Assembly (NCBI RefSeq): GCF_030691135.1
Contig: NZ_JAUYFA010000085.1
Location: 124,001-188,000 of the forward strand
Length of the DNA stretch: 64,000 bases
Direction: 5' to 3'
From: Phreatobacter sp.
GTDB lineage: Bacteria > Pseudomonadota > Alphaproteobacteria > Rhizobiales > Phreatobacteraceae
A program made the position numbers and the translations under genes. The notes beneath the pieces are model-generated. The model worked only from the letters and a program-made list of their open reading frames with translations. It did no database searches and was not told the origin of the DNA. Below are positions 1 to 64,000 of this stretch, in pieces (the first letter of the stretch is position 1; each line of letters starts with the position of its first letter).

Positions 1-828
1 GCCGCTCGCCTGCAGCGCCGCTTCGACATTGGCCACCCTGAGCTCGATCTCGCCGTCCGGCTTGCCCTCGGGCGTCAGGCGCAGCGTGCCCTTGGCCACC
101 GCCACTGCCGGACCCTGCACGAGGCGCAGCAGGACGAGGTCGATCGCCCCGCCAGCCGCCTGCCATTGCCGGACGGGCAATACCTGTGCGCGGCTGGGGT
201 TGCGCAGCAGCTTGCGGGCGACAAACTGGATCTCCGCGTCGACCGGCGCCATCGGGCGGACCGCGAAGGTCGCGCTCTTGAGGCTGGCGACGACGTCGAT
301 GCTGACGGGGTCGGTGCGGTTCGGGCGGGTGTGCAGTTCGCCGCGCGCGGCCTTCACCAGCACCACGCCGTCGCGCACGACCTCCAGCCCGTCGATCACG
401 GCGTTGGAACTGTCGTAGCCGCCGACCTGCAACTGGGCGGAGGCCTGGGCGAGCCGCCATGTCGCCGTGGTGACCGAGGGATCGCCCTCCGTCACCACCG
501 TCATCGGGCCGGTCCATTCGGAGATGACGTGGCCCGGGCTCCAGATCTGCGAGACCACCTTCAGCGTCTCGAACCGGTAGGTCTGGTAGGGGCGGGCCTC
601 GTCCCTCAGTTCCACCATCGGCTTGCTGCAGGTGATCTCCATGCGGAACGGATAGCCGCCGCGCGAGCGCTCGCCGCACTGGATAACCCGGCCGTTGGCG
701 GCTTCCGCCGCGAGCCAGCGCTGGATGGCGTCTTCGGCGCGGCCGGAGCCCCAGGCCCAGACGGCACTCCAGCCGGCGATGGCGATGCCGATGACGACGA
801 GGGGCAGGATGATGGTGCGTGGTCGCAT
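1..828 (-). CDS. DUF2125 domain protein, 3' end outside window
   Basis: This is an open reading frame of 276 codons on the minus strand that runs off the left edge of the window, so its C-terminus is missing. The N-terminus MRPRTIILPLVVIGIAIAGW is one hydrophobic segment that fits a signal anchor. It is followed by RAEDAIQRWLAAEA and by a Cys-containing stretch (VIQCGERSRGGYPF) typical of DUF2125 proteins of alphaproteobacteria. The family has no established function; members are predicted envelope proteins with a long beta-rich periplasmic part. The ATG lies 87 bp from the divergent ChaC gene. The family call is by recognition of sequence style, not by a search. Confidence 0.8.
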   Translation of the reverse strand, partial: MRPRTIILPLVVIGIAIAGWSAVWAWGSGRAEDAIQRWLAAEAANGRVIQCGERSRGGYPFRMEITCSKPMVELRDEARPYQTYRFETLKVVSQIWSPGHVISEWTGPMTVVTEGDPSVTTATWRLAQASAQLQVGGYDSSNAVIDGLEVVRDGVVLVKAARGELHTRPNRTDPVSIDVVASLKSATFAVRPMAPVDAEIQFVARKLLRNPSRAQVLPVRQWQAAGGAIDLVLLRLVQGPAVAVAKGTLRLTPEGKPDGEIELRVANVEAALQASG

Positions 829-915
829 GGACTCCGTCCGGCGGGGATGCTTGCACAGGGAGGGCTGGGTCTATAGCAGAACCTTCAGGACTCGTCCCTC
901 ACTCCGTCAAGTCGC

Positions 916-1446
916 ATGAAGCAGGAATCCGGCGATCTTTGGGTCTTCGGCTACGGTTCGCTGATGTGGCGACCGGGCTTTGCCTTCGTCGAGCGCCATC
1001 CCTCGCGCCTCGTCGGACTGCACCGCTCGCTCTGCGTCTATTCCCATGTCCATCGCGGTACGCCGGAACAGCCAGGCCTGGTCCTCGGGCTCGATCGCGG
1101 CGGCACATGCCGGGGCATGGTCTTCCGCGTCGAGGCGGCATTGGCCGACGCCACCGTCGCCTATCTGCGAGAACGCGAACAGGCGACTTCGGTCTATCTC
1201 GAGGTTTATCGCAACGTCACGCTGGAGAGCCCCGACAGGCCCCGTGTCCACGCCCTGACCTATATCGTCGACCGTGGCCATGCCCAGTATGCTGGCCGCC
1301 TGCCGCTCGACCGGCAGCTCCATATCGTCCGGCACGGGCACGGCCGATCCGGCGCCAATCCCGACTATGTGCTCAACACGGTGAAGGCGATCGAGGGTCT
1401 CGGTTTCCGCGACCGTGACCTGCATTGGCTGGCCGGGCGGCTTTAG
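916..1446 (+). CDS. chaC: ChaC-family gamma-glutamylcyclotransferase
   Basis: The 176-residue protein matches glutathione-specific gamma-glutamylcyclotransferases, which split glutathione into 5-oxoproline and Cys-Gly in the cytosol. The nucleotide/substrate loop WVFGYGSLMW is at residues 8-17. A Glu-rich segment YLREREQA near residue 88 is where the catalytic Glu of the family sits. The C-terminal GANPDYVLNTV is typical of bacterial ChaC. The length is normal for the family. No strong Shine-Dalgarno site precedes the ATG. The gene is divergent from the DUF2125 gene and convergent with the UbiH-type gene, so it is probably transcribed alone. Confidence 0.88.
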   Translation: MKQESGDLWVFGYGSLMWRPGFAFVERHPSRLVGLHRSLCVYSHVHRGTPEQPGLVLGLDRGGTCRGMVFRVEAALADATVAYLREREQATSVYLEVYRNVTLESPDRPRVHALTYIVDRGHAQYAGRLPLDRQLHIVRHGHGRSGANPDYVLNTVKAIEGLGFRDRDLHWLAGRL

Positions 1447-1467
1447 GCCGTCCGGGATCCTGGAACC

Positions 1468-2706
1468 TCAGGGCGTCTCGCCGCGCAGCAGCTTGGGGAC
1501 GTCGCCGGTGATACCGGCGGCCTGGCGGATGAAGAAGTTCTTCAGGCCCGGCAGACGGTCGACGAGGCCGAGGCCGAGATCGCGCACGAAGCGGACCGGC
1601 TGCGAGCCGTTGGAGAAGAGCCGGTTCAGCCCGTCGGTCGTGACGCCCATGACCGTCGTGTCGAAGCGCCGCCAGCGCTGGTAGCGGGCCAGCACGTCGG
1701 CAGCGCCATGGTCCATGCCGAGCCTTGCGGCATCGGCGAGACATTCGGCCAGCGCCGCGACGTCGCGGAAGCCTATGTTGATGCCCTGGCCGGCGATGGG
1801 ATGGATGACATGGGCCGCGTCCCCCACCAAAGCGAGGCGGGGCGCCACGAAGTCCCGCGCCACCTTCAGGCCGAGCGGATAGGCGGCGGGCTTGTCGAGC
1901 AGGGCAATCTCGCCGAGGCGGTGGCCGAAGCGCGTCTCGAGCTCGTCCAGGAACAGCTCGCGCGGCAGCCGGCACAGCCGTTCCGCGCGACCGGTCTCCT
2001 CGGTCCAGACGATCGACGACCGCCGGCCCGTCAGGGGCAGGATGGCGAAGGGACCGGCCGGCAGGAAGTGCTCCTCGGCCCGGCCCTCGTGGTCATGCTC
2101 GTGGCCGACCGTGCAGACGATGCCCGACTGGTCGTAATCCCAGCCGACCGTACGGATGCCGGCGAGTTCGCGCAGGCGCGAGCCTCCGCCGTCGCAGGCG
2201 ACCAGAAGCGGCGTCGCGATCACCTGGCCATCGGCCAGCGTCACGCGGGTGTCTGCCGCTCCCGCCTCGAAACCCGCTACCGAGGAGGCGACGAAGGCCA
2301 CGCCCAGCGCCCTGGCGCGATCCGACAGGGCGCGTGTCACCACGGCGTTCGGCGCCATATGGGCGAAGGGCTCGCCGGGGGCCACCTCGCCGCCGAAGGT
2401 CAGGAAGACCGGCCGCACGACGTCGAGCGTGCGGCTGTCGGTCACCACCATGTCGAGGATCGGTTGCGCTTCCGGTGCGATGGCGTCCCAGACGCCCGTC
2501 GCCTCGAACATCCGGCGGGCCGCTGCGGCGAAGGCCGACGCCCTGCCGGACTCGGGCGGCGGCGCGGCGATGGCGGGATCGGCGACGGTGACGTGAAACG
2601 AGGCGCCGAGCGAGACTTTGAGTGCGACGGCGAGCGAGAGACCGGCCAGACCACCACCGGCGATGAGGACGGCGGTACGTGCGGGCGAAGTCGGTTCCTG
2701 GATCAT
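1468..2706 (-). CDS. UbiH/UbiF/COQ6-family FAD-dependent monooxygenase
   Basis: The 412-residue protein is an aromatic-ring hydroxylase of the ubiquinone-biosynthesis type. It has the Rossmann FAD loop GGGLAGLSLA near residues 17-26, a mid-chain CDGGGSRLRE corresponding to the DG motif, and the C-terminal GDAAHVIHPIAGQGINIG that binds the FAD ribityl chain and is diagnostic for UbiH/COQ6. It probably hydroxylates a polyprenyl-phenol ring in ubiquinone synthesis at the membrane surface. ubiG lies about 1 kb away on the same strand, which supports the pathway. I cannot tell from sequence which ring position it modifies (UbiH, UbiF, UbiI or UbiL type). Confidence 0.88.
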   Translation of the reverse strand: MIQEPTSPARTAVLIAGGGLAGLSLAVALKVSLGASFHVTVADPAIAAPPPESGRASAFAAAARRMFEATGVWDAIAPEAQPILDMVVTDSRTLDVVRPVFLTFGGEVAPGEPFAHMAPNAVVTRALSDRARALGVAFVASSVAGFEAGAADTRVTLADGQVIATPLLVACDGGGSRLRELAGIRTVGWDYDQSGIVCTVGHEHDHEGRAEEHFLPAGPFAILPLTGRRSSIVWTEETGRAERLCRLPRELFLDELETRFGHRLGEIALLDKPAAYPLGLKVARDFVAPRLALVGDAAHVIHPIAGQGINIGFRDVAALAECLADAARLGMDHGAADVLARYQRWRRFDTTVMGVTTDGLNRLFSNGSQPVRFVRDLGLGLVDRLPGLKNFFIRQAAGITGDVPKLLRGETP

Positions 2707-2832
2707 GGCGGAGTTTTACCGGATGTCGGCGCCCGAAGAAATCGGATCCGCGCCCACGACCGTTCACATTCGCGGATCAGGCACGCACAAATGCGGGCAC
2801 GGACAGTGATGAGTACGCTTTGCTTGCAGGCG

Positions 2833-2932
2833 TTGGGGACGACAGGCGAACGGGGACGACAGGCGAACGGGGACGACAGGCGTTGGGGACGACAGGCGAA
2901 CGGGGACGACAGGCGAATAGGGACGATATCCG
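2833..2932. repeat. Tandem repeat, 16-17 bp unit, five exact cores
   Basis: The 14-bp core GGGGACGACAGGCG occurs at 2835, 2852, 2869, 2885 and 2902, joined by AAC or TT linkers so that the period is 17 or 16 bp. A degenerate sixth copy starts at 2919. The array sits between the cold shock gene and the UbiH-type gene, both on the minus strand, so it would lie in the 3' region of the former or the leader of the latter. All frames through it give low-complexity peptides that I do not consider real. I do not recognise the repeat as a named family. Confidence 0.9.
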
Positions 2933-3014
2933 CGCAGGGGCGATGCGCGCGCAGGAGCGGCGAGGCTCTGGTCGCGCAGGTTCTCACGCGCTCCGCAAAG
3001 CCGTTGCCGACAGA

Positions 3015-3230
3015 TCAGCCGCGGACTGCGAGATTGACCGCTTTGGGTCCCTTGCCGCGCTTGTCGGGCTCGAGCTCGAATTCCAGTTTCTGCCCTTCGG
3101 CCAGACTTGCGAGCCCCGAACGCTGTACGGCCGAAATATGGACGAAGATGTCCTTGCCTCCATCGTCCGGCTTGATAAAGCCGTAGCCTTTCTCGGTGTT
3201 GAAGAACTTGACGATCCCCGTCATCGACAT
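3015..3230 (-). CDS. CspA-family cold shock protein
   Basis: This is a single cold shock domain of 71 residues. RNP1 is visible as KGYGFIKP and RNP2 as DIFVHISAV, the two nucleic-acid-binding strands of the fold. Such proteins bind single-stranded RNA or DNA and act as RNA chaperones or antiterminators in the cytoplasm. I chose the ATG at 3230 ([10 protein letters not shown]) because GGAAAGG lies nine bases upstream; an ATG two codons later is possible. An upstream in-frame ATG would add residues not seen in the family. About 195 bp of non-coding DNA lies before the next gene and may hold a structured leader, as is usual for csp genes. Confidence 0.93.
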
Positions 3231-3425
3231 GCCGGTCAGCCTTTCCGAATGCACTGCCGGTTCCGCACGATTGCGAACCTGCTAGAGCTCCGGATCAGGA
3301 CATGTCCGCGATGCTCCGGCGCCACGGTGGAACCGGATCGCCGCCAGATCCTCGCCGCCCGGATCTGAGAGCCAGAAGAAGCGTAACTCGGATTTTTGGG
3401 ACTGCACAGCCCTCTTTTTGGTTGG

Positions 3426-3773
3426 TCAGCAGGTGTTTCCCTGCGTCATCTGTGCCGATCTATATGGCGCCAAAGAAGAGGTGGCGCATGGGACAGGTGA
3501 TATACGCCACGTTGTAACATTCTCGTCGGTTGTGCAGACAGCAAGCCTCTCGCCTCCGGGAGTCCTGAGGCAGATTGTTTCCCCGACGACCCAACTTTTA
3601 CCGGCGGCACGGCAGGTACAGGGCGGCATGGTCACGGGCGGGCCGGGCGTGAAGGGCTGGCGCTGGACGATTTCCGAAGTCTGAGTTGTATCGCGCGGCT
3701 GCGCCACGGTCTCGAAGCCAGTGGCAAGACCGACGGTGACGATAGCGACGAGAACGAGGCCCGCATGACGCAT
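3426..3773 (-). CDS. Small secreted Cys-rich protein, unknown function
   Basis: The 115-residue product begins with a likely signal peptide (hydrophobic MRHAGLVLVAIVTVGLATG). The mature part carries five cysteines in the arrangement CTC, ETIC, AVC and SPVPC, plus a C-terminal one. The pattern CTCRAAGKSW, then TICLRTPGG, then AVC is of a type I know as uncharacterised exported proteins in Hyphomicrobiales; I cannot give it a function. There is no good Shine-Dalgarno site before the ATG, so the start is uncertain. It lies between ubiG and the cold shock gene on the same strand. Confidence 0.6.
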   Translation of the reverse strand: MRHAGLVLVAIVTVGLATGFETVAQPRDTTQTSEIVQRQPFTPGPPVTMPPCTCRAAGKSWVVGETICLRTPGGERLAVCTTDENVTTWRISPVPCATSSLAPYRSAQMTQGNTC

Positions 3774-3829
3774 CGGAGGAGATTAGCAGTCCGGGCGCCC
3801 ACCTCCAATGCGGGAAAAATCCGGAAAAG

Positions 3830-4582
3830 TCAGCCCCGCCCCGCCGTCAGCATGTAGTTGACGGCGAGATCGGAGGTTTCCACCCAGCGATCGCGCAGCA
3901 GATCGTAGCGCACGCCCTTGCGATCGGTCACGGCGAGGCCGTTGGCAGCCATCGCTGCGGCGAGATCCTCGGGCGTGACAAACTTGTCCCATTCATGCGT
4001 CCCGCGCGGCAGCCAGCGCAGCACGTATTCGGCGCCGACGATGGCCAGCGCGTAGCTCTTCATGGTGCGGTTGATTGTCGCCATCACCAGCAGCCCGCCG
4101 GGCTTGACCAGCGCCGCGCAGGCCCCGACGAAAAGGTCGACATCGGCGACGTGCTCCACGACCTCCATCGCCAGAACGATGTCGTATGTTTCTCCGGCCG
4201 CGGCGGATTCTTCCGCCGTCGTGCAGCGATAGTCGATGGCAAGGCCCGAGAGCTTGGCGTGGAGGCGCGCGGTCTCCACGTTGGTGCGGGCGGGATCGAT
4301 GCCGGAGACCGTGGCGCCCATCCGGGCGAGAGGCTCGCACAGAAGGCCGCCGCCGCAGCCGATGTCGAGCGCGGACAGTCCGGACAGCGCGTCGATGGCG
4401 TTGCGGTCACGGCCGAAGCGCGTGCAGGCCATTTCGCGGATGTGGGCGAGCCGCACCGGATTGAACTTGTGCAGGATCCCCATCTTGCCCGCGGGGTTCC
4501 ACCATTCGGTGGCGAGACGGGAAAACTTCTCGACCTCACCCGGGTCGAGCGTGGTGGGCGTCGGCGATTCTGTGGGGCGCAT
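3830..4582 (-). CDS. ubiG: UbiG ubiquinone O-methyltransferase
   Basis: The 250-residue protein is a class I SAM-dependent methyltransferase that does both O-methylations in ubiquinone synthesis. The N-terminal [19 protein letters not shown] is a UbiG signature. SAM motif I is [19 protein letters not shown], motif II is [12 protein letters not shown], and the later GTHEWDKFV is also characteristic. Its length is normal. It is divergent from lysC, which starts 125 bp away; this neighbourhood is common in Hyphomicrobiales. Confidence 0.95.
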
Positions 4583-4707
4583 GGGCTTCCGGTCCTCGGC
4601 AGTCGTCGGACGGACGGTCTCCCGCGTTGCCTTACATCTGATCGATGGTTATGGATACGCGCCTTTTTGACCCAAGGGGCGCCGCCGGCGCCGGATCGTT
4701 TTCAACC

Positions 4708-5946
4708 ATGCCTCGCCTCGTGATGAAGTTCGGCGGCACGTCCGTCGCCAATGTCGACCGCATCAAGAATGTCGCGCGGCATGTCAAACGCGAGGTCGAG
4801 GCCGGCTATCAGGTGGCCGTGGTGGTCTCCGCCATGTCCGGCAAGACCAACGAACTGGTCGCCTGGTGCAAGGAAGCCGCGCCCCTCTACGACCTTGCCG
4901 AATATGACACCGTGGTCGCCGCCGGCGAACAGGTGACCTCCGGCCTTCTCGCCATCGTCCTCAACGCCATGGGCATCAAGGCCCGCTCCTGGCAGGGCTG
5001 GCAGGTGCCGATCGTCACCGACGAAGCCCATTCGGTGGCCCGCATCGCCGATGTTCCCTCCGCCAACCTCGATGCCGCCTTCGCCAACGGCGAAGTGGCG
5101 GTCATTTCCGGCTTCCAGGGTGTATCGCGCGAGACGGATCGCATCGCGACGCTGGGGCGCGGCGGCTCGGACACGTCTGCGGTCGCCATCGCCGCGGCCA
5201 TCAAGGCCGAGCGCTGCGACATCTATACCGACGTCGACGGGGTCTACACGACCGATCCGCGCATCGTCCCGAAGGCCCGCCGTCTCGACAGGGTGGGCTT
5301 CGAGGAGATGCTGGAGATGGCTTCGCTGGGCTCGAAGGTCCTGCAGGTCCGCTCCGTCGAGCTCTCGATGATCCACGGCGTGCGGACCTATGTCCGCTCG
5401 TCGTTCGACGATCCCGAGAACCCGCAACTTGGCACTCTCATCTGCGACGAGGAGGAAATCGTGGAAAAGCAGGTCGTGACCGGCATCGCCTTCTCCAAGG
5501 ACGAGGCTCAGGTGAGCGTGCGCGCCGTCGCCGACAAACCGGGTGTGGCCGCCGCGATCTTCGGCCCTCTCGCCGAGGCCAACATCAACGTCGACATGAT
5601 CGTCCAGAACGTCTCATCCGACGGTGCGACGACGGACATCACCTTTACGTGTCCGGGCGCCGATCTCGAACGGGCGCGCCACGTCCTGATGGAGGCGCGC
5701 GAGGCCGTCGGCTTCAAGGCGCTCGAGACCGCGTCCGACGTGGTCAAGGTCTCCTGCATCGGCGTCGGCATGCGCTCCCATGCCGGCGTCGCCGCCAAGG
5801 CCTTCAAGGCGCTGGCCGACAAGGGCATCAACATCCGCGCCATCACCACCTCGGAGATCAAATTCTCCGTGCTGATCGATGCCGCCTATACCGAGCTCGC
5901 CGCGCGCACGCTCCACACGCTCTACGGCCTCGACAAGGCCGGGTGA
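4708..5946 (+). CDS. lysC: Aspartate kinase
   Basis: The 412-residue aspartokinase phosphorylates L-aspartate as the first step to lysine, threonine, methionine and diaminopimelate. The substrate/ATP loop KFGGTSVA follows the start at residues 7-14. FTDVDGVYTTDPR-type ATP-binding sequence is present as YTDVDGVYTTDPR, and two C-terminal ACT domains (around DKPGVAAAIFGPLAEANINVD and GVAAKAFKALADKGINI) mark allosteric feedback. I chose MPRLVMKFGG as the start because family members begin within a few residues of KFGGTS; an ATG 63 bp upstream would add an unrelated tail. dapF further right uses a product of the same pathway. Confidence 0.96.
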   Translation: MPRLVMKFGGTSVANVDRIKNVARHVKREVEAGYQVAVVVSAMSGKTNELVAWCKEAAPLYDLAEYDTVVAAGEQVTSGLLAIVLNAMGIKARSWQGWQVPIVTDEAHSVARIADVPSANLDAAFANGEVAVISGFQGVSRETDRIATLGRGGSDTSAVAIAAAIKAERCDIYTDVDGVYTTDPRIVPKARRLDRVGFEEMLEMASLGSKVLQVRSVELSMIHGVRTYVRSSFDDPENPQLGTLICDEEEIVEKQVVTGIAFSKDEAQVSVRAVADKPGVAAAIFGPLAEANINVDMIVQNVSSDGATTDITFTCPGADLERARHVLMEAREAVGFKALETASDVVKVSCIGVGMRSHAGVAAKAFKALADKGINIRAITTSEIKFSVLIDAAYTELAARTLHTLYGLDKAG

Positions 5947-6103
5947 TCGTCACGGCAGTGGTCGCCGCCCGGCGGCCCGTCTTCCGGCCGCCTTGCGATG
6001 GCCTGGCGGCGGCCTTGCGGACCGCAGGTTGCCCGCGACCGGCTTTGCAAACCGTCACCACCACCTTAATGGTGGATTCTGCGGCGGAGGCTCGCCGCTT
6101 CAT

Positions 6104-8410
6104 ATGCTCAGGAACGGGCTGACTGCCCAGATCGTGACGATGCCGATGCGCCCCGCATTCGGCGGTCCGCGCCTCCTGCTCCGCCGCCTGCGCGAGGTGA
6201 TGGCGGAACAGATTTCGGCGCAGGACCGCCTCGACAAGATCGTGGTTCTGATCGCGGCCAACATGGTGGCCGAGGTCTGCTCGGTCTATGTCCTGCGCGT
6301 CGACAGCACGCTCGAGCTCTATGCGACCCAGGGCCTCAACCGCGAAGCCGTCCATCTCACCGTCATGCGCGCCGGCGAGGGCCTGGTCGGCCTGGTCGCG
6401 CAGACCGCCGAATCCCTGAATCTCTCGGATGCCCAGGAGCATCCCGCCTTCGCCTTCAAGCCGGAAACCGGCGAGGAGATCTTCCACTCCTTCCTCGGCG
6501 TGCCGATCCTGCGTGGCGGCAACACGCTCGGCGTCCTCGTCGTGCAGAACCGTGCCCACCGCAAATACGAGGAAGACGAGGTCGAGGCGCTCCAGACGAC
6601 CTCGATGGTGCTGGCGGAGATGATCGCCTCGGGCGAGCTCTCCGCGCTCGCCCCGCCCGGCCAGGAGCCCGCCGCCCGCCGCCCGCTGCATCTGGCGGGC
6701 GAGGGTCTGGCGGAAGGCGTCGGCCTCGGCCACGTCGTCCTGCACGAGCCGCGCATCCACGTCGCCAAGCTGATCGCGGACGATCCGGCCGGCGAACTCG
6801 TGCGCATCGAGGTGGCGATCGAATCGCTGCGTGCCGAGATCGACCACATGCTGGACGACGAGGACGTCGCCCGCGGCGGCGAGCACAAGGACATCCTCGA
6901 GGCCTATCGGATGTTCGCCCATGACCGTGGCTTCGTGCGCCGCCTGAAGGAGGCGATTGGCACCGGCATCACCGCCGAGGCGGCGGTCGAGCGCGTCCAG
7001 TCGGACAACCGCGCCCGCATGATGCGCCAGACCGATCCCTATCTGCGCGAGCGGATGCACGATCTCGACGATCTCGCCAACCGGCTGATGCGCCAGCTCA
7101 CCGGCACCAAGGGCGACGTGCGGATGGAACTGCCGGACAACGCCATCGTCGTCGCCCGGCACATGGGACCTGCCGCGCTGCTCGACTATGACCGCACGCG
7201 CCTGCGCGGCCTGGTCCTGGAGGAGGGCGGCGCGACCAGCCATGTCGCCATCGTCGCCCGTGCCCTCGGCATCCCGACGGTCGGCCAGGCCGAGAACGTC
7301 ACCAGCCTCGCCGATCCCGGCGATGCCATCATCATCGACGGCGGCACCGGCGAGGTGCATCTCAGGCCGACCGGCGACGTCGAGAGCGCCTATGCCGAGA
7401 AGGTGCGCTTCCGCGCCCGACGCCAGGCGCAATATGCCGCCATCCGCCACCTGCCGGCGGTGACCCGCGACGGCGTCGAGATCAAGCTGAACCTCAATGC
7501 CGGCCTGATGGTCGACCTGCCCTTCCTGGAGGAGACCGGCGCCTCCGGCATCGGCCTGTTCCGCACCGAGCTGCAGTTCATGGTGGCCAACGCCCTGCCG
7601 CGCATCGCCGAGCAGCTCGACCTCTATCGCAAGGTGCTGGATGCCGCCGGCGACCGCCCCGTGACCTTCCGCACCCTCGACATCGGCGGCGACAAGGTGC
7701 TGCCCTACATGGACGTCATCCAGGAGGAGAACCCGGCGCTCGGCTGGCGGGCCATCCGCCTCGGCCTCGACCGCCCCGGCCTCCTGCGCAGCCAGGTCCG
7801 CGCCATGCTGCGCGCCGGAGCCGGCCGCGAGGTGCGCATCATGTTCCCGATGGTCGCCGCGATCGAGGAATTCGACGCCGCCAAGGCCATCGTCGAGCGC
7901 GAGCTGACCCATCTGCGCCGCCATGACCACCGCATGCCCGAACGGGTCCAGGTCGGCGTCATGGTCGAGGTCCCGGCCCTGCTGTTCCAGCTCGACGAAC
8001 TCCTGCCGCGCGTCGATTTCCTCTCGGTCGGGTCCAATGACCTCGTCCAGTTCATGTTCGCGGTGGATCGCGGCAACAACCGCGTCGCCAACCGCTTCGA
8101 TGTGCTGTCGCCGCCGATCCTGCGGGCCCTGCGCAGCCTCGCCCGCAAGGGCCGCGAACACGGCAAGCTCGTCACGCTCTGCGGCGAGCTCGCCTCCCGG
8201 CCGCTGGAGGCCATGGCGCTCGCCGGGCTCGGCTACCGGTCGCTGTCGCTGTCGCCTGCCGCTATGGGGCCGGTGAAGTCCATGCTGCTCGACCTCGACC
8301 TCTCGCGCTTTGCCGCTCTCCTCGACGATCTGATCGACAAGCCGCGCCAGGGCCAGTCGATCCGCCAGCGCATGCGCGACTTCGCCGAAGCCGAGGGCGT
8401 GAGCCTCTGA
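6104..8410 (+). CDS. ptsP: PtsP, nitrogen-PTS enzyme I
   Basis: This is phosphoenolpyruvate-protein phosphotransferase EINtr, which passes phosphate from PEP to the NPr/PtsN regulatory chain. It has an N-terminal GAF domain (about residues 35-180), a PTS EI N-domain, the phospho-histidine swivel motif [13 protein letters not shown] with the active His near residue 380, and a PEP-utilising TIM barrel ([12 protein letters not shown], later [14 protein letters not shown]). The ATG at 6104 has GGAGG 13 bases upstream; ATGs at 6140 or 6146 would give about 754-756 residues, which is closer to family length, so the start is uncertain by up to 14 codons. The stop overlaps the prfA ATG by one base (TGATG), indicating coupling. 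Confidence 0.94.
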
Positions 8411-9486
8411 TGCTGCCTGTCGCCAAGCTCCAGGCCCTCATCGTGCGGCGCGACCTCGTCGAGGCCGAACTCTCGGCAGGCGTCGAGGGCGAGCGCTACG
8501 TGAGCCTTTCGCGCGAGTTCTCCGAACTCACGCCGGTGGTCGAGGCGATCAACGCCTACCGGACCGCCCGGGCCGAACTCGCCGACATCGAGCAGCTCCT
8601 CGCCGATCCCGCGACCGATCGCGACATGGCCGACCTCGCCCATGAGGAGAAGCCGGCCCTCGAGGAGCGCGTCGCCACGCTGGAGCACCAGCTGCGCCTC
8701 GCGCTCCTGCCGAAGGACGCCGCCGATGCCAAGAATGCCATCCTCGAGATCCGGGCCGGCACGGGCGGCGACGAGGCCTCGCTCTTCGCCGGCGATCTCT
8801 TCCGCATGTATGAGCGCTATGCAGCCCTGCAGGGCTGGGCCATGGACCTGATCTCGGCCAGCGAGGGGACGGTCGGCGGCTTCAAGGAGATCGTCGCCGA
8901 GATCCGCGGCGCCGGTGCCTATGCGCGGCTGAAGTTCGAGAGCGGCGTGCATCGGGTGCAGCGCGTGCCCGCGACCGAATCCGGCGGCCGTATCCACACC
9001 TCCGCGGCGACCGTCGCCGTGCTCCCCGAGGCGGAGGAGGTGGATGTCGCGATCAACGACGATGACCTCAGGATCGACGTCATGCGCGCCCAGGGCGCCG
9101 GCGGTCAGCATGTCAACAAGACCGAGTCGGCCGTCCGCATCACCCACATTCCCACCAACACCGTCGTGCTGGTGCAGGACGAGCGCTCGCAGCACAAGAA
9201 CAAGGCGCGCGCCATGGCCATCCTGCGCTCGCGCATCTTCGACGAGGAGCGCCGGCGCCTGGCCGCGACGCGCGCCGAGGACCGCCGCCTCCAGGTCGGC
9301 TCGGGCGACCGGTCCGAGCGCATCCGCACCTATAACTTCCCGCAGGGGCGGGTGACCGACCATCGCATCGAGCTGACGCTCTACAAGCTGCCGGAGATCA
9401 TGGCCGGCACCGCACTCGGCGAGATCATCGACGCCATCATCGCCGATTACCAGGCGAGCCTGCTGGCGCTGGATACGGCGGCGTGA
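8410..9486 (+). CDS. prfA: Peptide chain release factor 1
   Basis: The 358-residue class I release factor recognises UAA and UAG at the ribosomal A site and triggers peptide hydrolysis. The stop-codon recognition tripeptide PAT is at 187-189, and the catalytic GGQ, inside [15 protein letters not shown], is at 231-233. Length is normal. It sits between ptsP and prmC, overlapping both, so the three genes are almost certainly one operon. Its GGQ glutamine is the methylation target of the downstream gene product. Confidence 0.97.
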
Positions 9487-10340
9487 TCCCGGCCGGAACG
9501 AGCCTCGGTGAGGCCCGGCGCATCGCCGCCGACCGGCTGGCGGAGGCCGGTATCGACGAGGCGGCCAGCGAGGCGCGCCTGCTGCTGAGGCTGGCCACCG
9601 GCCGCGACCCGGCCCTGCCGGGCGCTGCCGCCGACAGCTGCCTCGATGCCGACGAGGCGGCGAGCGCCTCGACCATGGTCGCCCGACGGTTGGCGCGCGA
9701 GCCGGTGGCACGGATCATCGGGACGGGTGCCTTCCATGGCCTCGACCTCGCGCTCAACGCCGCCTGCCTGATTCCGCGCGACGACACCGAGGCGCTCGTC
9801 GCGGCGGCGCTGGACCTGCTGCCGGCCCGCGGCCCGGCCCGCATCCTCGACCTCGGCGTCGGACCCGGCACCGTCCTGCTGGCGCTCCTCAGCGAACGGC
9901 CGGAGGCCACCGGGCTCGGCATCGACCTGTCGGCGGAGGCGCTCGATGCGGCACGTGACAATGCCCGGACGCATGGCCTCGCCGACCGCGCGGTTTTCGC
10001 GCAGGGCTGCTGGACGGAGGGCCTCGCGGCCTCTTACGACCTGATCGTCTCCAACCCGCCCTATATCCCCGCGGCGGACTGCGACCGTCTGGCGCCGGAA
10101 GTGGCGCTGCACGACCCGCGCCTCGCCCTCGACGGCGGAGCGGACGGGCTCGACGCCTATCGCGCCGTCTTCACCGGTGCCGGGCAGGTCCTGAACCCCG
10201 GCGGCTGTGTCGCCGTCGAGATCGGCATCGGCCAGGCGCCGGACGTCGCCCGCATCGCCCGCGCCTGCGGGTTCCGGCTGGCGCGGCTCGTCTCGGATCT
10301 CGCCGGCATTCCGCGGGCACTGGTCTTCACCGGCCGCTGA
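9483..10340 (+). CDS. prmC: PrmC release factor glutamine methyltransferase
   Basis: The 285-residue SAM-dependent enzyme N5-methylates the GGQ glutamine of release factors. SAM motif [15 protein letters not shown] begins near residue 123, and the glutamine-binding NPPY, inside [12 protein letters not shown], is at 191-194. The start is a GTG that overlaps the prfA stop by 4 bp (GTGA), so translation is likely coupled to that of its own substrate protein. In many relatives DUF4167 follows directly; here that gene is about 6.7 kb away. Confidence 0.95.
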
Positions 10341-10393
10341 GGCGTGGCGCGATCAGTTCGCCGCAAAGTCTTTCCTGTCCGGCCGGACAAGGC

Positions 10394-10420
10394 AAAACCC
10401 CCGACCTTGCGGCCGGGGGT
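10394..10420 (-). terminator. Rho-independent terminator for the BI-1 gene
   Basis: ACCCCCG (10397-10403) pairs with CGGGGGT (10414-10420). On the minus strand the stem is followed by TTTT, so it fits termination of the Bax-inhibitor-1 gene. It lies between convergent prmC and that gene and could also slow transcription from the plus strand. Confidence 0.75.
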
Positions 10421-10453
10421 CGTCAGATCGGGGTGCCGGATGGAACGTCGGGC

Positions 10454-11299
10454 TCACTCGTCGCGCGAGCCGAGCAGCGCCATCAGAAACTGGAACATGC
10501 CGACGAAGTTGATGTAGAGCTGGAGGGCGCCGAAAATGGCGGCCTTCTGCACCATCGAGCCGTCGTTCGCATAGGCCAGGCTGTAGATGTACTCGTTCTT
10601 GATGTTCTGCGTGTCGTAGGCGGTGAGGCCCGCGAAGATCAGGACACCGACCACCGAGATGATCCACTGCAGCATGGTCGACGGCGTGCCGGTGAAGGCG
10701 GCGATGCCGATGTTGACCAGCATGGCGATGATCAGGCCGAAAAGGCCCATCATCAGGAACGTGCCCATGCCCGAGAGGTCACGCTTGGTGGTGTAGCCCC
10801 AGAGGGACAGCGCACCGAACGCGGCGGCCGTGATGAAGAACACGCGGGCGACCGAGGTGTGGGCATAGACCAGCAGGATGGTCGTCAGCGAGACGCCGAC
10901 GAGCGCCGCATAGATCCAGAAGGTGATCTGGGCAGCGGGGGCGCTCAGCCTGTCGGCGCGGAAGGACAGCAGCATCACCACGCCGAGCGGGGCGAGGATG
11001 ACGACGAACTTGAACCAGCTCGCGAACAGGAAGGCGCCGAAGGGCGTCAGGAACTGGCCGCCGGACACGCGCATGGCGCCGCGCGCCGTCTGCTGGGCGA
11101 GCGAAGCGTCACCGGTGACCGAGAGCATATAGACGCCGAGCGCGGCCATGCCGGTGATGGCGAGGCCGATCATCATGTAGTTGTAGACGCCGACCATGTA
11201 GGAGCGAAGGCCCTGGTCGATCTGGGCCTGCTGAACGGCCGTCGGCTGGCCATAACCGTAGCCGCCGTAGGCCTGGGCATTCGGATCGTAGTGCGACAT
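10454..11299 (-). CDS. Bax inhibitor-1/YccA family membrane protein
   Basis: The 281-residue integral membrane protein has about seven hydrophobic segments and belongs to the BI-1 (TMBIM) family, whose bacterial members are pH-sensitive leak channels or modulators of FtsH proteolysis. The early GLRSYMVGVYNYMMIGLAITG, the mid-chain LTAYDTQNIKNEY and the C-terminal YINFVGMFQFLMALLGSRDE are typical. AGAGG lies seven bases before the ATG. It is transcribed alone, with a terminator behind it. Confidence 0.93.
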   Translation of the reverse strand: MSHYDPNAQAYGGYGYGQPTAVQQAQIDQGLRSYMVGVYNYMMIGLAITGMAALGVYMLSVTGDASLAQQTARGAMRVSGGQFLTPFGAFLFASWFKFVVILAPLGVVMLLSFRADRLSAPAAQITFWIYAALVGVSLTTILLVYAHTSVARVFFITAAAFGALSLWGYTTKRDLSGMGTFLMMGLFGLIIAMLVNIGIAAFTGTPSTMLQWIISVVGVLIFAGLTAYDTQNIKNEYIYSLAYANDGSMVQKAAIFGALQLYINFVGMFQFLMALLGSRDE

Positions 11300-11488
11300 G
11301 GAAGAACCTCTGGCTTTCCCCTAAAAGACGGAACCCGGACAGGTTTCGTCATCCGATACGCAATATGGCTGAGGTCATGACGGAAACAAGACCCTGACGC
11401 CAGCAGAGCCAGCAATGGTGAGGCTTCGCGTCCCTTTGTCGCAAGTCCTCACACTGGCGGTGACGGGAATGTCACCCGCCTGTTTCTC

Positions 11489-14068
11489 TCACATGTTGCG
11501 CAGGACCGGGGCGGGTTTTTCGCCCAGTGCCCGCCATGTTCCCACCAGTCCGAAGCCGACCGTGAGCACGATGGCCAGCACAATGATGCCCAGCGCCTGC
11601 AGCGGCGCGAAGGCGAAGGGGATGTTCATCACCTGGGTCGTCACCACCCAGGCGGCGACGCAGCCGGTGGCGAGGCCGAACAGCGCCGTCACCGTGCCGA
11701 GCAGGGCATACTCCATCGCATAGGTGCGGATCAGCATGGCCCGCGGCGCTCCGAGAGTCTTGAGGATCACCGCATCGTAGACCCGCGCCCGATGGCCGGC
11801 GGCAAGCGCACCCGCCAGGACCAGGATGGCCGCCACCAGCGTCACGATGCTGGCGCCGCGAATGCCGGTGGCGATCTGGGTCGCGAGCTGGCCGACCGCC
11901 TCAAGGGCGTCCTTCACCCTGACCGTGGTGACCGCCGGGAAGGCGGCCGCGACCTGCTGCAGGAGCGCGACCTCCTCGGCTGCCGAGGCGGGCTGGCGAT
12001 AGGTGAGCGTGGCGAGATGGGCGTGGGGCGCCGCCCTGAACGTGTTCGGAGAGAACACGACGATGAAATTGATCCCGAGATTGTCCCACTGGATGTGTCG
12101 AAAGTTGGCGATGCGCGCGGTAATGTTGCGGCCGAGCACATTGACCGTCACCTCGTCGCCGAGGTTCAGGCCGAACCCGCGGCCCATGCGCTCGTCGAAG
12201 GAGACCAGCGGCGGGCCGTTATAGTCGGCCGGCCACCATTCGCCCGACACCAGGCGGGAGTTCCGCGGCAGGCTCTCGGCATAGGTGATGCCGCGATCGC
12301 CGCGCAGCGCCCAGGCGATGTCGTCGCTGGCGCGGATTTCCTCGACCGGCCGGCCGCCGAGGCGGACGAAGCGGCCGCGCAGCATGGGAACGCGGTTGAG
12401 GTCGGCGCCGGGCGCCTTCTCGGCGATGAAGGCATCGAAGCGGGGCGCATCGGAATTGACGATGTCGACGAAGAAGAAGGACGGTGCCCGGTCCGGCAGG
12501 GCGTCCTCGATCTGGCGGCGGAAGCTGGCATCCACCAGGGCGATCACGGCGAGCAGCGTCAGTCCGAGGCCGAGGGAGAGCACCACCGACGGCGTCAGCG
12601 CGCCCGGCCGGTGCAGGTTGGCCACCGCGAGCCTCAGGCTGGTCCGGCGCGAGCGCGGCAGGCGGGCCGCCAGAGCCATGATGCCGGCCGCCACCAGCCG
12701 CAGCGCGACGAAGATGCCGGCGGCGCCCGCCATGAACCCGAGGGCGAGGCGCGGGTTGAACGAGGTCGCGACCGACAGGGTGACCAGCACCGCGACCGTC
12801 AGGGCGACGAGGGCGAGATAGCGCGGACGGGGCCAGCGGCGCTCGCCGTCGACCGTGTCGCGGAACAGCGCCGAGACGGGGACATCATGGGCGCGGCCGA
12901 GCGGCCAGAGCGCGAAGGCGAGCGCCACCAGCAGGCCATAGGCGGCCGCCGTCGCCAGTTCGCCCGGTTGCACGCCGGTGGCGACCGGGATCGGGATCGC
13001 CGCGCCGAAGGCCGCCACCACCGCCGCCGGCAGGACGGCGCCGACGGCAAGTCCGATTGCCGTGCCGACGAGGGCAAGGAGGCCGACCTGCGTCAGCGTT
13101 GCCGCGAAGACCATGCCGCCGGTGGCACCGAGCGCTTTCAGCGTAGCGATGTCGTCGCGCTTGCGATCGACGAGGCTCGCCACCGCATTGGCGACGCCGA
13201 CGCCGCCGACCAGCAGCGCGGTCAGCCCGACCAGGGTCAGGAACTGCGAAAAGCGTTCGATCTGCGTGGTCAGCTGCGGCGAGGCGTTCATCCGCGTGCG
13301 GACCTCGAAGCCGGCATCGGGGTAGCGCCCGCGGATGTCGGCGATGGCCCGCCGCAGGTCGGCATCGCTCGCCTGGCTGGAGCCGAGGTCGAGTTGGTAC
13401 ATCCAGCGGATCAGCGATCCCGGCTGGATCAGCCCCGTCTGGCGGAACGTATCGAGCGACAGCAACAGGCGGGGGCCGAAGCCGAGCCCGCCGGCGAGCC
13501 TGTCGGGCTCGCTGCGGATGACGCCGGCGATCCGCACCGGCAGGTCGCCGAGCACGATGTCGTCGCCGACCTTGACGTCGAGACGGGCCAGCAGTGCCGG
13601 CTCGACCAGGACACCCGCCCGGCCATCAACGACGGCGAGGGCCTCGGGCGTGCCGCGCGCCGGTTCGGTCTCCAGCGTGCCGACCAGCGGATAGAGGCCG
13701 GGATCGACGGCCTTGATCTCTACCAGCGAGGATTTGGCGGCATCGCCGACGGCGGCGGTACGGGCCATGGCGCGCGTCGTCGCCATGGTGGCGACAGTCC
13801 CGCGCTCGGCCAGGGCCCGGATAATGGCCTCGGGCAGTTCCCGGTGCAGAACCTGGAAGGAGGCGTCGGCGCCGAGGATGACGCGGCCCTCGCGCGCGAG
13901 GCCCTCGACCAGCCCGCGCGCGAAGGAGCCGACGCCGGCGATCGCCGCGACGCCGAGCGCGATGCAGGCGATGAAGGTTCCGAACCCGCTGAGGCCACCG
14001 CGCAGGTCCCGCAGGCCGAGGCGGACGGCGGTGGGCAGGCGGTGCGGTCGTGCGACGAAGCCGCTCAC
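11489..14068 (-). CDS. FtsX-family ABC permease, YbbP-like
   Basis: The 859-residue permease has two FtsX-type membrane blocks: one around residues 255-400 with several helices (for example VGLTALLVGGVGVANAVASLVDRKRDDIATLKALGA) and one at the C-terminus, plus a further helix near the N-terminus and large periplasmic regions between them. This matches E. coli YbbP, part of an exporter-like ABC system of unsettled substrate. Its ATG overlaps the end of the ATPase gene by 4 bp. As in E. coli, the pair is divergent from a tesA-like esterase gene, which supports the identification. Confidence 0.88.
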   Translation of the reverse strand: MSGFVARPHRLPTAVRLGLRDLRGGLSGFGTFIACIALGVAAIAGVGSFARGLVEGLAREGRVILGADASFQVLHRELPEAIIRALAERGTVATMATTRAMARTAAVGDAAKSSLVEIKAVDPGLYPLVGTLETEPARGTPEALAVVDGRAGVLVEPALLARLDVKVGDDIVLGDLPVRIAGVIRSEPDRLAGGLGFGPRLLLSLDTFRQTGLIQPGSLIRWMYQLDLGSSQASDADLRRAIADIRGRYPDAGFEVRTRMNASPQLTTQIERFSQFLTLVGLTALLVGGVGVANAVASLVDRKRDDIATLKALGATGGMVFAATLTQVGLLALVGTAIGLAVGAVLPAAVVAAFGAAIPIPVATGVQPGELATAAAYGLLVALAFALWPLGRAHDVPVSALFRDTVDGERRWPRPRYLALVALTVAVLVTLSVATSFNPRLALGFMAGAAGIFVALRLVAAGIMALAARLPRSRRTSLRLAVANLHRPGALTPSVVLSLGLGLTLLAVIALVDASFRRQIEDALPDRAPSFFFVDIVNSDAPRFDAFIAEKAPGADLNRVPMLRGRFVRLGGRPVEEIRASDDIAWALRGDRGITYAESLPRNSRLVSGEWWPADYNGPPLVSFDERMGRGFGLNLGDEVTVNVLGRNITARIANFRHIQWDNLGINFIVVFSPNTFRAAPHAHLATLTYRQPASAAEEVALLQQVAAAFPAVTTVRVKDALEAVGQLATQIATGIRGASIVTLVAAILVLAGALAAGHRARVYDAVILKTLGAPRAMLIRTYAMEYALLGTVTALFGLATGCVAAWVVTTQVMNIPFAFAPLQALGIIVLAIVLTVGFGLVGTWRALGEKPAPVLRNM

Positions 14069-14820
14069 CCGACCGTCTCCGGCGCGCGGCTGTCCTCGAC
14101 GATGACGCCCGAGCGCAGGCGCACGACGCGGTCGCAGCGCTCGGCCAGCGCGCGGTCGTGGGTGACGAGGACGAGCGTCGCGCCGCGCTCGGCCTGTTTC
14201 GTGAACATCAGGTCGATGATGGTGCGGCCGGTGGCCTCGTCGAGATTGCCGGTCGGCTCGTCGGCGAAGAGGATGTCGGGGCGCACCGACAGGGCACGCG
14301 CCAGCGCCGTGCGCTGCTGCTCGCCGCCGGACATCTGCGTCGGATAATGGTTGAGGCGGGTGCCGAGGCCGACCGCGTCCAGCTCGTCGGCCGCGCGGTC
14401 GAAGGCATCCGGCGCACCGGCAAGTTCCAGCGGCACGGCGACGTTCTCCAGCGCCGTCATCGTCGGGATGAGGTGGAACGACTGGAAGACGATCCCGGCA
14501 TGGCGACCGCGGAACCGCGCCAGCGCGTCTTCATTCAGCCCGGTAATGTCGGTCCCCGCGACCGTCACGGTTCCGGAATCGGGGCGCTCGAGACCAGCCA
14601 TGACCATGAGAAGGGTCGATTTGCCCGAGCCGGAAGGCCCGACGAGGCCGACCGATTGCCCCGCAGCGATCGACAGCGACAGGCTCCGCAGGATGTGGAC
14701 GCGCGACGCACCGCGTCCGAGCGAAAGTTCGACCTTGTCGATAACGATGGCGTCGGGCGCCCGGCGGGGCGTATCGGTCGGCAGGGGCATGGTGTCGGTC
14801 GCTCGCCTCGCGCCGCACAT
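14065..14820 (-). CDS. ABC transporter ATP-binding protein, YbbA/LolD type
   Basis: The 251-residue ATPase has Walker A GPSGSGKST, signature motif MSGGEQQR, and Walker B ILFADEPTGNLDE, the last being typical of the MacB/LolD/YbbA group that works with FtsX-type permeases. It probably powers the YbbP-like permease encoded directly downstream with a 4-bp overlap. The 61 bp to the divergent esterase start must hold both promoters. Confidence 0.92.
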   Translation of the reverse strand: MCGARRATDTMPLPTDTPRRAPDAIVIDKVELSLGRGASRVHILRSLSLSIAAGQSVGLVGPSGSGKSTLLMVMAGLERPDSGTVTVAGTDITGLNEDALARFRGRHAGIVFQSFHLIPTMTALENVAVPLELAGAPDAFDRAADELDAVGLGTRLNHYPTQMSGGEQQRTALARALSVRPDILFADEPTGNLDEATGRTIIDLMFTKQAERGATLVLVTHDRALAERCDRVVRLRSGVIVEDSRAPETVG

Positions 14821-14881
14821 TGCGGCATTGCACCTAAGACCCTAGATGGCAACGGTATCGGCCTTTGGAAAGGGAAACCTC

Positions 14882-15529
14882 GTGCGACAGTTCGTGATCG
14901 GCGTGGCCGCCCTGTTCCTCGGCCTTTCCACACTGCCGTCTGCCGCACAGCAGGCGCGGCCGGTCAGCATCGTCGCCCTCGGCGACAGTCTGACCGCCGG
15001 CTACGGGCTGGGGCCCGCCGAAGCCTTTCCGGTGAAGCTTCAGGCGGCGCTGAGGGCGAAGGGCCATGCCGTCACCGTCGAGAATGCCGGCGTCTCGGGA
15101 GATACGTCCTCAGGCGGCCTCGACCGACTCGACTGGGCGGTGGGCGAGGGCGTCGATGCCGTCATCGTCGAACTCGGCGCCAACGACGCCCTGCGCGGCA
15201 TCGATCCGGCGGTCACCCGGCGCAATATCGACCAGATCGTCACCCGCCTGAAGGCCCGCGGCATCACCGTCCTGCTGTCCGGCATGGTGGCGCCGCCCAA
15301 TATGGGCAGCACCTTCGGTGCGGCCTTCAACCCCATCTTTCCCGACCTCGCCGTCAGGCACGGCGTGCTCTTCGACCCGTTCTTCCTCGACGGAGTCGCC
15401 GGCGACGCGGGCCTGAATCTCGGAGACGGCATGCATCCCAATGCCAGGGGCGTCGACGTCATCGTCCGGCGCATCCTGCCGAAGGTCGAGGAACTGATCG
15501 CACAGGTGCGATCTCGCCGCGGCGGTTGA
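14882..15529 (+). CDS. tesA: TesA-like periplasmic SGNH esterase/lysophospholipase
   Basis: This is a GDSL/SGNH hydrolase with a signal peptide (hydrophobic FVIGVAALFLGLSTLPSAAQQ). Block I is ALGDSLTAGYGL with the nucleophile Ser, block II has the Gly in NAGVSGDTSSGG, block III is ELGANDALRG with the Asn, and block V is GDGMHPNARG with Asp and His. Members hydrolyse thioesters, aryl esters or lysophospholipids in the periplasm. I prefer the GTG at 14882 because GGAAAGGG lies seven bases upstream; an ATG at 14846 would add 12 residues. The gene is divergent from the ybbA/ybbP pair, as in E. coli. Confidence 0.9.
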   Translation: MRQFVIGVAALFLGLSTLPSAAQQARPVSIVALGDSLTAGYGLGPAEAFPVKLQAALRAKGHAVTVENAGVSGDTSSGGLDRLDWAVGEGVDAVIVELGANDALRGIDPAVTRRNIDQIVTRLKARGITVLLSGMVAPPNMGSTFGAAFNPIFPDLAVRHGVLFDPFFLDGVAGDAGLNLGDGMHPNARGVDVIVRRILPKVEELIAQVRSRRGG

Positions 15530-15587
15530 CCGGGGGCCTTTGGCTTCATAACCACGACCGTCCTCCCCGCAGCGATCGGCGCACAGC

Positions 15588-16643
15588 ATGCAGACCCGTC
15601 CCCTCGGCCGCACCGGCCTCGACGTCACCGCCGTGTGCCTCGGCACGATGACCTTCGGCGAGCAGAACACCGAGGCGGAGGGTCATGCGCAGATGGACTA
15701 TGCCGTCTCGCGCGGCGTGACCTTCTTCGACACGGCTGAAATGTATGCCGTGCCGCCCAGGGCCGAGACCTACGGCGCCACCGAGCGGATCATCGGCACC
15801 TGGCTGCAGAAGCGCGGCCGGCGCGACGACATCGTCCTCGCCACCAAGGTCGCCGGCGCCGGCGCCATGACCTGGCTCCGGCCGGACGGGGCGGCGACGC
15901 GGCTGACGCGCGCGCAGATGCGGACCGCCCTCGACCAGAGCCTGAAGCGGCTCGGCACCGACTACATCGACCTCTACCAGCTCCACTGGCCCGAACGTGC
16001 GGCACCCTTCGGCGCCAATCCGACGCGCTTTGACCCCGAGGGCTGGACGCCGCGCGCCGACGACACGACCATCGGCGAGCAGCTCGACGTCCTCGGCGAT
16101 TTCGTCAGGGCGGGCAAGGTCCGCTTCATCGGCCTGTCGAACGAGAGCGCCTGGGGCACCATGTCCTTCCTGAAGCAGAGCGAGATGCGGAACCTGCCGC
16201 GGGTGCAGAGCGTGCAGAACGCCTATCACCTGCTCAACCGCACCTACGAGACCGCGATGGCGGAGATCGCCATGCGCGAGCAGGTCGGGCTGCTGGCCTA
16301 TTCGCCCCTCGCCCAGGGCTTCCTGACGGGAAAATATCTCGACGGCGCCCGCCCGCCGGGTGCGCGCGTGACGCTCTTCGACCGTCAGCAGCGCTATCAG
16401 AAGCCGGGCTCGGAAGCGGCGACGAAGGACTATCTCGCCATCGCGCGCGAGGCCGGCCTCGACCCCGCCACCATGGCCATCGCCTTCGTCGCCAGTCGCC
16501 CCTTCGTCACCTCGACCATCATCGGCGCGACCGGCATGGCGCAGTTGAAGACCGCCATCGACGCCGGCGAAACAATCCTCTCTCCCGACATCCTCGCGGC
16601 GATCGACGCCGTCCACCAGCTCAGGGGCAATCCGGCGCCCTGA
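15588..16643 (+). CDS. Aldo/keto reductase, Tas/YghZ type
   Basis: The 351-residue (alpha/beta)8-barrel NADPH-dependent oxidoreductase has its catalytic tetrad visible as Asp and Tyr in FFDTAEMY, Lys in LATKVAG, and His in LYQLHWPER. The length with an insertion near RAAPFGANPTRFDPEGW resembles E. coli Tas. The substrate is not predictable. It starts 58 bp after the esterase gene and may be co-transcribed with it. Confidence 0.92.
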   Translation: MQTRPLGRTGLDVTAVCLGTMTFGEQNTEAEGHAQMDYAVSRGVTFFDTAEMYAVPPRAETYGATERIIGTWLQKRGRRDDIVLATKVAGAGAMTWLRPDGAATRLTRAQMRTALDQSLKRLGTDYIDLYQLHWPERAAPFGANPTRFDPEGWTPRADDTTIGEQLDVLGDFVRAGKVRFIGLSNESAWGTMSFLKQSEMRNLPRVQSVQNAYHLLNRTYETAMAEIAMREQVGLLAYSPLAQGFLTGKYLDGARPPGARVTLFDRQQRYQKPGSEAATKDYLAIAREAGLDPATMAIAFVASRPFVTSTIIGATGMAQLKTAIDAGETILSPDILAAIDAVHQLRGNPAP

Positions 16644-17018
16644 CGCCGCGGCGCGCCGACCGAGAAACCGCTTGGAATCCGGCTTCGGACCAGCTAAACA
16701 ATCGGGCATAAGATTCGATGCGGTCCGGGGTCATATCCGCGCGTCGAACGCAACAGCAAACAGGTCTGGTGGGGTTTGGCACGTCGGAGCCAGGGCGCGA
16801 GGGGCGCCATGATCCGATCCCGAATGAAGGACGAGGCGCGCGCGTGGCGCGAAGGGCGGGATGGTCAGCCGTCGCCCTGAACCCTGAAGATCGTTGAACT
16901 GCCGGACGCGGCAAGGCCGGGCGCGAGATGCCTGTGAGGTCTGCCTGCGCTCTGTCGAAGGATCCGGACGCATCGCTTGGACGCGTGCTCCGCTTGAGGA
17001 GGTCGATAAAGGACCGAC
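16644..17018. other. 375-bp gap and leader upstream of DUF4167 gene
   Basis: I see no credible gene here. TTGGAA near 16672 followed about 17 bases later by TAAACAAT resembles a sigma-70 promoter, which would give the DUF4167 mRNA a leader of roughly 300 nt. The end of the gap carries AAAGGA as the likely Shine-Dalgarno site, five bases before the ATG. A long leader suggests RNA-level control but I could not identify a known riboswitch. Confidence 0.4.
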
Positions 17019-18011
17019 ATGAGAAACAGCAACAACAAGCGCATGCGCGGCCGCAACAATCGCGGCGGTGGCAAGGGCCCCAATCCGCTCTCCCGAAGCT
17101 ACGAGTCCAACGGGCCCGACGTTAAGATTCGCGGTACCGCCCAGCACGTCGCGGAGAAATATCTGCAGCTGGCGCGCGATGCGCACACGTCCGGCGATCC
17201 GGTCTCGGCCGAGAGCTATCTCCAGCACGCCGAGCATTATTTCCGCCTCATCGCCGCCGCCCAGGAGGCACTCCGCCAGCAGCAGGCTCCCCGCGTCGAA
17301 GGCCAGCAGGTCGAGGAAGACGGCGACGACGAGGACGACGACGATTTTTCCTCGCCTTTCGACAAGCGCTTCGAATCCCCGGTTCAGGCCAAGCCCGAAC
17401 CGCCACCGCAGCCGCCGCGCGATTTCGCCGGCGGACAGCCGCGCGACTTCCAGGGTCAGCGCGACTTCCAGGGCCAGAATCGCGGCGACCGCGACCGGTT
17501 CCCCGGCGGCGGTGGCGGCCAGCGCTTTCCCGATCGTCAGGACCGCCAGGACCGCCCTGATCGTCAGGACCGCCCTGATCGTCCCCGTCCGCAGCCCGAA
17601 GTGGTCGCCGGTGAACAGCCCGATCTCGCGGGCTCTGGACCGGATGCCGAGGGCGGCATGCCCCGCGAGGGTCAGCGGCCCTTCGAGAGCAGGCGTGAGC
17701 GCTTCGAGCGTCGGCGTGCCGAGCGTTTCGCCGAGCGACAGGCCCGGCGCGAGCCTGGCAGCTTTGAGGGCGATGGTCCCGAAGGCGATCAGGCACCCGC
17801 GTCCCAGCCGGCGCCGGCCCGGCGCGATGAAGAGGTGGGTCTCGGCCTGCCGTCCTTCATCACGGGGGGCGCCGCCGTCATCCCGGCGGCCGCCGCAGCC
17901 GTAGCCGAGGAGCGGGAGGCCCCCGCCCCCCGTGTCCGCAAGCGCCGCACGCCGCGGGTCGAGGATGATCCGGCGGTCCCCGCCGGCGAGAAGACCCCCG
18001 CCGCCGAGTGA
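17019..18011 (+). CDS. DUF4167 protein, putative RNA-binding
   Basis: The 330-residue protein has the conserved DUF4167 N-terminal block (about residues 20-85: NPLSRSYESNGPDVKIRGTA, later YLQLARDAHTSGDPVSAESY and AEHYFRLIAAAQ). A basic, RG/Asn-rich head precedes it and a long disordered tail follows, rich in Arg, Gln, Asp and Pro with RQDRPDR and RDFQGQ repeats. The same repeats are visible in the DNA near 17530-17585. Function is unknown; the composition suggests RNA binding. In Hyphomicrobiales this gene usually follows prmC. Confidence 0.88.
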   Translation: MRNSNNKRMRGRNNRGGGKGPNPLSRSYESNGPDVKIRGTAQHVAEKYLQLARDAHTSGDPVSAESYLQHAEHYFRLIAAAQEALRQQQAPRVEGQQVEEDGDDEDDDDFSSPFDKRFESPVQAKPEPPPQPPRDFAGGQPRDFQGQRDFQGQNRGDRDRFPGGGGGQRFPDRQDRQDRPDRQDRPDRPRPQPEVVAGEQPDLAGSGPDAEGGMPREGQRPFESRRERFERRRAERFAERQARREPGSFEGDGPEGDQAPASQPAPARRDEEVGLGLPSFITGGAAVIPAAAAAVAEEREAPAPRVRKRRTPRVEDDPAVPAGEKTPAAE

Positions 18012-18034
18012 TCGCGGCATGGGGAAGGTTCCGG

Positions 18035-18056
18035 GGGCGCGCTGCAAGGCGCGCCC
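18035..18056 (+). terminator. Perfect GC hairpin after DUF4167 gene
   Basis: GGGCGCGC (18035-18042) and GCGCGCCC (18049-18056) form an 8-bp stem with a 6-nt loop, 23 bp after the stop codon. There is no U-tract, so it is a hairpin of terminator type rather than a canonical intrinsic terminator. Confidence 0.45.
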
Positions 18057-18133
18057 TCATGCGTTCGCAGACCTTGCCCTGAGGCGGCGGGGACGCTAGA
18101 GCGCGCCGACGCTCAGAACGGGGACACACGACC

Positions 18134-19246
18134 ATGGCGACGCACAAGCTTCTCATCCTGCCCGGTGACGGCATCGGCCCCGAGGTCATGGCCGAGGTCG
18201 AGAAGGTCGTCTCCTGGTTCGGCAGGCAGGGCGTCGCCGGTTTCGAGACGGAGCGCGGGCTGGTCGGCGGCAGCGCCTATGACGCCCACGGCGAGGCAAT
18301 CTCCAACGGCGACATGGCGCTCGCCCAGGCGGCCGATGCCGTGCTCTTCGGCGCAGTCGGTGGTCCCAAATGGGCCGACGTTCCCTATTCCAGGCGCCCC
18401 GAGGCCGGTCTGCTGCGCCTGCGCAAGGATCTCGGCCTCTTCGCCAACCTCAGGCCGGCGATCTGTTTCCCGGCGCTGGCGGCGGCCTCCTCGCTGAAGC
18501 CGGAGGTGGTGGAGGGGCTCGACATCCTCATCGTCCGCGAGTTGACCGGCGGCGTCTATTTCGGCGAGCCGAAGGAGATCGTGACGCTGGAGGACGGCCA
18601 GCAGCGCGGCGTCGATACGCAGGTCTACACGACCCACGAGATCGAGCGCATTACCCGCGTCGCCTTCGAACTCGCCCGGACCCGTCGCAACAAGGTCTCC
18701 TCCGCCGAGAAGCACAATGTCATGAAGACCGGCGTGCTGTGGAAGCAGGTGGTGACGCGGGTCCACAAGGCCGAGTTCGGGGATGTCGACCTCGAGCACG
18801 TGCTCGCCGACAACTGCGCCATGCAGCTGGTGCGCTGGCCCAAGCAGTATGACGTCATCGTCTGCGACAATCTCTTCGGCGACATCCTGTCCGACGTCGC
18901 CGCCATGCTGACCGGTTCGCTCGGCATGCTGCCCTCCGCCTCGCTCGGCGCCGAGGACACGGTCACCGGCAAGCGCAAGGCGCTCTATGAGCCGGTCCAC
19001 GGCTCGGCCCCGGACATCGCCGGCACCGGCGCGGCCAATCCGATCGCGACGATCTCGTCCTTCTCGATGGCGCTGCGCTATTCGTTCAAGGCGATCGAGG
19101 CCGCCGACATGCTCGACAAGGCGGTCACCAACGTTCTCGCCTCGGGGCTGCGCACGGCGGATATCCGATCGGACAACACCCATGTGGTCGGCACCGTCGG
19201 CATGGGCGACGCCATCATCAAGGAACTGCAGCACCTCGCGGGCTGA
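18134..19246 (+). CDS. leuB: 3-isopropylmalate dehydrogenase
   Basis: The 370-residue NAD-dependent beta-decarboxylating dehydrogenase does the third committed step of leucine synthesis. It shows [13 protein letters not shown] at the N-terminus, the substrate-binding [26 protein letters not shown] for metal binding and the NAD-binding [16 protein letters not shown]. The Leu-specific LLRLRK contact region separates it from isocitrate dehydrogenase. No other leu genes are in the window. A strong hairpin follows the stop. Confidence 0.97.
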
Positions 19247-19258
19247 CGGCCATCCAGC

Positions 19259-19284
19259 GGCGCGGGGAAGGTCTTTTCCGCGCC
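19259..19284. terminator. Bidirectional hairpin between convergent genes
   Basis: An 11-bp stem pairs GGCGCGGGGAA (19259-19269) with TTTTCCGCGCC (19274-19284), including two G-T pairs, around loop GGTC. It lies between leuB and the convergent small gene and probably ends both transcripts. Confidence 0.6.
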
Positions 19285-19289
19285 GGGCC

Positions 19290-19544
19290 TCAGGTACGGA
19301 AGTCGACGTTGATCCCGGGCTTGGTCATCTGCTTGGGCTGTTTCGACGTGCCGATCGTGGCCGCGAAGCCCTCGAGGCGCGAGAGGTGCTGGCGGGCTTC
19401 CGGCGTCAGTGTCACCGTGACGTTCGCCGTCGGCGTCCGCGGCGCGGAATCGGCGGGCCGCACGGCGCTGGCGGAGGACTGGCCGCCCGCAGCGCGGTCG
19501 CCCGCCTGGCCGATTCCGCCCGTTCCGATCTGACCGATGGCCAT
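19290..19544 (-). CDS. Small hypothetical protein
   Basis: The 84-residue protein has a Gly/Ala-rich N-terminal half and a C-terminal half NVTVTLTPEARQHLSRLEGFA followed by a basic segment. I do not recognise the family. It is judged real because GGGGAGG lies five bases before the ATG and a hairpin follows the stop. It sits between leuB and another hypothetical gene on the minus strand. Confidence 0.6.
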   Translation of the reverse strand: MAIGQIGTGGIGQAGDRAAGGQSSASAVRPADSAPRTPTANVTVTLTPEARQHLSRLEGFAATIGTSKQPKQMTKPGINVDFRT

Positions 19545-19633
19545 CCCTGCCTCCCCGTCCGTTCTGGCGGGGACAGTGCCGAAACATGGTTAACCGGAGG
19601 TAAAGATCCGGCGCAGGACCGGCACGCGCCGGT

Positions 19634-20437
19634 TCAGAGGCGGTTGAGGCGGAGCGGCATCGGCCGGCCGCCGCGGTCGGAGACTACCGGGCTGGCGGCG
19701 GGCGTCGTCGCGGCGGGGCAGGGAAGGCGTGCCAGTTCCGCCCGGGCGAACAGGGCGGCGATGGCGGCGTCGCGGACGCCGACGGTGAAGAGCCTGTCGA
19801 CGAAGCAGGAGGCATCCTGGCGGCTGACGATTTCCGGGCCGCCGTTGCAGACCCAGCCCGACAACCGGATTCCCGCGTCGCCGTCGCGCAGGGCGAAGGC
19901 GAGACAGGACTTGCTGCTCTCCTCGCTCTCCAGCGTCATGTCGGCGGTGGCCATCGGTCCGAACTTGGTCGCCAGCGGCAGGGGATTGGCGTTGAGCGTC
20001 GCCGACAGGCCGAGTTCGGCGAGCACCGCGCCGAGATCGGCTGCCGGTGTCGCGGCGGGGATGTCGCTGCGGTCGATCACCAGCGCCGCGTGGCGGCGGG
20101 AATCCTCGGCGAGGCCGAAGCGGAAGACTTCGCGGGCGAGCCCGTCGGAGCGCCGGAACAGGGACACCTCCTGGCCGAGAGGCCGCCAGCGCGGGGCGTC
20201 GACGTCGAAGCCGGCATGGCGCGCGGTGACCGCCCGCCAGACCGGCTGCAGGTCGGTCGCGTCTTCGGCGGCGATCGACGGACGGATGGGCTCGGTGAGC
20301 GCCGACGATCCGCCGGCGAAGCCCCACAGCAGCACCACGGGCAGGCTCGCCATGACGGCGAAGGCGCAGAGAGCCAGCAGCGCGGGCGTTGTCCGCCTGT
20401 CCGGCAGCCTGACAGCCTCTCCCACCGTGGTGCGCAC
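19634..20437 (-). CDS. Hypothetical membrane-anchored protein
   Basis: The 267-residue protein has one N-terminal transmembrane segment (about residues 17-42, PALLALCAFAVMASLPVVLLWG) and a periplasmic domain of unknown fold with three cysteines (KSCLAF, GWVCNGG, ASCFVD). The start is a GTG with GGGAGGA about six bases upstream. It is of a type found as uncharacterised proteins in Hyphomicrobiales. I cannot assign a function. Confidence 0.7.
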   Translation of the reverse strand: MRTTVGEAVRLPDRRTTPALLALCAFAVMASLPVVLLWGFAGGSSALTEPIRPSIAAEDATDLQPVWRAVTARHAGFDVDAPRWRPLGQEVSLFRRSDGLAREVFRFGLAEDSRRHAALVIDRSDIPAATPAADLGAVLAELGLSATLNANPLPLATKFGPMATADMTLESEESSKSCLAFALRDGDAGIRLSGWVCNGGPEIVSRQDASCFVDRLFTVGVRDAAIAALFARAELARLPCPAATTPAASPVVSDRGGRPMPLRLNRL

Positions 20438-20734
20438 CCGCGTCCTCCCGCTCGACGGCGAGCAGTGTCACCGACGGACCGAGAGCACCGGGTTGACCGA
20501 CATGGTTGAGGGGAGGTGAATTCTTGGCGTGGTGAATGGTTTATGAGCATTGACGCCCTGCCGCTTCCCCGGCGTTGCGGGGCGGCAACACGGTGCCGTC
20601 ACGTCGCCGCCACAAAGCAACCAGTCATTGACTCTGGCCCCGATTTTTCTTCTTTCGACAACCGAAGAGAAACTGATCGCCCCGCTTTCTCGGCGCGTGA
20701 CCGCCGGATGGTAAGGGCGGTATGGGAGAGGGTC

Positions 20735-21265
20735 ATGGGAAGTCGTCTGACGCGGCCACTGGTGGCCGCGGCCTTCGTTGCTTGTGTGGGTGCCGGTATT
20801 TCGGCACCGGAGCGTGCCGAGGCGCGCGAGATCGTCCGCCTGAACTTCCAGGCCGAGCCCGGCACGATCGTCATCCGTAATTCCGAACGCCGGCTCTACC
20901 TCGTCAAGGAGAACGGCGTCGCCATCCGCTACCGCGTCGCCGTCGGCCGCTCGTCGGAGCAGTGGGAGGGCCGGACCGTCGTCAATGGTCGTCACGTGCG
21001 CCCGGCCTGGTCGCCGCCGGCCGTGGTCAGGCGCGCCAACCCGAACCTGCCGGACGTCATTCCGGGCGGTGCTCCCAACAACCCGATGGGCGAAGGTGCC
21101 CTGACGCTCGCCGGCGGCGAATATGCCATCCACGGCACCACGGCGGGCATGCGTCGCTCGGTGGGTACCGCGGCCTCCTTCGGCTGCTTCCGCATGCTCA
21201 ACGAGGATGTCGTCGACCTGATGAACCGCGTCGGCGTCGGCACGACGGTCATCGTCAAGCGCTGA
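20735..21265 (+). CDS. L,D-transpeptidase, YkuD domain
   Basis: The 176-residue exported enzyme has a signal peptide (residues 1-30) and a YkuD domain. The catalytic His is near residue 133 in AIHGTT, and the nucleophile Cys151 is in SFGCFR, matching the S-x-G-C-x-R motif. Such enzymes make 3-3 peptidoglycan cross-links or attach proteins to peptidoglycan in the periplasm. I chose the ATG at 20735 because GGGAG precedes it and a signal peptide follows directly; longer in-frame versions add 73 residues without any known domain. About 300 bp of non-coding DNA lies upstream. Confidence 0.9.
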   Translation: MGSRLTRPLVAAAFVACVGAGISAPERAEAREIVRLNFQAEPGTIVIRNSERRLYLVKENGVAIRYRVAVGRSSEQWEGRTVVNGRHVRPAWSPPAVVRRANPNLPDVIPGGAPNNPMGEGALTLAGGEYAIHGTTAGMRRSVGTAASFGCFRMLNEDVVDLMNRVGVGTTVIVKR

Positions 21266-21290
21266 CGGCCCGTCCGGGCGCACCGGCCCC

Positions 21291-21950
21291 TCAGCGCGGC
21301 CGGCCTTCGTCCTGGCCGGTCCGGTCGAGGCCGGCGAGCCAGCGCCGCGCCAGGGTGACATCCGCCTGGGTCAGCCCATGGCCGGCCGGCAGGATCTCAT
21401 GCTCGACCTCGGCGCCGGCGGCCGTCAACTGGGCGGCGAGCCGCGTCGCGTCCTCTTCCGGGACGATCGGATCCATGCCGCCGGACAGGATCAGCACCGG
21501 CTTGCCCGCGAGGTCCGCCTGCGGCGGTTGCGGCAGCGGCACCATGGCCCGGATCAGCACGGCGCCGCCCAGCACGTCGGGGCGGAGCAGCATCATCGCC
21601 GCAGCGATATTGGCCCCGTTCGAGAAGCCGACGGCCACCGGCGCCGCGAGACCATGGCGGGCGACGGCGGCCGTGACGAAATCGGCGAGCTCATGGGCAC
21701 GCCGCACCACGTCCTCGTGGTCGAAGACGCCTTCCGCCAGGCGACGGAAGAAACGCGGCATCCCGTTCTCCAGGACTTTGCCGCGCGGCGACAGCAGCGC
21801 CGCCCCTGGCGCGAGCATCTGACCGAGCGGCAGCAGATCGGTCTCGTCGCCGCCGGTGCCGTGCAGCAGCAGCAGCGTCCGGCCGCAATCGCCGGCGCCG
21901 GGCACGAAGCGATGCACGAAGCCGCCGGCGGTTTCAGTCATGGTCGTCAT
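21291..21950 (-). CDS. Alpha/beta hydrolase, MhqD-like carboxylesterase
   Basis: The 219-residue hydrolase of the phospholipase/carboxylesterase family has LLLHGTGGDETDLL at the oxyanion region, the nucleophile elbow VGFSNGANIA, Asp in GGMDPIVPEEDA and His in PAGHGLTQAD. GGAGG lies seven bases before the chosen ATG. It starts 60 bp after the ring-cleaving dioxygenase gene on the same strand. In Bacillus subtilis MhqD and MhqO are a hydrolase and a dioxygenase of the same kinds used against quinones, so a joint role is likely. Confidence 0.88.
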   Translation of the reverse strand: MTTMTETAGGFVHRFVPGAGDCGRTLLLLHGTGGDETDLLPLGQMLAPGAALLSPRGKVLENGMPRFFRRLAEGVFDHEDVVRRAHELADFVTAAVARHGLAAPVAVGFSNGANIAAAMMLLRPDVLGGAVLIRAMVPLPQPPQADLAGKPVLILSGGMDPIVPEEDATRLAAQLTAAGAEVEHEILPAGHGLTQADVTLARRWLAGLDRTGQDEGRPR

Positions 21951-22010
21951 GGAACACCCTCCTCTGGCCGGCCGCCGCGCCCTGCGGCTCAGCGGCATTG
22001 TCGGGACCCG

Positions 22011-22979
22011 TCAGCCGAGATCCGGCAGGACGGCCTCGATGCGGGCGCGCATCGGTTCGAGGCCGGCCGGCAGCTTCAGTTCTTCGCCCAGCCTCTCCGT
22101 CGGCTCGTCCACGGCGAAGCCGGGGGCGTCGGTGGCGATCTCGAACAGCACGCCGCCCGGTTCGCGGAAATAGACCGAGCGGAAATAGTTGCGGTCGCGC
22201 TGTTCCGTCAAGCGCTGGCCGTGCTGCGTGGTGAGACGCTCCACCATGGCCTGCTGGGCCGCATCGTCGGCAGCCCGGAAGGCGACGTGGTGCACCGAGC
22301 CGGCACCCTCGCGGCCCTTCAGGAACCCGCCGGCCACCCGGATGTCGATGATGCCGCCGAGGGGGTTGCCGCGCACCGCATAGCGCGTCACCGAGCCTTC
22401 CGCGGCGACCCGCTCGAAGCCGAAGACATCGGTGAGGATGGCGCCTGTCGCCTCGCCCTTGTCGATGAGCAGGGAGACGCCGTGGAAGCCCCGGATCGCA
22501 TGGGCCGCAGGCACGTCACCGCCCTCCCAGGCGGGTTCCGCCTCGAGGCCGCGCACTCCGGCCAGCGCCAGCCGCATGCCGTCGGGGTCGCGGAAGGCGA
22601 GGACCGATTCCCCGAAGCGCTTCTCGATCGTCTCGTGCGGCACGCCCTTGTCGACGAAGCGGTGCGTCCACCAGCCGAGCGAGCCCTCGGGCACGCGGAA
22701 CGCCGTCTCCTGCGTCTGGCCGACGCCGAGCCTGCCGGGTGCCGCCTGCTCCCAGGGGAAGAAGGTCAGGATGGTGCCGGGCGTTCCGGCCCCGTCGCCG
22801 AAATAGAGGTGATAGGTGCCGGGATCGTCGAAATTGACGGTCTTCTTCACCAGCCGCAGGCCGAGCACGCCGCTGTAGAAGGCGAGGTTGCGGCGGGCCG
22901 GACCGGAAATGGCGGTGACATGATGGATGCCGTCGGTGGATCTGTTGCCGCCGAAGGAATGGTTGCCGTCGAAGGACAT
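22011..22979 (-). CDS. Ring-cleaving dioxygenase, MhqO-like VOC protein
   Basis: The 322-residue protein has two vicinal-oxygen-chelate modules: the first begins with DGIHHVTAISG and the second has IRGFHGVSLLIDK and SVHHVAFRAADD. The His and Glu ligands of the metal site are seen in GIHHVT, SVHHVAF and GVLFEIATD. Relatives such as MhqO and YfiE are proposed to cleave hydroquinone or catechol rings. GGGAGG precedes the ATG by five bases. The hydrolase gene directly downstream probably acts on the ring-fission product or on a quinone conjugate. Confidence 0.88.
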   Translation of the reverse strand: MSFDGNHSFGGNRSTDGIHHVTAISGPARRNLAFYSGVLGLRLVKKTVNFDDPGTYHLYFGDGAGTPGTILTFFPWEQAAPGRLGVGQTQETAFRVPEGSLGWWTHRFVDKGVPHETIEKRFGESVLAFRDPDGMRLALAGVRGLEAEPAWEGGDVPAAHAIRGFHGVSLLIDKGEATGAILTDVFGFERVAAEGSVTRYAVRGNPLGGIIDIRVAGGFLKGREGAGSVHHVAFRAADDAAQQAMVERLTTQHGQRLTEQRDRNYFRSVYFREPGGVLFEIATDAPGFAVDEPTERLGEELKLPAGLEPMRARIEAVLPDLG

Positions 22980-23122
22980 GGAAGCCTCCCGTCGGACGCC
23001 CGTCGCGTCCCGTTGACGGCAAGATAGGGAGTACCGGCGCTTGCGCCACGGCAAAGACGTTGCAGGGGCGCAAGCCGACTGTGCGCATTCCTCAGACGCC
23101 CGCGCCCCTGTCGGCAGCGGCG

Positions 23123-23833
23123 TCAATTGGTCTTCGGGAAAACATAGATGAACGTCGCCATGTCCGTTTCCGGCGTCTGGTCGGGATCGCGGACATATTC
23201 CTCGACGAAGGCGTCTTCGGCCGTGATGGACTGGACGTCCAGATGGTTCGTGATCTCGTCGTAGGTCTGTTCCATCGTGTCGTAGCCGCCGCGATGGACG
23301 AAACGGACCGCCCTGCCGGCCGGCGTCTGCCCGGGCCCGGCGGGCGCATAGGCGGCGGCCGGCTTCGCCACCTCGCGCACCGGCAGGATCGCCTCATAGT
23401 CGACGGCGTCGTCGGAGGAGGAGACGAAGCGGATCATCGGTGGTCCGGAGATCACCGCACCCTCGCGGGCGGCGATGACCTTGAGGTCGGCGATGGCCTT
23501 GCGGAACGTCCCGTAGAGGTCGTCCCAGGAGGTCTTGCCGGTCAGGACCAGCGCCGGCCGGGCCGCGAGCGTCACCTCGTCTCCGAACCCCGCCGACTGG
23601 ATCGCCTCGTCGGGAGGCAGGACGCTGGCGGCAGCCGGCGGCGCGACGGGCGAGGTCGCGGTCGGTGCGACCGGCGCAGGGACGGGAGCAACCGGCGGCG
23701 CGGCAGGCGCCTCGGCCGAGGGGGGAGGGGGCGGCGTCTGGGCCGCCGCCTCTCCGCCGATCCCGGCGCCGAGCGCCATCAGCCCGGCGAGGATCGTCGT
23801 GCTGAGACCGTATCCGGCACCCCGTCGCGTCAT
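23123..23833 (-). CDS. Exported GyrI-like effector-binding protein
   Basis: The 236-residue protein has a signal peptide (about 30 residues, ending in GEAAAQ), a Pro/Ala-rich linker (residues 32-75) and a C-terminal domain with the AraC/GyrI-type effector-binding pattern: MIRFVSSSDDAVDYEAILPV in the middle and HRGGYDTMEQTYDEI as the second half. GyrI-like domains bind small ligands; an exported version is often annotated as hypothetical. AGAGGA lies five bases before the ATG. It is divergent from dapF. Confidence 0.72.
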   Translation of the reverse strand: MTRRGAGYGLSTTILAGLMALGAGIGGEAAAQTPPPPPSAEAPAAPPVAPVPAPVAPTATSPVAPPAAASVLPPDEAIQSAGFGDEVTLAARPALVLTGKTSWDDLYGTFRKAIADLKVIAAREGAVISGPPMIRFVSSSDDAVDYEAILPVREVAKPAAAYAPAGPGQTPAGRAVRFVHRGGYDTMEQTYDEITNHLDVQSITAEDAFVEEYVRDPDQTPETDMATFIYVFPKTN

Positions 23834-23884
23834 GTCAATCCTCTGGTGCCCGTCGCCTGCCCGGACCCAAGCCGTCCGCCGATT

Positions 23885-23913
23885 TTGGACATGGCTAGGA
23901 TAACCTATATAGA
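23885..23913 (+). promoter_or_regulatory. Candidate sigma-70 promoter for dapF
   Basis: TTGGAC (23885-23890) is followed after 17 bases by TATAGA (23908-23913). It lies in an AT-richer patch of the divergent region, about 70 bp before the dapF ATG. The call rests on motif similarity only. Confidence 0.5.
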
Positions 23914-23981
23914 GACCGCGTATTGTGTCCGCGCCATCACATTCACACAGCAACTCCCACGCTGCATCACGGGTCCCGAGC

Positions 23982-24848
23982 ATGAGCCCGCTCGCCAACC
24001 ATCCGTTCTGGAAAATGAACGGCGCCGGCAACGAGATCGTCGTCGTCGATCTGCGCAGCTCCGGCCATGTCGTCACCGCCGCCGAGGCGCGGGCGATCGC
24101 GGCCGACGAGCGCTCGCGCTTCGACCAGATGATGGTCCTGCACCGGGCCCGCACCCCCGGCACGCGCTGCTACATCCGCATCTACAACACCGACGGCAGC
24201 GAGGCGGGCGCCTGCGGCAACGGCACGCGCTGCGTCGCCTGGGTTCTGGCGGAGGAGGACGGCAGCGACCGGTTCATGGTGGAGACGGTCGCCGGCCTCC
24301 TCGCCTGCCGGCGCGTCGGCCCCCATGCCTTCTCGGTCGATATGGGCGAGCCGAAGTTCGGCTGGCAGGACATCCCGCTGGCGGAGGAATTCGGCGACAC
24401 CCGCGCCATCGAGTTGCAGATCGGCCCCATCGATGCGCCCCTGCTGCATTCGCCCTCGGTGGTCTCGATGGGCAATCCCCATGCGATCTTCTGGGTCGGC
24501 GATCCCCATGCCTTCGACCTGCCGAAGATCGGGCCGATGCTCGAGAACCACCCCATCTTTCCCGAGCGGGCGAACATCTCGCTCGCCGCGGTGAAGGCCC
24601 GCGACCATATCGTGCTCTGGGTCTGGGAACGCGGCGTCGGCATCACCCGCGCCTGCGGTTCGGCGGCCTGCGCCGCTCTCGTCGCGGCGGTCCGCACCAG
24701 GCGCACGGATCGGGCGGCGACGGTCTCCCTGCCAGGAGGCGATCTCTTCGTCGAATGGCGCGAGGACAATCACGTCGTCATGACCGGCCCGACCGAACTC
24801 GAGCACCAGGGCCAGTTCGCGCCCGCGCTCTTCTCCGCGGCGGCCTGA
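23982..24848 (+). CDS. dapF: Diaminopimelate epimerase
   Basis: The 288-residue enzyme converts LL- to meso-diaminopimelate for lysine and peptidoglycan. The two catalytic cysteines are visible: Cys78 in [11 protein letters not shown] and Cys225 in TRACGSAAC. The N-terminal [15 protein letters not shown] is also typical. The start is placed before [11 protein letters not shown] as in relatives. mtaB follows after 4 bp, so both form an operon, as is common in alphaproteobacteria. Confidence 0.96.
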
Positions 24849-24852
24849 CGCC

Positions 24853-26148
24853 ATGGATTCAGGCCGCCCCTCCGTCGAGGTCGTCACTTTCGGTTGCCGG
24901 CTCAACACGTCGGAATCCGAGGTCATGCAGCGGCTCGCTGCCGAGGCCGGGCTGACCGAAGCCATCGTCGTCAACACCTGCGCGGTCACTGCTGAGGCGA
25001 CGCGCCAGGCGCGCCAGGCCATCCGCCGCCTGAAGCGCGACAACCCCGGCGCCCGCATCGTCGTCACCGGCTGCGCCGCGCAGACCGAGCCCGAGGTCTT
25101 CGCTGCCATGGCGGAGGTCGACCGCGTCATCGGCAATGACGAGAAGATGAAGGCCGAGGCCTGGGGCGAGACGCGGACAGCCCTCGCGCGCGGGCCCGAT
25201 TTCGGCATCGCTGCCAGCGAAAAGGTGGCGGTCAACGACATCATGGCGGTGCGCGAACAGGCACTGCACCTGATCGACGGCCTCACTGGCCGCTCGCGCG
25301 CCTTCGTCCAGGTGCAGAACGGCTGCGACCATCGCTGTACCTTCTGCATCATCCCGTTCGGGCGCGGGAACAGCCGTTCCGTGCCGATGGGCGAGGTGGT
25401 GGAACAGGTCCGCAGGCTGGTCGAGAACGGCTACCGGGAGGTGGTACTGACCGGCGTCGACATCACCAGCTACGGCCAGGGCCTGCCCGGCGAGCCCAGG
25501 CTCGGCGCGCTGGTCAAGGCGATCCTCCGCCACGTTCCCGATCTCGAGCGCCTGCGCATCTCTTCCATCGATTCCGTCGAGGCCGATCCAGACCTGCTCG
25601 ACGTCATCGGCGGCGAGGTGCGTTTCATGCCGCATCTGCATCTGTCGCTGCAGGCCGGCGACGACATGGTGCTGAAGCGCATGAAGCGCCGCCATCTGCG
25701 CGACGATGCCGTCCGTTTCTGCCAGGAGGTCCGCCGCCTGCGGCCCGATATGGTCTTCGGTGCCGACATCATCGCCGGCTTCCCGACCGAGACCGAGGAG
25801 ATGTTCTCCCGCTCGCTCGCCATCGTCGAGGATTGCGGCCTGACGCATCTCCACGTCTTTCCCTATTCCCCCCGGCCGGGCACCCCCGCCGCCCGCATGC
25901 CGCAGGTCGCTCGCGACGTGGTGAAGGAACGCGCCCGCCGCCTGCGTGAAAAAGGCCAGGCGGCGCTCGTCGCCCATCTCGACGGCATGGTCGGTCGCAG
26001 CTTCCAGGTGCTGGCCGAAACGCGCGACATGGGCCGTACCGAGCACTTCACCCCGGTGCGTCTCAGCGCTGCCGTCGAGCCCGGCAGGATCGTTCCCGTC
26101 ACCGTCGCATCCCATGACGGCCGCGAGGCTGTCGCCGTCCGGAGCTGA
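24853..26148 (+). CDS. mtaB: MtaB tRNA t6A37 methylthiotransferase
   Basis: The 431-residue methylthiotransferase adds a methylthio group to t6A37 of tRNA. It has the N-terminal MTTase domain with cysteines in FGCRLN, VNTCAV and TGCAAQ that bind a 4Fe-4S cluster, a radical SAM core with CDHRCTFCIIP (CxxxCxxC), and a short C-terminal TRAM-like part. The order of motifs and length fit MtaB rather than MiaB or RimO. It directly follows dapF. Confidence 0.95.
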   Translation: MDSGRPSVEVVTFGCRLNTSESEVMQRLAAEAGLTEAIVVNTCAVTAEATRQARQAIRRLKRDNPGARIVVTGCAAQTEPEVFAAMAEVDRVIGNDEKMKAEAWGETRTALARGPDFGIAASEKVAVNDIMAVREQALHLIDGLTGRSRAFVQVQNGCDHRCTFCIIPFGRGNSRSVPMGEVVEQVRRLVENGYREVVLTGVDITSYGQGLPGEPRLGALVKAILRHVPDLERLRISSIDSVEADPDLLDVIGGEVRFMPHLHLSLQAGDDMVLKRMKRRHLRDDAVRFCQEVRRLRPDMVFGADIIAGFPTETEEMFSRSLAIVEDCGLTHLHVFPYSPRPGTPAARMPQVARDVVKERARRLREKGQAALVAHLDGMVGRSFQVLAETRDMGRTEHFTPVRLSAAVEPGRIVPVTVASHDGREAVAVRS

Positions 26149-26157
26149 ACTCCGTCA

Positions 26158-26183
26158 GGAACCTTCTCCCGAATCCCTGCGTT
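26158..26183 (+). promoter_or_regulatory. EcfG-type stress promoter
   Basis: GGAACC (26158-26163) and CGTT (26180-26183) match the EcfG sigma factor consensus GGAAC-N16/17-CGTT with a spacer of 17 counted from GGAAC. It lies about 36 bp before the ATG of the 28-residue membrane protein and just after the mtaB stop. Confidence 0.75.
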
Positions 26184-26218
26184 GTCAGCCCGAGGACGCA
26201 AAAAAGGGAGATGAAACC

Positions 26219-26305
26219 ATGGGACTTGGACGCGGCGCTCTTTTGTGGCTCGTCGGCATTCCCTTGCCGATCATCATTCTGCTGGCCATCTTCTGGGGTG
26301 GCTGA
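26219..26305 (+). CDS. 28-residue membrane protein, stress-type promoter
   Basis: This short gene encodes a 28-residue peptide that is one transmembrane helix: MGLGRGALLWLVGIPLPII and a short tail ending WGG. GGGAG lies eight bases upstream of the ATG, a perfect EcfG promoter lies before that, and a strong intrinsic terminator follows 40 bp after the stop. The gene therefore forms a complete small transcription unit. I recall similar small proteins annotated as hypothetical in Hyphomicrobiales but know no function. Confidence 0.72.
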   Translation: MGLGRGALLWLVGIPLPIIILLAIFWGG

Positions 26306-26344
26306 ACGGCGGCGCCCTTCGCGGCGCAGGCCCGACCGAATGGC

Positions 26345-26370
26345 AAGGCCCGGGCAAAGTCCCGGGCCTT
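26345..26370 (+). terminator. Intrinsic terminator after 28-residue gene
   Basis: AAGGCCCGGG (26345-26354) pairs with CCCGGGCCTT (26361-26370) around loop CAAAGT, followed by CTCGTTT. Confidence 0.75.
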
Positions 26371-26412
26371 CTCGTTTGCGAAGGCCAAACGGAGGGCCAC
26401 AGGCCAGTGGCG

Positions 26413-26739
26413 TCACCGCAGGAGTGTCTGGGCGGACGCCGTCCTCCTGTGCTTGCTCCAGGTGAGCGTCAACTCGGTCGCCGCCGCGGTCCATGCGATG
26501 TCCAGGTCGCCGCCCTCCTCGGCCAGCGCTCCATATTTGACGGCACTGTTGGCCAGTTCGTGGAAGACCAGCGCCGGGCTCGTGGCAGACGAGGCACCGA
26601 GCGTGACTGGTTGGCCGGCCAGCCTCACCTGGTCGAGATGGCCGAGATGGGGGCAGGGTGCGGTCGAGCATGCCGACGCGCCGGCGATCTCGCCGCCCCG
26701 GTTCGCCAGCCGCCCTGTCAAGCTCTTGTCGTCCGTCAT
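26413..26739 (-). pseudogene. Remnant of HWE/HisKA_2 sensor kinase ATPase
   Basis: The 108-residue reading frame carries a clear piece of an HWE-family kinase: VRLAGQPVTLGASSATSPAL followed by the N-box LVFHELANSAVKYGAL and by a strand DLDIAWTAAATELTLTWS. In intact kinases these are preceded by a sensor and H-box and followed by the glycine-rich ATP lid. Here the frame starts only about 35 residues before the match and ends right after the LTLTW strand, so neither part is present. I read it as a decayed kinase. An alternative is a stand-alone short protein. Its ATG overlaps the stop of a 44-residue frame by 4 bp. Confidence 0.6.
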
Positions 26740-26870
26740 GTCGGATGCACGGCCTTCAGCCCTCGCCTCGAGCAGGCCACCTGCAGTTCGGTCAGGAAGC
26801 GCAGGACGTGCGCCAGCGCGAAGAGCCCGACGCCCCATGAATGACTCACGTGCCATTGCCGATCGGTCAT
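26736..26870 (-). CDS. Possible 44-residue small ORF upstream of kinase remnant
   Basis: A 44-residue frame (MTDRQWHVSHSWGVGLFALA, then a Leu-rich helix and a basic tail) has GGGGGAG about five bases before its ATG and ends in an ATGA overlap with the kinase remnant. The middle looks like one short hydrophobic or amphipathic helix. It may be a small gene, or part of the decayed upstream region of the kinase. I do not recognise it. Confidence 0.35.
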   Translation of the reverse strand: MTDRQWHVSHSWGVGLFALAHVLRFLTELQVACSRRGLKAVHPT

Positions 26871-27022
26871 GAGGCTCCCCCAGTGGCGCTTGTCCAACCG
26901 ATTCCCATGGCAGCGAGATGCGGTTCGATGGTGTCAAAGGACGTAGGACACGCGGCCGTGTGTCCGCGGGGGCAAGGCCTCCGCGAGGCGCGGGGTCGGC
27001 AGGCTTTCTCGCGCGGCAGAGA

Positions 27023-27196
27023 TCAGGCCCGCCGGATCAGGCCGGCGACCACCGAGACGACGAAGAGAACGATCGCGACCCAGAAGAGCAACTGGGCGCC
27101 GCTCATGGCGGTCCCGGCGAGGCCGCCGAAGCCGAGGGCAGCGGCGACCAGCGCGACGACGAGGAAGACGATGGCCCAATGAAGAAGCGAACCCAT
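27023..27196 (-). CDS. DUF1328 family small membrane protein
   Basis: The 57-residue protein has two transmembrane helices ([20 protein letters not shown] and [20 protein letters not shown]) joined by a short polar turn and ends in RRA. This is the DUF1328/YtjA pattern, a family of stress-related inner-membrane proteins of unknown mechanism. AGGAG lies seven bases before the ATG. A perfect EcfG promoter is found about 70 bp upstream. Confidence 0.85.
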
Positions 27197-27266
27197 GATG
27201 GATCTCCTGAACGCGGACTGGGCGGTCGCCGCAGACCGCCTGTGAACATCGCAATGTCTCCGGACC

Positions 27267-27291
27267 AACGTCGCCGGCACGACCTGGTTCC
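27267..27291 (-). promoter_or_regulatory. EcfG-type stress promoter for DUF1328 gene
   Basis: Read on the minus strand, GGAACC (27291-27286) is followed after 15 bases by CGTT (27270-27267), which is GGAAC-N16-CGTT. It lies back to back with the plus-strand EcfG site at 27422, about 130 bp away, so this 320-bp gene-free region is a divergent stress-promoter region. Confidence 0.78.
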
Positions 27292-27421
27292 GGCGTCCCG
27301 GATGTTTTTTGGCGCCTCCCCACGGGCCGCGGCCTTTGCCCCGCCTGCCCGATCGCCCTGCCGGTGACGGCTGGCCTCGTCCTCGGCCCGCCCTGGGTCA
27401 CCGCCCAGCTGTCGGGGACCG

Positions 27422-27446
27422 GGAACCGGTGACGACCCGGCGCGTT
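27422..27446 (+). promoter_or_regulatory. EcfG-type stress promoter for yqjDE-like pair
   Basis: GGAACC (27422-27427), 15 bases, then CGTT (27443-27446), i.e. GGAAC-N16-CGTT without mismatch, about 70 bp before the first gene of the pair at 27517. Confidence 0.78.
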
Positions 27447-27516
27447 CTTCGCTGCAGGACGGCACGAAGCCGCAATCCCCGGCTTCCCTTACCGCTTGAC
27501 CCTCAGGAGTTGGCCC

Positions 27517-27876
27517 ATGTCGCGTTCCCAAGCCGATAACGATTCGACCTTCGACACCATCAAGGAGACAGCGGGCACGGTTGCCGGCATGGCCCGTGAC
27601 GGCGCATCCGATGCCGCCGACACTCTGGCCGATGTCGGCCGCAAGGCCTCGGCAGCCAGGGACGTCGCCGCCGATGCCGCTGCCGAGATCGCCCAGGACC
27701 TGAGCGCCCGGCTGAAGACCGTCGGCATCGACACCGACGTGATGGTCAATGCCGCCAAGGATCGCGCCAGCGGGCTCCGCCAGTTCGTCAGCGACGAGAT
27801 GCAGACCCGCCCGTTGCGGACACTCGGCCTCGCCGCAGCCGCCGGTCTTTTCCTCGGCTTCCTGTCGTCGCGGTGA
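27517..27876 (+). CDS. DUF883/YqjD-like membrane-anchored protein
   Basis: The 119-residue protein has a long Ala/Asp-rich amphipathic helical region (residues 10-80) and one C-terminal hydrophobic segment (LGLAAAAGLFLGFLSSR), the layout of the ElaB/YqjD (DUF883) family, whose E. coli members are stationary-phase, ribosome-associated membrane proteins. AGGAG lies seven bases before the ATG. The C-terminal block VGIDTDVMVNAAKDRASGLR recurs in the gene at 48805 (VDTEVMANRAGDLQ), so the two are paralogues. The next gene overlaps by 4 bp. Confidence 0.75.
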   Translation: MSRSQADNDSTFDTIKETAGTVAGMARDGASDAADTLADVGRKASAARDVAADAAAEIAQDLSARLKTVGIDTDVMVNAAKDRASGLRQFVSDEMQTRPLRTLGLAAAAGLFLGFLSSR

Positions 27877-28298
27877 ACGCCATGTGGAGGGGGCTCACAC
27901 TCCTCGCGGCGACCGAGCTCGGCAGCGCCATGAAGCGGAGCGTCGTGACCGCCGTGATCTATGCGGTGGCGGCGCTGTCGCTCCTGTGCGCCCTCGGCTT
28001 TCTCGTCGCGGCCGGTCACAACGTCCTCGCGGAATGGTATGGCGGCACGATCGCGAGCCTGAGCCTCGCCGGCGTCTTCTGCCTGTTCGCGATCGTCATC
28101 ATGCTCTTCGCCGGACTGATCCGCCGGCAGGCGCGCCGCCGGCGTTCGCTGGCCTCCACCGCTCTGGTGATCGCGCCCGTGATGGCGCCCCCGGCGGTGC
28201 GGGCCATCGTCGCCCACCCGGCCATCGGCGCCGGCGTGGTTGCCGGCATTGTCGCCCTCGGTGCCCTTGTCGGTCGCCAATGGGGCAAGACCAGCTGA
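27873..28298 (+). CDS. YqjE/holin-X-like membrane protein
   Basis: The 141-residue protein has two central transmembrane helices (AVIYAVAALSLLCALGFLVAAG and TIASLSLAGVFCLFAIVIMLFAG) and a further hydrophobic C-terminal stretch, a layout like YqjE and related holin-superfamily III proteins. The GTG start overlaps the stop of the YqjD-like gene (GTGA), so the two are coupled. In E. coli yqjD and yqjE are also neighbours and RpoS-dependent, which parallels the EcfG promoter here. Confidence 0.72.
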   Translation: MNAMWRGLTLLAATELGSAMKRSVVTAVIYAVAALSLLCALGFLVAAGHNVLAEWYGGTIASLSLAGVFCLFAIVIMLFAGLIRRQARRRRSLASTALVIAPVMAPPAVRAIVAHPAIGAGVVAGIVALGALVGRQWGKTS

Positions 28299-28412
28299 CC
28301 GGCCGGGCCGCGCCCGCGGCCCCCAATTGCGTCAGCCCGTCCGCATCGCCAGCGGCGTCCGGGCTCGGCCGGCCGTTGCCGCTGGCCCGTGCATCAGTGA
28401 GCTTTCCGATCC

Positions 28413-28916
28413 ATGATTCATCGCGTCCAGCCTCCAGGCGGCCCCGCCAGTGCAGGAAAAGTCCTCGTGACCACAGCCCGCCGTCTCCGCCAGCCGATCG
28501 CCCCCATGGAGGCGCTGCGGGTGCTGATCTGCGAGGACGATCCGGTCCTCGCCCTCGAACTCGAGGCCATCGTGGTGGAATGCGGCGCCGTCACGTGCGG
28601 GACGGCCGCCTCCTTCGACGAGGCGCATGACTTAGCCGGCCTCACCGCGCCCGACCTCGTGCTCGTCGACCTTCACCTCGACGACGGTCGCTCTGGGCCG
28701 CGCCTGGCGGCGGTCTTCGCCGAAGGAGGGCTGCGCATCGTCGTCATTTCTGGGGACAGTTCCATCGACAGCGTCCTGGCCCGCCTCGACCACGTATTCC
28801 TTCCCAAGCCCATCCAGCCTGTCATGCTGCAGGGGATCATCGCCGCGGCGATCCAGGCCAAGGAGACGCGCGATCCATTTGCGGGTGGAGCAGGTGAGCC
28901 GGCAAAGTCGATGTGA
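28413..28916 (+). CDS. Single-domain response regulator
   Basis: The frame encodes a receiver domain and nothing else. The acidic pair is in LICEDDP (residues 41-43), the phosphorylatable Asp is Asp86 in LVLVDLHLDDG, the switch region is VVISGDSS and the Lys is at 132 in FLPKPIQ. The true start may be ATG 28506 or GTG 28467, since residues 1-32 have no family match and no strong ribosome site precedes any candidate. It is not preceded by an EcfG motif. Single-domain regulators take part in the stress phosphorelay of some alphaproteobacteria, which makes its place here suggestive. No kinase is adjacent; the nearest is the remnant at 26413. Confidence 0.82.
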   Translation: MIHRVQPPGGPASAGKVLVTTARRLRQPIAPMEALRVLICEDDPVLALELEAIVVECGAVTCGTAASFDEAHDLAGLTAPDLVLVDLHLDDGRSGPRLAAVFAEGGLRIVVISGDSSIDSVLARLDHVFLPKPIQPVMLQGIIAAAIQAKETRDPFAGGAGEPAKSM

Positions 28917-28943
28917 TGGCCTCCGTGCCGCAGCGCCGTGCCG

Positions 28944-28968
28944 GGAACGAAGGCCGGCGGCGCGCGTT
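28944..28968 (+). promoter_or_regulatory. EcfG-type stress promoter for PRC-barrel gene
   Basis: GGAAC (28944-28948), 16 bases, CGTT (28965-28968), no mismatch, 33 bp before the ATG at 29001. Confidence 0.78.
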
Positions 28969-29000
28969 GGTTCCGTATCAGACGACAAAAGGAGTTCTTC

Positions 29001-29360
29001 ATGCCCACCCCGTCAGGCCATACCCGCGCCATCGCCGCTTCACGCGTCACCGGCACCAACGTCTACAATCAGCAGGGCGAGAAGATTGGCCATGTCGAGG
29101 ACGTCATCCTCGACAAGATGTCGGACAAGGTCATGTTCGCCGTCCTCGGCTTCGGCGGCTTCCTCGGCATCGGCGAGCGCTACCACGCCATGCCCTGGTC
29201 GATGCTCGACTACAATTCCGACCGCGGCGGCTATGTCGTCGGCCTGTCCCGGGAGGTTCTGGAAAAGGCACCATCCTATGACCTCGACGAGCTCATGAAG
29301 CAGGACGGCGGCAGCCAGTCGCCCTCGATGGACTATTACGCTCCCTACGTCCGTCACTGA
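29001..29360 (+). CDS. PRC-barrel domain protein
   Basis: The 119-residue protein is one PRC-barrel: ASRVTGTNVYNQQGEKIGHV starts the beta-barrel and MFAVLGFGGFLGIGERYHAM is the conserved core. PRC-barrels are adaptor domains found in photosynthetic reaction centre H subunits, RimM and many stress proteins. AGGAG lies six bases before the ATG, a perfect EcfG promoter precedes it and a strong terminator follows, so it is a one-gene stress unit. The core FGGFLGIGE also occurs in the exported PRC protein at 30855. Confidence 0.9.
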   Translation: MPTPSGHTRAIAASRVTGTNVYNQQGEKIGHVEDVILDKMSDKVMFAVLGFGGFLGIGERYHAMPWSMLDYNSDRGGYVVGLSREVLEKAPSYDLDELMKQDGGSQSPSMDYYAPYVRH

Positions 29361-29381
29361 CACGGCGCTTCGCGCACCGGC

Positions 29382-29417
29382 AAAAAAGGCGACGGCCCAG
29401 CGGCCGTCGTTTTTTTT
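29382..29417. terminator. Strong bidirectional intrinsic terminator
   Basis: CGACGGCC (29390-29397) pairs with GGCCGTCG (29402-29409) around CAGC, followed by eight T (29410-29417) and preceded by six A (29382-29387). It can end the PRC-barrel transcript and the convergent transcript from 29773. Confidence 0.9.
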
Positions 29418-29503
29418 GGCGTCCCCTCGGTGGGTCAAAATGAATGCCGGGCCTCGGTCGGTGCCCGGTCGCGATGCCCGGCAGAGTGTCCGCCGGCAGG
29501 CCG

Positions 29504-29773
29504 TCAGATGCGTGTCGCGTCGTCGTTCTGCCTGGTCGCGGCGTTGAAGGCCGGTGCCGGCGGCGTGTCGCGGAACGTCCGGAAGGCGCGATGGGCGAAG
29601 TCCATATCCGCCGTCGTCGGGACATGGCCGAGCGTGATCGGCGCCAGGCCGCTCTCGTCGCGCGAAGCGGAGAGCGTATCGAGCGCGGCGACGCCCAGCG
29701 CGACCGTCGCGGCGAATAGGGTGACGCCGGCGAGGCGAAGCGGGAAGTTTCGAACCTGCCTGTCGACCTGCAT
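29504..29773 (-). CDS. Hypothetical single-pass membrane protein
   Basis: The 89-residue protein has one transmembrane segment near the N-terminus (LRLAGVTLFAATVALGVAAL) and a polar tail with DMDFAHRAFRTFRDTPPAP. GGAGGAG lies seven bases before the ATG. I do not recognise the family. A near-consensus EcfG site upstream and a strong terminator downstream mark it as a separate unit of the stress island. Confidence 0.65.
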   Translation of the reverse strand: MQVDRQVRNFPLRLAGVTLFAATVALGVAALDTLSASRDESGLAPITLGHVPTTADMDFAHRAFRTFRDTPPAPAFNAATRQNDDATRI

Positions 29774-29809
29774 GGTTTGTCTCCTCCAAGGGGGTTGTCC
29801 TGAGGGATG

Positions 29810-29834
29810 AACGCCGCGCGCGGTGAAAGGTTCA
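29810..29834 (-). promoter_or_regulatory. Near-consensus EcfG promoter, first base differs
   Basis: On the minus strand TGAACC (29834-29829), 15 bases, CGTT (29813-29810). Only the first G of GGAAC differs. It lies about 40 bp before the ATG at 29773. Confidence 0.5.
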
Positions 29835-29854
29835 AACGGGGAGGCAGGCCACAA

Positions 29855-29879
29855 GGAACCGGCCGCCTCGCGGCAGGTT
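29855..29879 (+). promoter_or_regulatory. Near-consensus EcfG promoter, GGTT in -10
   Basis: GGAACC (29855-29860), 15 bases, GGTT (29876-29879). The -10 differs from CGTT by one base, as at 31498 and 48257. It lies about 55 bp before the 26-codon leader ORF and the extensin-like gene. Confidence 0.5.
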
Positions 29880-29931
29880 ATTGGCATGACCGCCCCGGAC
29901 CGGTGGCCTGTCCCGCTCGCGGAGCCCCCTC

Positions 29932-30012
29932 ATGGCCGATCTTTTCGCCAATCTTCATGTCCTGATGTTCGCGGCGATCGCCTGCGCCGCCCACGCCCTC
30001 TCCAGCCGATGA
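29932..30012 (+). CDS. 26-residue hydrophobic ORF coupled to extensin-like gene
   Basis: A frame of 26 codons (MADLFANLHVLMFAAIACAA, then HALSSR) has GGAG about eight bases upstream and overlaps the extensin-like ATG by 4 bp (ATGA). The peptide is mostly hydrophobic. It may be a translational coupler, a small membrane protein, or an alternative reading of the leader. The overlap and ribosome site support translation; function is unknown. Confidence 0.5.
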   Translation: MADLFANLHVLMFAAIACAAHALSSR

Positions 30013-30755
30013 GGCGTTCTTGCGTGGTGGCCGGAGCCGCCTCGGTGCTCTTGGGCCTTGGGCTGCTGTCAGTTCCCGGCGCCACGGCCGAAATCCGCCA
30101 GTCGGTGCCAGCCCGGTCGGCACCACTGCCTGTGCCCCGGCCGCCAGATCTCGCCGTCGAGCCGCCTGCCGGCGCGCCGGCTGACGCGCCGCCTGCTCCT
30201 TCAGAAAGCACCTGCTATGCCGGGCTCACCGCGCTCGGCATCCGTTTCGAGCGCGCGCCGGCGCCTGCCGCTGCGGCGGCCTGTATCGTCACGGAGCCCG
30301 TCCGTCTCGAAGCGATCGGGGTCGACGGCGGCGAGATCCGCTGGCCCGACCGGCCGCTGGTCGCCTGCGCCTTCGCCAGGGTGCTCGGAGAGTTCACCCG
30401 CGACATCGCCCAGCCCCTGGCCCGGGGCCTCGTCGGGCGGCCATTGACCGCCTTCGGGACCGGCGGCGGATTCGAGTGCCGCGCACGCAACCGCACTGCT
30501 GGTGGACGGGTCAGCGCCCATGGCGCCGGGCTTGCCGTCGACATCGCCTGGTTCGCCTTCGAGGGCGACAGGCGGGAGCTGGTCGAGACGCCCGGCGGCG
30601 AGGACGGCCGCCGCTTTGTCGCGACGCTGCGCAAGGCCGCCTGCGGCTGGTTCACCACGGTTCTGGGGCCTGGCTCGGACGCGGCCCATGCCGGCCATCT
30701 CCATCTCGATCGCGAGCCGAGAGGCCGCGACGGCGAGAGTCGCCTCTGCCAGTAG
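30009..30755 (+). CDS. Extensin-like C-terminal domain protein, exported
   Basis: The 248-residue protein has a signal peptide (MRRSCVVAGAASVLLGLGLL), a Pro/Ala-rich linker, and an extensin-like C-terminal domain (PF06904) with STCYAGLTALGIRFER, CFV-like VACAFARVLGEF and the His/Asp cluster SAHGAGLAVDIAWF and HAGHLHLD. The spacing of these His and Asp residues resembles the zinc site of LAS/VanY-type peptidases, so it may act on peptidoglycan. Longer upstream frames lack family similarity. It overlaps the 26-codon ORF. Confidence 0.85.
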   Translation: MRRSCVVAGAASVLLGLGLLSVPGATAEIRQSVPARSAPLPVPRPPDLAVEPPAGAPADAPPAPSESTCYAGLTALGIRFERAPAPAAAAACIVTEPVRLEAIGVDGGEIRWPDRPLVACAFARVLGEFTRDIAQPLARGLVGRPLTAFGTGGGFECRARNRTAGGRVSAHGAGLAVDIAWFAFEGDRRELVETPGGEDGRRFVATLRKAACGWFTTVLGPGSDAAHAGHLHLDREPRGRDGESRLCQ

Positions 30756-30789
30756 GGCGCGCCCCGTGGGGCCGCCCCGCCATGCGCAA

Positions 30790-30817
30790 GAGCCCCGCGC
30801 CTTGCGGCACGGGGCTC
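30790..30817. terminator. Hairpin between convergent stress genes
   Basis: GAGCCCCG (30790-30797) pairs with CGGGGCTC (30810-30817). There is no U-tract, but the place between the extensin-like gene and the convergent PRC gene fits transcription termination. Confidence 0.5.
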
Positions 30818-30854
30818 TCCGCGATCAAACCGGAAGGCTCGATCGGACGTGGCT

Positions 30855-31415
30855 TCAGCTCCGGGCGGGCGTGAAGGTCTGCATCTCCTGCAGCTGCTGC
30901 TTGGTGCTGGTGATGAAGCCGACCAACGTGCCGTCCGACTGGCGCATCAGGCGCACCTGGGCGAGCGGCAGGGCGACGTCCTTCTCACCGATGCCGAGGA
31001 AGCCTCCGACGCCGAGAACGGCATGGGATATCCGGCCGTCGGCGCCCACGACGAGATCACCGATGGTGCCGATCGAGTCGTGCTGGTCGCGCATCGCGCG
31101 CCACTGCTCGTCGCTCACCGGGGTGATCGTCATCGGTCCGGCGACGGGGGCCGTCATCGTGCCGGGAACGATTGTCGATCCCGTAGTGGCGGGAGCGCGG
31201 TCCGGCTTCGGCGCATAGATCGAGACGCCGACGATGCGGCTGGTGGTGAGCTGGTCGGCGGCGCTGCGCGCGGTGGTCGGCGCGCTCGACGGCATGGTCG
31301 ACTGGGTCTGGACCGGGGCAGCCGGCATCTGCGGGGCGGGGGCGGCTGTCTGGGCCAGGGCGCCCGTCGCCAGCATGGTCGCGATGGATGCGGTCACAAG
31401 ATAGGTCTTCAGCAT
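30855..31415 (-). CDS. Exported PRC-barrel domain protein
   Basis: The 186-residue protein has a signal peptide (MLKTYLVTASIATMLATGAL, cleaved near AQT), a Pro/Thr-rich linker (residues 24-80) and a C-terminal PRC-barrel with HDSIGTIGDLVVGADG and AVLGVGGFLGIGEKDVAL. Periplasmic PRC-barrels of this sort are common stress proteins in Hyphomicrobiales. GAGGAGG lies seven bases before the ATG. Confidence 0.88.
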   Translation of the reverse strand: MLKTYLVTASIATMLATGALAQTAAPAPQMPAAPVQTQSTMPSSAPTTARSAADQLTTSRIVGVSIYAPKPDRAPATTGSTIVPGTMTAPVAGPMTITPVSDEQWRAMRDQHDSIGTIGDLVVGADGRISHAVLGVGGFLGIGEKDVALPLAQVRLMRQSDGTLVGFITSTKQQLQEMQTFTPARS

Positions 31416-31497
31416 GATGGTGCCTCCTCGAGCGGTCCTTGGGATGACCAGCACCGCGAAGAACCCGAAGGTGCGGTGGCGATGCTGTTGTCCGATC

Positions 31498-31522
31498 AAC
31501 CGTTCCCGGGCGGGAATGTTCC
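31498..31522 (-). promoter_or_regulatory. Near-consensus EcfG promoter, GGTT in -10
   Basis: On the minus strand GGAAC (31522-31518), 16 bases, GGTT (31501-31498). One mismatch in the -10. It lies about 85 bp before the exported PRC-barrel gene. Confidence 0.5.
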
Positions 31523-31558
31523 TGAAAAACTTCGCGGCAATCGCTTCGAGAAAGACGA

Positions 31559-32455
31559 TTAGCCGGCACCACGAATGCGCGCGATGGACTCCCAGTGGTC
31601 GCGGCGGTTCTCCGCGGTCTGCGGAAACCGGTCGCCGCCGATCTCCTCGGTGGCCACCGAGAAATGGGCGAGCAGGTGCGCGCCGAACGAATGGAAGAAC
31701 GGCACGTCGGTCGCATCGCGTCCGCGCGCGATGACGATCCGGCCGATCCGCGGTCGATTGTGCCGCGCGTCGAAAGCATACCACCGGCCGTCCAGGAAGA
31801 CCTCGAACCAGGCGCTGAAATCCATCGGCTCCGGGTCGGTCGGCACGCCGATATCGCCGAGGTAGCCGGTGCAGTAGCGCGCCGGGATGTTCATGCAGCG
31901 GCACAGGGTGGTGGCGAGATGGGCATAGTCTCGGCATACACCGACGCCTTCGCTGAAGGCCTCCGCCGCCGTGCGCGTCGACCGCGCCGACTTGTAGTCG
32001 AAGCGGAGATGGCCGTGGACGAAGTCGCAGATCGCCTGCACCTGGGCGCCGCCCGGCGGGATATGACCGAACATCTGCCAGGCCATGCTGGCCAACTGGT
32101 CGGTCTCGCAATAGCGGCTGCCGAGAAGGAAGCCGAGCGTGTCGGCCGGCAGCGCCTCGGGCGGGACGACGGTCGTCTCGATGGGGGCGGCGTCCGGAAA
32201 ACCGGAATCGTGGATCACCCCTTCGGCGGCGATCCGCGCGCCTCCGGGCGGGAGCGTGACGCGGCGGCAGATGTTCCCGAAGGTATCGACATAGGTCTCG
32301 GTCGGGCAGGGTTCACCGCCCGCCGATGCCGTCACGGTCATGGTATCGGGTTGCGTGATGTCCGAGCGCCGGTCGGGATGAATGTCGAGCATGAGGATCG
32401 ACGGGAGAGCCTGCTCGCACTGGATCTGGATATCGTAGCCGTAGCGGATATGCAT
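31559..32455 (-). CDS. Transglutaminase-like cysteine protein
   Basis: The 298-residue protein has an N-terminal beta domain and a transglutaminase core with Cys174 in GVGVCRDYAHLA and Asp229 in WYAFDARHN. The position of the usual catalytic His (HA[WY]) reads Ser214 in MDFSAWFEVF. I recall FSAWFE in other members of this bacterial subgroup, so it may be a subgroup trait and not a defect. Substrates are unknown. A perfect EcfG promoter lies about 75 bp before the ATG. A second transglutaminase of a different subgroup is encoded at 35035. Confidence 0.88.
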   Translation of the reverse strand: MHIRYGYDIQIQCEQALPSILMLDIHPDRRSDITQPDTMTVTASAGGEPCPTETYVDTFGNICRRVTLPPGGARIAAEGVIHDSGFPDAAPIETTVVPPEALPADTLGFLLGSRYCETDQLASMAWQMFGHIPPGGAQVQAICDFVHGHLRFDYKSARSTRTAAEAFSEGVGVCRDYAHLATTLCRCMNIPARYCTGYLGDIGVPTDPEPMDFSAWFEVFLDGRWYAFDARHNRPRIGRIVIARGRDATDVPFFHSFGAHLLAHFSVATEEIGGDRFPQTAENRRDHWESIARIRGAG

Positions 32456-32532
32456 CGCGGTCTCCCTGCCCTGTCAGGCGCTGGACGTTGCTCCCGACGA
32501 ACCCGCGGCGGAAATCCAGGGCCCCGCTGCAG

Positions 32533-32558
32533 AACGCCGCCGCGGCCTGCGAGGTTCC
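32533..32558 (-). promoter_or_regulatory. EcfG-type stress promoter for transglutaminase gene
   Basis: On the minus strand GGAACC (32558-32553), 16 bases, CGTT (32536-32533), i.e. GGAAC-N17-CGTT without mismatch. Confidence 0.75.
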
Positions 32559-32618
32559 CGGGCGGAGCTGCGCGGAGCATTGCGCTTCCGCTATCCGCCG
32601 CCGACCCCTGCCACCATG

Positions 32619-32825
32619 TCACAGGATCGGGCGCTGCGCGAAATCCCTGTCGTAAAGCGTGAAGAGTCCCGCGTCATCCTGGCCGGGAAAGATGATCTTC
32701 TGGCCGGCCGGGATCCGCCGGTGATCCATCTTCATACCGGCGGCGACGTCGACCTCCTCGCGGCTCTTCGGATGGAAGGCCCGCCTCTGCCGCAGCGGGC
32801 AGGCGTGGCACCTCGGATGGGCCAT
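32619..32825 (-). pseudogene. Truncated Crp/Fnr-family regulator
   Basis: The 68-residue frame begins like FNR-type regulators: CHACPLRQRRAFHP followed by EEVDVAAGMKMDHRRIPAGQ and IIFPGQDDAGLFTLY, the start of the cyclic-nucleotide-binding fold. It then ends abruptly after GLFTLYDRDFAQRPIL. The rest of the sensor domain, the dimer helix and the helix-turn-helix are missing, and I found no continuation in the other frames downstream. It is best read as a decayed regulator. Confidence 0.6.
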
Positions 32826-32908
32826 GGACCGGGTCGGCGGATGGTTCGGCATGACGCTCCTGCGGTTCTGGTTGTCGACGCGCGAGCCCAGCCTCTCGGC
32901 CCGGCCAC

Positions 32909-32934
32909 GGAACTCCGCTCCCCGTCATCGCGTT
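32909..32934 (+). promoter_or_regulatory. EcfG-type stress promoter for ABC gene
   Basis: GGAAC (32909-32913), 17 bases, CGTT (32931-32934), no mismatch, about 88 bp before the ATG at 33022. It lies just upstream of the divergent Crp/Fnr remnant. Confidence 0.72.
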
Positions 32935-33021
32935 CCCTGCTGCGCCTTTTCCATACGTCCTGCCGCCGTCCTCGGGATCGCGACGACAGGGGGGAGAGGG
33001 GATGATCCTCCGGAATGCCTC

Positions 33022-34818
33022 ATGAACACGACGCCAGACGAACCCGCCGAGACCCCGATCCGGTCGCGATCACGCGCGTTCTTCGCCATGGCGCGGGGGT
33101 TCTGGACCGGCCCTTCGGCACGGCGGGCCTGGCTTCTGACGATCGTCGTCCTCGCCTTCGCCTTCGCCCAGATCGCCGCCCAGGTCGGAATCAACGGCTG
33201 GAATCGCCTGTTCTTCGACGCGCTCGAGCGAAAGGACGTCGGCGCTGTCGTCACGACGGTCAGCCTCCTGCCGCTGCTGCTCGGCGTCGCATCCTTCACC
33301 ATGTCGGGCCTGGTCGTCTCGCGCATGCTGTTGCAGGTGCGCTGGCGCGAATGGCTGACCAACAAGCTCGCCGGCTGGTGGATCGCCGACCAGCGCTACT
33401 ATCGGCTCGGCTTCCTGGCGACGGAACATTCGGCCCCGGAGTTCCGCATCGCCGAGGATGTCCGCATCTCCACCGAGCCGCTGGTCGAATTCGCCATCGG
33501 GCTCATCTCGGCTGCCGTGACGGCGCTGACTTTCGCGGCGATCCTGTGGACCGTCGCCGGCTCCATCACCTTCGAGGTCGCCGGTCGAACGGTCTTCATT
33601 CCCGCCTATATGGCGATCGCCGCCGTGGTCTATGCGGTCGTCGCGTCGCTGGCGGCCTATTTCGTCGGCCGCGCCCTGGTCGGCAAGGTCGCCGACAAGA
33701 ACGAGACCGAGGCGCTCTTCCGTGCCGAGATGACGCGGCTCCGCGAGAACGCGGAGAGCATTGCCCTCATCAAGGGCGACGCCGACGAGCGGGCTTCGGT
33801 GCGCGACACCTACAGGAACGTCGTGGTGGCCTGGATGGCGGTCGTGCGGCGCCAGGGTTTCCTCGCCCTCGTGCTGAACACCAACGGCGCCCTGTTTCCC
33901 ATCGTGCCGCTGCTGCTGGCCGCCCCGAAATACCTGTCCGGCGACCTGTCGCTCGGCGCCGTCATGCAGGTCGCCGCGGCCTTCAGCGCCGTGCAGGCCG
34001 CGCTGATCTGGTTCGTCGACAACTTCGTCCGTCTCTCCGAGTGGTATGCCTCGGTGGTGCGCGTCGACGAATTCGCCCAGACGCTGGAAGAGGTCGACAT
34101 CGGCGCCATCATGGAGGACGAGCAGCAGATCCAGCTCGGCGAAAGCGACGACGACGCCATCCACATCGACAATCTCTCCCTCGCCCATCGCAACGGCCGC
34201 ATCGTCATCGACGACGCCTCCATCCGCATCGAACAGGGCGAGAAGGTGCTGATCGCCGGCGAGAGCGGAACCGGCAAGAGCACGCTCATCCGGGCTCTTG
34301 CCGGCCTCTGGCCCTGGGGTTCCGGCCGGATCGCCTTCCCGAAGAATGTCCGCTACGCCTTCGTGCCGCAGAAGCCCTACATGCCCCGCGGCACCTTGAA
34401 GGACGTGCTTCTGTACCCCGAATCGGATGCGCCGGTCACAGAGGACGTCATTCGCGCCGCCATGGCGCGCTGCGGCCTCGACTACATGGTCAAGCGGCTC
34501 AACGAGGAGGACGACTGGGACCGCGTCCTCTCCGGCGGCGAACGCCAGCGGGTCGCCTTCTGCCGCCTGCTCATCCACCGGCCGCCCATCATCATCATGG
34601 ACGAGGCGACGGCGGCACTCGACGAGGGCAGCCAGGACAGCCTGCTCTCGCTGTTCGAGAAGGAGCTCGCGGGATCGACGCTGATCAGCGTCGGCCACCG
34701 CCCCGGCCTCGAGGATTTCCACACGCGGAAAGTGACGCTCGTCCGCCGCCCGGCCGGCGCGCACATGCAGTCGAGCCCGCTGCGGAAGTCGCTGTGGAAG
34801 CTTCTGGCCAATCCGTGA
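33022..34818 (+). CDS. SbmA/BacA-type ABC transporter, membrane and ATPase fused
   Basis: The 598-residue protein joins an ABC_membrane_2 (SbmA/BacA, YddA) domain with about six helices in residues 30-330 to an ATPase domain. Walker A is GESGTGKST at 413-421, the signature LSGGERQR starts at 503, Walker B is IIIMDEATAALDE near 524, and the switch His is in SVGHRPG. Relatives take up peptides or very-long-chain acyl compounds; BacA in rhizobia protects against antimicrobial peptides. The start is placed at MNTTPDEP because upstream sequence in frame has no match. It has a perfect EcfG promoter. Confidence 0.9.
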   Translation: MNTTPDEPAETPIRSRSRAFFAMARGFWTGPSARRAWLLTIVVLAFAFAQIAAQVGINGWNRLFFDALERKDVGAVVTTVSLLPLLLGVASFTMSGLVVSRMLLQVRWREWLTNKLAGWWIADQRYYRLGFLATEHSAPEFRIAEDVRISTEPLVEFAIGLISAAVTALTFAAILWTVAGSITFEVAGRTVFIPAYMAIAAVVYAVVASLAAYFVGRALVGKVADKNETEALFRAEMTRLRENAESIALIKGDADERASVRDTYRNVVVAWMAVVRRQGFLALVLNTNGALFPIVPLLLAAPKYLSGDLSLGAVMQVAAAFSAVQAALIWFVDNFVRLSEWYASVVRVDEFAQTLEEVDIGAIMEDEQQIQLGESDDDAIHIDNLSLAHRNGRIVIDDASIRIEQGEKVLIAGESGTGKSTLIRALAGLWPWGSGRIAFPKNVRYAFVPQKPYMPRGTLKDVLLYPESDAPVTEDVIRAAMARCGLDYMVKRLNEEDDWDRVLSGGERQRVAFCRLLIHRPPIIIMDEATAALDEGSQDSLLSLFEKELAGSTLISVGHRPGLEDFHTRKVTLVRRPAGAHMQSSPLRKSLWKLLANP

Positions 34819-34871
34819 GGCCGCCTCAGCGGCGGTGCGCCGCCGAGACGCGCAAAGCCTGCCGCGGGAAG

Positions 34872-34896
34872 GGAACCGAAGCCGGGAACGGACGTT
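34872..34896 (+). promoter_or_regulatory. EcfG-type promoter with no protein gene directly after it
   Basis: GGAACC (34872-34877), 15 bases, CGTT (34893-34896), i.e. GGAAC-N16-CGTT without mismatch. Transcription would start near 34903 and meet an intrinsic terminator at 34944-34970. The next ATG is at 35035, beyond the terminator. Confidence 0.78.
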
Positions 34897-34902
34897 GTTC
34901 CC

Positions 34903-34970
34903 CCGATCATCGCTTGCCCTTCCCGCGATGTGGACCTCTCACTGAAGCCGCCTATGGCGGCTTCTTTTTT
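34903..34970 (+). ncRNA. Candidate EcfG-dependent small RNA, GsrN-like layout
   Basis: This is a predicted transcript of about 68 nt between an EcfG promoter and a terminator. It can fold into a 5' hairpin with stem CATCGC (34908-34913)/GCGATG (34925-34930) and an 11-nt loop TTGCCCTTCCC, then a single-stranded linker, then the terminator hairpin. The C-rich loop is the kind of sequence that pairs with G-rich ribosome binding sites. In Caulobacter the stress sRNA GsrN is also driven by the EcfG-type sigma factor and uses a C-rich loop; whether this RNA is a homologue is my inference. No open reading frame of note lies inside. Confidence 0.6.
34944..34970 (+). terminator. Perfect intrinsic terminator of the sRNA candidate
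   Basis: GAAGCCGCC (34944-34952) pairs perfectly with GGCGGCTTC (34956-34964) around TAT, followed by six T (34965-34970). It is 125 bp after the ABC gene stop, so it can serve that gene as well. Confidence 0.92.
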
Positions 34971-35034
34971 GCCCCGTCGGCGGCCGTCGGATAGGGTTCG
35001 GCTCGCGATCCGCGGCACAGGACGACCATTCGCC

Positions 35035-35916
35035 ATGGACCTTCACGTTCGCCATGTCACCACCTACCGATATGCCGGAGCTGTCCAGTTCGGCCCGCAC
35101 AAGCTGATGCTCCGGCCGCGGGACAGCTTCGACATGCGGATCCTCGACACGCAGATCGAGATCTTTCCGCGGGCCGAGCTGCACTGGTCGCACGACGTCT
35201 ATGGCAACACCGTCGCCGTAGCGACCTTCGCCGACAAGGCCGACCGGCTGGAGATCACCAGCGGGCTCGTGCTGCGCCGCTACGCCTCGGCCTTCCCGCG
35301 CGGGCGCACCTCGGCGAGCGCCCTGTTCGTTCCCCACTATGCCGACGGCGAGCGCATCGTCCTGCAGCCCTTCATGACGCCGGCCACCGGCGACGACGAG
35401 GGCGTGCTGGCCGCCTGGATCGCCGAGGTCCTGTCGCAGGGCGCCGCCGACGAGGACCCGCTGGCACGCCTGTCCCGCCATATCCATTCCGGCTTCGGCT
35501 ATTCCGTCCGGTTCGAGGAGGGGACGCAGGCGCCGTCCCGGACCCTGTCGGTCCGGTCGGGGTCCTGCCGCGACCTCGCCTGGCTCTTCATCGAGGCCGT
35601 GCGGCGCCTCGGCTATGGCGCCCGCTTCGTCAGCGGCTATCTTCACAACAGCGCCAACGACGATCCGTCGAACCGGGCCGCGGTCGGGTTGACCCATGCC
35701 TGGGCCGAGGTCTTCGTTCCCGGCGACGGATGGGTCGAGTTCGATCCGACCAACGCCCTGGTGGCCGATCCCCACCTGATCCGCGTCGCGGTGGCGCGGG
35801 TGCCCTGGGATGCCTCGCCGGTGGCGGGTAGTTTCGTCGGGCCCGTCGGCGCGCAGATCAGCCTGTCGGTGGGCGTCGACATCGCCAGCACCCAGACCTA
35901 TTCGAACGTCGCCTGA
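35035..35916 (+). CDS. Transglutaminase family protein with N-terminal beta domain
   Basis: The 293-residue protein has the bacterial transglutaminase-like N-terminal region (HVTTYRYAGAVQFGPHKLML) and a catalytic core with Cys178 in SVRSGSCRDLAWL, His221 in GLTHAWAEVF and Asp237 in WVEFDPTNA, so the triad is intact, unlike the protein at 31559. Such genes often travel with other stress or peptidoglycan genes. The start is at MDLHVRHVTTYRY, as in relatives. It is convergent with the kinase-like gene, with 13 bp between the stops. Confidence 0.9.
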   Translation: MDLHVRHVTTYRYAGAVQFGPHKLMLRPRDSFDMRILDTQIEIFPRAELHWSHDVYGNTVAVATFADKADRLEITSGLVLRRYASAFPRGRTSASALFVPHYADGERIVLQPFMTPATGDDEGVLAAWIAEVLSQGAADEDPLARLSRHIHSGFGYSVRFEEGTQAPSRTLSVRSGSCRDLAWLFIEAVRRLGYGARFVSGYLHNSANDDPSNRAAVGLTHAWAEVFVPGDGWVEFDPTNALVADPHLIRVAVARVPWDASPVAGSFVGPVGAQISLSVGVDIASTQTYSNVA

Positions 35917-35929
35917 CGGCCTGAACCGC

Positions 35930-37579
35930 TCAGAGCGGCACGTCCCAGCGGCCGACGCTCGTCCCGGCCGCATCTTCCGTCCGTGTCGCACCGATCTGCC
36001 GAAGGAGGCCGAGGCCGATCTTCGTCTCCACCGCGCCCATGCGGCGGTCGTCGGTGATGACGGAGAGGATGAGATGTCCCGCGCGACCGCAGGTGATCTC
36101 CACCGCCACATGGTCGGCATGACCATCCTGCATCGCGTGGGATGCGATCTCGACGACGAGCAGGCCGAGAGGGATGGCCCGGTCGACGACGAGCGCGACA
36201 TCCTCGGGCGCGACCGCCGAGATCCATGGCCTGCCCGCCTGCATCAGGCCGTTCAGCATGCCGCAGACTTCGTCGAGGAACGGCCTCAGTTCGACCGGGC
36301 GCATCTCGCCCAGCGCCAAGGCGTGACGATAGGCGCTCGACAGCACCTGCACCTTGGCCTCGATCGCGGCGAGAACCGGCCGATGCGCGGCGTCCTGCTG
36401 CCGGCGCGCCAGACTGATATAACTCTGTACCACCTGCAGGCTATTCTTCACGCGGTGGTGCAACTCCCGCACCAGGTGGCGGTTGGCGCCGATGGTGAGG
36501 TTCAGTTTCTCCACCCGCTCGGCCTGGTCGGTGACCAGGGCGTTGAAGGCTTCCGACACCCGCCGCATGTCGTCCGGCATGGTCGGCTCGACCGGCGCGA
36601 GCCGTGGCTGCTGGGACGCCCGTGCGACCGCAGCCGCTTCGATGCCCCGTATCCAGCGGACGATGTTCGAGTCGATCGCCAGCGAATAGACGGCGAAAAG
36701 CACCGTCAGCGTGACGAGGGGCGTCAGCAGGAGGGCGATGAACTGCAGGAAGGCCGCCCGTTCGGCCTGCTGGTCGAAACGGGCGAGAACATAAAGATCG
36801 GGCTCCGCCACCAGCTGCGAGCCGTAGGTCGCGGTCATCCCGGACCGGCTGGCGGAGACCCATCTCTGGAGCTGTGGACCGCTGCGCCCTTCGACCGGCA
36901 GCCAGCTCATGTCGTCCTCGTTGACGCCGCGGGCCACGACCACCTCCGATGAATCGCGCACGATGCCGACGGTGACACCGGGATTGACGGTTCCGAGGTC
37001 GAAGGCGCGATCGATGATGTCGGCGCTGACCAGCAGCAGCGATTCCATCACCTGGTTGTGCGGTCCGTTGGCGCGCCTGGCATAGATGACCATGAACCGC
37101 CGCGCGCCGAGCAGGATCACGCCGTAGCTGGTATCGGCGAGCTCGGCGCCGATCCAGGTCGCGGTGCGTGTGCGGGTGCGGTAGGTCTCGATCACCCCGC
37201 GGATCTCCTCCGCCGAGACGATGTCGTCCTGGCTCGCGCTGCAGCCAGGCCTCTCGCCCGCCCGGATGGCAATGGCACTGACGCCGAGATTGTCGCCGAC
37301 GATGCGGCGAGCGATGGCGAGGCATTGCTCCGCTGAAGCGTCGACGGCTGCGACGCTGGCCGTCGCCGCCAGCACGACGCGGAGCGACTCCCGGTACCAG
37401 ACGCGGGTCCTGACCGCGAAGTGTCCGACCGTCTGCAACTGGGACGCCTCGATCGAGGACAGGACCGAGCGATAGGTCGCCACCGCCGTCACCGCCGTAA
37501 TCACGGCGATGGGAACGATGACGAGGACCATCAAGGCGAGAAGGCGGCCCCTGACGGTGCGGAATGCGGTGACGTTCAT
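35930..37579 (-). CDS. PhyK-like HisKA_2 sensor kinase with unusual ATPase domain
   Basis: The 549-residue protein has an N-terminal membrane helix (12-34), a periplasmic sensor region (about 40-270), a second helix (about 278-300), a linker, and a HisKA_2 dimerisation domain with H-box ELHHRVKNSLQVVQSYISLA, His375. Proteins with this box phosphorylate PhyR in the general stress response. The ATPase part is atypical: the N-box position reads EIASHAMQDG (477-486) without the usual Asn, and the G1 box reads ITDDRRMG in place of DxGxG, though IGLGLLRQI keeps the G2-like pattern. It lies 5 bp after ecfG, so it is the third gene of the nepR-ecfG operon. It may be a weak kinase or a phosphatase. 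Confidence 0.85.
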   Translation of the reverse strand: MNVTAFRTVRGRLLALMVLVIVPIAVITAVTAVATYRSVLSSIEASQLQTVGHFAVRTRVWYRESLRVVLAATASVAAVDASAEQCLAIARRIVGDNLGVSAIAIRAGERPGCSASQDDIVSAEEIRGVIETYRTRTRTATWIGAELADTSYGVILLGARRFMVIYARRANGPHNQVMESLLLVSADIIDRAFDLGTVNPGVTVGIVRDSSEVVVARGVNEDDMSWLPVEGRSGPQLQRWVSASRSGMTATYGSQLVAEPDLYVLARFDQQAERAAFLQFIALLLTPLVTLTVLFAVYSLAIDSNIVRWIRGIEAAAVARASQQPRLAPVEPTMPDDMRRVSEAFNALVTDQAERVEKLNLTIGANRHLVRELHHRVKNSLQVVQSYISLARRQQDAAHRPVLAAIEAKVQVLSSAYRHALALGEMRPVELRPFLDEVCGMLNGLMQAGRPWISAVAPEDVALVVDRAIPLGLLVVEIASHAMQDGHADHVAVEITCGRAGHLILSVITDDRRMGAVETKIGLGLLRQIGATRTEDAAGTSVGRWDVPL

Positions 37580-37584
37580 CGCGC

Positions 37585-38145
37585 TCAGGTACGTGCCATA
37601 TCCGCGGGAGATTGATGGGTGACGGCGACCGTGTTCCGGTCCGGTCCGATCTCGTCGACACTGGTGATCCCCAGCAGATCGGCGAGCTTGGCACGGGCCC
37701 TGTTGACGCGGCTCTTGATAGTTCCGACGGCGACGCCGCAGATCTCGGCCGCTTCTTCATAAGAGAGGCCGCTGGCGCCCACCATGATGAGGACTTCGCG
37801 GTGCTCCTCCGACAGCTTGGCGAGGGCGACGCGGAAATCGGCGAGGTCGAGCGCGCTTTCCTGTTCGCCCGAGACCGTCAGGCGCTGGGCATAGGTGCCG
37901 TCGCTGTCCTGAACCTCGCGGCCGCGCTTGCGATAGAGCGAGTAGTAGGTGTTCCGCAGGATGGTGAAGAGCCAGGCCCGCAGGCTGGTGCCCGGCTGGA
38001 ACTTCTCCGAATTGCCCCAGGCCTTGAGCATGGTTTCCTGAACGAGGTCGTCGGCCTGCTGCACGGAGCCGCAGAGCGACACCGCGAAAGCTCGCAGGTT
38101 GGACAGTTCGGCGATGAGGCCCTCGCGGAATTCGTCACTGGCCAT
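37585..38145 (-). CDS. ecfG: EcfG, general stress response sigma factor
   Basis: The 186-residue ECF sigma factor has region 2 (LCGSVQQADDLVQETMLKAW through WLFTILRNTYYSLYRK) and region 4 (LSEEHREVLIMVGASGLSYEEAAEICGVAVGTIKSRVNRAR), with wording typical of the EcfG group. It directs RNA polymerase to GGAAC-N16/17-CGTT promoters when released from NepR. It overlaps nepR by 11 bp and precedes the kinase-like gene by 5 bp. The upstream promoter is itself of EcfG type, which predicts positive autoregulation. Confidence 0.96.
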   Translation of the reverse strand: MASDEFREGLIAELSNLRAFAVSLCGSVQQADDLVQETMLKAWGNSEKFQPGTSLRAWLFTILRNTYYSLYRKRGREVQDSDGTYAQRLTVSGEQESALDLADFRVALAKLSEEHREVLIMVGASGLSYEEAAEICGVAVGTIKSRVNRARAKLADLLGITSVDEIGPDRNTVAVTHQSPADMART

Positions 38146-38332
38146 CGCGCCGCTCCTTCGCTTCGAGCTCGGCGAGCAGCACGAGGAAGCGATCGGGAAC
38201 CGGCGCCTGGATCAGGTCGTCGTAATGGGCCTTGAGCGACTTGCCGATCGCCTCCTGGATGCGCGGGTCGAGGACGATGTCCGCCGCATCCTTGTCCTCG
38301 CTCTTGTCTTCGTGGTCCGGCATCTCACCCAT
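38135..38332 (-). CDS. nepR: NepR anti-sigma factor
   Basis: The 65-residue protein carries the NepR signature: RIQEAIGKSLKAHYDDLI followed by APVPDRFLVLLAELE, two helices that clamp EcfG. An acidic tail precedes it. Phosphorylated PhyR sequesters NepR and frees EcfG. AGGGAG lies six bases before the ATG at 38332 (MGEMPDHED). It overlaps ecfG by 11 bp, so anti-sigma and sigma are translated together. Confidence 0.95.
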   Translation of the reverse strand: MGEMPDHEDKSEDKDAADIVLDPRIQEAIGKSLKAHYDDLIQAPVPDRFLVLLAELEAKERRDGQ

Positions 38333-38379
38333 CGAGCTCTCCCTACACGCCTCGTGAGCGCGCGCCTGATCCAACCCAG

Positions 38380-38404
38380 AACGTGCGTCCCAGTGAATGG
38401 TTCC
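38380..38404 (-). promoter_or_regulatory. EcfG promoter of nepR-ecfG, quasi-palindromic
   Basis: On the minus strand GGAACC (38404-38399), 15 bases, CGTT (38383-38380), no mismatch, about 48 bp before nepR. On the plus strand the same bases read AGAAC (38378-38382), 16 bases, GGTT (38399-38402), a site with two mismatches facing phyR, whose ATG is about 80 bp on. An A-rich patch lies between this element and phyR. Confidence 0.82.
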
Positions 38405-38482
38405 TGCCAAAACAAAAAATAAAAAACTTGCCAAACCAAAGGGTTCCGCGCTGGTTTGAGGCATATTCGACAGGAGTGAAGA

Positions 38483-39280
38483 ATGACAATCGCTGCGGAA
38501 ATCGCACCGCATCTCCCCTATCTGCGCCGCTTCGCGCGGGCCCTGAACGGCACGCAGGCCGGAGGCGATTCCTATGTCGTCGCCACCCTCGAGGCACTGG
38601 TCGCCGACCCCTCGACCTTTCCCCGCGGCGTTCCCGCCCGCATCGCGCTTTATCGCATCTTCCTCAAGCTGTGGTCGTCCATGCCGGTGAACATGGCCGC
38701 GGCCCGGGGCGGCGGGGCGCGTCAGGGAGCGGTCGAACGCAACCTGGAAGCGCTGACGCCGCGGCCGCGCCAGGCCTTCCTGCTGCGGACCGTCGAAGGC
38801 TTCGCTCTCCAGGACGTCGCGGCGGTCCTCGACGTCGACACGGAGGCGGCGGCAGCGCTGGTGGAACAGGCTGGTCGCGAGATCGCCGAGCAGGTCGCCA
38901 CCGACGTCCTCATCATCGAGGACGAGCCGATCATTGCCCTCGACATCGAGACCCTGGTCCAGGAGCTCGGCCATTCGGTGACCGGCATCGCCCGCACCCA
39001 CAAGGAAGCCGTGGCGCTGGTCAAGCAGAAGCGTCCGGGTCTCGTCCTCGCCGATATCCAGCTCGCGGACGGCTCGTCCGGCCTGGAGGCTGTCGCCGAG
39101 ATCCTCGAGACCATCGATCTGCCGGTCATCTTCATCACCGCCTATCCCGAGCGGCTGCTGACCGGGGACCGGCCGGAGCCGGCCTTCCTGATCACCAAGC
39201 CCTTCCAGCCCGAGGCGGTGAAGGCGGCGATCAGCCAGGCGCTGTTTTTCGATCGTCGCTCGGAGCGCAAGGTCGCCTGA
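38483..39280 (+). CDS. phyR: PhyR, anti-anti-sigma response regulator
   Basis: The 265-residue protein has an N-terminal ECF-sigma-like domain (residues 1-135; APHLPYLRRFARALNG is the region 2 mimic, LTPRPRQAFLLRTVEGFA the region 4 mimic) and a C-terminal receiver domain with EDEP (146-149), the phosphorylated Asp191 in LVLADIQLADGSSG and Lys239 in TKPFQPE. On phosphorylation it binds NepR and frees EcfG. AGGAG precedes the ATG. It is divergent from nepR-ecfG, the usual arrangement. Confidence 0.97.
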   Translation: MTIAAEIAPHLPYLRRFARALNGTQAGGDSYVVATLEALVADPSTFPRGVPARIALYRIFLKLWSSMPVNMAAARGGGARQGAVERNLEALTPRPRQAFLLRTVEGFALQDVAAVLDVDTEAAAALVEQAGREIAEQVATDVLIIEDEPIIALDIETLVQELGHSVTGIARTHKEAVALVKQKRPGLVLADIQLADGSSGLEAVAEILETIDLPVIFITAYPERLLTGDRPEPAFLITKPFQPEAVKAAISQALFFDRRSERKVA

Positions 39281-39310
39281 ACCGAAAGACCGGTGCCGCC
39301 GGAATTCGAC

Positions 39311-39339
39311 ATGCCGCGGGGGAACTTTCCTCGCGGCAT
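39311..39339. terminator. Hairpin between phyR and racemase gene
   Basis: ATGCCGCG (39311-39318) pairs with CGCGGCAT (39332-39339) around a 13-nt loop. There is no U-tract. Its position between convergent genes suggests a transcript end for both. Confidence 0.5.
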
Positions 39340-39368
39340 CATGTTGTCAGCGCACGCTCCTGATCCGG

Positions 39369-40028
39369 CTAGGTGGAATGGCTGGACCACCCGGCCCGTC
39401 GGGCCGCCAGCCTCACCGCGGCCGGGACCGGTTCGATGATCGGCACCGTCAGGCTGTGGGCGATCGCCCTTGCCGCGACGGCGAGCGGGCCGCCGCCGAT
39501 GACGAGGGCCTGCGCCCCCATCTCCTGCACCGCCCGCTCGCAGGCCTCCCGCAGGGCGTCGGCGAGGCCCTGCCGGTTCCCCATGACCTGATGGACGTCG
39601 CCCTCCGTCAGCGCGGTGCCGAGAAAGAGGTCGCCGTGCCCATAGGCCTCGGCGCGCTCGGCGATCGCCGGTGCGAGTTCGGGCGTCGTCGTCACCACCG
39701 CGAACCGGCCGTGCCGGGCCGCCTCGGCCATCCCGGCCTCGGCGATGCCGGTCACCGGCACCGCGACCGACTGGCGCAGATCCGACAGGGCGGGATCGCC
39801 GAAGGCGGCGATGATGATGCCCTGATAGCCGAAGGGCGGGCGACCGGCGATCAGGGCGTTGACGGCCTGCCGGCCGATCTCCAGTGCCGTCGGCCCGGTG
39901 ATCAGCGGAACGCCGAAGGGCGCCGACAGGCCGTCGATCTCGACAGACGGCATGCTTTCGCGCGCAATGCCGACCATGGCCGCAGTGGTGGCCTGGCTGG
40001 TATTGGGATTGATCAGCAGAAGGCGCAT
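39369..40028 (-). CDS. Asp/Glu/hydantoin racemase-superfamily protein lacking both Cys
   Basis: The 219-residue protein has the fold markers of hydantoin/allantoin racemases: LLINPNTSQATTAAM at the start, AAFGDPALSDLRQS in the middle and ALVIGGGPLA near residue 180. Active racemases have Cys at both positions (ACFGDPG and GCAGM); here they read Ala and Gly. I recall a subgroup with AAFGDPG and GGGPLA, so this may be a consistent, non-racemase subfamily. The ATG overlaps the stop of the deacetylase gene (TGATG), so the two are coupled. Confidence 0.8.
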   Translation of the reverse strand: MRLLLINPNTSQATTAAMVGIARESMPSVEIDGLSAPFGVPLITGPTALEIGRQAVNALIAGRPPFGYQGIIIAAFGDPALSDLRQSVAVPVTGIAEAGMAEAARHGRFAVVTTTPELAPAIAERAEAYGHGDLFLGTALTEGDVHQVMGNRQGLADALREACERAVQEMGAQALVIGGGPLAVAARAIAHSLTVPIIEPVPAAVRLAARRAGWSSHST

Positions 40029-41002
40029 CACGACCCCGCCGGAACGGCTGCGGCGAAGGCCTCCGCGATCGCCGCGCGCGGTGCCACCCAGACCCGGTCG
40101 CCGAGGCCGGCGAGGCGGTCGAGAACCCGGGAGAAGGCGGCGAACCGTCCGGGGCGGCCGACGATCCGCAGGTGATAGCCGATATTGAGGAGGCGCGGCC
40201 TGCCGCGCGCCGCTTCCGCCAGCAGCACCTCCAGCGCATCGTCGATATAGTCGACCATGTCGCCGGCGCGCACGAAGCCGTTGGGATGGAAGAACTTCAT
40301 GTCGTTGGAATCCAGCGCATAGGGCACCACCACCAGCGGCCGGGCCCCGGACAGGTCCCAGTAGGGCAGGTCGTCGTCGAAGGCGTTGGACGTATAGGCG
40401 AACCCGCGCTCGATCAGGAGGCCGCGGGTCCAGGCGCTTTCGGCGCCGCGGCAGAAGAAGCCGGCGGGGCTGTCGCCGCCCGCCGCTGTCATCGCCGCGA
40501 TGCAGCGGTCGAGATCGGCGGCCTCGTCCTCGCGGCTGCGATAATCGGCATGCGGCCGCCAGAGCCAGCCGTGGACGGCCGCCTCGTGACCGCGGGATAG
40601 CGCCGCCGCCAGCAGGGCCGGGGAGCGCGCCACCGCCCGCCCGCAGCACAGATAGGTCGCCTGCATCCCGCGCATCTCTAGGGCCTCCAGCATGCGCCAG
40701 AACCCGGCGCGCGTGCCATAGGCGAAGATCTGCTCCTGGCCGGGGTCGCGGGTGCCGGGCTCCACGACGCTGATCACCTCGCCCATGCGCTCGCTCACCG
40801 GATCGCCGTCGCCCACCTGCCATTCCGCCCCTTCCTCGAGGTTGATGTTGAGCGAGACGGCGAGGCGCGCGCCGTTGGGCCAGCGCAGGTCGGGCCATTG
40901 CCCGCCATAGCCGGTGAGGTCACGGCCGTTCTCGCCGTGGCCGGTCGGCATGACCGCGCCCGCGGCGGTGCCGCGGCCCGGCCGGCCTGCGGTCGATGTC
41001 AT
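40028..41002 (-). CDS. PuuE-like polysaccharide deacetylase/allantoinase-type protein
   Basis: The 324-residue protein is of the NodB-fold group that includes cofactor-free allantoinase PuuE: LTGYGGQWPDLRWPNGARLAVSL at the start, FAYGTRAGFWRMLE and HEAAVHGWLWRPH with the conserved His residues, then NIGYHLRIVGRPGR. Such enzymes hydrolyse cyclic amides such as allantoin. GGAGG lies six bases before the chosen ATG. It is coupled to the racemase-like gene and divergent from a transporter operon that contains a second PuuE-like gene. Confidence 0.85.
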   Translation of the reverse strand: MTSTAGRPGRGTAAGAVMPTGHGENGRDLTGYGGQWPDLRWPNGARLAVSLNINLEEGAEWQVGDGDPVSERMGEVISVVEPGTRDPGQEQIFAYGTRAGFWRMLEALEMRGMQATYLCCGRAVARSPALLAAALSRGHEAAVHGWLWRPHADYRSREDEAADLDRCIAAMTAAGGDSPAGFFCRGAESAWTRGLLIERGFAYTSNAFDDDLPYWDLSGARPLVVVPYALDSNDMKFFHPNGFVRAGDMVDYIDDALEVLLAEAARGRPRLLNIGYHLRIVGRPGRFAAFSRVLDRLAGLGDRVWVAPRAAIAEAFAAAVPAGS

Positions 41003-41366
41003 GGCAATCCTCCAGGATGTGGGTCCGGCGCCGCGGCCTGCCCGATCCGGTGGCAGCAAGACATGTGCCGCCGGCCCGAAGGCCGAAACTATTGGATCAC
41101 AAAATAGGCAAGAACAAAAAAAGTGCAGGGCAGTGGTGAAAAATGCAGCATTTAGCAGGCTCTCGCTGGAGAATTCCGATGCCGCTGGGACGAACGCCGT
41201 ATCGGGCGACGGGGATGGTGCATGGTCGCGTGCATACACATTGTCGATGCCCTGACCGCGAACGGGGCCGGACGATGCCTCCGGGCCGGCCCCCGGGGCT
41301 GCCGCTGCGGCACTTGGCATAACGGTTGCTGGCTCACGGGGAACAGTTCCGGAGATCCTCCCCTCG
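41003..41366. promoter_or_regulatory. 364-bp divergent control region with operator-like site
   Basis: No gene is evident between the divergent deacetylase and transporter operons. An AT-rich patch at about 41085-41160 stands out from the GC-rich surroundings. It contains TATTGGATCACAAAATA (41090-41106), whose ends are inverted repeats and whose core resembles operators of FCD-type GntR regulators. I infer that a GntR-like factor encoded elsewhere controls both operons. Confidence 0.35.
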
Positions 41367-42476
41367 ATGGCATCCCAGCAAACCGCGACGGTCCAGGCCG
41401 CGCAGCCCCTGACGCTGGACGGCGTGACCCACAGCTATGGGACGGGCTTTGCCGTCGACAACGTGACGCTCGAGGTCAAGGGCGGCGAACTCGTCGCCCT
41501 GCTCGGCCCGTCGGGCTGCGGCAAGACCACGCTCCTGCGCATCGTCGCCGGTTTCATCTCCCAGACCAACGGCAAGGTGATCATCGGCGACCGGTCGATC
41601 GACGAACTGCCGCCGAACCGCCGTGAGATCGGCATCGTCTTCCAGAATTACGCGCTGTTTCCCCACATGACCGTGGCGGAGAACATCGCCTACGGCCTCG
41701 CGGCCCGCGGCGAGAGCCGTGCGGTCCAGGCCGATCGCGTCGCCGAAATGCTGGCGACCGTGCGCATGGAAGGCTTCGCCGACCGCAAGCCGCGGCAATT
41801 GTCCGGTGGCCAGCAGCAGCGCGTGGCGCTCGCCCGGGCCCTCGCCATCCGCCCGCGCATCCTGCTTCTCGACGAGCCCTTCGCCGCCCTCGACAAGAAC
41901 CTGCGCCTCGACATGCAGATCGAGATCAAGCGCCTGCAGCGCCAGTTCTCCCTCACCGCCATCATGGTGACGCACGACCAGGACGAGGCCATGTCCATTG
42001 CCGACCGCATCGCGGTGATGAGCCACGGCAAGATCGAGCAGCTGGGTTCGCCGGTCGAGATCTACGACGAGCCGGCTACGCTCTTCGTCAACAATTTCAT
42101 CGGCTCCAGCAACCTTCTGAAGGGCCGCGTCGAAGCCATCGGGCCCGAGGGCTACCGGGTCGCGCTGGAGTCCGGCGCGGTCTGGAAGCTGACTTCGAAG
42201 GGCCGCTTCGAGGCCGGCGCGCCGGTGCTCGTCTCCGTCCGTCCCGAACAGATGGTGCTCGCCGACGAGGCCGCGCCGGACCGTCTCCCCGTCGCCCTGA
42301 AGCTCAGCCTGCCGATTGGCGGCGCGCTGATCCACGACGCCACCGCCGCCGGCGGCGAAGCCATGAAGATCGCCATGCCGCGCCGCCCCGGTGCGCTGTC
42401 GACCGGCCCTGGGACGGCTTTCGCGGCATTGGCCCCGCATGCCCGTCCCTCCCTCTTTCCCGCAGCATCGTCCTGA
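41367..42476 (+). CDS. Polyamine-type ABC transporter ATP-binding protein
   Basis: The 369-residue PotA-like ATPase has Walker A GPSGCGKTT, Q-loop FQNYALFPHMT, signature LSGGQQQR and Walker B RILLLDEPFAALD. The C-terminal TOBE domain starts after FIGSSNLLKGRV. It is the first of six genes in the same direction with short gaps: ATPase, binding protein, two permeases, a deacetylase and a beta-propeller. The transported substrate is probably an amide or ureide compound, judged from the neighbours. Confidence 0.93.
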   Translation: MASQQTATVQAAQPLTLDGVTHSYGTGFAVDNVTLEVKGGELVALLGPSGCGKTTLLRIVAGFISQTNGKVIIGDRSIDELPPNRREIGIVFQNYALFPHMTVAENIAYGLAARGESRAVQADRVAEMLATVRMEGFADRKPRQLSGGQQQRVALARALAIRPRILLLDEPFAALDKNLRLDMQIEIKRLQRQFSLTAIMVTHDQDEAMSIADRIAVMSHGKIEQLGSPVEIYDEPATLFVNNFIGSSNLLKGRVEAIGPEGYRVALESGAVWKLTSKGRFEAGAPVLVSVRPEQMVLADEAAPDRLPVALKLSLPIGGALIHDATAAGGEAMKIAMPRRPGALSTGPGTAFAALAPHARPSLFPAASS

Positions 42477-42508
42477 GCCCTGACCGGCCGTTCCCGAGGA
42501 GTTCCCGC

Positions 42509-43537
42509 ATGACCAAGCTCAATCGTCGCGACATTCTGGCCGGCGCCGGCGCGCTCGGCCTCGCCGGCCTCATACCAGGTGCCGCCCGCGCTTCGGGAAG
42601 CGTCACCGCCGCCATCTATCCCGGCACCTGGGAGGAGGCCTATCGCGCCGTCGTCGCCCCGGCGCTGAAGAAGGCCGCCAATGTCGACATCGCCTTCGAT
42701 GCCCTCTTCGCCGTCGACCAGGTCGCCAAGGTCCGCGCCGCCCGCGGCGTGCCGCCTTTCGACTGCTTCGTGCTCGATCCGGGCCCGGCCGCCGCCGCTC
42801 GTGCCGCTGGTCTGTTCGAGCCCGTCGACATCACCAAGCTGTCCAATGCGCCGAAGGTGCCGGCCGGCCTGATCACCTCCCACGCCGTCACCTGCAATGC
42901 CCAAGTGGTCGGCATCGCCTACAATCCGAAGAAGTTCCCGACCGCGCCCAAGTCCTGGACCGACCTGTTCCAGTCGCCCTTCGTCGAGCGCCTCGGCCTC
43001 ACCGGCTTCCAGACCACCTTCGGCACCGTGTCGCTGATCGAGATGTGCAAGGCCTTCGGCGGTTCCGAGGCCAACATGGAGCCGATCTTCACGGAGCTGA
43101 AGAAGGCCGTGTCCAAGGTCGCCGCCGTCGCCGCGCCGGCGGCCATGCCCGGCCTGTTCCAGCAGGGCCAGATCGACGTCATGTACACCAACACCAACAC
43201 GGTCGCGATCCTCAAGGGCCGCGGCGTCGACATCGCCTTCGCCACGCCGGCCTCTGGCGCCATCACGTTCCAGACGACCCTTCACATCGTGAAGGGCGCC
43301 GAGAACATCGCCAACGCCCACAAGTACATCGACACGGCGATCTCGGCCGAGGTGCAGAACCTGCTGCAGCGCAGCCCCTACAACATGATCCCGATCAACA
43401 AGGACGTGACCTTCGTCGACACCCTCGACGTCAAGTCGATCGACGACCTGGCGAAGATGGTCACCCACGACTGGACGAAGATCAATCCGCAGCGGGCCGC
43501 CTGGATCGAGCGGTTCAACAAGGAGATCACGAAGTAA
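42509..43537 (+). CDS. ABC transporter substrate-binding protein, PotD/AfuA type
   Basis: The 342-residue periplasmic binding protein has a Tat-type leader, NRRDILAGAGALGLAGLIPG, so it is probably exported folded. The mature part has the type 2 binding-protein pattern (SVTAAIYPGTWEEAYRAVV, later MYTNTNTVAIL and the AENIANAHKYIDTAIS region common in spermidine-binding relatives). CCGAGGAG precedes the ATG. The ligand cannot be read from sequence. Confidence 0.9.
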   Translation: MTKLNRRDILAGAGALGLAGLIPGAARASGSVTAAIYPGTWEEAYRAVVAPALKKAANVDIAFDALFAVDQVAKVRAARGVPPFDCFVLDPGPAAAARAAGLFEPVDITKLSNAPKVPAGLITSHAVTCNAQVVGIAYNPKKFPTAPKSWTDLFQSPFVERLGLTGFQTTFGTVSLIEMCKAFGGSEANMEPIFTELKKAVSKVAAVAAPAAMPGLFQQGQIDVMYTNTNTVAILKGRGVDIAFATPASGAITFQTTLHIVKGAENIANAHKYIDTAISAEVQNLLQRSPYNMIPINKDVTFVDTLDVKSIDDLAKMVTHDWTKINPQRAAWIERFNKEITK

Positions 43538-43549
43538 GGCGCGCATCCC

Positions 43550-44416
43550 ATGTCCGCAGCCGCAGCCGCAACGGGTGCCTCGCCCGTCCGTGATGCCGTC
43601 GAGTGGCGCCTCGCAGCGCCGCTCGGCCTCACCTATGTGGTGTTCTTCGCGGCGCCATTCCTCATCCTGCTCGGCATCAGCTTCTACGCCGATGCCGAGC
43701 AGACACGCCTGGGGTTCGACAGCTGGGTCAAGTTCTACACCGACGCCTTCTATCTCAAGGTCATCTTCGACACCCTGAAGCTCGGTGTCTTCGCCGTCGT
43801 CGCCACCACCATTCTCGCCTATCCGCTGGCGCTGGTGTTCCGGGCCTCGTCGTCGCGGATGCAGCGGGTGCTGATCTTCATCATCCTGATGCCGCTCCTG
43901 ACCTCGGTGGTCATCCGCACCTTCGCCTGGATCGTCATCCTCGCCCGCGAGGGCGTCATCAACCAGACCCTGATGGGGCTGGGTCTCACCGCGACGCCCC
44001 TCAACCTCCTGCAGACCGAGCTCGGCCTGGTCCTCGCCCTGACGCAGATCGAGATGCCGCTCATGCTGCTGCCGCTGCTGGCCATCATGAACCAGCTGGA
44101 CCAGAATCTCATCGACGCCTCCCGGGCGCTGGGAGCCTCGAAGTGGCGCACCTTCTTCCGGGTCATCCTGCCGCTCACCCTGCCGGGCTGGATCGCCGGG
44201 GCGACCCTCGTCTTCGCCTCCGCCACCACCGCCTTCATCTCGCAGTCGGTGATCGGCGGCGCGCGCCTCGTCTACCTGCCGGCGCTGATCTGGCAGCAGT
44301 CCATGGTGGTCTATAACTGGCCCTTCGCGGCGGTCGCTTCCCTCACCCTTCTCTTCACGGTGCTCACGGGCATCATGGCGCTGAGCTGGCTCGGCCGTTT
44401 CGCCAGGACGACCTGA
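43550..44416 (+). CDS. ABC transporter permease, PotB type
   Basis: The 288-residue inner-membrane protein has six hydrophobic segments and the binding-protein-dependent EAA motif as IDASRALGASKWRTFFRVILPLTLPG. It pairs with the next permease to form the channel. The gene follows the binding protein by 12 bp. Confidence 0.93.
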   Translation: MSAAAAATGASPVRDAVEWRLAAPLGLTYVVFFAAPFLILLGISFYADAEQTRLGFDSWVKFYTDAFYLKVIFDTLKLGVFAVVATTILAYPLALVFRASSSRMQRVLIFIILMPLLTSVVIRTFAWIVILAREGVINQTLMGLGLTATPLNLLQTELGLVLALTQIEMPLMLLPLLAIMNQLDQNLIDASRALGASKWRTFFRVILPLTLPGWIAGATLVFASATTAFISQSVIGGARLVYLPALIWQQSMVVYNWPFAAVASLTLLFTVLTGIMALSWLGRFARTT

Positions 44417-44424
44417 AGGCCCCC

Positions 44425-45246
44425 ATGTCGCAGCGCTCCACCCCCGCCGATATCTCCTTCAACCTGACAGTCGGGCTCATCGCCGGCATCGCTATCCTCA
44501 TCCTTGTGGCGCCCGTCCTCATCGTCATCGCCACCTCCTTCACCACGACCCAGGCCCTGAGGTTCCCCCCGCCGGGCCTGTCGCTGCGCTGGTATGGCGA
44601 GCTCTTCGACCCCGTCCGCTCGGCGCCCATCCACACCGCCGCGCTGAACAGCCTCTGGGTCGCCGGCTGGGCGACCGTGATCGGTTCGGTCCTCTCGGTC
44701 CTCGCCGCGCTCGCCATCACCCGCGTCAGCCGCCCCTCGGCGCGGGCGCTGGAGGCGAGCTTCCTGTCGCCGCTGGTGCTGCCGACCCTGTCCTACGGCC
44801 TCGCCGCGCTGATGTTCTTCTCCGTGCTCGGCATCCGCCCCTCGCTGAACCTGCTGATCGCCGGCCATCTGGTGGTCATCGCGCCCTTCGTCTTCCGCAC
44901 GACGCTGGCGAGCCTCACCCAGCTCGACCCGGCGCTGCTCGAGGCCTCCGCCAATCTCGGCGCCAGCCGGTTCTATTCCTTCCGCCGCATCACCCTGCCG
45001 CTGATCACGCCCGGCATCGCGGCCGGTGCCTTCCTCGCCTTCATCGCCTCCATGGACAACGTCCCGGTCTCGCTCTTCCTGTCGACGGCGCGCACCTCCA
45101 TGCTGCCCATCCGCATGTGGGGCATGATGGAATCCACCCTCGATGTCCGCATCGCGGCCATCGCCGGCGTCCTCATCGTCGCCATACTCCTGCTCATGGT
45201 GGTGATGGACCGGTTCACCGGTCTCACCCGCCGCGTGAGCGCCTGA
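44425..45246 (+). CDS. ABC transporter permease, PotC type
   Basis: The 273-residue permease has six hydrophobic segments and the EAA motif LEASANLGASRFYSFRRITLPLITPG. It is the partner of the preceding permease, from which it is separated by 8 bp. Confidence 0.93.
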   Translation: MSQRSTPADISFNLTVGLIAGIAILILVAPVLIVIATSFTTTQALRFPPPGLSLRWYGELFDPVRSAPIHTAALNSLWVAGWATVIGSVLSVLAALAITRVSRPSARALEASFLSPLVLPTLSYGLAALMFFSVLGIRPSLNLLIAGHLVVIAPFVFRTTLASLTQLDPALLEASANLGASRFYSFRRITLPLITPGIAAGAFLAFIASMDNVPVSLFLSTARTSMLPIRMWGMMESTLDVRIAAIAGVLIVAILLLMVVMDRFTGLTRRVSA

Positions 45247-45264
45247 TCTCGCTGGAGCCCCGTC

Positions 45265-46176
45265 ATGACCGTGCCCTATGACCGCGACCTGATCGGCTAC
45301 GGCGCCAACCCGCCGAACCCGCAATGGCCGGGCGGCGCCCGCATCGCCATCAATTTCGTCATGAACTACGAGGAGGGCTCCGAGCCCTCCGTCCAGGATG
45401 GCGAGGGCTATACCGAGACGGCGCTGACCGAATCGAGCAGCCTCAACATGCCGGTCAAGGGCCGCGACCTCGCCGGCGAGGGCATGTTCGCCTATGGCAG
45501 CCGCGTCGGCTTCTGGCGGCTGATGCGCCTCTTTCAGGAGCGCGGGCTGCCCATGACCGTCTTCGGCTGCGCGCTTGCCATCGAGCGCAACCCCGAGGCC
45601 GCCGCCGCCATCCGCGCGTCCGGCTTCGACGTCTGCTGCCACGGCTGGCGCTGGATCAAGCACTACGAGCTCGACGAGGCCGAGGAGCGCGAGCACATCC
45701 GCAAGGCTGTGGCATCCCTGAAAGCCACCGTCGGCGACCGCCCGCTCGGCTGGTACTGCCGCTACGGGCCCAGCGTGAACACCCGCAAGCTGGTCGTCGA
45801 GGAGGGCGGGTTCCTCTACGATTCCGACGCCTATGACGACGAACTGCCCTACTGGACGCAGGTCGACGGCAAGCCGCATCTCGTCGTGCCCTATTCCCTC
45901 GTCAACAATGACGGCAAGTTCGGCACCGGGTTCTTCGCCACCTCCGGCGATTATTTCGAATGGCACAAGGACGCCTTCGACATGCTCTATGCCGAGGGGC
46001 GCACCCAGCCGAAAATGATGTCGGTAGGCCTGCACATGCGCCTCATCGGCCATCCGGCCCGGGCGGCCGGCCTTGCCCGTTTCCTCGACTATGTGCAGTC
46101 CCACGAGGGTGTCTGGGTGACAAGACGCCTCGATATCGCGCAGCATTGGGCGAAGACCCATCCCTTCCAGGGCTGA
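45265..46176 (+). CDS. PuuE-type allantoinase/polysaccharide deacetylase
   Basis: The 303-residue protein closely follows PuuE allantoinase: YDRDLIGYGANPPNPQWPGGARIAI, NYEEGSEPSV, ESSSLNMPVKGRDLAGEGMFAYGSRVGFWRL, CHGWRWIKHYE and MMSVGLHMRLIGHPAR. PuuE opens the allantoin ring without a metal cofactor. Its place in a transporter operon suggests that the imported compound is hydrolysed by it. It is clearly paralogous to the divergent gene at 40028. Confidence 0.9.
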   Translation: MTVPYDRDLIGYGANPPNPQWPGGARIAINFVMNYEEGSEPSVQDGEGYTETALTESSSLNMPVKGRDLAGEGMFAYGSRVGFWRLMRLFQERGLPMTVFGCALAIERNPEAAAAIRASGFDVCCHGWRWIKHYELDEAEEREHIRKAVASLKATVGDRPLGWYCRYGPSVNTRKLVVEEGGFLYDSDAYDDELPYWTQVDGKPHLVVPYSLVNNDGKFGTGFFATSGDYFEWHKDAFDMLYAEGRTQPKMMSVGLHMRLIGHPARAAGLARFLDYVQSHEGVWVTRRLDIAQHWAKTHPFQG

Positions 46177-46200
46177 GGTCCGCGCCGCAGAGGAAACGTC

Positions 46201-47049
46201 ATGCCCCATGAGCTCAACGTCGCGCTCGGCGACCGGCATTACCGCGTCGAGCGGCCCTTCGGCTCATGGCCGGCCAATACCGGCTTCGTCACCGATGTGA
46301 CGGTGGACGGGCGCGGCCATGTCTTCGTCATGCTGCGCCACGACCCGCTGGTCCATCCCGCCGATCCGCGCGTCATCGAGCTTGACCCGGAAGGCCGCTA
46401 CATCGCCGGCTGGGGCGGCGAGGCCATCGCCGATTCGCACATGCTGACGGCGACGCCCTCGGGCCATCTCATCGCCGTCGACCGCGACATGCACGAGATC
46501 ATCTGGTTCACGACGGCGGGCGAGCGCGTCGGCCAGCTCGGTCAGCGTGGCCGGCCCTTCTCCCCCTTCAACCATCCCACCGACGTCTCCGTGGCGCCCT
46601 GGGGCGACATCTACGTCGCCGACGGCTATGGCGCAGCGCTCGTCCATCGCTTCTCGCCCAACGGCCAGCATGTGCAGAGCTGGGGCGGGCAGGGGTCGCA
46701 GGACGGCCAGTTCGTCTGGCCCCATTCGCTCTGGACCTTCGCCGACGGCCGGGTCGTCGTCATCGACCGCACCTGGAACCGGGTGCAGGTCTTCGACGGG
46801 GCGGGTCAGCACCTCGACACCTGGCACGACTTCTACCAGCCGGTCGGTATCTGGGGCGACGCCGAGGGCTGCGCCTATATCACCGACATGGTGCCGAGCC
46901 TGACCAAGATCGCACCCGACGGCACCCGTATCGGCCGCTGCCGGCCCATGCTCAACGGCGCCCACGGCCTCTACGGCACGCCCTCCGGCGACATTCTCCT
47001 CGCCGAGGGCAATCCCAGCCGCATCACACGGCTGAAACTGCTGGGCTGA
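46201..47049 (+). CDS. NHL-repeat beta-propeller protein
   Basis: The 282-residue protein is made of NHL-type repeats: FVTDVTVDGRGHVFV, FNHPTDVSVAPWGDIYVADG, FVWPHSLWTFADGRVVVIDR and YQPVGIWGDAEGCAYITD, probably a six-bladed propeller like peptidyl-alpha-hydroxyglycine alpha-amidating lyase. No signal peptide is visible, so it appears cytoplasmic. It is the last gene of the transporter operon. A lyase or lactonase-type role on the imported amide is possible but not shown. Confidence 0.82.
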   Translation: MPHELNVALGDRHYRVERPFGSWPANTGFVTDVTVDGRGHVFVMLRHDPLVHPADPRVIELDPEGRYIAGWGGEAIADSHMLTATPSGHLIAVDRDMHEIIWFTTAGERVGQLGQRGRPFSPFNHPTDVSVAPWGDIYVADGYGAALVHRFSPNGQHVQSWGGQGSQDGQFVWPHSLWTFADGRVVVIDRTWNRVQVFDGAGQHLDTWHDFYQPVGIWGDAEGCAYITDMVPSLTKIAPDGTRIGRCRPMLNGAHGLYGTPSGDILLAEGNPSRITRLKLLG

Positions 47050-47102
47050 CACGCCTTGCCTGTTGCCAAACGCACCACCCGGGGCTAAAAGCCAGCCCGA
47101 TT

Positions 47103-47178
47103 GCCGCCTTAGCTCAGCTGGTAGAGCACCTCATTCGTAATGAGGGGGTCGTAGGTTCGAATCCTATAGGCGGCACCA
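47103..47178 (+). tRNA. tRNA-Thr(CGT)
   Basis: A 76-nt cloverleaf with acceptor GCCGCCT/AGGCGGC, D-loop AGCTCAGCTGGTAGAGC, anticodon arm CCTCA-TTCGTAA-TGAGG giving anticodon CGT for the Thr codon ACG, T-arm with GGTTCGAATCC and an encoded CCA at 47176-47178. Confidence 0.97.
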
Positions 47179-47264
47179 CTCCTCCCGTCACCGTCAGACC
47201 CCCTCCATTGGCGCCGCGGGCGCTTCCGTCCGCGACCGCCGCACCCGGTTTTTCCGGCGGAGAG

Positions 47265-47289
47265 GGAACGCCAGGCTCTCCCGTTCGTT
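47265..47289 (+). promoter_or_regulatory. EcfG-type stress promoter
   Basis: GGAAC (47265-47269), 16 bases, CGTT (47286-47289), no mismatch, 75 bp before the ATG of the small gene at 47364. Confidence 0.75.
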
Positions 47290-47363
47290 GCATCCGCAGA
47301 CCCGGTGCGCGATCCGGCGCGCCGCGGCTCCTGCCGAGACCGCAAAGCCTGGAGGCTTCACCC

Positions 47364-47573
47364 ATGCCCACCGATTTGCCCGATACCAGCCCGCGTCCCG
47401 CATCGCCTGTCGTCGATGGCGGCCCCGTGCGGATGCCCGACCGCCAGGTCCAGATCGACAATGACGTGATCCTGCCGGAGGCGCGCCTCTTCGACGCGCC
47501 GGACGTGATCATGCCCGGCGACCGCGAAGGTGACGGTCGCGGGCCGCCGAATCCCATGCCGATCCTGCCCTGA
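47364..47573 (+). CDS. Small acidic Pro-rich protein, unknown function
   Basis: The 69-residue protein is rich in Pro and Asp (MPTDLPDTSPRPASP, DRQVQIDNDVILPEARLFDA, PPNPMPILP) and has no hydrophobic segment. GGAGG lies eight bases before the ATG and a perfect EcfG promoter lies upstream, which is the main reason to believe it. I do not recognise the family. Confidence 0.6.
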   Translation: MPTDLPDTSPRPASPVVDGGPVRMPDRQVQIDNDVILPEARLFDAPDVIMPGDREGDGRGPPNPMPILP

Positions 47574-47628
47574 CGATCCCGTCGACCGCATGAGGCCGCG
47601 ACGGTGTCGCGGCCTCTGCCGCCAGGCC

Positions 47629-48120
47629 TCAGGCCATCTTCACCTTGACGTTCTCGCCGAGATCGGGACGCGAGCCGGTCACCACCGCCGCCGCCATCTT
47701 GATCGCCGTCGCGAGCCGGCCCGAACCCTTCCACATTTCCGCATCGCCGGGGACGACCCGGACGAGGCGGATCGCCGGATCGTCCGGGCTGTCCCACCAG
47801 GCCTTGGCGAAGAATGACCAGAGCGACCGGATCTTGGCGCGATCGTTCGAGACGGTCGCCATGCCGGAGATCGAGGCATAGCGCTCGCTCTTCGGGTCGG
47901 CATAGGCGAGGCAGACATGGGGGTTCTTGAAGACTTCGTCGTCCTTGCGCCCCGCCACATCGGTCAGGAAATAGATGGCCCCCTCCTCGGCAAGGACATG
48001 GGTGGCCATGGGACGGGCGCGCATTTGCGGCGAGCCTTCGCGGGAGGTGACGAGCATTCCGATACGGACGGCTTCGACGAGGTCGAAGACGTCCTGCGGG
48101 GTGGCAACCGTGTCTGACAT
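47629..48120 (-). CDS. Pyridoxamine 5'-phosphate oxidase family stress protein
   Basis: The 163-residue flavin-binding split-barrel protein is of the general stress protein 26 type: MLVTSREGSPQMRARPMATH, AIYFLTDVAGRKDDEV and KNPHVCLAYADPKSERYASISG, and a C-terminal FFAKAWWDSPDDPAIRLVRV. Relatives bind FMN or F420. AGGAG lies six bases before the ATG. It stands between EcfG-controlled genes; I see only a poor EcfG-like site upstream (GGAACC then ACTT), so its regulation is unsettled. Confidence 0.88.
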   Translation of the reverse strand: MSDTVATPQDVFDLVEAVRIGMLVTSREGSPQMRARPMATHVLAEEGAIYFLTDVAGRKDDEVFKNPHVCLAYADPKSERYASISGMATVSNDRAKIRSLWSFFAKAWWDSPDDPAIRLVRVVPGDAEMWKGSGRLATAIKMAAAVVTGSRPDLGENVKVKMA

Positions 48121-48235
48121 TGCAAACTCCTGTTCGTCCCAAGGGGTCAGAGGGGAAGTGCTGGCGATGCGGAAGGTTCCCGCGCGGCGGACGAATGTGT
48201 CCGACGTTCCCAGGGCGACGCCGCGCCGAACGGGC

Positions 48236-48260
48236 GGAACCGTGCGCATCTCTGCAGGTT
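48236..48260 (+). promoter_or_regulatory. Near-consensus EcfG promoter, GGTT in -10
   Basis: GGAACC (48236-48241), 15 bases, GGTT (48257-48260). One mismatch. It lies about 28 bp before the ATG at 48288. Confidence 0.5.
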
Positions 48261-48287
48261 GATGGGATGACCCATGGAGGATCCCGC

Positions 48288-48632
48288 ATGTTTTCGTTCT
48301 TCGACAACCGCTCACCCACCCAACGCTTCGCCGACGAGGCGATGGAACAGCTGTCCTCCCTCGCCCGCCTGATCGGCCGCGAGGGCAGCCAGGTCCAGTC
48401 GGCGATGGAATCCGCGCCGGATCACATCCGCGCCGCTGCACGCGGCCTCGACCGCATGGGCATCGGCCCGCATGCCGCCGCCGTCGCCGGGCAGCAGGCG
48501 CTGAAGCATGTCAGCCGTCACCCCTCGTCGCTCATGCCGCTGATGATCGTCGGCGCCGCCATCGCCGTCGGCTACTGGCTCGCGCAGCCCGGCAGGACCG
48601 TGTCCGCTCCCCCTGCGAAAGGCGGAAGCTGA
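48288..48632 (+). CDS. Membrane-anchored stress protein, DUF883-like layout
   Basis: The 114-residue protein has an amphipathic helical front (RFADEAMEQLSSLARLIGRE) and one C-terminal hydrophobic segment (PSSLMPLMIVGAAIAVGYWL). The layout is like that of the YqjD-type proteins at 27517 and 48805, though the sequence is not obviously the same family. GGAGG lies seven bases before the ATG. Function unknown. Confidence 0.68.
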   Translation: MFSFFDNRSPTQRFADEAMEQLSSLARLIGREGSQVQSAMESAPDHIRAAARGLDRMGIGPHAAAVAGQQALKHVSRHPSSLMPLMIVGAAIAVGYWLAQPGRTVSAPPAKGGS

Positions 48633-48635
48633 TCC

Positions 48636-48657
48636 GACCGGACCCGACGGTCCGGTC
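48636..48657. terminator. Perfect 9-bp hairpin after the stop codon
   Basis: GACCGGACC (48636-48644) pairs with GGTCCGGTC (48649-48657) around CGAC, just after the stop of the gene at 48288. There is no U-tract. Confidence 0.5.
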
Positions 48658-48744
48658 AGATCAACGACGAGCTGCCCGGGGAAATTCCCTCGGCGGCTCC
48701 TTGCTTTGGCGGGTCGCCGACGATCGCGCCGGCAGGACGCCACA

Positions 48745-48773
48745 AAAAGGAGCGGCCCCGCAGGGCCGCTCCA
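48745..48773 (-). terminator. Intrinsic terminator for the 71-residue stress gene
   Basis: GGAGCGGCCC (48750-48759) pairs with GGGCCGCTCC (48764-48773). On the minus strand the stem is followed by TTTTT (complement of 48745-48749). Confidence 0.82.
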
Positions 48774-48804
48774 TCGGTAGGTCGTCCGGGTCGGGGGCGG
48801 TGCG

Positions 48805-49020
48805 TTAGCGGCGCATGCCGTAGAGAAATCCGACGAAAGCCGCCACCGCGAGCGCCTGGAAGGGCCGCGAGGTGATCTCGTCGCGCAGCATCTTCTGCAG
48901 GTCGCCGGCGCGGTTCGCCATGACTTCGGTATCCACGCCCGCAGCCTTGAGCTGCGTCTGCGCCGCGCTGGCGAAATCGGTCACGCTCGCGCCGGGGTTC
49001 ATCGTCTTGCCGTCAGCCAT
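48805..49020 (-). CDS. YqjD/DUF883-like small membrane-anchored protein
   Basis: The 71-residue protein has a helical front and a hydrophobic C-terminus (RPFQALAVAAFVGFLYGMRR). The block GVDTEVMANRAGDLQKMLRD matches GIDTDVMVNAAKDRASGLRQ of the protein at 27517, followed in both by a DE...RP...L..AA..GF tail. A good ribosome site (GGAGG about nine bases upstream), a perfect EcfG promoter and a strong terminator surround it. Confidence 0.78.
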   Translation of the reverse strand: MADGKTMNPGASVTDFASAAQTQLKAAGVDTEVMANRAGDLQKMLRDEITSRPFQALAVAAFVGFLYGMRR

Positions 49021-49051
49021 AAGGGGCCTCCTCCTGTTGCACTGATTGGGC

Positions 49052-49077
49052 AACGCATGGCGACCGGCAATCGTTCC
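49052..49077 (-). promoter_or_regulatory. EcfG-type stress promoter
   Basis: On the minus strand GGAAC (49077-49073), 17 bases, CGTT (49055-49052), no mismatch, about 32 bp before the ATG at 49020 and just after the stop of the amidase gene. Confidence 0.78.
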
Positions 49078-49084
49078 CCGATTC

Positions 49085-50557
49085 CTAGAGCGCGGTGACG
49101 TGATGGGCGGGCACCGCGCCGCCGTTCCACTGCCCGCCGAGCGCCCGCTCGACCTGCGCCGCCACCTGCAGCAGCAGGCCGTCGCCGGCCTGCCGCGTCT
49201 GCAGCTGGATGCCCATGGGAAGCCCGTTCGGCAGGTGGCCGAACGGGATGGACAGGCCGGGGATGCCGCACAGGTTGGACAGCGGCGTATAGGCGAAGAT
49301 CGCCCACAGATTGGCGAACCAGTCGTGGACCGACGGGTTCTCGCTCACCGTCAGATAGTCGCGCGTGCCGATGAGCGGCGTCGGCTTCGCCATGGTCGGC
49401 GTCAGGATGATGTCCCAGTCCTGGAAGAAGGCGCCGAAGCCGCGCGAGGCGGTGTTGAAGGCGAGCTGCATCCGCGTGCGCTCGGAATAGGTGGCGTCGA
49501 TGCCGGCGGCCCAGAGGCGCACGTTCATCGGTTCGACCTTGTCCTCCGGCGGCCGCGTCAGGCCCCGCGGCTCGAGCAGCAGGGCGATGGTCTGGGCGAA
49601 ATTGGTGATGTAGCAGGTCGTCTGCGCCGCGAAGGCTGCGGCCAGGTCGATGGGCGGCACGGCCCAGTCGACATGGTGGCCGAGGTCCTCGAGGAAGCGA
49701 CCTGCCCGTTCGAGCTCGGCGACGATCTCCGGGCTCGCCCGGTACGGTCCCCATTCGTGCGACATGGCGATGCGCAGCTTGCCGGGGTCGCGGCGGATCA
49801 GGTCGCCATAGGGCTCGTTGGCGCTCCAGTAGGGCATGAACTCGCCCGGCGCGCCGCCGCGGCAATGGTCGACGAAGGCCGCCGTGTCGCGCACCGAACG
49901 GGAGAGGCAGCCCTGCGAGGACACGACGCTGGCGAGGTCCGATCCGCCCGGAGCGATCGAGAAGACGCCGCGCGAAGGTTTCAGGCCGACGAGGCCGTTG
50001 ACCCCCGCCGGGATGCGGATCGAGCCGCCGCCGTCGGTGCCGTGCGAGATCGGTGTCGCCCCGGCCGCGACCATGGCGGCCGATCCGGCGGAGGAGCCGC
50101 AGGTCGTGTAGGCGGTGTCCCAAGGGTTGCGGGTGACGCAGAGCGTGTTCTCCGCCGAACTGCAGACGCCGAATTCCGGCGTTGTCGAGCGGCCGATGAT
50201 GTTGAGGCCGGCCTTGCGGATCTTCCCCGTGAGATGGCTGTCGGTGGTCGCGACATTCCCCTGCATCAGCAGCGAGCCCATCTCCTGCAGGCGCCCCTTC
50301 AGCGTCGGGCCGAGATCCTTCATCAGATAGGGCACGCCGGCGAAGACGCCGGCCGGGTCCATGCCGTCCTTCAGCGGGTCGGCGACGACGTCGTCGAAGA
50401 TCTCCACCACCGCATCGAGGGCCGGGTTGAGGCCGGCGACCGCGGCGCTGGTCTGGGCCGCGAGTTCGGTCGCGGTGACGTCGCCCTTCCGCACGCGCTC
50501 GGCGAGGGCGGTCGCATCGTGGCGGGCCCATTCGCTCCAGCTCATCGCCAATGTCAT
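49085..50557 (-). CDS. Amidase signature family enzyme
   Basis: The 490-residue amidase has the Ser-cisSer-Lys triad: Lys80 in PYLMKDLG, Ser155 in CGSSAGSAAM and Ser179 in GTDGGGSIRIPAG. The substrate is unknown; the protein resembles the large group of 6-aminohexanoate/indoleacetamide-type amidases. ATG at 50545 is an alternative start. It is not adjacent to the ureide-like operon, but could work with it. Confidence 0.92.
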   Translation of the reverse strand: MTLAMSWSEWARHDATALAERVRKGDVTATELAAQTSAAVAGLNPALDAVVEIFDDVVADPLKDGMDPAGVFAGVPYLMKDLGPTLKGRLQEMGSLLMQGNVATTDSHLTGKIRKAGLNIIGRSTTPEFGVCSSAENTLCVTRNPWDTAYTTCGSSAGSAAMVAAGATPISHGTDGGGSIRIPAGVNGLVGLKPSRGVFSIAPGGSDLASVVSSQGCLSRSVRDTAAFVDHCRGGAPGEFMPYWSANEPYGDLIRRDPGKLRIAMSHEWGPYRASPEIVAELERAGRFLEDLGHHVDWAVPPIDLAAAFAAQTTCYITNFAQTIALLLEPRGLTRPPEDKVEPMNVRLWAAGIDATYSERTRMQLAFNTASRGFGAFFQDWDIILTPTMAKPTPLIGTRDYLTVSENPSVHDWFANLWAIFAYTPLSNLCGIPGLSIPFGHLPNGLPMGIQLQTRQAGDGLLLQVAAQVERALGGQWNGGAVPAHHVTAL

Positions 50558-50776
50558 GTCGGTCTACCCTCGGTTGCGGTTCGGCTCAGAGATCCTGAAT
50601 CGACGCTCCGGCCCGGCAGGACCACCGCGCCTTCCGCATGGCCGCGATGCATTTGCGGGGTTCCGAACGCTCCGGGCGGCCCGCACGCCAGCCGTCGGTT
50701 AACTCCCCCTGCGTAAGGCCGACTTGCCTTGCCGTTCGGAAGGTCGAAGGATGGCGTCCTGTCCGGGAGGAGCCTC

Positions 50777-52357
50777 GTGTCCATGAAGCGTCTCGAACCT
50801 GTCGATGTCGTCGTCGTTGGTGCTGGCCTCGGCGCTGCCGCCTTCACCCGACACCTCGCCGAGGAAGCCCCCTCCCTGTCCATCGTCGTGCTGGAGCGCG
50901 GCGGCTGGGTCGATCGCGCCGCGCTGCCCGCCTACAAGGCCGATTTCCAGCGCGATGTGCTGGGGCCCTATGCGACTTCCCCCAATGTCCGGCTGGCGGC
51001 CGGGGGCCTGGCCCCCTCGGCCGATTACGCCGTCGACGACAGCCAGTCGGACTTCAAGCCGCTGATGTGGAGCGGCGTCGGCGGGTCCACGGTCAACTGG
51101 GCGGCCCATTTCCCGCGCTTCCACCCCTCGGATTTCCGCACCCGGACCCTCGACGGCGTCGGCGACGACTGGCCCTTCACCTATGCCGATCTCGAACCCT
51201 TCTACGACCTCAACGATGCCCGCTTCGGCATTGCCGGTCTCGCCGGCGACCCCGCCTATCCGCCCAAGCCCCAACGCCCCATGCCGCCCATCGCCCTCGG
51301 CAAGCTCGGCATGACCGCGGCCCGCGGGTTCGACCGCCTTGGCTGGCACTGGTGGCCGGTCGATTCGGCGATCAACAGCCGCGTCCATGATGGCCGTCCG
51401 GCCTGCAACCATTGCGGCCCCTGCCAGCAGGGTTGCGTCACCGGCGCCAAGGCCTCGACCGACATGACCCACTGGCCTCAGGCCATCGCCCGCGGCGTCG
51501 AGATGCGCACCGGGGCGGTCGTGCTGCAGGTCGAGATCGCCGCCGGGCGGGTCACCGGCGTCACCTATCGCACGGCCGGGGGCGACGTCTTCCAGCCCGC
51601 CGGGACGGTGGTGGTAGCCGGCAACGGAGTCGGGACGGCGCGCCTGCTGCTCGCCTCCGGCGTGACCGCGCCGGCTCTCGGGCGCAATCTCATGTATCAC
51701 GGCGCCGGTTATGTCCGCGGCTTCTTCGCCGAGGACCTCGACGGTCCCGTAGGCCCGACCGGCTGCTCCATCTACAGCCATGAGTTCTACGAGACCGACC
51801 GCTCCCGCGGCTTCGTCCGCGGCGTCCATCTCCAGGCCACCCGGGAAAACCCGCTGGCGGTCCAGGCGGCGCGTCTCGCCGAGCCCTGGGGCACCGCGGC
51901 GCATGCCGCCCTGCTGCGCGAGTTCCGAAGGTCCATGGCCATCCTCGTCGTCAACGAGGACCTGCCCGAGCCGGAAAATCACGTCGCCCTGACCGGTGAG
52001 ACCGCCGCCGACGGCCTTCCCGGCGTCAAGGTCGTCTACCGCCTCTCCGACCATTCCCGCCGCGCCCTCGATTTCGGGCTCGACCGGGCCGAGGAGATGC
52101 TGCGCGCCGCCGGCGCCGTCGAGACCGTGCGGGTGCCGCTCGCCCCCTTCACCGGCTGGCACCTGCTCGGCACCGCCCGGATGGGCACTGATCCCGCCAC
52201 TTCGGTCACCGACGGCAGCGGCCGGGTCCATGGCGTCAGCGGCCTGATCGTCGCTGACGGCAGCCTGTTCACCACCTCGGCGGCGGTCAATCCCGGCTCC
52301 ACCATCGGTGCTGTCGCGACCAAGGTCGCCGACGATCTCGCGAGGGCAGCGGCATGA
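50777..52357 (+). CDS. GMC-family FAD oxidoreductase
   Basis: The 526-residue flavoprotein has the FAD loop VVVVGAGLGAAAF near the N-terminus, WSGVGGSTVNWAAHFPRF, a Cys cluster CNHCGPCQQGC near residue 213 seen in membrane-type gluconate/sorbitol dehydrogenase-like members, and the C-terminal GWHLLGTARMGTDPATSVTD and AVNPGSTIGAVATKVADD. I prefer the GTG at 50777 (GGGAGGAG upstream); ATG 50783 is two codons later. It overlaps the next small gene by 4 bp, as dehydrogenase subunits often do. Confidence 0.9.
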   Translation: MSMKRLEPVDVVVVGAGLGAAAFTRHLAEEAPSLSIVVLERGGWVDRAALPAYKADFQRDVLGPYATSPNVRLAAGGLAPSADYAVDDSQSDFKPLMWSGVGGSTVNWAAHFPRFHPSDFRTRTLDGVGDDWPFTYADLEPFYDLNDARFGIAGLAGDPAYPPKPQRPMPPIALGKLGMTAARGFDRLGWHWWPVDSAINSRVHDGRPACNHCGPCQQGCVTGAKASTDMTHWPQAIARGVEMRTGAVVLQVEIAAGRVTGVTYRTAGGDVFQPAGTVVVAGNGVGTARLLLASGVTAPALGRNLMYHGAGYVRGFFAEDLDGPVGPTGCSIYSHEFYETDRSRGFVRGVHLQATRENPLAVQAARLAEPWGTAAHAALLREFRRSMAILVVNEDLPEPENHVALTGETAADGLPGVKVVYRLSDHSRRALDFGLDRAEEMLRAAGAVETVRVPLAPFTGWHLLGTARMGTDPATSVTDGSGRVHGVSGLIVADGSLFTTSAAVNPGSTIGAVATKVADDLARAAA

Positions 52358-52767
52358 AGGCCAGTTTCGACGACACTGTTCTCGACACGCTGTTTCCCGG
52401 CCTCGGGGCCATCCCGCCGGCCAGCCGCGCGGGCCTCGACGCCACTGCCGTCCTGACGCGCCACGGCGCCGTGCTGACGGCGATCGCCGCGGCGGCGGGA
52501 GGCGAGGCCGCCTTCGTCGCCGCCGATACCGGGACGCGCGCCGGTCTCGTCGAGACGGTCGGAACCGCCGAGCCGGCGGCCTTCCAGGCGCTCGTTCTTG
52601 CGGTCTCCGCGCTCTATCACGCCAGCGCCCCGGTGGTGGAGGCCTATGGCTGGGTGGCGCGTGCGCCCCAGCCCCGGGGCTTCGCAGTCGGTGCGCCGAC
52701 AGACGAGGCCGAGGCCGCGCAGCTTCTCGAGAAGGTGCGGGCGCGCCGGCAGATCTGGCGGGCCTGA
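52354..52767 (+). CDS. Small partner of GMC oxidoreductase, unknown
   Basis: The 137-residue protein begins in an ATGA overlap with the GMC gene, so the two are coupled. It is Ala-rich and helical (FQALVLAVSALYHASAPVVEAYG, C-terminal EAAQLLEKVRARRQIWRA). By position and size it resembles the small subunit (gluconate 2-dehydrogenase subunit 3 type) of GMC dehydrogenases, but I see no Tat signal as that family usually has, so the call is by context. Confidence 0.6.
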   Translation: MKASFDDTVLDTLFPGLGAIPPASRAGLDATAVLTRHGAVLTAIAAAAGGEAAFVAADTGTRAGLVETVGTAEPAAFQALVLAVSALYHASAPVVEAYGWVARAPQPRGFAVGAPTDEAEAAQLLEKVRARRQIWRA

Positions 52768-52780
52768 CGGCGGCCGGCGT

Positions 52781-53899
52781 TCAGCCTGGCGACCCGGCCG
52801 CGAACCGCGCCATGAAGCTGCGGTCGAGCCAGTCCTTCCAGCGCCAGACCCAGCGCCCCTCGACCGCGAGCCAGCGGCCGCGTCCGGCGATGGCGCTGCC
52901 GTCGCCGGTTGCGAGAATGGCGAGATAGTCGCGCTGGGCGCGATAGGACCCGAGCGGTTCGGCGCGGACGCGGCGCCGCAGATTGGCGATCAGCGGCGGG
53001 CCCTGCCGGACCGCGAAGACGCCGGCCTTCTCGCGCCGGTCGCCTTCTATCGCGGCACAGTCGCCGACCGCGAAGATGGCGCCGTCGGTCACGCTGGCGA
53101 GGGTGTCAGCGGTCAGCACCGAGCCGTCGGCCGCCTGGCGCAGTCCCGTGGTCGCCAGCCAGGCTGGCGCGCGGGCGGCCGTCGAGACGATGACCGCGTC
53201 GGCGGCGATACGCTGCCCTGTCGTGTCCACGGCGCCCTCCGGATGGACCTCGGCAATACGGCAGGGGGCGAGAAGCGTTACGTCGCGCCGGGCGAGGGCG
53301 GCGCGCACGCGCTGCTGCATGCGCGGATTGAGCGAGGGCGTCACCGCATCGCCAGCGGCGATGGCGATCCATGGCTGTGCCGCCTGAGCCTGAAACCGCG
53401 TGCGCAGCGCCAGCGCGATCTCGACGCCTGCCGGGCCGCCGCCGACCATCAGGATGCGGCGCGGCACAGCTTCGCCGGCAAAGAGTGTGTCGAGCTGTTG
53501 CAGCAGGCCGCTGATGGGCTTGACCGCAATGGCGTGCCGGTCGGCACCGGCGATGCCGGTGAGGTCGGGCGTGATGCCGAGGTTGAGGGAGAGCGTGTCA
53601 TAGGCGAGGCGTTCGCCATCGGCGAGCAGCAGCTCGCGGCTTTTGCGGTCGATGCCGACGGCGGTGCCGCGGCACAGGGCCACGCCGCAGCGCCGGGCGA
53701 GCCCTTCGAGGTCGATATGCATCTCGGCCCGTGAATAGACGCCCGCGACATGGCCGGGCAGCATGCCGGAATAGGGAGTCATCACGCGGTCGGTGACGAG
53801 CGTCAGGCGGGCCCCCGGCTCCGGCCGGTCGCCGAATTCACGCAGCACCTGGACATGGGTATGGCCGCCGCCGACGAGGGCGATGTGGTGGTCAGCCAT
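52781..53899 (-). CDS. FAD-dependent pyridine nucleotide oxidoreductase
   Basis: The 372-residue protein starts HHIALVGGGHTHVQVLREFG, an FAD-binding start shared with NDH-2-like proteins fused to selenophosphate synthetase in some bacteria. It has a second nucleotide loop RRILMVGGGPAGVEIALAL and the late FAD motif AIFAVGDCAAI. It probably transfers electrons from NAD(P)H to a quinone or a small molecule. Its ATG overlaps the end of the upstream glycosyltransferase gene by 8 bp. Confidence 0.85.
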   Translation of the reverse strand: MADHHIALVGGGHTHVQVLREFGDRPEPGARLTLVTDRVMTPYSGMLPGHVAGVYSRAEMHIDLEGLARRCGVALCRGTAVGIDRKSRELLLADGERLAYDTLSLNLGITPDLTGIAGADRHAIAVKPISGLLQQLDTLFAGEAVPRRILMVGGGPAGVEIALALRTRFQAQAAQPWIAIAAGDAVTPSLNPRMQQRVRAALARRDVTLLAPCRIAEVHPEGAVDTTGQRIAADAVIVSTAARAPAWLATTGLRQAADGSVLTADTLASVTDGAIFAVGDCAAIEGDRREKAGVFAVRQGPPLIANLRRRVRAEPLGSYRAQRDYLAILATGDGSAIAGRGRWLAVEGRWVWRWKDWLDRSFMARFAAGSPG

Positions 53900-54596
53900 G
53901 CCCGATGTCCCCGTCGAGACGGGCAAGCGCCGCACGCGTCGCGGGCGCCGCCTCCGGCGCGGCTGCCAGTGCCGACCTCAGCCAGGCGAGATCAGCCGCG
54001 TCGTCGACGTCGTTCTGTTCGGGCAGGAGGTGGACGTGGAGCCCGTTTGCCGCCGCCCGCCGCAGCGTTTCAGCCAGCACGCCCGCTGTGCTCCAGGCCA
54101 TCGGCGCGAAGAGCGGCGCCGCCGCTGCCGAGGTGACGCCGATGAGGCCATAGCCGCCGTCGGGGCTCGGCATGATCACCACGTCCCTGGCGCCGCCACG
54201 GCGCAGGATGTCCGCCGCCGCCACCAGGACCTCCGGCGCGAGCAGCGGCAGGTCGGTCCCCATCACCATCGCCCCGGCCGGATGCCACGCCAGAAGCTGG
54301 GTGAGCGCCGACCACATGGTGGCGCCGAGTTCGCCGTGGTCGCAGGGCACCAGCGGCCAGTCCTGACCGATGACCGCCGCGAGTTCGGAAGCCGCATCGG
54401 CGGGCCGGAAGAAGACCGAAGCGGCGAGGGCGGTCCGCCCTGCGGCTGCGGCCACGGCGCCCGCGCTGTCCCTGAGAAAGGCACCGGCCAGCGCGGCGGC
54501 CGGCCCGTCGCCGATGCCGGTGGCAAGGCGTGTCTTGGCGATCCCCGGCCGTGGCGGCTTGGCCATGAGGCCGATGCCGATCGTCGCATCCGTCAT
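53892..54596 (-). CDS. DUF2064/TIGR04282-type glycosyltransferase-like protein
   Basis: The 234-residue protein has the nucleotide-sugar fold markers of the DUF2064 family: GLMAKPPRPGIAKTRLATGIG at the start, VMGTDLPLLAPEVL with the Asp of a DxD-like site, and PSPDGGYGLIGV. The TIGR04282 group occurs beside TIGR04283 glycosyltransferases and radical SAM proteins in supposed arsenosugar clusters. A TIGR04283-like gene is present at 55853. Start chosen at MTDATIGIG; MDEDMTD four codons upstream is possible. Confidence 0.85.
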   Translation of the reverse strand: MTDATIGIGLMAKPPRPGIAKTRLATGIGDGPAAALAGAFLRDSAGAVAAAAGRTALAASVFFRPADAASELAAVIGQDWPLVPCDHGELGATMWSALTQLLAWHPAGAMVMGTDLPLLAPEVLVAAADILRRGGARDVVIMPSPDGGYGLIGVTSAAAAPLFAPMAWSTAGVLAETLRRAAANGLHVHLLPEQNDVDDAADLAWLRSALAAAPEAAPATRAALARLDGDIGHG

Positions 54597-54890
54597 GTCT
54601 TCGTCCATTCGTCGGGTCGCTGGCCGCCGGCACGCGGCGGATCGACCGGTCCGGGGCTGCAGGTCAACAGGCCTGCGGGTCGACATCGCATGCTGAACCC
54701 ATCGGCCTGCGACATGTTGCCTTCGGGAAAATCGGCGCTTTTGTTTCGCCTCTCACATGAACGTGTGGCCGTCGCGCCCCCTCCGGCTTGAAACAGGCCT
54801 CGGCCTCGTGACACCAAGACCTTCTCCCGGCGTAACGAATGGTGTCGGGACCGCGAATGGCCGACGAGACCCGAGGAGGAGTGGACCCCG

Positions 54891-55856
54891 TTGGAGCAGT
54901 CACTGCGAGAGCCTACAGGCCGGAACATCGGCAAGTTCGAACATCCGGCCATTACCGCCAAGGGTGAGCGCCGCGCTGCGGTCGCGCTGAAGCGGCTGGA
55001 GACACTCTGGTTCAACACCGGGACGCTCTGCAACATCACCTGCCGCAACTGTTACATCGAGAGTTCGCCGAAGAACGACCAGCTGGCCTATCTGAGGCTC
55101 GCCGATGTGCATTCCTATCTGGACGAAATCCGCCGCGACAGCCTGCCCGTCACCATGATCGGCCTCACCGGCGGCGAGCCCTTCATGAACCGCGAGATCA
55201 TCCCGATCCTCGAGGCGGTGCTTTCCGCCGGCTACGAGACGCTCGTCCTCACCAATGCGATGCGGCCGATGATGCGCCACAAGGCCGACCTGCTGCGGCT
55301 GCGCGACACCTATGGCGCCAGGCTGCGCATCCGCGTCTCGCTCGACGATTACCGCGCCGCGGTGCACGACGCCGAGCGCGGCCCCGACGCCTTCCGCAAG
55401 GCCATGGAGGGGCTGCGCTTCCTCTCCCGTGAGGGTTTCCGGCTGGAACTCGCCGGCCGCCGTCTCGGCGATGACGCGGGCGGCGACGCGCGCGCCGGCT
55501 ATGCGCGGATGCTCGCGGACGAAGGCATCGCCATTGCCTGCGACGACCCGGTCGCCCTGGTGATCTTTCCCGAGATGGGGACCGAGGCCGATCCGCCGGA
55601 GATCACCGAGGCCTGTTGGAACATCCTGCACAAGAGCCCGGACGACGTCATGTGCGCCACCGCGCGCATGGTCGTGCGCCGCAAGGGGGCGGAGGCGCCG
55701 GTGGTGCTCGCCTGCACGCTCATCGCCTATGATTCCCGCTTCGAGCTCGGCCACACCCTCGCCGAGGCGGCGGTGGCCGTGCCGCTCGCCCATCGCTCCT
55801 GCGCGACCTTCTGCGTGCTGGGCGGCGCCGCCTGCGGTGCCGCGGCCCCGGCGTGA
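54891..55856 (+). CDS. Radical SAM enzyme, unknown product
   Basis: The 321-residue protein has the radical SAM cluster motif CNITCRNC (Cys47, Cys51, Cys54) after LETLWFNTGT, the SAM-contact GLTGGEPFMN, and VLTNAMRP and RIRVSLDD strands. The C-terminal part has five further cysteines (ACDDP, ACWNI, MCATA, ACTLI, then CATFCVLGGAAC), which may bind another Fe-S cluster. The start is a TTG with GAGGAGGAG upstream. It differs in its C-terminal half from ArsS. It is coupled to the glycosyltransferase gene by a 4-bp overlap. Confidence 0.85.
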   Translation: MEQSLREPTGRNIGKFEHPAITAKGERRAAVALKRLETLWFNTGTLCNITCRNCYIESSPKNDQLAYLRLADVHSYLDEIRRDSLPVTMIGLTGGEPFMNREIIPILEAVLSAGYETLVLTNAMRPMMRHKADLLRLRDTYGARLRIRVSLDDYRAAVHDAERGPDAFRKAMEGLRFLSREGFRLELAGRRLGDDAGGDARAGYARMLADEGIAIACDDPVALVIFPEMGTEADPPEITEACWNILHKSPDDVMCATARMVVRRKGAEAPVVLACTLIAYDSRFELGHTLAEAAVAVPLAHRSCATFCVLGGAACGAAAPA

Positions 55857-56530
55857 GCCGGGCGGGCGCCCCCGCCGCTGCGGCGGCGCCCGTGCTGCCG
55901 ACCGTTGAGCGCCGGCCTGCCGCAACGGCGTCGAGGCCGGACTTCAGCGTCATTCTGCCGCTCGCCGCCGAGGAACTCCTCCCGGAAGCCCTGATCTCCC
56001 TTCTGCCCCCTGACATGGAAGTGATCCTGGCGCGCGGCGGCTCGCGGGCCGACAGCCTCAATGCGGGCGCAGCCGTCGCCACCGGCGCTCACCTCTGGTT
56101 CGTCCATGCCGATACGCGGCTCACGCCCGGGGCGATCGCCGCCCTGCGCGCGGCGGCGGCGCAGGCGCCCGAGGCCTTGCTCTTCTTCGATGTCGGCTTC
56201 GACGGCCCCGCCATCATGGCGCTCAACGGCGCCGGCGTCCGGCTGCGCTCGCATCTTCTGCGCCTGCCCTTCGGTGACCAGGCCCTGTGCCTCGGCGCCG
56301 CCGTCTTCCATCGCCTTGGCGGCTACCCCATCGTGGTTCGCGGCGAGGATCATCTCTTGGTCTGGCGGGCCCATCGCGCCGGCGTGCCCGTGCGGCCCGT
56401 CGGGGCCCGCGTGACCACCAGCAGCCGCCGCTATGCCAGACGCGGCTGGGCGCTGACCACCGCCACGCATCTCGTCCTGACGGTTCGCCAGGCCCTGCCG
56501 GAATTCATCGCCTATCTCCGCGGCCGCTGA
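55853..56530 (+). CDS. TIGR04283-like family 2 glycosyltransferase
   Basis: The 225-residue protein keeps a GT-A fold: FSVILPLAAEE at the start, SRADSLNAGAAVATGAHLWFVHADTRL with the DTR of the metal site, and FGDQALCLGAAVFHRLGGYP. This is the TIGR04283 pattern, which in other bacteria occurs in arsenosugar-type clusters. The GTG start overlaps the radical SAM stop (GTGA). A Pro/Ala-rich front of about 28 residues precedes the domain. No acceptor can be named. Confidence 0.82.
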   Translation: MSRAGAPAAAAAPVLPTVERRPAATASRPDFSVILPLAAEELLPEALISLLPPDMEVILARGGSRADSLNAGAAVATGAHLWFVHADTRLTPGAIAALRAAAAQAPEALLFFDVGFDGPAIMALNGAGVRLRSHLLRLPFGDQALCLGAAVFHRLGGYPIVVRGEDHLLVWRAHRAGVPVRPVGARVTTSSRRYARRGWALTTATHLVLTVRQALPEFIAYLRGR

Positions 56531-56705
56531 CCGGGCAGGGCGCATCGGCGGGTCGGGACGCGCCGATTTCGCGGGTGAAAAGCTGCGCGCAGCCGACTGG
56601 TGCCCTCCCAACCCCTGCGAAAGCCGCAGAGTCGGTCGCCGGGTAATGCCCGCGTCAAATCTCTTCACGCGGCAGCAGGACTGTATTGACGACGGAGTCG
56701 CTGGT

Positions 56706-56741
56706 GTGATTCGATCACCTCAGAGAGCAGCAAGCGCTGCT
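56706..56741. promoter_or_regulatory. Two inverted repeats upstream of coupling protein gene
   Basis: GTGAT-TCG-ATCAC (56706-56718) is an 11-nt-type operator-like palindrome, and AGCAGC (56726-56731) with GCTGCT (56736-56741) forms a small hairpin. They lie about 70-100 bp before the VirD4/TraG-like ATG in a 275-bp gap with no gene. They could be an operator of the mobile segment. Confidence 0.35.
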
Positions 56742-56805
56742 GAGGGCCAATCCTAGGGCGGGGCACCGCCACCTCGCGCGCCTCCAGTCGACAAGGGATA
56801 CACTG

Positions 56806-58104
56806 ATGACCAGCGGTATCATGCTGGGCTGGGAGCGCGGTATCGCGTCTTCCAGCCGGATCGGATTCATGCGGCCTGACGAACGCACCACTGGCCTGCG
56901 CCGGGCGCGCGGCCCGGTTCTCGACAAGGGTGAGGGGCACGCACTCGTCGTCGCTCCGACAGGGGCCGGGAAATCGCGGTCGGTCGCCATCCCGCAGTTG
57001 CTGCACTGGAACGGCTCTGCCGTGGTGCTCGACATCAAGGGCGAACTCCACGCGACCACCGCGGCCTTCAGGCGCGACAGTCTCGGTCACCGGGTCGTCG
57101 TGCTCGATCCCTGGGGGGTTACGGACGCGCCTTCGGATCATCTCAACCCCCTCGACCGTTTGGCTCGCAAGGACGCGAACATTCCCGATCTCGCCTACGA
57201 GGCGGCATCGATGCTCGTTCCCTCGTCGGATATGCGCCTGGACCCGTTCTGGATGGAGCGGGGACAAACGCTGATCGCCGGCCTGATCGCGTTCTGCGCC
57301 ACGCGGCCCTCGGCGGAATATGACGGCAGCTTCCGGCGCGTTTGGGAGATGCTGCACGCCGACGACGTGATCTACAGCATTGCCTCCTCCCTGGATCTCC
57401 ATGAGAAGGCCGTGCATCCCTTCGCACGGAGCATCCTCGCCGCATTCCTCCAGACGACGGAGACCACGCGCTCGGGCATCCTGGCGACTGCCCAATCGCT
57501 TGTCCGGGTCTTTGCGAGCGCTCCGGTTCAGGCGGCGGTTCACAACACGACATTCAGCCTGAAGCAACTTCAGGACGGTGGGAAGGTCACCGTCTATCTG
57601 GTCGTACCGCCCGCCTTGCTGGAATCCCATGCCGGTCTGGTGCGGGTCTGGCTCTCGAGCCTGATCGGCACGCTGCTGGAACGGAAGCACCGGCCGCGTC
57701 TGCCGACGCTGCTGGTGCTCGATGAGGTGGCGCAGCTCGGACGCATGCCGCAAATCTCCACCATCATGACGCTTTCGCGGGGCTATGGCGTGCGTGCCAT
57801 GCTCTTCATGCAATCCCTCCGGCAGCTCACGGCAACCTATCCGAACGCCACGGCGCTGATCGAGAACGCTGGCGTGATGATGACGTTTGGCCATTCCAAC
57901 CTGGCGCAGTCGTCTGACATGGCGGCACTGTTCGGCGACGTCACCGCCGATGCGCTCTACCGGCTTCCGCAGAGCGATCTCGCCGTTAAATGCGCTGGCT
58001 CCGACACCCAGTTCCTCACACGCTGCGACGGCCTCTACGACACGTTGTTTCGCGGGAGGGCGACGCCCAATCCCATGTTCATCCATGAAAGGGGGGCAGC
58101 GTGA
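56806..58104 (+). CDS. VirD4/TraG-like type IV coupling ATPase, no membrane anchor
   Basis: The 432-residue protein has Walker A VVAPTGAGKS (about 48-57), VVLDIKGELHATTA typical of the VirD4/TraG family, Walker B LLVLDEVAQLG near residue 303 and the late MLFMQSLRQLTATYP and GNNA-like segments. Coupling proteins hand DNA or protein to a type IV secretion channel. The usual N-terminal transmembrane region of about 150-200 residues is missing, and no relaxase or mating-pair genes lie nearby, so this is a piece of a mobile element or an unusual soluble version. The next gene overlaps by 1 to 4 bp. Confidence 0.85.
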   Translation: MTSGIMLGWERGIASSSRIGFMRPDERTTGLRRARGPVLDKGEGHALVVAPTGAGKSRSVAIPQLLHWNGSAVVLDIKGELHATTAAFRRDSLGHRVVVLDPWGVTDAPSDHLNPLDRLARKDANIPDLAYEAASMLVPSSDMRLDPFWMERGQTLIAGLIAFCATRPSAEYDGSFRRVWEMLHADDVIYSIASSLDLHEKAVHPFARSILAAFLQTTETTRSGILATAQSLVRVFASAPVQAAVHNTTFSLKQLQDGGKVTVYLVVPPALLESHAGLVRVWLSSLIGTLLERKHRPRLPTLLVLDEVAQLGRMPQISTIMTLSRGYGVRAMLFMQSLRQLTATYPNATALIENAGVMMTFGHSNLAQSSDMAALFGDVTADALYRLPQSDLAVKCAGSDTQFLTRCDGLYDTLFRGRATPNPMFIHERGAA

Positions 58105-58736
58105 TGACCATGGGTGAACCTGCCAGGCGTCGGCTTTCACGCCGCGCCGTGCTGCAAGGGGCGGGGGCATCGGCCGCCGCGCTGCCGCTGCTCGCCGTGC
58201 CGGACGAGACAGGAGCAGCCGTCATACAGCCTGCCCCGAAAGATCCGGCAATCCGTCCAACTCCTGAAGCCTATGAGGCGGCCTATCGTGAAGCGCTCCA
58301 CGAAGTGTGGCGTGCCGGGGTCACCTTTCACCAGCTTGTCGCAACAGGCCTGCGCAACCATGCGGATCTGCGGCCCGATGACGCCATGTGGCTGTATGCG
58401 CTGGCCAACAATCTGCGCGACAACAACAGATACTTGTGTTCGCCACCCTACGATCTGCGGAGCCGGATTGTGTCGGGCGGCTATGCGAGTTTCGTCTCGG
58501 GGGACAAGGGCGTGCAGGTGAGGCTGAAGAAAAAGGGCAGGGCGGTTGTCGCTGCCATCGATGGTATCCTGAGCAGCAACGCCAGGCACATGTATTGGTT
58601 CGGGCCGGATATGAGTGCTCTCGCCACGATTCCGGCACCGCTGTCGCACATGGAAGATGCGTGGAGAGAAATCGATCGCTATCGGCTCATGCCTGATCCG
58701 TACGCGGCTTCTGGCGTTCGGCATTCCGGCGCGTGA
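58104..58736 (+). CDS. Tat-signal protein of unknown function beside coupling ATPase
   Basis: The roughly 210-residue protein has a Tat leader (RRRLSRRAVLQGAGASAAAL) and an otherwise unrecognised domain with two Trp/Tyr-rich stretches (DDAMWLYALANNLRDNNRY and NARHMYWFGPDMSALA). It is helical at the front (YEAAYREALHEVWRAGVTFH). Its ATG overlaps the coupling protein stop, a GTG three bases earlier being an alternative. The pairing suggests a cargo or accessory protein of the transfer system, but this is inference. Confidence 0.7.
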   Translation: MTMGEPARRRLSRRAVLQGAGASAAALPLLAVPDETGAAVIQPAPKDPAIRPTPEAYEAAYREALHEVWRAGVTFHQLVATGLRNHADLRPDDAMWLYALANNLRDNNRYLCSPPYDLRSRIVSGGYASFVSGDKGVQVRLKKKGRAVVAAIDGILSSNARHMYWFGPDMSALATIPAPLSHMEDAWREIDRYRLMPDPYAASGVRHSGA

Positions 58737-58974
58737 AATCGCAGCTCTGCGAGCGGCCTGTCCGATGCATGGCCTTCGGCTGCAGGCCACGACAAAATCC
58801 GCCTGACGCCATTGCAACCGAAACGTCCTTGCGCTGCCCTCCCCGATGCCCTGCACAAAGCGGTCCCTGATGGCCTGAGGCCCATCAAGCCTGTCGGTGG
58901 TCTCCGGCAACAGGAGAATGCCGCAAAAGACCTGGCAGCGGCGGCCTACCGATGAACAGCCTTGAACAGACAGG

Positions 58975-59059
58975 TGGTGCCCCTAGCCGGGATCGAACCA
59001 GCACTCCTTGCGGAACTCGATTTTGAGTCGAGCGCGTCTACCAATTCCGCCATAGGGGC
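58975..59059 (-). tRNA. tRNA-Leu(CAA)
   Basis: An 85-nt class II tRNA on the minus strand, with acceptor GCCCCTA/TAGGGGC, anticodon arm CTCGA-CTCAAAA-TCGAG giving anticodon CAA for codon TTG, a long variable arm, T-arm GGTTCGATCCC and encoded CCA. Its 3' end faces the coupling-protein segment at 56.5-58.7 kb, the usual side for integration of mobile elements. Confidence 0.96.
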
Positions 59060-59162
59060 AACGCGCGGCGGACTATAGCCACGACCGGCGTCGGGTCAAC
59101 GCCGCCAGGGCAGGATCCGGCGAGCCTTGACTTGGGCCCTGCCGACGCCATCTTCAGGCCCG

Positions 59163-59408
59163 ATGAGCGATAACCCCGTCTTCACCACCGCCGTTGCCAT
59201 CGAGCAGCCCACCGCTCGCATCGAGACCCCGGTCAAGGTGCTGTCGGAAGCGGCGAAGCGCGCCCTGGCCGAAGCGGCCGAACGCCGTGCGGCACTCGAT
59301 GCAAGGGCGGCCGAGCTCGCCGCCCATCCCGAAATCCATGGCCGCGGTGGCGTCGATCCCGTGCGCTACGACGACTGGGAGGTCGGCGGCATCGCCGTCG
59401 ACTTCTGA
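59163..59408 (+). CDS. DUF1674/SdhAF4-like protein
   Basis: The 81-residue protein ends in HGRGGVDPVRYDDWEVGGIAVDF, the conserved DUF1674 block (GrgGpdPxRYgDWE...DF) of succinate dehydrogenase assembly factor 4. In mitochondria the homologue chaperones the flavinylated SDH subunit. The front is Ala-rich and helical. It lies just after tRNA-Leu, with no sdh genes in the window. Confidence 0.88.
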   Translation: MSDNPVFTTAVAIEQPTARIETPVKVLSEAAKRALAEAAERRAALDARAAELAAHPEIHGRGGVDPVRYDDWEVGGIAVDF

Positions 59409-59544
59409 CACGCTCCCGTCGTTGACGAAGTCTTGACATGGCGCGCATGCCGCACGTCGCGGCATTGACCCTTTTTTGCCGGATTTGCCATCTACTGAGG
59501 CGCGGCGCTCGACAGCGCCCTGCAACGCCGCATGGGTGAAACCG

Positions 59545-60963
59545 ATGGCTGCCCGCGATCGTCTCGACGCCGTTCTCGCCGGACGCTTCGGCCTCGGCCC
59601 CCGTCTTGGGGACGATCCGGCTGCCCGGCGCGATGTCGCCTCCGCGCTGGAGCGCGAGATGGCGCGCGGCGGTCAGCTTCCGCCGGGCGCCGGCGCCTTG
59701 CCCACCAGCGCCGCCGCCCTTGCCCTCAACGGTGAATTCCAGCCGGAGGAGCGGCGCCTTGCCGCGCGACAGGAGCGCGAGACCGCCGAGAAGGCCGCCG
59801 CCGACGCCATGGAGGCCGCCCGACGGGCCGGCCAGCGTCCCCCGCCCGGCTACCAGCCCCCGGCCTCGCGCATCTTCCGCGACGAGGTCGCCTTTCGCCT
59901 GCGCGCGGCGATGGAGGCCGAGATCGGCTTCACCGAGCGGCTGGTCTGGTTCTGGTCCAACCATTTCGCCGTCGCCGTCGCAAAGGGCGAGCAGCTTCGC
60001 CTCACCGCCGGCGCCTTCGAGCGCGAGGCGATCCGCCCGCATGTCCATGGCTCCTTCCGCGCCATGCTGAAGGCGGTAGAGCAGCATCCGGCCATGCTGA
60101 TCTATCTCGACAACCGCCAGTCTGTCGGCCCGGCGTCCCGCGCCGGCCAGAGGCGGGGGCGGGGCCTCAACGAGAACCTCGCCCGCGAACTCCTTGAGCT
60201 GCACACGCTCGGCGTCGACGGCGGCTACAGCCAGGCCGACGTGACGAGCCTCGCCCGCGCCATCACCGGCTGGACGGTGCCGGGTCGCTTTGACGAAGAC
60301 GCCGAGCTGGGTGCCTTCTTCTTCAACGCCAACCGTCACGAGCCCGGTCCGAAGACGGTGCTGGGGCGCACCTATCCCGATGCCGGTCGCGCCCAGGGCG
60401 AGGCGATCCTCGACGACCTCGCCCGCCATCCGGCCACCGCCCGCCACATCGCCACGAAGCTCGCCCGCCACTTCATCGCTGACGATCCGCCGGCAGAGCT
60501 GGTGGCGGCGCTGGCGCGCGCCTTTGCCCGCAGCGACGGCGACCTGCCCACCGTCTATCGCGCCCTCATCGCCGCCAGCCCCTCCCATCCGGAGCCGCGC
60601 AAGCTGCGCCCGTCGCTTGAATTCGCCGTGGCGGCGCTGCGCATGACCGGACGGCCCGTCGATCCCGGACAGGCGCTCTTCGTCACCCAGCTCCTGGGGC
60701 AGCCGATCTGGAACCCCCCGGGGCCGAACGGCTTTCCCGATACCGACGCGCAGTGGGCGACGCCCGACGGCCTGAAGGTGCGGCTCGAGACGGCCATGAC
60801 CTTCGCCCGACAGACGCCCGGCGCCGCCAATCCGCTGGCGATCCTCGATGCGACGCTCGGCTCCGCCTGTTCGCCGGCGACCCGCCAGGCCGTGGCCCGC
60901 GCGGAGAGCCGCGCCCAGGGCCTCGCCATCCTGCTGATGAGTCCCGAGGTCCAGCGCCGCTGA
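59545..60963 (+). CDS. DUF1800 domain protein
   Basis: The 472-residue protein is a DUF1800 member: FTERLVWFWSNHFAVAV, NENLARELLELHTLGVDGGYSQADV and FVTQLLGQPIWNPPGPNGF are diagnostic. DUF1800 and DUF1501 genes are paired in many bacteria; they are usually exported, but no clear signal peptide is seen here. Function is unknown, with suggestions of a role in surface or polysaccharide metabolism. I chose MAARDRLDAV because upstream sequence looks non-coding. Confidence 0.92.
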   Translation: MAARDRLDAVLAGRFGLGPRLGDDPAARRDVASALEREMARGGQLPPGAGALPTSAAALALNGEFQPEERRLAARQERETAEKAAADAMEAARRAGQRPPPGYQPPASRIFRDEVAFRLRAAMEAEIGFTERLVWFWSNHFAVAVAKGEQLRLTAGAFEREAIRPHVHGSFRAMLKAVEQHPAMLIYLDNRQSVGPASRAGQRRGRGLNENLARELLELHTLGVDGGYSQADVTSLARAITGWTVPGRFDEDAELGAFFFNANRHEPGPKTVLGRTYPDAGRAQGEAILDDLARHPATARHIATKLARHFIADDPPAELVAALARAFARSDGDLPTVYRALIAASPSHPEPRKLRPSLEFAVAALRMTGRPVDPGQALFVTQLLGQPIWNPPGPNGFPDTDAQWATPDGLKVRLETAMTFARQTPGAANPLAILDATLGSACSPATRQAVARAESRAQGLAILLMSPEVQRR

Positions 60964-60983
60964 GCGGCAGTGAGGAGGAGCCC

Positions 60984-62213
60984 ATGCTCTGCGAGGACGA
61001 GATCCATCCCAGCCGCCGCGCCATCCTCGGCGCCGCCGGTGCGCTCTTCGCCTGGAGCTTCGCGCCGCGCTACGCCTTCGCCGCAAGCGGTCGCGATCCG
61101 CGCCTCGTCGTGGTGGTGCTGCGCGGCGCGCTCGACGGCCTGGCCGCCGTGCCGCCGGTCGGCGATCCCGCCTATGTCCCGCTGCGCCCGGGCCTTGCCC
61201 TGCCGACCTCCGGCGACGGCGCGGCCCTGCCGCTCGACGGCTTCTTCGGCCTCCATCCCGCCATGCCGAACCTCGCCCGTCTCTACCGGACGAAGCAGGC
61301 GGCCATCGTCCATGCCACCGCCACCGGCTATCGCGAGCGCTCGCATTTCGACGGGCAGGACGTGCTGGAGAGCGGCCAGCCGCGCCCCGGCCTCACCCAG
61401 TCCGGCTGGCTCAACCGCGCCATCGCGCTGCTGCCACCCGGCGAGCGGATCGCTGCCAGGGGCGCGCTCGGCATCGGCGCCATCGCGCCGCTGGTGGTGC
61501 GCGGTCCGGCGCCGGTCCTCGGATGGGCGCCGCAGGGCCTGCAGCAGGCCGATGACGACGTCGCCCGCCGCGTCCTGCAGCTCTATGACGAGCGCGAGCC
61601 GCGGCTCGCAGCCGCCCTGCGCCAGGGCCTCGACACCAGCCGTATGGCGACCGCCTCGGGACTTGGCGCCCTGCGCCCGCGATCGAGCCCGGCCGACCCG
61701 GAAGGCATGGCGCTGATCGCCACCGGCGCGGCGAAGCTCATGGCCGCGCCCGACGGGCCGCGCGTCGCGGCGCTCGCTCTCGAAGGCTGGGACACCCATG
61801 TCAATGCGGGCGGGGCGACCGGGCAGCTCGCCACCCGGCTCGGCGGGCTCGACCGCGTCTTCGCCATCTTCGAGGAGGAGCTGAAGCCGGTCTGGCGCGA
61901 CACGGTCGTGGTGGTGATGACCGAGTTCGGCCGCACCGCCCGGGTCAACGGCACCATCGGCACCGACCATGGCACCGCCACCGTCGCCTTCCTCGCCGGC
62001 GGCGCCGTGAACGGCGGCCGCGTCATCGCGGACTGGCCGGGTCTTGGCGCCAACCGCCTGTTCGAGGGCCGCGACCTCGCCGCCACCACGGATCTGCGTG
62101 CCGTGCTCAAGGGCGTCCTCGTCGACCATCTCGGCCTCGACGCCAGGCCCCTGGCCGAGACGATCTTCCCCGGCACGCTGGCGCTGGCGCCGATGCGCGG
62201 CCTGGTCGGCTAG
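60984..62213 (+). CDS. DUF1501 domain protein with Tat signal
   Basis: The 409-residue protein has a Tat leader (HPSRRAILGAAGALFAWSFA) and a DUF1501 alkaline-phosphatase-like fold: LVVVVLRGALDGLAAVPPVGD, VHATATGYRERSHFDGQDVLESG, ALEGWDTHVNAGG and VVVMTEFGRTARVNGTIGTDHG. GAGGAGGAG precedes the ATG by three bases. It follows the DUF1800 gene by 20 bp, so the two are one unit; this one is exported by Tat. Confidence 0.93.
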   Translation: MLCEDEIHPSRRAILGAAGALFAWSFAPRYAFAASGRDPRLVVVVLRGALDGLAAVPPVGDPAYVPLRPGLALPTSGDGAALPLDGFFGLHPAMPNLARLYRTKQAAIVHATATGYRERSHFDGQDVLESGQPRPGLTQSGWLNRAIALLPPGERIAARGALGIGAIAPLVVRGPAPVLGWAPQGLQQADDDVARRVLQLYDEREPRLAAALRQGLDTSRMATASGLGALRPRSSPADPEGMALIATGAAKLMAAPDGPRVAALALEGWDTHVNAGGATGQLATRLGGLDRVFAIFEEELKPVWRDTVVVVMTEFGRTARVNGTIGTDHGTATVAFLAGGAVNGGRVIADWPGLGANRLFEGRDLAATTDLRAVLKGVLVDHLGLDARPLAETIFPGTLALAPMRGLVG

Positions 62214-62240
62214 GGCCGCGCCGGCGGTCGTTGCGGGCGC

Positions 62241-63008
62241 TTACGCCTTGTTCTTGCGCTCGCGCAACTCGGCGAAGACTTCCGCCGGCAGTGCGCCCTT
62301 CATGCCGAGCACGGCGGCGATGGCGGCGTCGTCGGCGCGCAGGAAAGGGTTGGTGGCCTTCTCCTGTCCGAGCGTGGTCGGCAGCGTCGGCCGGCCGGCG
62401 GCGCGCAGGCTCGCGACCTCCGCGGCGCGGATTTTCAGCGCCTGGTTGTCGGGGTCGACCGTCACGGCAAATGTCGCGTTCGAGCCGGTATACTCGTGGC
62501 CGCAATAGACGGCGGTGTCGTCGGGCAGGGCGCGCAGCACCTTCAGCGCCTCCCACATCTGCTGCGGCGTGCCCTCGAACAGACGGCCGCACCCAAGCGA
62601 GAACAGCGTGTCGCCGGAGAACAGGATCTTCTCCGCCGCGAAATGATAGGCGATGTGCCCGACCGTATGGCCGGGCGTGTCGATGACGTCGGCTTCGAGC
62701 GAGCCGAAACGGGCCTTGCCGCCCGGTGCGACGGTCTCGTCGACCAGCGGGATGCGGTGGGCGTCGGCGGCATTGGCGATGACATGGGCCCCCGTCGCCG
62801 CCTTCACCGCCTCGATGCCCTGCACATGGTCCGGGTGGTGGTGGGTGACGAGGATATGGCTGATCGTCCAGCCCTTCGCCTTCGCCGCGGCGAGGACCGG
62901 TTCGGCCTCCGGCACGTCGATGGCGGCCGTCGCGCCGGTCGCCGGATCATGGATCAGCGCGCCGAAATTGTCGCTGAGGCAGGTGAACAAATGAACGTCG
63001 GCGGCCAT
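62241..63008 (-). CDS. gloB: Hydroxyacylglutathione hydrolase (glyoxalase II)
   Basis: The 255-residue metallo-beta-lactamase-fold enzyme hydrolyses S-lactoylglutathione to lactate and glutathione in methylglyoxal detoxification. The metal motif THHHPDH is at 55-61, with DTPGHTVGHIAYH, FSGDTLFSLGCGRLFEG and YCGHEYT completing the site. GGAG lies six bases before the chosen ATG. It is divergent from the methyltransferase gene, as is common in Hyphomicrobiales. Confidence 0.95.
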   Translation of the reverse strand: MAADVHLFTCLSDNFGALIHDPATGATAAIDVPEAEPVLAAAKAKGWTISHILVTHHHPDHVQGIEAVKAATGAHVIANAADAHRIPLVDETVAPGGKARFGSLEADVIDTPGHTVGHIAYHFAAEKILFSGDTLFSLGCGRLFEGTPQQMWEALKVLRALPDDTAVYCGHEYTGSNATFAVTVDPDNQALKIRAAEVASLRAAGRPTLPTTLGQEKATNPFLRADDAAIAAVLGMKGALPAEVFAELRERKNKA

Positions 63009-63140
63009 GGGCATCTCCGGAGCGAGGGGGGATCGGTCGAAACCGTTCACCCTGGCCGCTCTATGCCATTGCCTGTGGCCGATGGCCATTCCATTCTCCG
63101 GCCGGCCGGCATGCCGCCTGGCCCTTGCGGAAAGCCCGCC

Positions 63141-63896
63141 TTGTCTGACGTCATCGACCTGCGCGCCTTTTATTCCTCGCCTCTCGGCATGGTCGCGCGG
63201 CGCATGGTGACGCGCGCGGTGCGCACCCACTGGCCCTCGGCGCGCGGAATGCTGACGGTGGGGCTCGGCTATTGCACGCCCTATCTCGGCATCTTCCGCG
63301 AGGAGGCCGACCGCTCCCTCGCCTTCATGCCGGCGCGCCAGGGCGTCATCTCCTGGCCGACGGCCCGGCCGGGGCGTGCCGCCCTGGTCGAGGACGACAT
63401 GCTGCCGCTGGCCGATGCTGCCGTCGACCGGCTGCTCATCGTCCATGCGCTGGAAGTCTCGAACGATGTCCAGGCCCTGCTGCGCGAGGCCTGGCGGGTG
63501 CTGGCTGCCGGCGGCAAGGTGCTGGCGGTGGTGCCCAACCGCCGCGGCCTCTGGGCCCAGCGCGACACTACGCCCTTCGGGCAAGGGCGCCCCTATTCCG
63601 CTCGCCAGCTCACCGAGCTGATGCGCCAGTCGTCCTTCACGCCGGTGGCCTGGAGCCAGGCCCTGTGGGTGCCGCCGGTGCGGCGGTCGCTCATCCTCGG
63701 CTCGGCCATCGCCTGGGAGCGCACCGGTTCGGCCTTGAACCTGCCCTTCGCCGGCGTCCATCTGGTGGAAGCGACGAAGCAGGTCTACAAGCCCGCCCCG
63801 CTGCGGCGCGAGCGCACCGTCGAGCTGTTCCGGCCCGTGCTCTCCCCCCAGCCGGCGACGCGCGCCGCCGAGCGGCGGAGCGAGAGGGCGGACTAG
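63141..63896 (+). CDS. SAM-dependent methyltransferase, class I
   Basis: The protein of about 250 residues starts near DVIDLRAFYSSPLGMVARRMVTRA and has the methyltransferase core with LTVGLGYCTPYLGIF as the loop I position and LPLADAAVDRLLIVHALE and AWRVLAAGGKVLAVVPN as later motifs. Loop I is unusual, lacking a GxGxG. I prefer the TTG at 63141 because GGAAAG lies six bases upstream and the family begins close to DLRAFY; ATGs at 63111 or 63063 are alternatives. It is paired with gloB divergently; the substrate is unknown. Confidence 0.82.
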   Translation: MSDVIDLRAFYSSPLGMVARRMVTRAVRTHWPSARGMLTVGLGYCTPYLGIFREEADRSLAFMPARQGVISWPTARPGRAALVEDDMLPLADAAVDRLLIVHALEVSNDVQALLREAWRVLAAGGKVLAVVPNRRGLWAQRDTTPFGQGRPYSARQLTELMRQSSFTPVAWSQALWVPPVRRSLILGSAIAWERTGSALNLPFAGVHLVEATKQVYKPAPLRRERTVELFRPVLSPQPATRAAERRSERAD

Positions 63897-64000
63897 CGCC
63901 CCGGCAGCTTCGACTTCAGCACGAAGAGCAACTCGCCGATCTCCTCGTCCGACAGCAGCGACACCCGCCGCGCCAAGAGGTTGGCGAGTTCGGTCGCCTG
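63893..64000 (-). CDS. C-terminal 35 codons of an unidentified gene
   Basis: The frame enters from the right edge and ends in TAG at 63895-63893. The visible residues are ELANLLARRVSLLSDEEIGE and LLFVLKSKLPGR, a helical acidic/Leu-rich end. It overlaps the methyltransferase stop by 3 bp. The fragment is too short to name. Confidence 0.6.
   Translation of the reverse strand, partial: QATELANLLARRVSLLSDEEIGELLFVLKSKLPGR

Follow-up and report, generated by a model that had tools for sequence, protein, structure and literature searches.

Within the general stress response locus of a Phreatobacter sp., a promoter of the EcfG type is followed by a short hairpin and a strong intrinsic terminator just ahead of a transglutaminase gene. 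This raises the question whether the stretch encodes a small RNA of its own or belongs to one of the neighbouring genes. A preliminary description, made from the sequence alone, had proposed that EcfG drives a small RNA next to the stress genes. Comparison with related genomes strongly supports this proposal by conservation, synteny and promoter spacing, and the stretch of ~68 bases very likely encodes a genuine small RNA induced by stress.

Organisation of the locus

The analysis is based on a contiguous stretch of 64,000 nt, in the following called the window. Judged by the protein domains encoded there, the neighbourhood is a general stress response locus. Relevant features are listed below.

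32824-34818, + strand: ABC transporter reading frame, upstream, SbmA/BacA-like (ABC_membrane_2 / SbmA_BacA / ABC_tran)
34872-34876, + strand: -35 element GGAAC of the EcfG-type promoter
34893-34896, + strand: -10 element CGTT of the EcfG-type promoter, 16 nt spacer after GGAAC
34903-34970, + strand: predicted small RNA of about 66-68 nt, based on fold and conservation in 8 Phreatobacter genomes
34908-34930, + strand: 5’ hairpin CATCGC/GCGATG
34933-34939, + strand: invariant single-stranded linker GACCTCT, candidate seed
34944-34970, + strand: intrinsic terminator with a perfect 9-bp stem, a 3-nt loop and six T
34930-35916, + strand: transglutaminase reading frame as listed, downstream (Pfam Bact_transglu_N, Transglut_core)
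35930-37579, - strand: HWE/HisKA_2 histidine kinase of the stress locus
37585-38145, - strand: ecfG, general stress sigma factor (Pfam sigma-70 regions 2 and 4, PhyR_sigma2)
38135-38371, - strand: nepR, anti-sigma factor (PF18557), with its own EcfG promoter at 38404-38380
38483-39280, + strand: phyR, response regulator (PhyR_sigma2, PhyR_sigma-like, Response_reg)

The true start of the transglutaminase gene is likely the ATG at 35036, and the gene is possibly reached by read-through from the small-RNA promoter. The sequence ATGTGGACCTCT within the RNA (34928-34939) resembles this gene start (35036-35045), which reads ATGGACCTTC here and ATGGACCTCTTC in two relatives (G004 and G011). The likeness may be fortuitous or go back to an old duplication.

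Structure of the predicted transcript

The mismatch-free promoter GGAAC-N16-CGTT, as claimed initially, is found at 34872-34896, and the hairpin and the perfect 9-bp terminator with six T described behind it are both in place. The 5’ hairpin consists of CATCGC (34908-34913), a pyrimidine-rich loop TTGCCCTTCCC (34914-34924) and GCGATG (34925-34930). The terminator stem covers 34944-34964 and is followed by the T tract at 34965-34970. The predicted 68-nt RNA folds with -25.7 kcal/mol (z = -4.8), a z that is presumably owed largely to the terminator. Conservation sets in at G34905 (GATCATCGC) and ends with the T tract, which agrees with the predicted transcript. Because of this onset the predicted transcription start probably lies within 34903-34905, and the proposed length of ~68 nt is best given as about 66-68 nt.

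Over the -35 region, CGCGGGAAGG (34863-34872) is a perfect 10-nt inverted match to CCTTCCCGCG (34918-34927) in the loop and stem. The match is already altered in the related genome G002 and hence probably due to chance.

The strict EcfG motif occurs at 55 sites genome-wide versus 23 for a reversed control, so the promoter by itself does not settle the matter. A strong terminator within 150 nt of the promoter is seen at a single place in the window and in none of 300 dinucleotide shuffles. Genome-wide, a terminator follows 1 of the 55 strict sites, solely that of the small RNA. The other 54 have none, and some of them are located upstream of likely genes, including CsbD-like stress genes.

Conservation within Phreatobacter

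Using DNA and covariance searches, the unit was found in 8 of 12 Phreatobacter genomes (G000 being the genome of the window). In all eight carriers it is located directly 5’ of the transglutaminase gene within the stress locus; phyR lies ~3.5 kb from the RNA in seven, and the contig of the eighth ends within the locus. G004 keeps the RNA and has no ABC gene at that place. The RNA is therefore not merely the 3’ end of the ABC gene.

The unit is absent from G003, G006 and G008, which with 74-78% PhyR identity form a more distant group. Behind the ABC gene these genomes show an EcfG-like promoter leading straight to the start codon of another reading frame (sites L074:6629, L075:6506 and L076:8240, in the order G003, G008, G006), which reads MSIASRPVLPLLSF... 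in G003 and G008. In the twelfth genome (G001), an assembly of 89% completeness, neither the unit nor PhyR was found, so that the absence is uninformative.

The -35 element reads GGAAC in 8/8 carriers, the -10 element CGTT (n=5), TGTT (n=2) or GGTT (n=1), always at a spacing of 16 nt. Apart from these variants elements and spacing are constant, whereas the spacer sequence is 19-88% identical across carriers. The RNA itself is 69-97% identical between species. Among the more distant carriers, three neighbouring genes are mostly 52-60% identical at fourfold-degenerate sites; for these pairs the values are 69-94% for the RNA and 19-69% for the promoter spacer. By this measure the RNA is under purifying selection.

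The terminator is kept in all carriers and there is no conserved reading frame, as in a discrete non-coding unit. Conservation of the hairpin in relatives had been named beforehand as a check by covariance search; each of the eight genomes shows six standard pairs in the 5’ hairpin (6/6) and the same two-hairpin consensus fold, and 97.5% of the stem cells in their alignment keep the pairing. In the 5’ hairpin one pair has changed in a compensatory way, from C-G via U-G to U-A, and another has gone from A-U to G-U. The single doubly changed pair represents weak covariation (a value that 117 of 500 shuffles reach too). Since stem variation is too small, we base no argument on covariation.

Searches outside the genus

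The covariance model yielded weak matches only and nothing convincing outside Phreatobacter, neither in 397 genomes of the order nor in 385 genomes of the class; the two sets share a few genomes and each contains own or genus members, and the searches ran with a first-look filter that may miss distant relatives. Those of the best weak matches outside the genus that were inspected resemble terminators and lack an EcfG promoter. Rfam searches, at gathering as well as permissive thresholds, returned tRNAs and sub-threshold matches only, with no family for the RNA. A pattern scan of named genomes led to five contigs, all Phreatobacter or the same assemblies, plus one Pseudomonas match, which lies inside a UDP-glucose dehydrogenase-like gene and is a chance match. 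NepR-centred loci of 30 other genomes of the order (1.5 kb flanks) contain no pair of EcfG promoter and terminator with one weak exception, a match that runs into a coding frame. Hence no positional equivalents were found in these 30 genomes.

In four weak model matches from other families of the order (L046, L052, L053 and L055) a terminator is preceded by a GTTTGACGCCTCCCTGTT-like motif. These four seem to represent a different, widespread small RNA family.

Evaluation of alternative explanations

We consider it probable that the unit is a stand-alone, EcfG-dependent regulatory RNA of about 66-68 nt, which probably acts in trans via its unpaired pyrimidine-rich stretches. The main rival follows from the start of the transglutaminase gene ~40-100 nt past the terminator: the unit might be the 5’ leader of that gene, whereby partial or signal-dependent read-through of the terminator would set gene output. 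Consistent with this, the transglutaminase gene follows directly in 8/8 carriers, its ATG always within that distance of the T tract, and G005 and G010 have hardly any room for a separate promoter. However, no antiterminator is apparent. If the 3’ arm of the terminator is left out, the remaining fold amounts to ~-6 to -12 kcal/mol, mostly owing to the first hairpin, as opposed to ~-20 to -27 kcal/mol for the full fold in 8/8 carriers. That the 5’ arm finds no strong alternative partner speaks against a classical attenuator. Moreover, both sequence and length are poorly kept between terminator and ATG, a leader would have no obvious use for the conserved single-stranded linker, and partial read-through would also fit a small RNA. 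We thus regard the leader as rather unlikely, keeping in mind that both roles are not mutually exclusive. The terminator could also serve the transcript of the upstream ABC transporter, whose gene has the same orientation and ends at 34818, with the EcfG-like motif and the hairpin being incidental. A bare promoter motif is indeed not rare, but the absence of the promoter-terminator pair from the shuffles, the joint conservation of promoter and RNA, which extends to G004 without the ABC gene, and an RNA conservation far above neutral sites leave this very improbable; it is largely refuted by conservation. Hardly credible at all is an encoded micropeptide, e.g. ATG TGG ACC TCT CAC TGA at 34928. 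An ATG behind a CCGCG stretch is present in most carriers, yet the frame varies: it meets TGA after five codons in G000 and is open in G007 and G005, TAG is the second codon in G010 and the ATG is shifted in G011.

The RNA could further be an ortholog of GsrN from Caulobacter crescentus, diverged past sequence recognition and acting with its loop on katG and other stress genes. GsrN likewise has an EcfG-type (SigT) promoter, an intrinsic terminator and a 5’ hairpin, whose exposed loop is C-rich as it is in 7/8 Phreatobacter carriers but not in G011, and is located near ecfG-nepR-phyR in most Caulobacteraceae (PMC5869019), comparable to the ~3.5 kb between the Phreatobacter RNA and phyR. Promoter, proximity to the stress locus and an exposed pyrimidine-rich loop are also the criteria by which GsrN-like RNAs in Rhizobiaceae were proposed (Tien et al. 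2018, PMC5869019). In contrast, the lengths differ (about 68 nt versus about 106 nt), and the most conserved unpaired part of the Phreatobacter RNA is the linker after the hairpin. Predicted katG duplex energies are no better than shuffles in 5/6 genomes (the exception reaching 3 of 100), and two of the eight carriers, G004 and G011, have no katG match. BLAST matches of GsrN were reported solely in Caulobacteraceae (PMC5869019), and the Phreatobacter model gave no convincing match outside Phreatobacter in the 385 class genomes, a sample that may or may not include a GsrN carrier. Orthology is therefore improbable. The functional counterpart of GsrN suggested by the preliminary description is supported by promoter type, position and pyrimidine-rich loop only, with no Rfam match, no relative outside the genus in the genomes searched and no sign of katG pairing. 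The RNA resembles GsrN in wiring, namely in promoter type, locus and loop.

Unpaired elements and putative targets

The C-rich loop had been put forward as the key element. It is C-rich in all carriers but G011, where it reads CACUUUCC and the C run is lost. The most conserved unpaired element is instead the linker GACCUCU, identical in 8/8 genomes and unpaired in the consensus structure; in single-sequence folds of some carriers (e.g. G007) it takes part in weak extra pairing. Its complement AGAGGUC is Shine-Dalgarno-like, and both linker and loop resemble anti-Shine-Dalgarno sequences. That both are kept unpaired is as expected of base-pairing RNAs. Pairing with ribosome binding sites is inferred from this likeness, as it was proposed for AbcR and MmgR (PMC7143759).

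From these features we infer the following course. PhyR would free EcfG from NepR, and RNA polymerase with EcfG would then transcribe the small RNA. The transcript would end at the intrinsic terminator, leaving a U tail that would suit Hfq. The GACCUCU linker foremost, and the CCCUUCCC loop second, may bind to purine tracts of the Shine-Dalgarno type in target mRNAs, which would reduce their translation during general stress.

The prediction of targets by pairing with ribosome binding sites, suggested with the original proposal, was unsuccessful: no conserved target emerged, with ntrC, katG and the stress-locus genes all failing. In a search with the seed complement AGAGGTCC before ATG, most sites inspected were not at gene starts. 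The start of an ntrC-like response regulator gene (AGAGGTCCACATG; L085, G000:C109:14412-15474) is perfectly complementary to the RNA linker over 12 nt; in G000 this match spans Shine-Dalgarno sequence and start codon, and near-matches occur in G007, G009 and G002. As a conserved target it was rejected, the match being lost in G005, G010, G004 and G011. Genes of the stress locus showed no consistent pairing above shuffles.

Relation to other small RNAs

In Sinorhizobium meliloti, 23 small RNAs with sigma-E2 motifs were described, eight intergenic regions having microarray support (PMC3616915). The RpoE2-dependent RNAs of this species are likewise preceded by a motif of the general stress sigma factor (PMC3616915, PMC7143759); the Phreatobacter model yields no convincing match outside the genus among the 397 order genomes. 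MmgR/suhB (RF00519) and AbcR share with it a short length, a hairpin and an unpaired CU-rich, anti-Shine-Dalgarno-like motif (PMC7143759) but have another type of promoter. The Rfam model of suhB (RF00519) scores 17.1 bits, below the gathering score of 41.

Taking these comparisons together, the best reading is a new, genus-restricted EcfG-driven small RNA; EcfG-driven small RNAs as such are already known. To our knowledge, GsrN is the one well-studied small RNA of the general stress response in Alphaproteobacteria, and outside Caulobacteraceae there are mainly candidates based on promoter or proximity. No small-RNA work on Phreatobacter was found in the literature searched. The RNA described here is a candidate with strong comparative support and offers a defined, mutable candidate seed, GACCUCU. 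Its apparent lack of sequence relationship to GsrN allows asking whether stress loci recruit small RNAs repeatedly. Tentatively, it could be a genus-specific core stress RNA that arose in place 5’ of the transglutaminase gene and silences a set of mRNAs at stress onset via GACCUCU as anti-Shine-Dalgarno seed, an idea that we regard as possible and no firmer than that. If true, EcfG loci would repeatedly and independently gain non-homologous small RNAs.

Around the locus, the relaxed motif GGAAC-N15-18-CGTT occurs at ten sites, located within 26158-49077, versus 1.2 expected in the window. This cluster likely marks general-stress genes.
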